From positions 1 through 27,755 of the IMG/VR virus record IMGVR_UViG_3300025314_000080: a stretch of 27,755 nt of DNA, one strand, 5' to 3'. The notes below the pieces were generated by a model. That model was given only the letters and a program-made list of their open reading frames with translations. It ran no database searches and was not told the origin of the DNA. The DNA comes from a virus. Positions 1-27,755 of the stretch are shown here, piece by piece; position 1 is the stretch's first letter; each line of letters opens with the position of its first letter. A program made the translations under genes and the position numbers.

Positions 1-10
1 CGCGAGGCCT

Positions 11-61
11 CGAGTTCCAGGGTCGGCGACCAGCCCCCCCCCCCCCACCCCCCCGAACTCG
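11..61. repeat. Poly-C tract inside a 7-bp inverted repeat
   Basis: Thirteen C residues (34-46), one A, then seven C residues (48-54) form an almost pure C tract. It is flanked by CGAGTTC (11-17) and GAACTCG (55-61), which are exact reverse complements. A small hairpin GGTC-ggc-GACC lies at 21-31, and the 8-bp palindrome GAGGCCTC at 4-11. No gene covers this stretch. It could be a structured element near a genome end or packaging site, or the tract length could be an assembly artefact. Confidence 0.6.
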
Positions 62-125
62 TGAAGACGCGCGGGTCCCTTGTCTGGGTCCCTCCTTCTC
101 TGAGTGGGTGTGATTTGTCGTGCCC

Positions 126-263
126 ATGAAGTCTAAGGCTCAGCGCCGGTTTTTGCATGCGAAGCATCCTGAGTTGGCGGCTGAGTTTGAGGCGAGGACT
201 CCGAAGGGTAAGCGGTTGCCTGAGAAAGTGAAGTCTGAGTCGAAGAAGAAGGGACGAAAGTGA
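126..263 (+). CDS. Small conserved phage protein (KAQRRF...KHPELA type)
   Basis: This is a 45-residue, very basic protein. Its N-terminus, MKSKAQRRFLHAKHPELA, matches a short motif I recognise from many tailed-phage genomes, usually near packaging or head genes and with no assigned function. The C-terminal third is Lys-rich (KSESKKKGRK), which suggests nucleic acid contact, but that is inference. An in-frame GTG at 120 would add two residues. Neither start has a clear ribosome binding site. The stop overlaps the GTG start of the next gene by 4 bases (GTGA), so the two are probably translationally coupled. Confidence 0.7.
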   Translation: MKSKAQRRFLHAKHPELAAEFEARTPKGKRLPEKVKSESKKKGRK

Positions 264-478
264 AGGGGTTACCTGCGGTGTCGGGTCGTGAGAGTGATCT
301 TCTTTTGTTGCGCCTTGATCTTATGGAGCGGGATACTCAGCGTATGAAGGATGAGACTGATGCTTTGGTGGGTCCTGATATGAGGCGTGAGCTTGAGAAG
401 GTGGCTGATGCAATGTTGTTTGGGTCTGGGTCGAAGAAGATGAAGCGGGGGAAGAAGAAGGGTAAGGGGAAGCGGTAG
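260..478 (+). CDS. Hypothetical small basic-tailed protein
   Basis: This 72-residue protein has no family I recognise. Residues 10-50 are charged and probably helical (SDLLLLRLDLMERDTQRM onward), and the last 17 residues are almost all Lys, Arg and Gly (KKMKRGKKKGKGKR). The GTG start overlaps the stop of the upstream gene by 4 bases, and the stop TAG overlaps the GTG of the next gene by one base. Such helical proteins with basic tails upstream of a large terminase are sometimes DNA-binding packaging factors. No helix-turn-helix can be seen, so a small-terminase role is only a guess. Confidence 0.6.
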   Translation: MKGLPAVSGRESDLLLLRLDLMERDTQRMKDETDALVGPDMRRELEKVADAMLFGSGSKKMKRGKKKGKGKR

Positions 479-1848
479 TGCCTGTGTCTCTGTCTCCGAC
501 TCAGAGGGCTGAGTACACGCGAGAGGGGGGTGCTGCGGGTACGGGTCTTAGTCCTCAGCAGTTTGTGCAGAGATGGCAGGATTTCACGGGTCGTATGGGG
601 ATGTCGCCTGTGAAGTGGGCTTCTACTTCGGGTCAGAAGTTGGTTGGTGCTTTGCAGCCGGGTAGGGTGACGGGGGCTGGGACTCAGCAGTTCACAGTGG
701 GTAGTGATCCTCGTCAGATGCAGAATGTGGCTGCGATTCCGAAGGAGGCTGGGCAGCTTCATCTGATCAATCAGCGTGCTGGGACGGATTACGCGTCGTT
801 GGAGAGCGCGAAGGACGCGCTCGGGCTTGGTTTTCAGTTTGCTGGGGCTGCTCAGTGGGCAGCGAATCAGGCTGGTAACACGGATCTTGTGAGGCGTAAC
901 CCGGCGTTGCAGAATGTGTCGATGGTGGGGTTGTCTGATCCGTCTGCGTTCAATTTGTTTTTCGGTGGTTTGGCTGGCCCGTTGCGGGAGACTGTTTCGG
1001 GATCGATCACACCTGACCGGGAGAGTAGGTTGTCTCCGGCCGAGGTGCGGAACGTTCTGGAGCAAAGGCGGGGGTTGGTGCCTGGGTGGGCTTCTGGGTT
1101 GCAGTCGGATCTCAGGGGTTTGGGGATCCCGTATCTTGACGTGTCTCTTCTAGCTGATCCGTCGATTATGCGTCCTTCGGATGAGGGGGGCAAGCTCGGC
1201 CTTGGCCTGCCGGGTGCGGGGGAGCCGTTGTATGGGCCGGGGGCTCGGCCGAATAGTTTGGGGCAGTTCGGGTCGTTGCAGGCTGGGGAGACGTCGTTTC
1301 TGCGGAGCCTGTCGCCGCAGGAGGTGCTGAGGACTCTTGGACCCTTGGATTGGGCGTATTCGCATCGGGCGGCTGGGACCCCTCCGCCGGAGGGGTTCGA
1401 GGCCGGGTTGACGTTTGGGTCGCCGGTTTGGAACCCTCAGACGCAGAACTATACGAGGAGTCCGGTGCAGGGGATGACGGGGGGGCCGCAGCAGGTGGGG
1501 GCTGGTGTCTTGAGCGCGCAGGGTCTTACGGGGGTGTCTGATCCGTTTGCGCTCGGCAAGGGTCTTGGCGGAGGCCTTTACAACAGGTGGTCGGCGTACG
1601 GGTATCCGGGTGAGGGCAGCTCGAACGCCTCCGGGTTGGTGTCAGGGACCCGTGTGCGTAGGAATCCGGTGACGGGGCAGATCGAGCAGTATCAGGTGTC
1701 TGAGAGCCCGTTCCAAACAGGGCAGTCGATGTTTCCTGACTTCTGGGCTGAGCCGAATTTTGCTCCGTGGAAGACTCTTTCTGATGAGGATCGGCGTCGG
1801 TTGTTGGCGTTGGCTGCGTCTCCGACTACGCCGAGTGCGTTGCTGTGA
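478..1848 (+). CDS. Unknown Gly-rich phage protein upstream of terminase
   Basis: The product is 456 residues and I do not recognise its family. It is rich in Gly, Ser, Pro and Gln, with no membrane segment or signal peptide. The first 60 residues read like a small helical domain (LSPTQRAEYTREGG then QQFVQRWQDFTGRMG). The middle and C-terminal parts are Gly-rich with repeated LSPQEV/LSPAEV-like motifs (residues about 180 and 275), and the chain ends in DEDRRRLLALAAS. The position before the terminase and the composition fit a virion or head-assembly protein, but nothing shows its function. Codons end mostly in G or T, unlike the C-ending codons of the scaffold and capsid genes. The GTG start overlaps the upstream stop. 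Confidence 0.7.
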   Translation: MPVSLSPTQRAEYTREGGAAGTGLSPQQFVQRWQDFTGRMGMSPVKWASTSGQKLVGALQPGRVTGAGTQQFTVGSDPRQMQNVAAIPKEAGQLHLINQRAGTDYASLESAKDALGLGFQFAGAAQWAANQAGNTDLVRRNPALQNVSMVGLSDPSAFNLFFGGLAGPLRETVSGSITPDRESRLSPAEVRNVLEQRRGLVPGWASGLQSDLRGLGIPYLDVSLLADPSIMRPSDEGGKLGLGLPGAGEPLYGPGARPNSLGQFGSLQAGETSFLRSLSPQEVLRTLGPLDWAYSHRAAGTPPPEGFEAGLTFGSPVWNPQTQNYTRSPVQGMTGGPQQVGAGVLSAQGLTGVSDPFALGKGLGGGLYNRWSAYGYPGEGSSNASGLVSGTRVRRNPVTGQIEQYQVSESPFQTGQSMFPDFWAEPNFAPWKTLSDEDRRRLLALAASPTTPSALL

Positions 1849-2099
1849 GTGAGCAGAAGGTTCGTCAGACTGCGGAGCAGGTGCGGGAGTTGTTGCAGGG
1901 GATAGATTCGGATTTGTTCTCTCGTTCGGATGACTCTGTGGATGAGGAACCCCCGGATGGTGGGGTGTTGACTGGTTTCTATTTGGTGTGTGAGTGGATG
2001 GGTAACGATGGGATGCATTGGATCACTTACACCCGTCATCCTGATCAGACGCAGTGGCGGTCGCGGGGGTTGTTGGGGGAGGCGATCACGGACCTGTGA
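1845..2099 (+). CDS. Hypothetical 84-residue acidic protein
   Basis: This small acidic protein has a helical N-terminus (residues 1-25, KVRQTAEQVRELLQGI) and a Trp/Tyr-rich C-terminal half with probable beta strands (GFYLVCEWMGN, then HWITYTRHP). No helix-turn-helix is apparent, so I cannot call it a small terminase subunit even though it sits directly before the large one. GTG start and TGA stop both share 4-base GTGA overlaps with the neighbouring genes, which implies translational coupling through this block. Confidence 0.7.
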   Translation: MSEQKVRQTAEQVRELLQGIDSDLFSRSDDSVDEEPPDGGVLTGFYLVCEWMGNDGMHWITYTRHPDQTQWRSRGLLGEAITDL

Positions 2100-3748
2100 C
2101 GGTCGTTCTGGCGCCTGACTTCCAGGATGAGTTCCTGGCGGTCAAGGCTGCCCTGGCTGAGCTGGAGCAGATCCGTGAGTGCAGGGAGCACCCGGCCGGG
2201 TTGCTCCGTCATGTTCATTGTTTGGATACGGAGATCGGTGACGAGTTCGAGTTCCACCTTGACGATCCTGAGCATGGTTGGTACTGGCAGCGGGACCTGC
2301 TGGACTGGTGGCTCAGTAACCCGAAGACGGTTGTGTTGAAAGCTCGGCAGCTCGGGGTTAGTTGGCTTGCTGCCGGCCTCGCGCTGTGGCACTTGTTGTA
2401 CCGGCCGGGTACGCGCTCTCTGGTTGTGTCGTTCAATCAGATGGAGGCGCAGAAGGTGATTCGGAAGGTGTGGGTGCAGTTTCAGTCGCTACCGGAGCAT
2501 TTGCGGAACGGTGTGGTGGTTGTGAAGCCAGCTCGGGACGCTGAGCCGTCGGACACGATCGAGGTGCGGCATCGGAACGGGAAGCTGTCGACTGTGCTCG
2601 GCCTTCCGTCGACTCCGAAGGCTGGTAGGTCTGAGACTGCGGCGTTGGTGATCTTGGACGAGTTCGCGTTTCACGAGTATGCGGCTGACACGTACACGGC
2701 GGCGTTGCCGACGGCGGCGAAGGGTGGCCGGATCCTTGTGATTTCGACGGCGAACGGTGTCAGCAATGAAGAGACGGGGGAGGGTAATCATTTTCACCGG
2801 ATCTGGGCGACCGCTGACGCTGTAGGTGTCGGTAATCGCTTCTACGGGTGGCAGACGCACCCTGATCGGGATCAGGCGTTCTACGACCGTGAGGTGATGG
2901 CGATCCCTGACTCTGTGAGGAGGGGCCGCGAGTACCCGTCCTCACCGCGGGAGGCTTTCCGGTTGACGCAGAACGTGTATTTCGACGAGGAGGCACTCTC
3001 TTGGTATGAGGCTGAGGCGACGTCGAAGCCGTTGTACCGGTTCAACTGGGAACGGGTGTCGGCGCGTAAGTCTATGCGGGCGAAGCATGATCTTGGCTTG
3101 ATCCGGGTGTTCGGGGAGCCCCAGGAGGATCACAAGTACGCGATCGGAGCGGACGTTGCTACGGGTCGCGGCCAGGACTACTCGGCCGCTTACGTGATCG
3201 ACTTGTCGAACATGAGTTTGTGCGCCGAGTTTCACGGGAAGTGTGACGCTGACGTCTACGCGGAGCAGTTGCACTACCTGGGCCGCTACTACAACTCGGC
3301 CCTGATCGCCGTCGAGACGGGTGGTGGATTCGGTGAGCCGGTGATCATCTTCCTTCGTGACGGCAAGGAGGGACGGCCGGCATATCCGTCGCAGTACCGT
3401 CACCGTCAGTTCTCACGGGGGGATGTGCCTGAGCATAAGCCATTCGGGTTCCCGATGAACGTCAAGACCCGACCGCTAGTCCTCGAAGGCTTGCAAAGGG
3501 CAATCAGGGAGAAGGCGTTTCCGTGGGTCACAGACGGTCTGTTGGGTGAACTCGGTACGTTCGTCAGACGCCCTACGCATCCGTCGCCTAGGGCGCAGGA
3601 TGGTTGTAACGATGATCGGGTGATGGCTGCGGCGATCACCACCGAGTTGTTCCGTCAGTACGGGCAGCACGCTGATGACGTTCGGGGTAAGCGTCGGGGT
3701 AAGCGTCCGTACAGGGCTTCGTATCCGTGGCAGAAGGTTGCTGCATGA
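2096..3748 (+). CDS. Terminase large subunit (ATPase and nuclease)
   Basis: This is the motor that pumps DNA into the procapsid and cuts the concatemer. The ATPase domain has a terminase-type Walker A, KARQLGVSWL, from residue 82, and Walker B LVILDEF with Asp188-Glu189. The RNase H-like nuclease domain supplies acidic residues at Asp353 (GADVATGRGQDYS), Glu407 (IAVETGGG) and Asp506-Asp507 (NDDRVMAA), the usual three-cluster layout. The 550-residue length is normal for the family. An upstream in-frame GTG at 2054 exists, but 2096 gives the same 4-base GTGA overlap seen at neighbouring junctions and removes a 14-residue Gly-rich tail, so I chose 2096. The basic C-terminus (RGKRRGKRPYR) comes from a 12-bp tandem repeat. 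Confidence 0.95.
   Translation: MTVVLAPDFQDEFLAVKAALAELEQIRECREHPAGLLRHVHCLDTEIGDEFEFHLDDPEHGWYWQRDLLDWWLSNPKTVVLKARQLGVSWLAAGLALWHLLYRPGTRSLVVSFNQMEAQKVIRKVWVQFQSLPEHLRNGVVVVKPARDAEPSDTIEVRHRNGKLSTVLGLPSTPKAGRSETAALVILDEFAFHEYAADTYTAALPTAAKGGRILVISTANGVSNEETGEGNHFHRIWATADAVGVGNRFYGWQTHPDRDQAFYDREVMAIPDSVRRGREYPSSPREAFRLTQNVYFDEEALSWYEAEATSKPLYRFNWERVSARKSMRAKHDLGLIRVFGEPQEDHKYAIGADVATGRGQDYSAAYVIDLSNMSLCAEFHGKCDADVYAEQLHYLGRYYNSALIAVETGGGFGEPVIIFLRDGKEGRPAYPSQYRHRQFSRGDVPEHKPFGFPMNVKTRPLVLEGLQRAIREKAFPWVTDGLLGELGTFVRRPTHPSPRAQDGCNDDRVMAAAITTELFRQYGQHADDVRGKRRGKRPYRASYPWQKVAA
3682..3705 (+). repeat. 12-bp tandem repeat in terminase C-terminus
   Basis: TCGGGGTAAGCG occurs twice in a row. It encodes the duplicated RGKR unit in the basic tail of the terminase. 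The period is a multiple of three, so the reading frame is kept. Confidence 0.75.
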
Positions 3749-3758
3749 GGAGGTTCTG

Positions 3759-4070
3759 ATGAGTCAGATGCCGATGATGGGCGGTCCTCCGCCCGGGTTG
3801 ATGGGTCCCCCACCCGGACCGCCGGCTCCGCAGGGTGGCGGGGAGACGCAGGCGCTCGAGCACCTGAAAGCCGCGATGGAACACCTACAGCTCTACGCAC
3901 GCGCCGAGCCTGATGAGGAGGACAAGGCGGCCGCGCTGAAGTTTCTGGCCGGGTTGCAGCAACTTCTGGCGAAGGATCAGAAGGAAGGTGACGCCGCGTT
4001 GGGGGTGTCTCCGGCGCAGAAGGTGCTGATGCGGATGCAGGGCGGCGGGATGCCGGGAGGGATGGGGTAG
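3759..4070 (+). CDS. Small helical protein between terminase and portal
   Basis: The product is 103 residues. Both ends are Met/Gly/Pro-rich (MSQMPMMGGPPPGLMGPPP and MQGGGMPGGMG) and flank an acidic helical core (about residues 30-90, ALEHLKAAMEHLQLYARAEPDEEDK). I chose the start at 3759 because GAGGAGG lies 5 bases upstream (3747-3753); the open frame runs further left into the terminase. Small proteins of this design are common between terminase and portal genes in short-tailed phages, but their role is unknown. The portal start follows the stop directly. Confidence 0.75.
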   Translation: MSQMPMMGGPPPGLMGPPPGPPAPQGGGETQALEHLKAAMEHLQLYARAEPDEEDKAAALKFLAGLQQLLAKDQKEGDAALGVSPAQKVLMRMQGGGMPGGMG

Positions 4071-5906
4071 ATGGCTCGTTCTACCCGTGACGACGGCGTT
4101 CAGCGCGTTCTCAAGGCTTACAGCGAACGAAAGGGCGGTCACGAGAAGCTGTGTCGGGAGTGGCAGGAGCGGATGGAAGCGTATTACGCGATCGTCAAGC
4201 CTGCGGATGACGCGAACGACTGGCAGTCGAAGCTGTTCCCGCCGTTCATCATGCAGATCGTCGACGGGGTTGTTGCGAACCTGGCGGATGACCGGATCAG
4301 GTTCATGTGTCGTGCGCGCCCGTCGATGGCTGACCCGGCCGAGCTTGTCCGGATGGGTCAGGGTGCCAGAGCCCTCGAAATCCTCCTCAGTTACGAGCAG
4401 GATCAGGATGACTACTCGCAGAAGCGTCGTCAGCACATTCAGCAGTGCGCGATCAAGGGCATGAGCGTCCGCAAGAGCTACTGGACGACCGCGTTCAAGG
4501 GGTTGGACACCCCGGAGGAGAAGCTGGTCAAGGATGATCCGACGACGGAGGTGATCCGGGTCGAGGATTTCCTCTGGGAGGAGGGGGCGGTCGAGATCCA
4601 GAAGTCCCCATGGGTTTGTCACAGGGTGGCGGCGACGATGGAGGAGATCAAGGCGGCCGAAAGGTTGGGCTTGTACCAGAACGTCGACCAGCTCTCCCGT
4701 GATGAGAAAGGCTCAGGGTTTCAGGATGAGTTCACGAACCTGGACGAGGAGTTGGACCGGGACAAGAGGTGGAAGGATCGGGTTGAGATCCTCGAGTTTT
4801 GGGCGAAGGAGGACGGGAAGGTTCGGACTGTCACCGTCGCTGACCGCAAGGTGCTGTTGTCCGACCGCACGGACGTGTTCTCCCATGGTGAGTACCCATT
4901 CACGGTGCTTACCACGAGCCCCGATCTGTTTCGGATTCCTGGCATCTCGATTGTCGAGAAGATCATTGCGTTGCAGCAGTACATCTGGCAGGTGATGAAC
5001 ATGCGGATGGACGCAGCAATGCTGTTGGGCGGCCCGGTGTTCGCCTACCGGGAGGACATGGTCGACCGGGACGTGTTGGAGTTCTATCCAGGGGCGATGT
5101 GGCCTATCCCTGGGGGTAACGCTTCGGAGGCTGTGACGCAGTTTCATCCTGATGCGAGCATGATCGGGATGTTGACGCAGGTGATGGCGGACACGAAGGG
5201 TGACATGCAGAACGTGTCGGGTGGGATGCCGTTCATGTCCGGGGTTGCAACCCAAACGTTGGATCAGAAGACGGCGACGGGCGTGTCGATTGTGACGACG
5301 ATCGCTCAGCGGATGGTGGCGGCGCAGAAGCAGCAGATCGCCTGGGATGACGAGCGCACAGCCAACCAGTGGGTTGGTTTGTTGCAGCAGTTCATGCGCG
5401 AACCCCGGTTGGTGTCGATCGTTGGGGCTGATGGGGCGCAGGCGTTCCGTGAGGTGTTCCCCGATGAGATCCAAGGTGAGTTTCATGTGAACGTTGATCC
5501 GGTGAACGAGAGCATGATGCGGCAGGAGCGGCGGGCTGAGGCGCAGGCGAAGTTTCAGGTTGCGGCGCAAACAGCCCCGGTGATGCATCAGACAGGGAAC
5601 CCGTGGAACATGCGCGCTTTCGCGGAGGACTATCTACGCGAGTGGGAGGTCGATGACCTCGAACGGTACTTCTCCGCTACCCCGCCACCCCAGCTGCAAG
5701 GGCAGCCATCCGGGCCGCCGGGAATGCCTCCCCAGGCTTCACAGCAGCCTCCTGGGGCGTCTCCTGGGCCGAACGGGCAGCCGAACATGGGGGTGACGGC
5801 CCCGTCAGCGTACGGGCCTGCCAGCCCGTCGAACCGAACGAGCCTGTCGGGGCAGCAGTTCCTGCAACGGGCGATGGCGATGCGCGGAGGAACCAAGAAT
5901 GCGTAA
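4071..5906 (+). CDS. Portal protein
   Basis: A dodecameric ring at one vertex through which DNA enters and leaves, and the base for the tail. The 611-residue chain has the layout of large portals in short-tailed phages: a helical N-terminus (RVLKAYSERKGGHEKLCREW), a conserved FPPFIMQIVDGVVANL segment at about residues 55-70, an alpha/beta wing region with Trp/Tyr-rich strands, a long stem-like helix with IPGISIVEKIIALQQYIWQ at about residues 290-310, and a Pro/Gln/Gly-rich tail from about residue 540 onward. The position between terminase and scaffold supports the call strongly. The stop lies 8 bases inside the next gene. Confidence 0.88.
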   Translation: MARSTRDDGVQRVLKAYSERKGGHEKLCREWQERMEAYYAIVKPADDANDWQSKLFPPFIMQIVDGVVANLADDRIRFMCRARPSMADPAELVRMGQGARALEILLSYEQDQDDYSQKRRQHIQQCAIKGMSVRKSYWTTAFKGLDTPEEKLVKDDPTTEVIRVEDFLWEEGAVEIQKSPWVCHRVAATMEEIKAAERLGLYQNVDQLSRDEKGSGFQDEFTNLDEELDRDKRWKDRVEILEFWAKEDGKVRTVTVADRKVLLSDRTDVFSHGEYPFTVLTTSPDLFRIPGISIVEKIIALQQYIWQVMNMRMDAAMLLGGPVFAYREDMVDRDVLEFYPGAMWPIPGGNASEAVTQFHPDASMIGMLTQVMADTKGDMQNVSGGMPFMSGVATQTLDQKTATGVSIVTTIAQRMVAAQKQQIAWDDERTANQWVGLLQQFMREPRLVSIVGADGAQAFREVFPDEIQGEFHVNVDPVNESMMRQERRAEAQAKFQVAAQTAPVMHQTGNPWNMRAFAEDYLREWEVDDLERYFSATPPPQLQGQPSGPPGMPPQASQQPPGASPGPNGQPNMGVTAPSAYGPASPSNRTSLSGQQFLQRAMAMRGGTKNA

Positions 5907-6192
5907 CCGGCTGCTCACCCCACCTGAAGTGACGGAAACGTCTAGGTTGGCTGCGTTGAAGCAGCACCCGTCCTGGGCGGATTTGCGTCACTACTACGAG
6001 AACATCCGTGATCAGAAAGCCCTGTTGGTCGGCCGGTCCGTGATCCGCACCTTCGAGCCGATCGACCAGCGCAAGGCTGATTACGAGCACGGGTTCTGGG
6101 ATGGTGTGTTCACGCTTCTCGATACCCCTGAGAAGGCCGAGAAGCGACTTGAGGACACGTTGCGTGATGTCAACGGGAAGGGGACGTCGTGA
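5899..6192 (+). CDS. Small helical phage protein after portal
   Basis: This 97-residue protein follows a pattern I recognise from small proteins near portal genes: HPSW, a long helix, then a second helix containing an R/K-A-DYEHGFWDGV segment and a closing LLDTPEKAEKRL. No biochemical role is known to me. It overlaps the portal by 8 bases and the scaffold by 4 (GTGA), so it is made along with both and may help portal or procapsid assembly, which is inference. GGAGG lies at 5886-5890, 8 bases upstream of the ATG. Confidence 0.75.
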   Translation: MRNRLLTPPEVTETSRLAALKQHPSWADLRHYYENIRDQKALLVGRSVIRTFEPIDQRKADYEHGFWDGVFTLLDTPEKAEKRLEDTLRDVNGKGTS

Positions 6193-7091
6193 GCGTCACT
6201 GAGAACGAGGAGGCCCGTTTCCTCGAGGGCCTCGACCTGGCGGCCCCCACTGGGGCACCCGCACAGGAGATCACACCGGACGAAGCGCCGGGTGAGCAGC
6301 CGCCACAGGCGGAACCTGACGAGCCCGATCAGTCCGCTGAGATCCGCAGCCTGGGCGCCAAGCTGCTGGCCGGCAAGTACAAGACGCCGGAGGAGCTAGA
6401 GCGCGCCTACGGGGAACTTCAGTCCAAGTTGGGGGAGATGGGCAACGAGCTCGGCCTGGCCCGCCAGCAGGCCCAGCAACCTCAGCAACCGCAGTACGAC
6501 GAGGCGGACATCGAGGACTGGATCGAACGTGACCCTCGTGGCGCCGCCGTGTACGCAATGCAAACCGGCAACGAGCTGCTGTACCAGCGGTCACTGGAGA
6601 CTCTCGCCACCGAGAACCAGTTCGCCGCCCTCGACCTGCACGCCAGGAGGGTTGTTGCTGAGAACCAGCAGCAGCTCGTGCAGCAGGTGATCCAGCCGAT
6701 GCAGACGACGTACCATCAGCAGACGCTCACGTCCGCGTGGAACTCGGCCCGTGCGAAGCTGCCGGAGTTCGACCAGTTGCAGGAAGCGATGGCTTCCGCC
6801 GCGGAACGAGCCCCCGAGCTGCTCATGCCCCTCCAGCAGGGATCCCAGGAGCAGAAGGAACGGGTCTTCGAGACCCTCTACTACATGGCGCGCGGCATGG
6901 TCGGCACACCCGGCCAGCCCCCAGCACCAGAGTCAGCACCCTCACCGCAGGCAGACTCATTGGCGCAGCGCGTCGCAGCAACCGTCGCCTCAGCAACCCA
7001 GGTCCCCCAGGGGACCGGGCAGCAGACACCGGCGGACACACAACGGCTCTACGACCTCTGGGACCAGGAAACCGGCTTCAGCCAACGCTGA
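6189..7091 (+). CDS. Capsid scaffolding protein
   Basis: It would guide assembly of capsid subunits into a procapsid and then leave before DNA packaging. The 300-residue chain is acidic at the N-terminus (EEARFLEGLDL, then PDEAPGEQ) and contains a segment typical of phage scaffolds at about residues 54-80 (LGAKLLAGKYKTPEELERAY, then GELQSKLGEMGNELG). It is then Gln/Ala-rich, helical and soluble, and ends in a small helix. No protease motif is visible. Its place directly before the capsid gene is the standard one. Wobble positions are mostly C or G, unlike the left end of the window. GTG start in a 4-base overlap. Confidence 0.85.
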   Translation: MSVTENEEARFLEGLDLAAPTGAPAQEITPDEAPGEQPPQAEPDEPDQSAEIRSLGAKLLAGKYKTPEELERAYGELQSKLGEMGNELGLARQQAQQPQQPQYDEADIEDWIERDPRGAAVYAMQTGNELLYQRSLETLATENQFAALDLHARRVVAENQQQLVQQVIQPMQTTYHQQTLTSAWNSARAKLPEFDQLQEAMASAAERAPELLMPLQQGSQEQKERVFETLYYMARGMVGTPGQPPAPESAPSPQADSLAQRVAATVASATQVPQGTGQQTPADTQRLYDLWDQETGFSQR

Positions 7092-7162
7092 GCGACCCGG
7101 TTTCCGACACGTCCGGTCGGCCGACATAGGAAGCACTAGCCGAACCGAACGGAGAAACAATC
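7092..7162 (+). promoter_or_regulatory. Leader of capsid gene with palindrome and strong SD
   Basis: This 71-base gap is one of the few real intergenic spaces. It holds a 10-bp perfect palindrome GTCGGCCGAC (7116-7125), an overlapping inverted repeat CCGAC/GTCGG (7104-7108 and 7116-7120), and a good ribosome binding site GGAGAAA at 7151-7157, 5 bases before the capsid ATG. No convincing -35/-10 pair is seen. The element could be a processing or regulatory hairpin for high capsid expression; this is inference. Confidence 0.4.
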
Positions 7163-8335
7163 ATGGCAACGATCAAAACAGGACTAATCACCAACGAACA
7201 GGTGCTCTCCAACGAGCTCGTCGTCGACATGTCCGAGCGGATCCACCGTTTGCAGGAGGACCGCACGCAGTTCACGACCATGCTCATGGAGATCAGCCGT
7301 AAGGAAGCCACTAGGGAAGTCATCGACTGGCTCGAGGAGCAGTACACCCCCCGAACGACGGGTCTCGCAGCGTCCGCAACGTCGGCCGCCACCGCGATCA
7401 CCGTCACCACAGGGGAAGGCAACACCGTTCTTCAGATCAACGACGTGCTCCGCGTCATGGAGACCGGCGAGGGCCTGCTCGTCACCGGCGTCTCGGCCAA
7501 CTCGGCTGCCGTCACCCGCACCTGGGGTGGCACCGCAGCCGCGTCCGCAACGTCAGCGGCAAAGATCCTCGTTGTCGGCAACGCCTACACGCAGGGCGCC
7601 TCGTCCGGTGTCAACCGGTACACGCAGCGCGTCCGAGGGTACAACTACGTGCAGGAGATCCGCCACCCGATGCTCACGTCGTTCATCGAGATCGGCAACG
7701 AGCTGTACGGTGGCCGGGAGCCGGAGAAGGAGATCGTCCGCAAGGGCGTCGAGCACAAGCAGTCGATCGAGTCCACCCTGTTCTGGGGGGCTCGCGACTA
7801 CAACAGCGCGGGTGTGCGTGGCTCCTGCGGTGGTGCGGTCGAGTTCATCTCGACGAACATCACGTCTGCGGGTGGTGCTCTGACGCCAGCGGAGATGGAC
7901 ACGTTCCTTCAGGGTCCTCTCGGCTACGCCGAAGATCCCGTGTTCTTCTGCGCTCCCACGGTCGCAACGGTCCTCTCCCAGATGTACCGGGGGATCTGGG
8001 CTCCGCGTGACGGTGGAACCCAGAAGTTCGGGGTCAAGGTCAACGGGTGGATCGACTCGACATACGGTGGCAACATTCCGATCATCGTCAAGAAGGAGTG
8101 GTCGGATCTCAACGCGACCGGGTCGAACTACGGTACGTGGGGGTTCCTGATCGACATGGCGAAGGTGCGGCTGCGGCCGTTCCGGGGTTGGCCGATCGGG
8201 TCACTTAGAAGGAAGATCCAGGAGCCGTCGGCGACGGCGCAGGCGGACGAGTTCTACTCGCCTCTGAGCCTGGAGTTCGGACAGCAGCAGGCTCATGGAA
8301 TCCTGAAGAACGTCACCTCGTACTCCGCTACGTAA
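7163..8335 (+). CDS. Major capsid protein, SU10/DUF5309 type
   Basis: Main shell protein of the head. The 390 residues show the pattern I know for the DUF5309/SU10-like capsid family: a short N-terminal arm, then LMEISRKEATREVIDWLEEQ, an Ala/Thr-rich beta region with two ASATSAA segments (about residues 70 and 128), the ...GDVLRV-like INDVLRVMETGEGLLVTGVS stretch, and YVQEIRHPMLTSFIEIGNEL leading into a long helix with EKEIVRKGVEHKQSIEST. No N-terminal cleavage signal is evident. It follows the scaffold, has the best ribosome binding site in the head block, and is followed by a strong terminator, as expected for the most abundant product. Confidence 0.9.
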   Translation: MATIKTGLITNEQVLSNELVVDMSERIHRLQEDRTQFTTMLMEISRKEATREVIDWLEEQYTPRTTGLAASATSAATAITVTTGEGNTVLQINDVLRVMETGEGLLVTGVSANSAAVTRTWGGTAAASATSAAKILVVGNAYTQGASSGVNRYTQRVRGYNYVQEIRHPMLTSFIEIGNELYGGREPEKEIVRKGVEHKQSIESTLFWGARDYNSAGVRGSCGGAVEFISTNITSAGGALTPAEMDTFLQGPLGYAEDPVFFCAPTVATVLSQMYRGIWAPRDGGTQKFGVKVNGWIDSTYGGNIPIIVKKEWSDLNATGSNYGTWGFLIDMAKVRLRPFRGWPIGSLRRKIQEPSATAQADEFYSPLSLEFGQQQAHGILKNVTSYSAT

Positions 8336-8359
8336 GCGATCGGGAAGAACTAGGACGAC

Positions 8360-8388
8360 GAGAGGGGCCTTCTGGCCCCTCTCTCGTT
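8360..8388 (+). terminator. Intrinsic-type terminator after capsid gene
   Basis: A 10-bp perfect stem, GAGAGGGGCC (8360-8369) with GGCCCCTCTC (8374-8383), closes a 4-base TTCT loop. The downstream run TCGTT is only moderately T-rich, so partial termination is likely. It lies 24 bases after the capsid stop and would uncouple capsid mRNA level from the downstream genes. Confidence 0.75.
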
Positions 8389-8409
8389 CCCGAACGAAGG
8401 GAGAGCTCG

Positions 8410-9009
8410 ATGAGATTTATCAGTCCGCACGCGAACTACAGGATTGTGCTGGTGCATGAGGAGGTGGAACGGCTCGCGGACGGGTCGATGCAGGTGAAGC
8501 CGAAGGAGCGTGCTGAGACGGAGTTCCCCCGCGGATTCGTCGCGAAATTCCAGCGAAACGACTACACCGATTTCGAGAAGCAGGTTGCGTACGACAGGTT
8601 CGGTGCGGCGCTCAATAAGGGTGGTCGACTACGGGACGACATGGTGACCCCGGTGTCGAACGACGACAGGATTGGTACGTTCGACACGCACCAGATTCAG
8701 GATCCGAAGTTGCGCGCACGGGTGGAGGAACTGTTGATTTCCCATGATCAGCACGGCCGTGATTTCCTGCTTGTGGAGCAGCCGAAGGTCGGGAAGCCGT
8801 GGCCCCGGTATGACGAGTTGCGGGCGGCGGGCCGACGGACGGTGGAGATGGTCGCAGAGTCGATCGTCGCGAAGGTTCGCGAGGACGGGTACTCGCCGGA
8901 TGATGTGCTCGCCTACGAACGGCAGAACCTGAACCGTCAGGAAGTCCTCGAAGCCTTGGAGGAGTTGGTGCGGGTGCCGGAGGAGGATGGGGTGGAGGTC
9001 ACTGCTTGA
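8410..9009 (+). CDS. Unknown head-region protein
   Basis: The product is 199 residues with no family I recognise. The first half is mixed alpha/beta with basic and aromatic residues (SPHANYRIVLVHEEVERL, then PRGFVAKFQRNDYTDFEK). The second half is helical and ends in a very acidic tail (LEELVRVPEEDGVEV). There is no membrane segment. It is the first gene after the capsid terminator and is preceded by AGGGAG at 8398-8403, 6 bases before the ATG. Its position is where decoration or head-completion proteins often lie, but the sequence does not prove this. The stop overlaps the TTG start of the glycosyltransferase gene. Confidence 0.75.
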   Translation: MRFISPHANYRIVLVHEEVERLADGSMQVKPKERAETEFPRGFVAKFQRNDYTDFEKQVAYDRFGAALNKGGRLRDDMVTPVSNDDRIGTFDTHQIQDPKLRARVEELLISHDQHGRDFLLVEQPKVGKPWPRYDELRAAGRRTVEMVAESIVAKVREDGYSPDDVLAYERQNLNRQEVLEALEELVRVPEEDGVEVTA

Positions 9010-10037
9010 CCGACTCGCTAGCCACGTACTGGGCACAGGCGACAGCCGGCGTCAACTACTACCGGGCCAGGCTGCCTGCCCGTCACTTGCCGGGCACGGT
9101 AGTGAAACTGACTCCCGCGGACCTGCAACCTGGAGACCAGGAAGGCGAGTACCGGTTCCCGAGGCAGGAGGGGGAAACCGCTATCTGGTTGTTTCCGGGC
9201 AACACGACCCGAGCCCTGTTGATCGCGCAGATGAAATCCCAGGGGATACGGGTGCTCGCCGAAGCGGATGACAACTACTTGTTGCATCCGCCGCTCAACC
9301 TTTCGGATTGGCGGGAACGATTTGACGGCTCCGATCGCCATTCATACGAGGTGTTTTCTAAGGTTAGTAAGTTCGTGGACGGGATGATCGTCTCCACCCC
9401 GAAACTCGCCGAGGTATACGCACACCTGAACTCGGAGATCCACGTGTGCCGCAACTCGGTTGACCCAGATGATTGGCCTGAGCCGACGCATCAGAAGGAC
9501 GGGATTCTACGGATCGGCTGGGCCGCCTCGGACTCCCACGTGTACGACGCCCCTCTGATCTTGGACGCCCTGGAATGGGCAAGCAGACAGTCGAACGTAG
9601 AAGTGGTGATCATCGGGATCCACCCGGACTTCGCGCGTTACCGTTTTCCGTACCGGCACGTCGAATGGACTGACTCTCTCTCCCAGTACCGGCGTAATGT
9701 CGGTCTACTCGACGTGATGTTGTGTCCGCTCAGGCAGGGGGAATGGGAGGACTGTAAAAGTGACGTGAAGGCGCTTGAGGGAGCGATGGGTGGTGCCTGT
9801 GTCGTCGTGTCGAAGGTGGAGCCGTACCGGCCATGGTGGGATGGGGAAGCACCCGGCTTGGTTGCTGAGCATTCGTGGGACTTCAAGAAGATCGTCAAGC
9901 ATCTTGTTAGAAGTCCCGAGGAGGTGCTGATGCTCGCCCGAGCGGCTCGTGAGTACGTGCTCGAGCACAGGGATATCAAGCGTACCGTCTCGGCGTGGCG
10001 GGAAGCTGTGAGGGTTGAGGAGAGGGTGGCGGCATGA
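9006..10037 (+). CDS. Glycosyltransferase, GT-B fold (GT4-like)
   Basis: A 343-residue enzyme that probably moves a sugar from a nucleotide donor to a protein or glycan. The N-terminal half is a Rossmann-like domain (AIWLFPGNTTRALLIAQMKS, then GIRVLAEADDNYLL). The C-terminal domain opens with LRIGWAASDSHVYD, the usual glycine-rich start of the donor-binding half, and carries LDVMLCPLRQGEWEDCKSD with Lys251-Ser252-Asp253 and Glu258 (KALEGAM), the family's donor-binding helix. A C-terminal helical segment is rich in Arg and Glu. TTG start overlapping the upstream stop; the ATGA stop overlaps the next gene. Acceptor and sugar are unknown. The context suggests virion glycosylation. Confidence 0.85.
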   Translation: MTDSLATYWAQATAGVNYYRARLPARHLPGTVVKLTPADLQPGDQEGEYRFPRQEGETAIWLFPGNTTRALLIAQMKSQGIRVLAEADDNYLLHPPLNLSDWRERFDGSDRHSYEVFSKVSKFVDGMIVSTPKLAEVYAHLNSEIHVCRNSVDPDDWPEPTHQKDGILRIGWAASDSHVYDAPLILDALEWASRQSNVEVVIIGIHPDFARYRFPYRHVEWTDSLSQYRRNVGLLDVMLCPLRQGEWEDCKSDVKALEGAMGGACVVVSKVEPYRPWWDGEAPGLVAEHSWDFKKIVKHLVRSPEEVLMLARAAREYVLEHRDIKRTVSAWREAVRVEERVAA

Positions 10038-10291
10038 AAACAACGTCGTGCCGTGAGCGACACATCGCCTACGTAAAGAGCAGGACTGATTGGCCCAAGC
10101 ACTGGCGTGCCCAACTCTTGCGCGAGATTGAGTTGGTGTCGGACGAAACGCTCGCGGATTCTCGTTCACTCTCGTGTGTAGGGAAGCACTGGGTTCCGCG
10201 ATACGTCCCAATTGGGCGGATGTGTCACTACTGCGGTTGGACGAAAGCACGGCGGGAAGCTGTCGGAGTGAGGGAGCGGGTGGCAGCGTGA
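10034..10291 (+). CDS. Small basic protein with Cys/His cluster
   Basis: This 85-residue basic protein is not one I recognise. Cys48, His52, Cys64 and Cys67 (the last two as CHYC) could bind one zinc ion, in the stretch SCVGKHWVPRYVPIGRM onward. The N-terminal half is helical and basic (RTDWPKHWRAQLLREIEL). It is wedged between the glycosyltransferase and the nucleotidyltransferase with 4-base overlaps at both ends (ATGA and GTGA), so it is probably made in step with them and may be a partner of the cassette. That last point is inference. Confidence 0.7.
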   Translation: MKTTSCRERHIAYVKSRTDWPKHWRAQLLREIELVSDETLADSRSLSCVGKHWVPRYVPIGRMCHYCGWTKARREAVGVRERVAA

Positions 10292-10710
10292 GCGTCTGCT
10301 ATGTGGGAGGCACATTCGACCTGTTCCACCCAGGTCACGTGAACATTCTCCGTAGCGCCGCCCGATACGGAAACGTCGTCGTTTCCCTCAACCGGGACGA
10401 GTTCGTCACACGGTACAAGCGCCCGCCGGTCATGACCTTGGAGGAACGGTGGGCTGTCGTCGACGCCTGCCGCTACGTCAGCAGCGTGATCGTCAACGAT
10501 GACGACGAGGACTCCACCCGGGCGATCCTGGGCGTGAAGCCGAACTACCTGATTCATGGGTCGGACTGGACGGGGCTGCCCCTGTATGCGCAGATGGGGG
10601 TCACGGAGGCGTTTCTGGCGAAGCACCAGATCGTAACGGTGCATCCGCCATACACGCCTGGGATCTCCACGTCGGAGCTGATCGAGAGATGCCGAGCGTC
10701 TGGTTCGTGA
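10288..10710 (+). CDS. TagD-like cytidylyltransferase
   Basis: It would activate a phosphorylated polyol or sugar by coupling it to a nucleotide (CDP-glycerol type chemistry in TagD), supplying a donor for transferases. The 140 residues show GGTFDLFHPGHVN with the His14-x-Gly-His17 catalytic motif, a central ERWAVVDACRYV segment, HGSDW, and GISTSEL from residue 125, matching the GISTT nucleotide-binding motif of the family. The Arg that usually opens that last motif (RTxGISTT) is Tyr122 here. The frame stays open to 10174, but GTG at 10288 gives a 4-base overlap and the right domain start. The family also includes adenylyltransferases, so the exact substrate is uncertain. Confidence 0.85.
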   Translation: MSVCYVGGTFDLFHPGHVNILRSAARYGNVVVSLNRDEFVTRYKRPPVMTLEERWAVVDACRYVSSVIVNDDDEDSTRAILGVKPNYLIHGSDWTGLPLYAQMGVTEAFLAKHQIVTVHPPYTPGISTSELIERCRASGS

Positions 10711-11417
10711 TCCCTGCCTGGGGCCGCGTTGCTCTGTCCGCCGTCTGTTTCCAGGAGCTTCGCTGGGCGCTCGATCATCTGCCTGGGGCGGACGGATACG
10801 CGGTCGTCATCGCCGATGACGGAAACATCGACATAGCCAGGAAGCTCGGGTTTCACACCGTGACGCAGGCGTCATCGCCACTCGGCAGGAAGTACAACGA
10901 TGGCTTTCAGTTCGCGGCTAACTGTGGTGCGGATTACGTGGTTCCGGTTGGCTCGGACAACTGGATACTCCCCCGAACCGTGTTCACAGAACTCCCCGCA
11001 AATGACGAGATTTTCACATCCAGGCAACACGCGATGGTCGACGAAACAGGGACACGGTTGGCCAGGTTGAGCGTGATGGATCAGTTCAACCGTTACGGTG
11101 CCGGCCCGTTCGTGATCCCCGCAGAGCTTCTGAAAGCGTGCGGGGACAGGCCGGCGACGGACGAGGCGGAGAACGGGATTGACGCGAGTACCATCTCCAA
11201 TCTAACCGGGGCGAACCCCGGGGCGAGGCTCACGTTCAGGGAGATCGATCATCTCGCCTGGGTCGGCTTCAAGAGCCACCTGAACCTGCACTCGTTCGAT
11301 CAGTTTGAGCACTTATGGGAGTCAGTGGGGCCGGAGCCGTTCTGGCAGCTCGAATCTCTCTACCCGGAGAACGTTGTTCTCGCCGCTGAGGAGTTCTACA
11401 GGTGCGAATCGCGGTGA
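10689..11417 (+). CDS. GT2-like glycosyltransferase, GT-A fold
   Basis: A 242-residue protein with the start of a GT-A fold: WFVIPAWGR, then YAVVIADDGN with Asp43-Asp44 for the nucleotide, LGRKYNDGF at 65-73, and VVPVGSDNWILP with Gly-Ser-Asp-Asn at 88-91 in the place of the DxD metal motif. The C-terminal part is less typical and has no clear catalytic base. It overlaps the nucleotidyltransferase by 22 bases and the next transferase gene by 16 bases. No membrane helix is present, so it works on a soluble target or at a membrane by recruitment. Activity, donor and acceptor are unknown; the single Asp in the DxD position makes me less sure that it is active. Confidence 0.75.
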   Translation: MPSVWFVIPAWGRVALSAVCFQELRWALDHLPGADGYAVVIADDGNIDIARKLGFHTVTQASSPLGRKYNDGFQFAANCGADYVVPVGSDNWILPRTVFTELPANDEIFTSRQHAMVDETGTRLARLSVMDQFNRYGAGPFVIPAELLKACGDRPATDEAENGIDASTISNLTGANPGARLTFREIDHLAWVGFKSHLNLHSFDQFEHLWESVGPEPFWQLESLYPENVVLAAEEFYRCESR

Positions 11418-11956
11418 TCACCCCCACCATCCCGGAGCGCGCCGACATGCTCGAGGAGTGCAAAGCCAGTGTGCGCGCCCAAACGTTGCAACCAGTCGAG
11501 CACCTGATCGAGCTGGACGAGAAGCGCACCGAGAGGTGCGGCCCCCAGCTCAACAGGATGGCGAAACGAACGGACTGCGAGTGGCTAGCCACGTTGGCTG
11601 ACGATGACCTAATGCTCCCCCATCACTTGGAAACCCTGGCGGCTCACACGAATGAGGCGGATGTCATCTACTCCTATTGTGAGGTGACCGGTCGCGGCTG
11701 GTCGCCTAACACTCCGTACGACCCGGATGCGGACATTCCGCAGATTCCGGCCACCGCTCTGATCCGTCGGTCATTGTGGGAAGAGGTCAGGTGGGGGAAA
11801 GAGCAGCGGGCAGAAGACAATGAGTTCTGGCGGCTCTGCCAACAGAAAGGCGCCCGCTTCTTCTGCGTTCCCGAAATCACGTGGGTTTACCGGTTCCACG
11901 GGCACAACAAGAGCCTGTTTGCTTCCCATCTCGACTTTTGGGAGGGGGTCCCATGA
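11402..11956 (+). CDS. GT2 family glycosyltransferase
   Basis: A 184-residue compact GT-A domain: RIAVITPTIPERADMLEE at the start, LIELDEKR, then LATLADDDLMLP with Asp67-Asp68-Asp69 as the DxD metal-binding motif, and RAEDNEFWRL with Glu137-Asp138 as probable catalytic base region, followed by WVYRFHGHNKS. These are the usual GT2 landmarks in the right order, though the protein is shorter than most bacterial members and lacks a C-terminal extension or membrane helices. GTG start inside the upstream gene, ATGA overlap downstream. With its neighbours it forms a four-enzyme cassette. Confidence 0.85.
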   Translation: MRIAVITPTIPERADMLEECKASVRAQTLQPVEHLIELDEKRTERCGPQLNRMAKRTDCEWLATLADDDLMLPHHLETLAAHTNEADVIYSYCEVTGRGWSPNTPYDPDADIPQIPATALIRRSLWEEVRWGKEQRAEDNEFWRLCQQKGARFFCVPEITWVYRFHGHNKSLFASHLDFWEGVP

Positions 11957-12303
11957 GCGACGAGTGGAAGGGCAACATCGACATCGAAGACGACTCCATA
12001 ACGGTCACGGATGCGACCGGCCGGCTCACCCTCGATCACGTAACCTGGCTCAGCGCCGAGTGGTTGGATCAGGTTGCGAAAGGCTACCGGTGCCTGAACT
12101 GCTACCAAAAGTTCACCGCGTCGTATCCGGAGGTGTGCTCGTTCCCAGGTTGTGGCTACCCAGTGAAAGACCAGCAAAGAATCGACTTCTCCCGTCTGTA
12201 CGCCGGCGACGACAAGTACATGGTCACCGACGCTGAGCTCCGCGAACGTGAGGCGGAGCAGGCGGAGCAACGGTTACGCACGAGAGGAGTGTGGATCCCC
12301 TAG
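11953..12303 (+). CDS. Small protein with zinc-ribbon-like Cys pairs
   Basis: This 116-residue protein has Cys47-x2-Cys50 (CLNC) and Cys62-x4-Cys67 (CSFPGC), a spacing that fits a zinc ribbon. An acidic beta-rich N-terminus (IDIEDDSITVTDATGRL) precedes it and a charged helix follows (DAELREREAEQAEQRL). I do not recognise the family. The open frame extends left to 11881, but ATG at 11953 gives a 4-base ATGA overlap with the glycosyltransferase. It closes the glycan cassette and is followed directly by the adaptor gene, so it could belong to either group. Confidence 0.7.
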   Translation: MSDEWKGNIDIEDDSITVTDATGRLTLDHVTWLSAEWLDQVAKGYRCLNCYQKFTASYPEVCSFPGCGYPVKDQQRIDFSRLYAGDDKYMVTDAELREREAEQAEQRLRTRGVWIP

Positions 12304-12987
12304 ATGGCCTCCACCACTTTGACGCAATACCGGCTCAGGGTGAGCGCGATCATCGGCCTGACAGGTACCGCCGCCGGGGATGAACAAACGCTGATCGACG
12401 GGTGGGTCAACGAGGCGCAGGAGCAGGTGTTGCTGAAAACCCATTGCAAGGTCGGGACCGCGACGATGGCCCTCACATCCGGCACCGACGACTACACGTT
12501 GGACTCGGCGATCCTGTCGATCCTGGACCTGTACAACACCGTCTCCACAACGGATTATCCGCTGATCCGGTTGACGACACAGGACTTGCTGACGTACCGG
12601 ATGAACCAGCCGTCCTCGCCAACAACAGCTCAGTGGTACTGCCAGCAGGCGAACACACTGATGCTGTACCCGACCCCGGGGTCGGGGGAGACGTTGACGA
12701 TCTTCTACGTTCCCCGTCCGACCGCGATGACGACCGGGGCGAACACCCCTGATTCTGTTCCAGCGGAGTGGCATGTGGCGCTCGAATACTACGCCTTCGC
12801 GAGAGCAGCCGAGTACAACGAGCAGGGGCCGTCACAGTTCGGCTCCTACTGGCGAGCATTGTTCGAGCGCACATGTCAGGAGATGAAGACGGCGGAACGG
12901 CGGTTGGGCGGTACTCGGCCGGCGGCGATGAAACTCGGTCGTTACCCACGTCCCGTCTACTCTGACCCATCGCGTATCGCTCGCTGA
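12304..12987 (+). CDS. Head-tail adaptor (P22 gp4 / T7 gp11-like)
   Basis: It would form the ring below the portal and join head to tail. The 227 residues have the layout of short-tailed phage adaptors: an N-terminal helix with TLTQYRLRVSAIIGL, the GDEQTLIDGWVNEAQEQVLL helix, a central beta domain with ALTSGTDDYTL and TAQWYCQQANTLMLYPTP, and the VPAEWHVALEYYAFARAAEY helix near residue 160, followed by a charged helix. This order is the signature I rely on. The start follows the previous stop with no gap, and the stop TGA overlaps the next ATG. Confidence 0.82.
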   Translation: MASTTLTQYRLRVSAIIGLTGTAAGDEQTLIDGWVNEAQEQVLLKTHCKVGTATMALTSGTDDYTLDSAILSILDLYNTVSTTDYPLIRLTTQDLLTYRMNQPSSPTTAQWYCQQANTLMLYPTPGSGETLTIFYVPRPTAMTTGANTPDSVPAEWHVALEYYAFARAAEYNEQGPSQFGSYWRALFERTCQEMKTAERRLGGTRPAAMKLGRYPRPVYSDPSRIAR

Positions 12988-13262
12988 TGGCTGCTGTGAA
13001 ACTCGGGATCGGCGGTAGCGCCAAGGTGTATTGCGTCCACGACCGCCAGAAGCGGCAAGTGCGCGACCCCGACGCGGTCAAGAGGCTCGGCCGCACCCTC
13101 GGCGTCCAGTACGACCCGCGGAAACACACGCTCCAGCTCTGCGCGTGCTGCATGAACCTGTTCGTGGCGTACGACGACACGCCGCGGCTGTGCGACCCGT
13201 GCCAGGGCCCGCCCAAGCATCCGCTTGGGGGGCCGCTACCCGAACCAGGAGGAGCGATATGA
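12987..13262 (+). CDS. Small protein with CxxC-CxxC zinc motif
   Basis: This 91-residue protein has Cys52-x2-Cys55 (CACC) and Cys69-x2-Cys72 (CDPC), the spacing of a zinc ribbon, inside LCACCMNLFVAYDDTPRLCD. The N-terminal part is basic (RQKRQVRDPDAVKRLGR), and the C-terminus is Pro/Gly-rich. No function is known to me. The ATG overlaps the adaptor's stop by one base, and the 3' end carries AGGAGGAG (13247-13254), which serves as ribosome binding site for the next gene. Confidence 0.7.
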   Translation: MAAVKLGIGGSAKVYCVHDRQKRQVRDPDAVKRLGRTLGVQYDPRKHTLQLCACCMNLFVAYDDTPRLCDPCQGPPKHPLGGPLPEPGGAI

Positions 13263-13486
13263 GCGTCGTCTACCAGTGCGACAACCCGGCCTGCTCGCTC
13301 GGCGCCGTCGGCGAGCCCGGCCACTTCACAGGCGGCATCACCTCCCAGCAACTCCACGTACTGACCGGGAAGGCGTACGAGGAGATCGAGGAAAAGGGTC
13401 TGGCCGGCGAGGGCGTCTGCCCGAACTGCGGCCAGCCAGGCGCCGACACCGGACACACGCACGAGCCGCGAGGGGGGGTGAAATAA
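13259..13486 (+). CDS. Small protein with two Cys pairs
   Basis: This 75-residue protein has Cys7-x4-Cys12 (CDNPAC) at the start and Cys54-x2-Cys57 (CPNC) near the end, with a helix between (QQLHVLTGKAYEEIEEKG), a likely single-zinc fold. The frame is open further left to 13031, but ATG at 13259 has AGGAGGAG 4 bases upstream and overlaps the previous stop by 4 bases. The single TAA stop (13484-13486) lies in the same frame as the next gene, so readthrough would give one fused chain. Confidence 0.72.
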   Translation: MSVVYQCDNPACSLGAVGEPGHFTGGITSQQLHVLTGKAYEEIEEKGLAGEGVCPNCGQPGADTGHTHEPRGGVK

Positions 13487-13918
13487 ATTTCCGAAATCAT
13501 CCCAGATGAGGGGCTCGACCTGCTCCTCGGCCAGTTCCCGAAGAACTCAACCAGGCAGACGAGCTGCTGGCTGTGCCTGTTCACGTCACAGACAGCGTCG
13601 ACGGTGATCACGTCCGGTCAGACGATGGCCGACATCACCGAGACCGTGTTCACGAACTACGCACGGCAGGAGCTCACAACCGCGACGTGGGGGGCGGTGG
13701 CCGCCGGCACGGGCGGGCGGAAGACGACGTATTCGCAGATCACGTTCCCGACCGTAGGGGCGACCGGCGCGACGATCAACGGCCTCTTCCTCAGCGACAT
13801 CCTTTCGACGACCGGCGACAAGTGCGAGGGGGCGGCGAACTTCGACGACGTGACCGCCGTGGTCCTGGCCACAAATGATATCATTAAAGTCACGCCCAGC
13901 TTCCAATACAATTCGTAA
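13487..13918 (+). CDS. Small virion-like protein, probable ATT start
   Basis: If read from ATT at 13487, the product is 143 residues. The N-terminus, [17 protein letters not shown], then CWLCLFTSQ, follows a pattern I know from small phage tail or head proteins (a PxxGLxxLL segment, then a short strand with xLF). The rest is Thr/Gly/Ala-rich beta structure ([17 protein letters not shown]). The first conventional start in the frame is GTG at 13604, which would cut off that conserved segment. A G-rich stretch (AGGGGGGG, 13471-13478) lies 8 bases upstream of the ATT. The alternatives are UAA readthrough from the upstream gene, or a base change from ATG. Confidence 0.65.
13874..13885. promoter_or_regulatory. 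12-bp AT-rich perfect palindrome
   Basis: AATGATATCATT reads the same on both strands. It lies near the 3' end of the small virion gene, 54 bases upstream of the HNH -35 box, in a locally AT-rich patch of an otherwise GC-rich region. An operator is possible, but no partner protein is shown. Confidence 0.3.
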
Positions 13919-13938
13919 ACTCCCGCAAATTGGCATGT

Positions 13939-13967
13939 TTGACGGCCACCCGCTCACCTGCTATATT
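13939..13967 (+). promoter_or_regulatory. Sigma70-type promoter of HNH gene
   Basis: TTGACG (13939-13944) and TATATT (13962-13967) are separated by 17 bases. The A of the HNH start codon at 13974 lies 7 bases after the -10 box, where transcription would begin. There is no ribosome binding site. This predicts a leaderless mRNA, a form common in actinobacteria. Confidence 0.7.
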
Positions 13968-13973
13968 AATGGT

Positions 13974-14444
13974 ATGGCAGCTACATGGTTCAAGGATGGA
14001 TCAGGTCAGTGGTGGTATCAAGACTCCCGTCAGCGGCATCGAGGCGAGGAGCGCACCTGCCTTCAATGCGGGAAGACCTTCCCGTTCATTGTGGGCAGAA
14101 CGAAGTTCCAACCTGGCACCTTCTGCTCGCGAGCATGCGCGAATCGGGCTGACAAGGTTGGCCGACGTCTGCGAGGGTTGGCGGCCAAAGGGTCGTACAT
14201 CGATACAAATGGGTATCGGCAAGTGCTTGTAGGGGAAGTAGGTAAGGGAAGACGTTCGTACCGCCCTGAGCATCGTGTGGTGATGGAGCGCGAGCTCGGA
14301 CGTTCCCTTGGATCTCACGAGACCGTGCATCACTTGAACGGCGACAAGCTGGACAACCGCATCGAGAACCTCGAGCTATGGATAGGCAACCACGGTAGGG
14401 GTGCGTCCTCGCCGCATTGCCCGACGTGCCGGTGTTTCGATTGA
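13974..14444 (+). CDS. HNH endonuclease with N-terminal zinc finger
   Basis: A 156-residue enzyme of the free-standing HNH type that would cut DNA at a recognition site and may spread by homing. N-terminal Cys ligands (CLQC at about residue 28, and CSRAC) form a zinc finger. The catalytic region is [19 protein letters not shown] followed by [18 protein letters not shown], with paired His, the Asn-Gly-Asp turn and the final Asn-Leu-Glu, as in the HNH_3 family. The frame is open to 13875 but that would overlap the upstream gene. The promoter and lack of a binding site fix the start at 13974. It interrupts the virion gene block and has its own terminator. Target site unknown. Confidence 0.88.
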
Positions 14445-14468
14445 GAGCGTTTCCCATAGGATGTGGGG

Positions 14469-14490
14469 AGGCCGCGTTAGCGGCCTTTTC
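14469..14490 (+). terminator. Intrinsic terminator after HNH gene
   Basis: AGGCCGC (14469-14475), loop GTTA, GCGGCCT (14480-14486), then TTTTC gives a 7-bp stem followed by a T run. It closes the HNH unit 25 bases after the stop. Readthrough or antitermination is needed if upstream late transcripts are to reach the tail genes. Confidence 0.8.
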
Positions 14491-14511
14491 CATGGGTGAT
14501 CGGAGGACCGA

Positions 14512-14874
14512 ATGACGCTGGCGCTTCCTGATCTGATGCCGGGGATCAGCAGGGCGCTCGCTTCTGGCCGAACGTGGGACGCCTACACGGCCTTGCGACG
14601 TTGCTTGCCCCATCGGCTGGCAGGCCGGGCGCTCCTTGAGCTTGCGCGCACGGAGCTTCCTGAGCGTCTCACGCACCGCCATGAGCGATTGACGGAGAGT
14701 GAGCTGGCGGTGTTGCGGGCTGCGGCGGACGGGTTGACGGTCGCCCAGACGGGCAAGCGGCTTGGCTATTCGCCGGAGACGATCAAGGGCAAGCGCCGCG
14801 CCGTGATGCGCAAGGCCGGGGCGAGGAACATGGTGCAGGCCGTTTACATGCTGAATAGCGAATCGAGAATGTAA
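14512..14874 (+). CDS. LuxR-type HTH DNA-binding protein
   Basis: A 120-residue protein with a C-terminal LuxR/GerE helix-turn-helix at about residues 60-114: LTESELAVLRAAADGLTVAQ, then TGKRLGYSPETIKGKRRAVM, ending RKAGARNMVQAV. The Leu-Thr-x-x-Glu start, the Gly-Leu-Thr turn and the SPETIK recognition helix fit the family. The N-terminal half is basic and helical (RALASGRTWDAYTALRR) and has no receiver or autoinducer domain, so it may be a small stand-alone regulator. GGAGG at 14502-14506 lies 5 bases upstream of the ATG. It follows the HNH terminator, and its stop overlaps the next ATG by one base. Targets are unknown. Confidence 0.82.
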   Translation: MTLALPDLMPGISRALASGRTWDAYTALRRCLPHRLAGRALLELARTELPERLTHRHERLTESELAVLRAAADGLTVAQTGKRLGYSPETIKGKRRAVMRKAGARNMVQAVYMLNSESRM

Positions 14875-16403
14875 TGGCGATCTCCGCCTCCCTTCTCGCA
14901 GCCGCGGCGTCCACCACTGATGCGACTAGCTACCTCACCTCGTCGCAGACGCCGACCGCGAACGCGCTGCAACTGATCGGAGTCCATAACTCGATCGGGA
15001 CAGGTCCGGCGCTTGCTCCGACCAGCATCACCGGCTGTGGTCTTACCTGGGTGAAAGTCGCTGAGACTGCGGCATGGGGTGTTGACGGAATCAAGATGGT
15101 TTCGCTCTGGCGTGCCCTCGGTGCAAGCCCTACCACGGGTCAGCTCACGATCGACTTCAACGGTGTGACGCAGACCGGATGCCACTACGATTGGTGGCAA
15201 CTGACTGGCATCGACACGTCGGGAACGAACGGGTCTGGGGCCATCGTCCAGTCGGCCACTAACACACTGACTGGAGCAGGCACGTCGCTCACGGTCACTC
15301 TAGCCGCGTTCGCTGATGCGACTAACAACCTGGCCGTCATCTTCTGTGGGCACGGTAAAAATGAGGCCAAAGCGCAAGAGACCGGATATACCGAGCTTGG
15401 CGACGTGTCTGCGTCCACTCCGGGTGATGGGTTCGCGGCCGCCTACTTGCTTGGACAGGATACGTCGCCATCGTACTCGTGGGTGACGAGCACTCGGGCC
15501 GGAGCGGTCGCTGCCGAGATCAAGGCGGCCGCGGGCACGACGTACACGAAGGCAGGGGCGGTCGTCTCCGCAGCCGCCACCGCAGGCCCCGACGTGCTCA
15601 CCGCGTCAGAGACGGGCGCTGTAGTCTCCGCGACCGTCGCCAAGGGCGCCGACGTGTTCGAGGCAACGGAGACGGCCGCTGTCGTTAGTGCCGCCGTCGT
15701 CAGCGCGGCCGACGTGTTCACGGCCGCTGAGACTGGCGCGGCCATCTCCGATACCGTCATCAGCGGCGTTGGCACAAAGGCGGCGACCTACGAGAAGGCT
15801 GGGGTGGTCGTCTCTGCGGTAGTCGCAGCGGGAGTAGATGTGTACGAAGCCGTCGAGGCTGGCTTAGTGGCGAGTGCTGTCGCGATTGCAGCCACCGATG
15901 TGTTCGAGGCTGTAGATACCGGTTCTATCGTCTCTGTGGGTGTCACGTCAGGCGCGGATGCCCGCGAGGCCGTAGAGGCCGGTTCGGTGGTGTCTGCTGC
16001 TGTTGTGGCAGGTGCTGACGTACGCACCGCAGCCGAGACGGGCATGGTCGCCAGCGCCGCGGCGGTCTCTGCAACTGACGTTTTCACCGCCGCCGAGACA
16101 GGCAAGGTCGTATCGGCCGCCGTCCCATCCGGTGCCTCAGAGTACATAGCGGCCGGCACCATCTACCAGAAGACCGGCAAGGTTGCCAGCGCAGTCTCCG
16201 TATCCGGCGGGCGGGTCGTATGCCACACCGTCATCGCCACGGCGCTCACGCCCGACACGCTGACGCTTTCTACTCTCACTCCAGGGGCGCTCACATTGTC
16301 GACGATCACGCCGGGCGCGTTGACGCTTACTGCTCTTAGTTCGGACACGTTGACGTTGGCGGCCGTTACCGTGAATGCTCTTGATCTGATCGAGGAGTGC
16401 TGA
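14874..16403 (+). CDS. Repeat-rich virion protein, fibre candidate
   Basis: The 509-residue chain has three parts. Residues 1-220 look like a beta-sandwich (GIDTSGTNGSGAIVQSA, CHYDWWQLTG). Residues 227-449 hold about eleven degenerate 19-24 residue repeats of the form ETGxVVSAxVxxGADVFxAx. Residues 458-507 hold five 10-residue units of the form LTPxxLTLST, which suggest a thin beta-solenoid or stalk. The composition is Ala/Val/Thr-rich with almost no aromatic residues in the repeats. Such proteins are found in phage tails or as surface fibres. No enzyme motif is visible. It is coupled by one base to the LuxR gene before it and lies one base before the nozzle gene, so transcription of both may be shared. 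Confidence 0.75.
   Translation: MAISASLLAAAASTTDATSYLTSSQTPTANALQLIGVHNSIGTGPALAPTSITGCGLTWVKVAETAAWGVDGIKMVSLWRALGASPTTGQLTIDFNGVTQTGCHYDWWQLTGIDTSGTNGSGAIVQSATNTLTGAGTSLTVTLAAFADATNNLAVIFCGHGKNEAKAQETGYTELGDVSASTPGDGFAAAYLLGQDTSPSYSWVTSTRAGAVAAEIKAAAGTTYTKAGAVVSAAATAGPDVLTASETGAVVSATVAKGADVFEATETAAVVSAAVVSAADVFTAAETGAAISDTVISGVGTKAATYEKAGVVVSAVVAAGVDVYEAVEAGLVASAVAIAATDVFEAVDTGSIVSVGVTSGADAREAVEAGSVVSAAVVAGADVRTAAETGMVASAAAVSATDVFTAAETGKVVSAAVPSGASEYIAAGTIYQKTGKVASAVSVSGGRVVCHTVIATALTPDTLTLSTLTPGALTLSTITPGALTLTALSSDTLTLAAVTVNALDLIEEC
15552..16220 (+). repeat. About eleven degenerate 57-72 bp coding repeats
   Basis: These encode the ETGxVVSAxVxxGADVFxA units of the fibre candidate. Most units are 60 bases; two are longer where extra Thr/Lys-rich residues are inserted (around 15770 and 16150). 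Unit sequences differ clearly, so expansion by recent slippage is unlikely. Confidence 0.7.
16245..16394 (+). repeat. Five 30-bp coding repeats
   Basis: Five in-frame 30-base units encode LTPDTLTLST-like decapeptides at the C-terminus of the fibre candidate. The last unit is diverged and runs into the acidic end of the protein. Confidence 0.8.
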
Positions 16404-16404
16404 C

Positions 16405-17877
16405 GTGGCTAAAGTCACGCCTTTGCAGGGCACTTTCGACATGATGGTCCGTGACGTTTCCCGTGACCGGCTTCCAGGGAATGCATGTTGGAACCTCGTC
16501 GATTACCTGCCGGGGTTGGACGCACCGCTGACAAAGAGGGGCGGCTGGTCGTACGGGTCCGCTGACATCTCGGCGACCAAGAGCACTGCCAGCTACATTG
16601 TCGCCGGAGCGTACGCCCCGTTCGCCGCGGCAGCGAAGAACTGTGCGATCGACGAGGACGGAGAGTTCTACACGATCGCAGCCGCCGGTACCGTCACCGA
16701 CGTCGGGATCTCCAACTCCTCGACCCCAGTAGGGCCGCTCGCGTTTCACCGCAACAAGCTGATCATCCCACGTGGCAACGGCACCACCGCCCCCGGCTAC
16801 TACGACGGCTCTACCCTGGGCGCTCTAGCAGGCAGCCCGCCGGCCGCCAAGTTCGCCGCCGTCTACAAGGACCGCACCGTCCTCGCCAACACGAGCGCCC
16901 AACCCACGTACGCCTATTTCTCCGGGGCCGGAGATCCGACCTCGTGGGATACGACGAACTCGTGGATAAGCGCATCGTTCCCGATCGTCGCCGTTGCTGC
17001 CCTTCGCAACGCGCTCCTACTGTTCTCGAACCAGCGAGTCGAGCGGATCAGAGGTGCGACCCCGCCGCCCGGCACGGACATGGTGCAAGAGCCCCTGTAC
17101 GAGCCCGGTTGTATCGACGCCCGCTCGGTCGTGGTAATCGACGACCAAGTGATCTTTGCCAACACGACTGGGGTGTATATCACCGATGGGGCCGCCGTCT
17201 TGGATCTCACGAAGGCCGGGGGGATGCAACGGTATTGGCGGGACACGGTGGCCTCATACGCCTCGACGTGGAGGATCGCGGCCGGACGGCACAGGCGCCG
17301 TTACGTCATCTCGGTCATGGACGGGGCCACGTTCAAGGATTCGTTCCTGGTTGACCCGGAAACGCGGCGGTGGTTGCGGTTGTCGAATGTGAAAGCGGTC
17401 ATGTTTTGGGATGCGGTCGGCACGGCTGCGGAGACGTACTACGGAAGCCGGGCTCAGCCGCGGGTGAACTCTCTCTCGTCGATGTGGAGTCCGGCCGCCG
17501 GGGTGAAGAACGACGCGGACACGACAGCGGTAACCCCGGTGTTGGAAACCGCGTTCTTCAAGCCGAAGCTTGGGAAGCTGTCGTGGAAGCGCGCATACAT
17601 GACATACGACTGTCAGGACGCTGCCACAGACAACCCTTTGCTTACTCTTAGTTACGTGGCGACCCCGGAGGCGACGAGTTATATCACGGTCAAGAAGCTC
17701 GACGGTACCACGTCGAACACGTTCGCGGAATCGACCGCGTACACGTACGCGCGCCGGTTCCTGAACGTGTCAGCGGAAGGATTGGGGTTCAAGGTGGCGC
17801 AGACGAACGCAAGCTCGGTCACTAAGTTCTACGGGTTGGGGGCGGAAGTTCACGCCCGCGAGGCTTCGAGGGTCTGA
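16405..17877 (+). CDS. Tail nozzle-like protein (P22 gp10 / T7 gp12 class)
   Basis: The 490-residue protein has the repeated beta pattern of a propeller or nozzle. It includes FHRNKLIIPRGNGT, YKDRTVLANTSAQPTYAYF, then SGAGDPTSWDT, a motif I know from such phage tail proteins (DRxxxA...YFSxxGDPxxW), and VAVAALRNALLLFSNQRVER. It would form the short tube below the adaptor and hold the tail plug. It lies four genes after the adaptor rather than next to it, with the HNH/LuxR insert and the fibre gene between. GTG start with GAGGAG 6 bases upstream (16393-16398). The exact structural match is inference. Confidence 0.72.
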   Translation: MAKVTPLQGTFDMMVRDVSRDRLPGNACWNLVDYLPGLDAPLTKRGGWSYGSADISATKSTASYIVAGAYAPFAAAAKNCAIDEDGEFYTIAAAGTVTDVGISNSSTPVGPLAFHRNKLIIPRGNGTTAPGYYDGSTLGALAGSPPAAKFAAVYKDRTVLANTSAQPTYAYFSGAGDPTSWDTTNSWISASFPIVAVAALRNALLLFSNQRVERIRGATPPPGTDMVQEPLYEPGCIDARSVVVIDDQVIFANTTGVYITDGAAVLDLTKAGGMQRYWRDTVASYASTWRIAAGRHRRRYVISVMDGATFKDSFLVDPETRRWLRLSNVKAVMFWDAVGTAAETYYGSRAQPRVNSLSSMWSPAAGVKNDADTTAVTPVLETAFFKPKLGKLSWKRAYMTYDCQDAATDNPLLTLSYVATPEATSYITVKKLDGTTSNTFAESTAYTYARRFLNVSAEGLGFKVAQTNASSVTKFYGLGAEVHAREASRV

Positions 17878-18878
17878 TGGCGCTAACCGAACAGGATGTG
17901 CGACGGATCATGCGTGAATCAATGGCTGACCCGCTCGCATTCCCACGTGAGTTCAAGACATGGTTGGGCTCCTACTTGGAGATCAACCAACCAGCATTTC
18001 ATCTGAATCAGTTGCTCGGCTGGAACGCCCAGATCGCCAACAACGGGAAGACAGCAGCGACCGCCACGACCCTCACCACATCCATTGCGGCTCTCACCGG
18101 GGCTTCGGCGACGATCTACAACCCCGGCAACTACCTTGTCACCGGCAGCTTCGAGTTCACGTTGGGCTCACAGTCAGGTAACTCAGGGGAAACGAATGGA
18201 ACGTCCACCTTGAACGTAGACCGAGGTGGCAACGTGGCTTGGACGAGCACGGATCTTGCTCTGGCCGTTACCGGTGGGACCGCCAACTGTGCTCTCGGTG
18301 AGTCCGACTACCTTGAACTCTACGGTTTCGGAGCTGGGATTCCTGGCGACGCAACAGTGCAAGGGGTTGAAGTCAAGTTCATCGGCAAAACCACTGTTTC
18401 TGGAAGCACTTGGAACGTTCAGCTTCTAAGAGCCGGAAATCTAGTGGGGGCGGCTAAGACCACAGCCGCCCAAACGGATTTCACGACTCACACGCTCGGG
18501 ACATCCACCGATCTGTGGAGCACGATGCCGGTGTGGACGGCATCTGAGATCAACAACTTGGAACTTGGTGTCGCCGTCTGGGCTACGTTTAGTGGTGCGA
18601 CTCGCAACCACGATGTCGATGTCGTGACGGTCACTGTGTACGGCTCCGGTTTCGCTGAGACTCTGACTGGGTACTTGTACGTCGGTGGTACGCAGCAAAG
18701 TCCTGTGCTGTCGGTTCCGAATGTTGTTGCGAGTGAGACTCGATTGGTGGCGAATCAATGGTATGTGACCACGACTGCGGCTTCCCAAACGGCTGAGTTG
18801 CGTGCGAAGAAAACGCAGTCCTGGTCAACAGCGACCGCGACAGCGAACTCGAACATGATCATCGCGAGATTGAGCTAG
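17877..18878 (+). CDS. Tail fibre candidate
   Basis: The 333-residue protein opens with a helical segment (MALTEQDVRRIMRESMADP, then FPREFKTWLGSYLEIN) that resembles the virion-attachment start of fibres in short-tailed phages. The rest is Thr/Ser/Gly-rich beta structure, with a jelly-roll-like middle (SESDYLELYGFG-type strands, WNVQLLRAGNLVGAAKTT) and a C-terminal sheet (GYLYVGGTQQSP, VASETRLVANQW). No enzyme motif is visible. It probably contacts the host surface. The ATG shares TGATG with the nozzle stop. Confidence 0.72.
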   Translation: MALTEQDVRRIMRESMADPLAFPREFKTWLGSYLEINQPAFHLNQLLGWNAQIANNGKTAATATTLTTSIAALTGASATIYNPGNYLVTGSFEFTLGSQSGNSGETNGTSTLNVDRGGNVAWTSTDLALAVTGGTANCALGESDYLELYGFGAGIPGDATVQGVEVKFIGKTTVSGSTWNVQLLRAGNLVGAAKTTAAQTDFTTHTLGTSTDLWSTMPVWTASEINNLELGVAVWATFSGATRNHDVDVVTVTVYGSGFAETLTGYLYVGGTQQSPVLSVPNVVASETRLVANQWYVTTTAASQTAELRAKKTQSWSTATATANSNMIIARLS

Positions 18879-18887
18879 GGAGGGCAG

Positions 18888-19856
18888 ATGGCAAACAACC
18901 CATGGCAGCCGCTCCCAGCCGGGGGCGTAGATCCAAACTACTCGCAGATCATGACCGGCTTGCCACCGTCGGATGCGGCCAACTGGGAGGCGGAAGCGAC
19001 GCCTGTCCAGTTCGTTCAGTACACGGATCCGATGACGGGGCGGCAAACGAACTACGGGATGCCCACGGCGGGAGCGCCGTGGAAGTCCATGCCACCCCCA
19101 CCGTTTCAGGATCCCTATGCCCCCGGTGGCGAGGCGTACGAGCGGCAGCAGTGGGCCAATCAACAGCGGTCGCAGGCGAAGTCGAACCCGATACTCGCCG
19201 ACCCCTGGTACATCCAACAGACCGGCCTGTTGAACGCCCAGTGGGTTGCTCAGCAGGCGCAAGCGCAGCAGAAGATACAGGAGGCGCTGATCGGTTTCGG
19301 GGACGTGGGCGCGCTAGATCCAACGACGAACCTGCCTGCTAGTCCGGGGGCTGCGCCTATCAGACCTGCCGTACCTGACTACGCGAACATGACTTCTAAC
19401 CCTCAACGTGCTGCAGCCGTCGTCCAGTACACGAACGACTTGCGGACGTGGCAAAACCAGATGGGTGCCTACAACGCGAAGAAAGCCATCTACGACAAGG
19501 CTGTCGGGGCGGCTAACCAGAACCCGTGGGTTACCGATCTCGTTCGTCAGCTCGCGAAGCAGAACACCGAAGCGGGCATGTCCACGTTGGCCCGCATCCA
19601 ACACGCCGCTGATCTCGCTCGGCGCAGCTCGGTAAACGACCTCACCGCGAGGGGCATGTTGCAATCCGGGGAGACCGCCTCCCAGTTGGCCGAGCTCGGC
19701 CTGCAACGCCAGCAAACCGAGTATGACTCGCGCAAGCAACTGCTCGAGTACCTGTCGGGGGTGCAGGCGGCGTTGACGCAGGCTGGGTTTCAAACTCAGG
19801 CGGGGTTGGGGCAGGCTGCGTTTGATGCGACGCAACGGCAGGCGGGGAGGCTGTAA
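18888..19856 (+). CDS. Ala/Gln-rich virion protein (internal protein candidate)
   Basis: The 322-residue chain has a Pro-rich, probably disordered first third (PLPAGGVDPNYSQIMTGLPP), then long Ala/Gln-rich helices from about residue 90 onward (QQWANQQRSQAKSN, AQQAQAQQKIQEALIG) and a helical end (QAALTQAGFQTQAGLG). This matches the composition of ejection or internal virion proteins in short-tailed phages, where three such genes lie in a row after the tail genes, as here. AGGGAGG at 18877-18883 is the ribosome binding site. No enzyme motif is visible. Confidence 0.7.
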   Translation: MANNPWQPLPAGGVDPNYSQIMTGLPPSDAANWEAEATPVQFVQYTDPMTGRQTNYGMPTAGAPWKSMPPPPFQDPYAPGGEAYERQQWANQQRSQAKSNPILADPWYIQQTGLLNAQWVAQQAQAQQKIQEALIGFGDVGALDPTTNLPASPGAAPIRPAVPDYANMTSNPQRAAAVVQYTNDLRTWQNQMGAYNAKKAIYDKAVGAANQNPWVTDLVRQLAKQNTEAGMSTLARIQHAADLARRSSVNDLTARGMLQSGETASQLAELGLQRQQTEYDSRKQLLEYLSGVQAALTQAGFQTQAGLGQAAFDATQRQAGRL

Positions 19857-21365
19857 ATGGCGACCAAGGCGCAAATCAAACTGGCGCAACAGGCGCGGAA
19901 GAAGGCGCGGGCGCAACGGACTCAGCAGGAGATTCAGGCGATTCGCGCGGTACGGGCGACTAGCGCACGTCCGGCTCGCCCCAGCTTCGGCGGTGGCGGT
20001 TACGGCTTGCCGCCGGAGCTCGCTGCCCTGCTCGCCCCGATGTCGCAGGAGGACATGTCGGCGCAGATTGGGTCGATGGTCTCTTCGCAGGTCGGCCCGG
20101 AGCAGGCGATGTTGCAGGCGGAGGCTCAGCGTCTCGCTGGGCAAACGTCGGCGCAAAGCAATCAGGTATCAGGTCTGTACCAGGGGCTAGGGCAGATGTT
20201 GCAGCCGATCGCCGGCAGCATCGAACAGACCTACCAGACCGCTGCTCAGTCGCAGGGGGCGTTCGGGAAGGGGTTCTCAGCAGGGTTGGAGATGCTGGCG
20301 AACCAGCAGGGCGGACAGGACGCCGCGTTCCTACAGCAGCAGGGCGCGCCCCAGGGTCAGATCGAAGGTGTCCAGAATGTCGGCCAGGGCGCTGGGGACG
20401 TGCTGTACGGGTTGGGCGGCTATCTGCCAGCTACAACGTTAAATCGTGAGGGTGCGGCGATGACCTCCTACGCGCAGACGCTCCCGGCAGTAGCAGCTAG
20501 GGCCGGGCAGCAGGAGATCGCCCGTATCAACGAAGAGGCCGGGGCAGCGCAAGCGGAGATTTCGTCGAGGATGCAAGCCCTAGCAGCGCAGTTGCCGGGG
20601 ATGCGTGCGGAGGCGGCTCAGCAGTTGTGGGCGCAGGAGCTGGAGAAGGCGAAAACAGCGTGGTCGATCATCGAGTCGAACCGCAAGTACCAGTTGGATG
20701 TTCAGGCGATGAAGCTTTCGGCGAAGATAGCCGGTTCTGACGTGTCGAATCAGGAGTGGGACAACCTTCTTGCTGCCGGTTACAACCCGATGACCGGGGA
20801 GGCGATGCCGGTCGAGCCGCCATCTGGGACCGGGAAGGTCAACGTAGCTGCATCGGAGCAGGCCGGGATTTGGATGGACAGTTACGGCAACGCGATGCTG
20901 GACGCAAACGGCAACGTCCGACCATGGAAGGCGAAGAAGCCGACGAAAGCGGCGAGCAAGCGGCCCGCGTACCTCGAGGAGATCGGGAAAGGCATCGACT
21001 CCGCATACAAGACTGTGTTTTCTCAGATCAACCGGGGAGGCACGACTGCTAGTGGCGAACCGAATTTGAACGCCCCACCGGGCTCAGCAGATACTGCTCC
21101 ATCCGGCCCGACCACGCCCACCTATGCCCAGGCGTACAAGGCCATCTACGCCTACCTGCACACGACCTATGGGACAGGGCCAGGCAAATGGAAGCACGGT
21201 GTCAAGGACAGAGTGATACGCCGCCGGATCCGCGAGTATCTCGCCGGACTCAGCATCTACCCACCGAAGCCACTAACCTCAGTCGGCGGGCCAGGCGGCG
21301 GAACTCTCCCCTACTCATCTGGATCACCGGGTTCTGGCGTGGGTAGCGCCCCACGGCGGTTCTGA
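19857..21365 (+). CDS. Second Ala/Gln-rich virion protein (internal protein candidate)
   Basis: The 502-residue chain has a basic N-terminus (TKAQIKLAQQARKKARAQRT), a Gly-rich linker at about residues 45-52, then long Ala/Gln helices (residues 65-290, for example LQAEAQRLAGQTSAQSNQ). The C-terminal third is basic and Pro/Gly-rich, with a helical patch (YAQAYKAIYAYLHTTYG). It directly follows the previous gene without a gap. The composition and place support an internal or ejection role. There is no signal peptide, transmembrane helix or catalytic motif. Confidence 0.7.
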   Translation: MATKAQIKLAQQARKKARAQRTQQEIQAIRAVRATSARPARPSFGGGGYGLPPELAALLAPMSQEDMSAQIGSMVSSQVGPEQAMLQAEAQRLAGQTSAQSNQVSGLYQGLGQMLQPIAGSIEQTYQTAAQSQGAFGKGFSAGLEMLANQQGGQDAAFLQQQGAPQGQIEGVQNVGQGAGDVLYGLGGYLPATTLNREGAAMTSYAQTLPAVAARAGQQEIARINEEAGAAQAEISSRMQALAAQLPGMRAEAAQQLWAQELEKAKTAWSIIESNRKYQLDVQAMKLSAKIAGSDVSNQEWDNLLAAGYNPMTGEAMPVEPPSGTGKVNVAASEQAGIWMDSYGNAMLDANGNVRPWKAKKPTKAASKRPAYLEEIGKGIDSAYKTVFSQINRGGTTASGEPNLNAPPGSADTAPSGPTTPTYAQAYKAIYAYLHTTYGTGPGKWKHGVKDRVIRRRIREYLAGLSIYPPKPLTSVGGPGGGTLPYSSGSPGSGVGSAPRRF

Positions 21366-21366
21366 C

Positions 21367-24300
21367 TTGCCGCCTTCCGCTAAGGATCGGCGGCAAGCCG
21401 CAGCCGCAGCCCGCAAGAAACGGGCTGTCAACGTCAATCCGCGTGTCCCGGCCAAGATAAAGCAAGCGCGCACTCGCGCGTTCCTCGCGCAGGCGACCCC
21501 GGACGCCTCCTGGCTCGCCCGCAACCCCGGACTGACCCGAGCGCCGCTCACCACGGTTGGTGGGCCTGCCGCCCTGGACAGCAAGCTCAGGAACGAAGTG
21601 CTCGCCTGGGAGCAAATGCGCCGACAGGCAACCCTGGCGCAGAAACGGGGGCAGTTCGTTGGGCGGCCTGTCGCTCTCGCTGCCGCCCCACGGGGGGCGC
21701 TTGGCTCCCAGTTGAAGGGGTTCGCGCAGGAAGGGTCCGCGATGGCTGTCGGCCCCTCCCTCGCCTCCTATCTGCCGGGCGGCCCTAAACCGTACTTTGA
21801 CCCGAAGGATGTGGCGCTCGGCCTCGTTGGCGTGTTCCCGTTCGGCAGGGCCGGGAAGCTCCTACGCGCAGGAGCCCCGGCCACACGAACTCTCGCACAC
21901 GCCGGTTACTCCGCCACCATTCCGGCCGCCGGCTCCCTGATCGGACGTGGCATCGAGAACCTCTCCTGGGCAGCCCGAACCGGTACCAGCAAGACGAAGA
22001 AGATCGCGTCCGAGATCCAACGGACGTCGAAGAACGTGTCGTTGGTGAAAGCCTCCCCGGGGGAGGCGCTTCGTAAGGTCGGAAGGAAGCTCCGTGCTGA
22101 CCAGCAAGTCGCCCTGCGCCTCGTCGCGGAGGGCGTTCCGATCGACGAGCAGATCGCGTACTACACGAAGCAGGCGACTGCGGCGGCTGTGCGCGGCGAC
22201 AAGGACTCAGAGTTGGCACATCGGTTGCATATCGCGCTGATCCAGGCGGCCCGGAAACACTTGCTGGACTTGCCGACCGGGCCGACGTTGCAGCCGTCGA
22301 AACGTGTGCTCGCGCAGGCGTGGGGGTTGCTTGAGAAGACGTCCGGGACGAGAGAGGAGATCGCGAAATCCCTGGGGCGTCTTACTGAGGAGGGAATAGC
22401 CGCCCGAATCCAGATGCCAGGTCGCATCGTCAAGGGCGCAAAGTTCTACTCGCGGGGTGATGCGAAGGCGGACATTCGCCAGCACATTACTGGAGTCCGT
22501 GCGCTCGAGTCGGACATCATCACTGCGGGCAAAGGTGAAGCTCGGGAGCTTACGCGCAGTGCTTCCCGTGTGTCTGCCCGTGGCGAGCAGTTCCGGCGGG
22601 AGGCCGAACGGATTGGTATTAGCACAGCCGAATGGGACAAGGAGATCGCGCGCACATTCGCTGCGGGCTCCCGAGCTAGGGGCGCCAGGATTCGTGTTGC
22701 TGACAGACTTGAGCGGCAGCAAGCAGCACTCAGTCGGGCACAGGATGCGCTTGAGAACGCGATCACGGCCACCCGAGGGTTCACTGCCGCTGACATCGCT
22801 CGTCGTATCGCACGTGTGAACGCGATTCGCAAGAGCCTGAAGCTGACGAAGGCGGAAGCGGACGTTCTGCGCCGGGAGGGTGCGGAGGTTACGCAGTGGC
22901 ACGAGCTGGCGGGAGCGATGGCTGATACTGAACTCGATCGGATGGTCGGCTCGTTGCGCCGCGCTGTGATCGCGCTCGAATCGGCCCGGGGCACGAGTAG
23001 GGCGTCGCGTGAGCAGGCGGGTCGGGTGTTGACTGAGGCTGAGGGCGCTGCGGCCCGCATCCGTTCTCAGGGTGTCAAGGTAGCTCAGGGGATCAGGGCG
23101 CGTGGAGGCACCATCACCGGCGCCGAGGGCTTCTCGGGAGGCAAGGTGTACGTTCCCGAGGCGCGAGGAGTGCCCGGCTCCACTGTTGTGAGCCCCAGGT
23201 CCGTCTCGTTGCAAGCTGGCGCGATCATCTCCGGCGGCTGGCGCAGGGGTATCACCGCCCTCGGACGTGACCCGTCTCTTACGCACGCCTACAAGGGTGC
23301 TCTGAAAGAGAGCGGACTCTTCCGCACCGACGTCACGAACCTCAGCGCGAGCGCACTCGCGAAGGCGATCCGACTTGACTCGATCAAACGTCTTCGGGAC
23401 ATCCTGCTCACAGGTGCCCGAGACACCCCCGATCCGGCTCACCTGGACGACTGGGTAGCGATCAAGGTAGACCCGACCAAGGATCTTCCGGGTGCGCTCA
23501 AGTCGTTTTGGGACCGTTGGGAGAGTAAGGCCGGGTTCACCGGCAGGGAGATGGAACGGCTCGGTGACGATACGGCCCAGACGCTCCGGGACGCTCTCTT
23601 CCCGAACATTCCGCCCAGCCTAGAGCCGATCGCGAACATCAAATGGGTTCCGAAGGCGATGGTCGACAAGATCGGAATGTTGAACCCGTTCGCACTCAAG
23701 TTCCCCGGCAGCCAAAGCATCGGGACGCGGGCTCTCAAGGGCAGCGTCGACGTGTACAACGACCTCGAACGGTTCGCGATCCTATTCCTGAACCCAGCGT
23801 ACGGGCCGGTCAACTTCCTCGGAAACACCGCCATGAACCTGTTCCAACAAGGCGCGTTCCTGCCTGCCAACTGGATCAAGTCTGTGCGGCTAATGACGAA
23901 GATGAAAGCGGAGAACGTCGTCGCCCTGGACGGGGTAATCGGCAGAGGCCTGACCGCCACGTTCAGCCCAATAACAGCTGGAATCAAAGGCGTTACAGCC
24001 CCCGTTGGCGGCGCGATCGGCACCCTCACCGACCTTCTCCCCCGGCGTGCCGCGTTCTTCCACGAAGCGCGCAGGCAGGGATATCGGACGCACGCAGAGG
24101 TAGATGCCCTCTTCGACGCCGCCCGCTCCGGCGACGAAGTGGCAATGGGAAACGTCGACCAGATCGCCCGTCGCGGTAACGACGCGATCATCGACTATGG
24201 ACGCCAAAGCCCGGTCGAGCAGCACATCATCGGCCGCATCCTCTTCTTCTACCCGTGGGTCAAGGGCGCAAGCCGCTACACCTACCGGTTCCCCCTGGAA

Positions 24301-25299
24301 CACCCCTACCAGGCTGCTGGCCTCGGTTACGGTGGCTACAAGACGAAAGAGTACGCGGAAGAGAAACTCGGCGAAGACCGCCCCTGGTACACGCAGTTCG
24401 ATGTGCCGCTCCCCGAGGGGCTGGCCGAAGAGTTGAACAAGCTGGGGGTCGGCCGAGAAGGAATGCCACTTGTGATCGGCCTCCGCCAACTGTTCCCGCA
24501 AGCTACCGCAGTCGAGCTGGCTCAGTCCGTGTACGGGTTCGCGACCGGTTCGACCGACATGCCGCAACTGGCGGAAAGTCTGACCCCGGCCATCGGCAAC
24601 ATCGTTACCGCCATCACCGGGTACGACACGTTCAAGCAGAAGGAAGTCGGCTCCGGTGCTCGCACTTTCCTACGGCAAAGCTACGAGACGCTCCCCCCTG
24701 TCCGCTTCTACAAGGGGCTCACGGAGGAAAAGTCGAAGCAGGCGTTGTACCCGCGCACCAAGACGGACGAACTGATCAGGATCGGCCTAGGCGGCCTCGC
24801 CCCGAAGCCATTCAACCCTGAGACCGCCAAGAGGATCACGACCGGCGACAGGGGAATCAGCACGGCAGCGCGCAAACGCGCGCAGTTCGTCCGCGACAAC
24901 CCTGATCTGATCAACCCTGGTTACTTGCCGTACGCGGTCAAGTACCGGCAGATGTACGAAGGCGTACTCGCCGGGCAACGGTCGCTCGCGGAAGGACTCG
25001 GGATCAAGGTTGGCGACAACACGTACGAGTCTGGTGACCAAGGGTTGACGCCGAAGCAGGAGTACGCGGTCAAGCTCGCCGTTCTCAAGCAGGTACGCCC
25101 GGACGTGCTCACCCCCGAGCTTGAGAAGAACTTCACCGCCTACTTCAAGCCCGACAGCACAGACCCGGAAGTCGCCAAGTGGTCTGAGGCGTTCAAGACG
25201 TGGATCAACGAACGACTCAGGTTCAAGGACGAACTGGGGTACGGGATCGACTACCTGATCGACAAGGCACGAGAGAAGAAGAAGCAGCTTGCTGGCTAG
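21367..25299 (+). CDS. Large internal/ejection virion protein candidate
   Basis: At 1310 residues this is the longest gene. It has a basic Ala-rich start (DRRQAAAAARKKRAVNVN), a long Ala/Arg/Glu coiled region at about residues 360-580, and hydrophobic stretches at about residues 804-838 (NPAYGPVNFLGNTAMNLFQQ) and 857-892 (GLTATFSPITAGIKGVTAPV), followed by FFYPWVKGASRYTY. The hydrophobic parts could insert into a membrane during DNA entry. The C-terminal end is Lys/Glu-rich. No lysozyme or polymerase motif is visible. Length, position before the lysis genes and composition fit the largest ejection protein of a short-tailed phage. TTG start one base after the upstream stop. The function is inference. 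Confidence 0.7.
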   Translation: MPPSAKDRRQAAAAARKKRAVNVNPRVPAKIKQARTRAFLAQATPDASWLARNPGLTRAPLTTVGGPAALDSKLRNEVLAWEQMRRQATLAQKRGQFVGRPVALAAAPRGALGSQLKGFAQEGSAMAVGPSLASYLPGGPKPYFDPKDVALGLVGVFPFGRAGKLLRAGAPATRTLAHAGYSATIPAAGSLIGRGIENLSWAARTGTSKTKKIASEIQRTSKNVSLVKASPGEALRKVGRKLRADQQVALRLVAEGVPIDEQIAYYTKQATAAAVRGDKDSELAHRLHIALIQAARKHLLDLPTGPTLQPSKRVLAQAWGLLEKTSGTREEIAKSLGRLTEEGIAARIQMPGRIVKGAKFYSRGDAKADIRQHITGVRALESDIITAGKGEARELTRSASRVSARGEQFRREAERIGISTAEWDKEIARTFAAGSRARGARIRVADRLERQQAALSRAQDALENAITATRGFTAADIARRIARVNAIRKSLKLTKAEADVLRREGAEVTQWHELAGAMADTELDRMVGSLRRAVIALESARGTSRASREQAGRVLTEAEGAAARIRSQGVKVAQGIRARGGTITGAEGFSGGKVYVPEARGVPGSTVVSPRSVSLQAGAIISGGWRRGITALGRDPSLTHAYKGALKESGLFRTDVTNLSASALAKAIRLDSIKRLRDILLTGARDTPDPAHLDDWVAIKVDPTKDLPGALKSFWDRWESKAGFTGREMERLGDDTAQTLRDALFPNIPPSLEPIANIKWVPKAMVDKIGMLNPFALKFPGSQSIGTRALKGSVDVYNDLERFAILFLNPAYGPVNFLGNTAMNLFQQGAFLPANWIKSVRLMTKMKAENVVALDGVIGRGLTATFSPITAGIKGVTAPVGGAIGTLTDLLPRRAAFFHEARRQGYRTHAEVDALFDAARSGDEVAMGNVDQIARRGNDAIIDYGRQSPVEQHIIGRILFFYPWVKGASRYTYRFPLEHPYQAAGLGYGGYKTKEYAEEKLGEDRPWYTQFDVPLPEGLAEELNKLGVGREGMPLVIGLRQLFPQATAVELAQSVYGFATGSTDMPQLAESLTPAIGNIVTAITGYDTFKQKEVGSGARTFLRQSYETLPPVRFYKGLTEEKSKQALYPRTKTDELIRIGLGGLAPKPFNPETAKRITTGDRGISTAARKRAQFVRDNPDLINPGYLPYAVKYRQMYEGVLAGQRSLAEGLGIKVGDNTYESGDQGLTPKQEYAVKLAVLKQVRPDVLTPELEKNFTAYFKPDSTDPEVAKWSEAFKTWINERLRFKDELGYGIDYLIDKAREKKKQLAG

Positions 25300-25397
25300 C
25301 GTCGGCCTCGGCTACGGCCAAAGTCATAAGCGATGACCATGGTCCCAATCCAGAAGACAATCGCGACCAACACCCCAATCCTGTCTAGGACGGACAT
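25296..25397 (-). CDS. Possible 33-residue single-span membrane protein
   Basis: The minus strand encodes MSVLDRIGVLVAIVF, then WIGTMVIAYDFGRSRGRR and a stop. Residues 7-24 form a hydrophobic helix and the tail is strongly basic, a typical small membrane protein. It nearly fills the 118-base gap between two + strand genes, and its stop overlaps the upstream gene's stop as the shared CTAG. Upstream on the minus strand are TTGACA, a 16-base spacer and TATGCT, placing transcription start within 3 bases of the ATG (leaderless). No ribosome binding site is needed in that case. It might be a holin regulator next to the lysis genes, but function is a guess. It is also the only minus-strand gene, and chance is possible. 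Confidence 0.45.
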   Translation of the reverse strand: MSVLDRIGVLVAIVFWIGTMVIAYDFGRSRGRR

Positions 25398-25406
25398 GAC
25401 GGACGG

Positions 25407-25434
25407 AGCATACTCCGATGGCTAAGCGTGTCAA
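25407..25434 (-). promoter_or_regulatory. Possible minus-strand promoter overlapping lysin start
   Basis: On the minus strand, TTGACA (complement of 25429-25434) and TATGCT (complement of 25407-25412) are 16 bases apart. The -35 box is a perfect match and the -10 box matches at four of six bases. It spans the ribosome binding site and start codon of the lysin gene on the + strand, so the two activities could interfere. Confidence 0.4.
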
Positions 25435-26527
25435 CACCATCCGCCTGACTCGCCAAATCCAACGCTACCTGACGTCGAAGCGGTCACCCCTAGCCCCCTA
25501 CGCCGCCAGCATTGTCCGGGCAGGCCAACGCTACGGCGTCGACCCCCGGTTGCTCGTCGCCATCGCCGGTGCGGAAACCTCGTTCGCCACCAACCCCAAA
25601 GCCGGCCAGGACATCACCACCGGTCACAACGCCTGGGGGTGGGGGCCACACATCGCATTCCCCTCCTGGGAAGCGAGCATCGACACTGTGGCCCGCGGCC
25701 TTCGCAAGGGCTACCTCGATCAGGGGCTCACCACAGTCCCCCAGATCGGCCGCAAGTGGGCACCGTTGGGGGCGGCGAATGACCCGAACTGGCTGAACAC
25801 CGGCTGGGCCGGAAACGTGTCAGCCGTGATGAACCAGTTGGGAGCGGGGGGGGCGGTCGGCCCTGGGGCTGTCCCTTTCGGACCCGCGCCTGGCTCACAA
25901 GCCGCTACCCCTGGCTCCCCCGCATCCGCCCCAGGGTTTGACCGTAAAGGATTCGCCCTCGCCACGTTAGGGCAGATTGCGCAGGGCACGTATGACCCGA
26001 TACGGATGCTCATGGAAATGCCCAAGTTCCACACCGGGGCTCCGAAGGCCGGAGCTGCCCCACGAGTCCGGGCTGGGAAGCCGGTCAGGATCGGGAACCT
26101 CATCGCACCAATGACAACCAAGGTCACGAGTGGCAGTGAGTTCGCGTCCCCGGACGCTGAAGGCGCACCGGCCGCGAACGGCACCCGCTACCACGCTGCG
26201 AAGGACTGGTTCGCCCCCGCCGGCTCAGCCGTGTTCGCCCCGATGGACGGGATGATCGTGGAGGTGAAGCCGAGCGTCGGCACGAGCGGCCAAGTCTACG
26301 GTGGTGTCGTCAAAGTCCAGGGGGCAGACGGACGGGTGTTCGTGTTCCGCCACGTCAACCCGCGCGACTTCAAGGTCGGACAGCGGGTGCGAGCCGGGGC
26401 GCAGATCGCGACCGTCAGCCCGTGGACTGGGGGATCACCGCATAGTCACATAGAGCTTTGGCAGACGCTGGAAGGCGGATACGTTTTCGAGAATCTTCGG
26501 GATCCGATGAGCGTCTTCGGAGGATAG
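25418..26527 (+). CDS. Two-domain endolysin: lysozyme-like plus M23 peptidase
   Basis: A 369-residue peptidoglycan hydrolase. Residues 25-115 form a lytic transglycosylase or glucosaminidase-like domain (RAGQRYGVDPRLLVAIAGAE with Glu53 as likely acid, NAWGWG, then SIDTVARGLRKGYLDQG). A Pro/Ala/Gly linker covers about residues 140-175. Residues 235-365 are an M23 (LytM-type) zinc endopeptidase with His259-x3-Asp263 (RYHAAKD) and the second motif His342-x-His344 (SPHSHIELW). It should cut both sugar backbone and peptide bridges. No signal peptide. GGAG lies 9 bases upstream of the ATG. The gene could also act in the virion, since such pairs occur in tail hydrolases. Confidence 0.9.
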   Translation: MAKRVNTIRLTRQIQRYLTSKRSPLAPYAASIVRAGQRYGVDPRLLVAIAGAETSFATNPKAGQDITTGHNAWGWGPHIAFPSWEASIDTVARGLRKGYLDQGLTTVPQIGRKWAPLGAANDPNWLNTGWAGNVSAVMNQLGAGGAVGPGAVPFGPAPGSQAATPGSPASAPGFDRKGFALATLGQIAQGTYDPIRMLMEMPKFHTGAPKAGAAPRVRAGKPVRIGNLIAPMTTKVTSGSEFASPDAEGAPAANGTRYHAAKDWFAPAGSAVFAPMDGMIVEVKPSVGTSGQVYGGVVKVQGADGRVFVFRHVNPRDFKVGQRVRAGAQIATVSPWTGGSPHSHIELWQTLEGGYVFENLRDPMSVFGG

Positions 26528-26535
26528 GAGACACG

Positions 26536-27198
26536 ATGCCCAAAACGCCCAACGAACGGACCCTAGCCACCCTGCGCTTGCGCGTCGGTTGCCACGAGAC
26601 CCCGGCCGGGACGAACAACGGGCCGTGCGTGAACGAGGCGCAGGAGCGCACCTGGCTTCGCGTCCCCGGCCCCGGGCAGCAGGGCTGGCCGTGGTGTGTG
26701 GCCGAGTTCCAACTGACCGTCTGGAAGGTGTTCGGGAAAGAGTACCCGCGCGCGACGGCTGAGGTATGCGACTTAGCCGACGATGCCCGTGAGCGCGGCC
26801 TAACCATCCCGAAGGAGATGGCGAAACCCGGCGACTGGCCGTGCCTCGGCTGCGACCACATCACCTGCCTCGTCAGCCGGGATGCGGCGACCGGCACGTT
26901 CGTCGGCCTTGGAGGGAACCAGTCCGACGCCGTACAGGAGAGCACCTACCAGTGGTCAAGGGCCACGGTGGTCATCTCCACCATGCGGCTTGCCGCGCTC
27001 CTCGAGGGCGTGATTGCCCCCGTACCGCCCGTCAAGCCCAAGAGACGGCCCGTCTACCAGGTTGTGCGGGGTGAAGGCGAGAAGGCGAGGATCGTGTACA
27101 CGTCCCCATCTCTGGACGCCGCCGCCTCGAAGGCGGCTGAGCTGATCCGCAAGGGGGCTCAGGGGGCGAAACTGATCAAGAGGCCGCCGAAGCCGTGA
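26536..27198 (+). CDS. CHAP/NlpC-like cysteine peptidase (second lysin candidate)
   Basis: The 220-residue protein has the order Cys54 (GWPWCVAEFQ), His108 (CDHITCLVS) and Asn128 (GLGGNQSDAV), a Cys-His-polar arrangement as in CHAP and related amidases or endopeptidases. Preceding parts resemble amidase starts (GCHETPAGTNNGPCVNEAQE). A 45-residue C-terminal module (about 170-215, RRPVYQVVRGEGEKARIVYT) looks like a SPOR-type beta/alpha wall-binding domain. The frame is open to 26458, but ATG at 26536 has AGGAG 5 bases upstream (26526-26530) and starts after the lysin stop. With the other lysin it gives two hydrolases of different chemistry. Confidence 0.78.
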   Translation: MPKTPNERTLATLRLRVGCHETPAGTNNGPCVNEAQERTWLRVPGPGQQGWPWCVAEFQLTVWKVFGKEYPRATAEVCDLADDARERGLTIPKEMAKPGDWPCLGCDHITCLVSRDAATGTFVGLGGNQSDAVQESTYQWSRATVVISTMRLAALLEGVIAPVPPVKPKRRPVYQVVRGEGEKARIVYTSPSLDAAASKAAELIRKGAQGAKLIKRPPKP

Positions 27199-27458
27199 GC
27201 GTTCCACCGGTGAACGGCGGGGTAGCGTCCACCCTCCGTGCCCACGAGCGGCGTCTCGACAAGCTCGAGGACACCCAGCCGGCAGTCCTCGCCGAACGAG
27301 TGCGGATCCTCACCACTAGTACTCACAGTGAGATGGGCGCGCTCTGGAAAGAGCTGCGGCTGGTGAAACGCGCCCTATGGGCGTTCGTGATCGTGATCGT
27401 CGTTCTCGCCGTTCCTGCGATCGCAATGATGGCGACGATGATCGCCGACCGAGGATGA
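27195..27458 (+). CDS. Single-span membrane protein, holin candidate
   Basis: The 87-residue protein has a charged helical N-terminal part (residues 11-56, AHERRLDKLEDTQPAVLAER) and one C-terminal transmembrane helix (about 61-83, LWAFVIVIVVLAVPAIAMMA). A coiled coil with a membrane anchor beside endolysin genes resembles small phage holins, although many holins have two or more spans. GTG start in a 4-base GTGA overlap with the peptidase, and ATGA overlap with the next gene. The role is inferred from position. Confidence 0.7.
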   Translation: MSVPPVNGGVASTLRAHERRLDKLEDTQPAVLAERVRILTTSTHSEMGALWKELRLVKRALWAFVIVIVVLAVPAIAMMATMIADRG

Positions 27459-27691
27459 CCCGGCTCACTGTTGCCTTGATCTTGGCTGCGGTCCTGATCA
27501 GCCTAGGTGCTGCCGCGTTCGGGTACACGCTGCTCCAGATGCGACACGCACGGAATGACAACCGGGCTGCGATCTGCGAACTCCGGGACGCCAGCATCGA
27601 CATTCTCGTCCTCGCCCGCGCGACCCCGACCAGGGAGATCGGCTTCTACGAGCTCAGCATCGCCCGGTTGCACAGGATTAGTTGCCCGTGA
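27455..27691 (+). CDS. Small membrane protein, lysis module
   Basis: The 78-residue protein has an N-terminal hydrophobic segment (residues 4-26, LTVALILAAVLISLGAAAFG) followed by a basic, soluble tail with two Cys (ICELRDASIDIL, RLHRISCP). It may be a membrane-anchored lysis partner such as a spanin-like or second holin component; no lipobox or known motif is seen. The frame is open from 27377, but ATG at 27455 gives a 4-base overlap with the upstream gene. Confidence 0.68.
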   Translation: MTRLTVALILAAVLISLGAAAFGYTLLQMRHARNDNRAAICELRDASIDILVLARATPTREIGFYELSIARLHRISCP

Positions 27692-27755
27692 GACCGGATG
27701 ACGTGACGCACTGCCCGGACTGCTGCCAGCCTCTCTGGCTCGACGATGTGGGCTG
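27688..27755 (+). CDS. Start of a small CxxC protein (cut by window end)
   Basis: Only 22 residues are visible. They begin with a GTG in a 4-base GTGA overlap with the membrane protein gene and include THCPDCCQPLWLDD, with Cys9-x2-Cys12 as a likely zinc ligand pair. The C-terminal part lies outside the window, so function cannot be judged. Confidence 0.5.
   Translation, partial: MRPDDVTHCPDCCQPLWLDDVG

Follow-up and report, generated by a model that had tools for sequence, protein, structure and literature searches.

Between a large late gene and a peptidoglycan hydrolase gene of the virus record IMGVR_UViG_3300025314_000080 lies a gap of 118 bases, which raises the question of whether a small membrane protein is encoded there on the opposite strand and what such a protein would do. 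The window, i.e., the whole stretch of DNA analysed, is 27,755 nt long, and its convincing genes all lie on the plus strand, with the sole exception of a minus-strand candidate (microORF; 25397-25296). A first-pass annotation had taken this candidate for a leaderless membrane microprotein gene forming a compact lysis-timing switch. Here, we report that the microORF is probably a real accessory gene, and that the switch finds little backing. The features involved are as follows.

21367..25299, plus strand: large late protein of 1310 aa, upstream neighbour of the microORF, likely an internal virion or ejection protein
25296..25299, both strands: CTAG common to two opposing TAG stops, those of the microORF and of plus-strand gene 21367-25299
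25296..25397, minus strand: microORF of 33 codons, ATG to TAG, a single-span membrane microprotein frame encoding MSVLDRIGVLVAIVFWIGTMVIAYDFGRSRGRR
25404..25417, plus strand: CGGAG-CATA-CTCCG hairpin directly before the lysin ATG, with the lysin Shine-Dalgarno inside
25407..25434, minus strand: promoter-like TTGACA-16-TATGCT, with the -10 ending 9 nt before the microORF ATG
25418..26527, plus strand: peptidoglycan hydrolase ("lysin") with an SLT/glucosaminidase-like N-terminus and an M23 peptidase C-terminus, endolysin or virion-associated
26536..27198, plus strand: probably another cell-wall hydrolase, weakly matching TIGR02594 below the cut-off (E 1.5e-5)
27195..27458, plus strand: 87-aa holin-like candidate with a C-terminal transmembrane (TM) segment (hydropathy 2.81)
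27455..27691, plus strand: 78-aa holin or accessory lysis candidate with an N-terminal TM segment

The microORF product has one strongly hydrophobic segment (hydropathy peak, 2.09) and a basic tail, and was modelled by AlphaFold as a single helix (residues 3-29; pLDDT, 88). The frame for the 33-residue single-span protein that had been read in the gap is thus there, as is the stop overlap with the opposing gene, and no other convincing minus-strand gene was found within the window, as had also been claimed. Credible homologues were absent from phages, Pfam, PHROGs, and NCBIfam: there was no Pfam match and no NCBIfam holin match, and the best PHROG was an Rz-like spanin (E 0.18). The 1310-aa upstream protein likewise had no solid match in Pfam.

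The claimed TTGACA/TATGCT promoter-like site is present on the minus strand (25434-25407, 16-nt spacer) and was the best of four sigma-70-like matches in 20 kb of the window; because 2.7 such matches are expected by chance, the promoter is not significant alone and was rejected as evidence by itself. With 9 nt between the end of its -10 and the ATG, transcription is predicted to start at about 25397-25400, approximately 0 to 3 nt upstream, and the message would be leaderless or nearly so; the first-pass annotation was right in this respect, but the exact coincidence of start and ATG that it gave is not retained. No Shine-Dalgarno lies in range of the microORF ATG. In GC-rich bacteria, leaderless genes are reported to be marked by a TANNNT box approximately 12 bp before the start (PMC3160421, PMC3898074), and the microORF combines a TANNNT near -10 to -15 with the lack of a Shine-Dalgarno; its box begins at -15, which is consistent with a predicted start no more than 5 nt from the ATG. 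A scan requiring a T-run found no terminator-like site on the minus strand near 25296, the microORF 3' end.

Related phages were compared at the same junction. The spacing from large late gene to hydrolase gene was -17 to +8 nt in 15 relative contigs (those found with the lysin alignment), and the junction of contig L010 was tight as well, leaving no space for a minus-strand gene. Three relatives have a gap in the lysin region: G003 (L119, also L004) and G010 (L117), both at the same junction, and G020 (L137), one gene later. Each of these gaps contains a convergent microORF of membrane type (59 aa in G003, 36 aa in G010, 33 aa in G020), whose start codon lies 6 to 9 nt after a TANNNT box without a Shine-Dalgarno and whose stop meets that of the upstream gene, by CTAG overlap in G003 and by TAGCTA abutment in G010 and G020. 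G003 is related to the window via the upstream protein (L004/G003, 41% in the best segment), and its 190-base gap holds a minus-strand ORF that was modelled by AlphaFold as a helical hairpin; G010 has the best-matching portal of the other phages (37%). The 33-aa ORF of G020 has an NlpC/P60 hydrolase gene before it and a glucosaminidase-like gene after it, and is preceded by TTGACT-17-TACAGT-6-ATG. The G003 and G010 gaps were met during junction inspection, earlier than any search for membrane ORFs, and both G020 cases (the second is given below) came out of a scan over many gaps.

No clear mutual sequence similarity was found among the microproteins, which also differ in charge and number of spans; judged from their sequences, what is common to them is an architecture, not a protein family. 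Because unrelated, identically built membrane genes occur in three related phages, the window microORF is probably a real gene, and it is mainly through these phages that the leaderless minus-strand membrane gene of the first-pass annotation stands, without its lysis-timing and antiholin part.

No close relative of the window phage covering this junction was found. A near-identical record (L021/G009; IMGVR_UViG_3300025174_000113), with capsid and portal 100% identical, ends before the lysis region; this record probably reaches past the left end of the window. In Brad and Jasmine, cultured Arthrobacter phages whose portals are distantly related, the lysin follows the large gene directly, and no gene at that place fits. 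Tyrosine integrases are encoded by G003 and G010 and integrases also by relatives without the microgene, so that integrase presence was rejected as a separator of the two groups; none was found in the window, a record of only 27.8 kb.

The window also carries glycosyltransferase-like and cytidylyltransferase-like genes (9006-11956), with the capsid on one side and tail genes on the other and with apparent counterparts, judged by eye, in G020 (L137 17660-19480), as well as a 189-aa ORF resembling an HNH endonuclease by sequence (13875-14444) inside the structural gene region.

Dinucleotide shuffles of the window gap gave a minus-strand ORF with a comparable membrane segment and a length of 30 aa or more in 0.25% of cases (P 0.0025), and in 0.1% when the stop also had to abut; the corresponding P values were 0.041 for G003, <0.0003 for G010, and 0.022 for G020. 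The coding signal of the window microORF is weak by itself (codon score, -1.2; synonymous-codon test, P 0.092), and this is one ground for supposing that there is no protein gene here at all, with the gap either noncoding or the promoter of an RNA antisense to the virion gene at its 3' end, and with the ORF arising from the C/A richness of the sequence. Hydrophobic minus-strand frames do arise from an A/C-rich plus strand, and the chance expectation for sigma-70-like sites points the same way, but shuffles that keep composition already yield the low frequencies above (P 0.0025 or 0.001), GC by codon position is canonical in all four microORFs (window, G003, G010, and G020), and the anatomy repeats in three relatives. 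Nor is the RNA fold unusual on either strand: the whole region folded no better than shuffles (z, -0.40) and Rfam gave no match, and a conserved RNA element in the gap was rejected on these grounds. We regard a noncoding gap as quite unlikely. Among the relatives, synonymous codons fit the host contig (G003, P 0.0006; G010, 0/5,000 resamples; G020, P 0.009), and GC by position in the G003 microORF equals that of the G003 upstream gene.

The plus strand offers a competing frame, a 30-aa leader ORF (25333-25425) whose stop overlaps the lysin start and which, if a real coding element, would couple lysin translation. A general codon model favours it over the minus-strand microORF (codon score, 7.4; synonymous P 0.012), but the third positions of the two frames coincide, so the GC3 signal cannot separate them. 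Codon positions 1 and 2 show the canonical GC order in the microORF only (in the leader ORF, GC1 is below GC2: 0.39 and 0.48), and the leader ORF has no Shine-Dalgarno and no equivalent in the G010 or G003 gaps; we consider it very improbable as a functional element.

The architecture was then sought in 1.12 Mb of GC-rich relatives, as opposite-strand membrane ORFs in gaps with TANNNT 6 to 9 nt before the start. Only five matches were returned: the window, G003, G010, G020, and a second ORF in G020 (L137 15197-15349; 50 aa; GTG start), which lies between structural genes and has a near-consensus promoter (TTGTCA-17-TAGAAT-8-GTG). TANNNT at this distance preceded 5 of 17 opposite-strand TM gap ORFs versus 11 of 1,232 other gap ORFs (Fisher, 1e-6; 2e-5 without the window), and a peptidoglycan hydrolase gene is the neighbour in four of the five cases. 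It is tentatively suggested, at just short of an even chance, that these belong to an undescribed class of leaderless, convergent microgenes for membrane proteins that recurs across the late operons of soil phages of the SU10-portal-like type. Its fixed architecture would consist of TANNNT, 6 to 9 nt, a start codon, one or two TM helices, and a stop that overlaps, abuts, or lies near that of the opposing late gene; the class would favour the junction before peptidoglycan hydrolase genes, and its members appear to have no clear similarity to one another.

That preference keeps a link to lysis possible, and four of the five microORFs sit directly before such a gene. The locus could accordingly be a lysis-timing device, comprising an antiholin- or pinholin-type regulator, minus-strand transcription colliding with late transcription, or both, and delaying lysin and holin. 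The minus-strand promoter does overlap the region of the lysin translation start: its -10 box (25412-25407) overlaps the lysin GGAG (25405-25408), and its -35 box falls within lysin codons 4 to 6. From this overlap, correct at the DNA level, a possible block of lysin expression had been deduced; a promoter lying over a ribosome binding site in the DNA does not, however, stop translation. The predicted RNA starts at about 25397-25400, outside the GGAG, and extends in the direction leading away from the ribosome binding site, to which it is therefore not antisense and which it leaves uncovered. An antisense block was therefore rejected, and what is left is head-on polymerase interference: a collision between minus-strand and late transcription is possible and could reduce late expression downstream.

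A single-span protein of this small size would suit an antiholin, but the microproteins differ in topology and the window microprotein showed no holin or antiholin family homology in Pfam, NCBIfam, or PHROGs. Separate plus-strand TM genes occur downstream in the window, G010, G003, and G020, and the two in the window, encoded after its hydrolase genes, are the obvious candidates for holins; the antiholin proposal is not upheld. The SLT/M23 protein of the window may itself be a virion enzyme instead of an endolysin, and the G010 SLT protein has matches among internal virion proteins and tail lytic proteins of cultured phages. The second G020 microORF has structural genes on both sides, so the arrangement is not confined to lysis genes, which speaks against the compact switch. 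We judge a lysis-timing device to be unlikely.

A simpler possible control of lysin is its Shine-Dalgarno hairpin (25404-25417), a perfect 5-bp inverted repeat that forms a local stem in both MFE and centroid structures and also overlaps the -10 box of the minus-strand promoter; translational control of lysin or an operator function is possible for this repeat. The M23 domain of the lysin is 62% identical to that of a protein encoded by an Archangium MAG (L005 4479-5441), and the N-terminus of this protein is peptidoglycan-binding-like.

The reading that we favour, at roughly an even chance, is that of a moron-like accessory microgene, set backwards in the late operon, leaderless, and giving a small membrane protein made apart from late transcription. 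Antisense orientation to the lytic genes and a separate promoter, as found in one prophage locus, have been called typical of moron loci (PMC7067206), and the moron-like reading is favoured for this reason. As in morons, the gene separates two genes that stand next to each other in relatives (15 tight contigs versus inserts in the window, G003, and G010), and it has its own promoter, on the level of sequence (TTGACA-16-TATGCT and the TANNNT enrichment). We infer its transcription, translation, topology, expression time, and function alike, as follows. A host sigma-70-type polymerase would start at TTGACA/TATGCT, and the leaderless or nearly leaderless message would be translated without a Shine-Dalgarno. 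The product, 33 residues long and with a basic tail, would cross the membrane once, probably N-out and C-in. Expression would be independent of late transcription, either early or, if the phage is temperate, continuous in the lysogen. The microprotein would alter the host envelope, e.g., to exclude superinfecting phage; superinfection exclusion or a change in the host envelope is its most likely role.

If such genes are real, gene callers requiring a Shine-Dalgarno or at least 50 codons would tend to miss them, and phage late regions may therefore hide a layer of tiny membrane accessory proteins. The architecture is a searchable signature, and candidate peptides for exclusion or lysis modification become accessible to simple tests.

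Among known systems, leaderless TANNNT genes (PMC3160421, PMC3898074) resemble the four lysin-region microORFs, with TANNNT at 6 to 9 nt and no Shine-Dalgarno, and the box is found in the fifth microORF also; the window box, however, begins 15 bp upstream, slightly beyond the usual 12. Antiholins and holin-like proteins of actinophage lysis cassettes, as described in PMC9671378 and PMC13056207, are likewise small TM proteins beside hydrolase genes, but are located within the cassette, whereas the microORF is convergent with a promoter of its own and had no match in any holin family searched. Morons such as lambda bor and lom and STMMW_20121 of Salmonella prophage ST64B (PMC7067206) share with it the extra antisense gene among late genes with its own promoter, and commonly have membrane or envelope products. 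Unlike them, the present case is a leaderless microgene of 33 aa whose stop overlaps the upstream late stop, with no terminator seen and no sequence relation.

Superinfection-exclusion proteins of the Sie, Ltp, and HK97 gp15 types are small membrane proteins. Pseudomonas phage Fc02 encodes an exclusion protein of 7.9 kDa (PMC9936078). All of these are larger than the microprotein, occupy another genomic slot, and have no homology to it; the likeness to the predicted microprotein is that they too are small, phage-encoded, often membrane-bound, and made outside the late programme.
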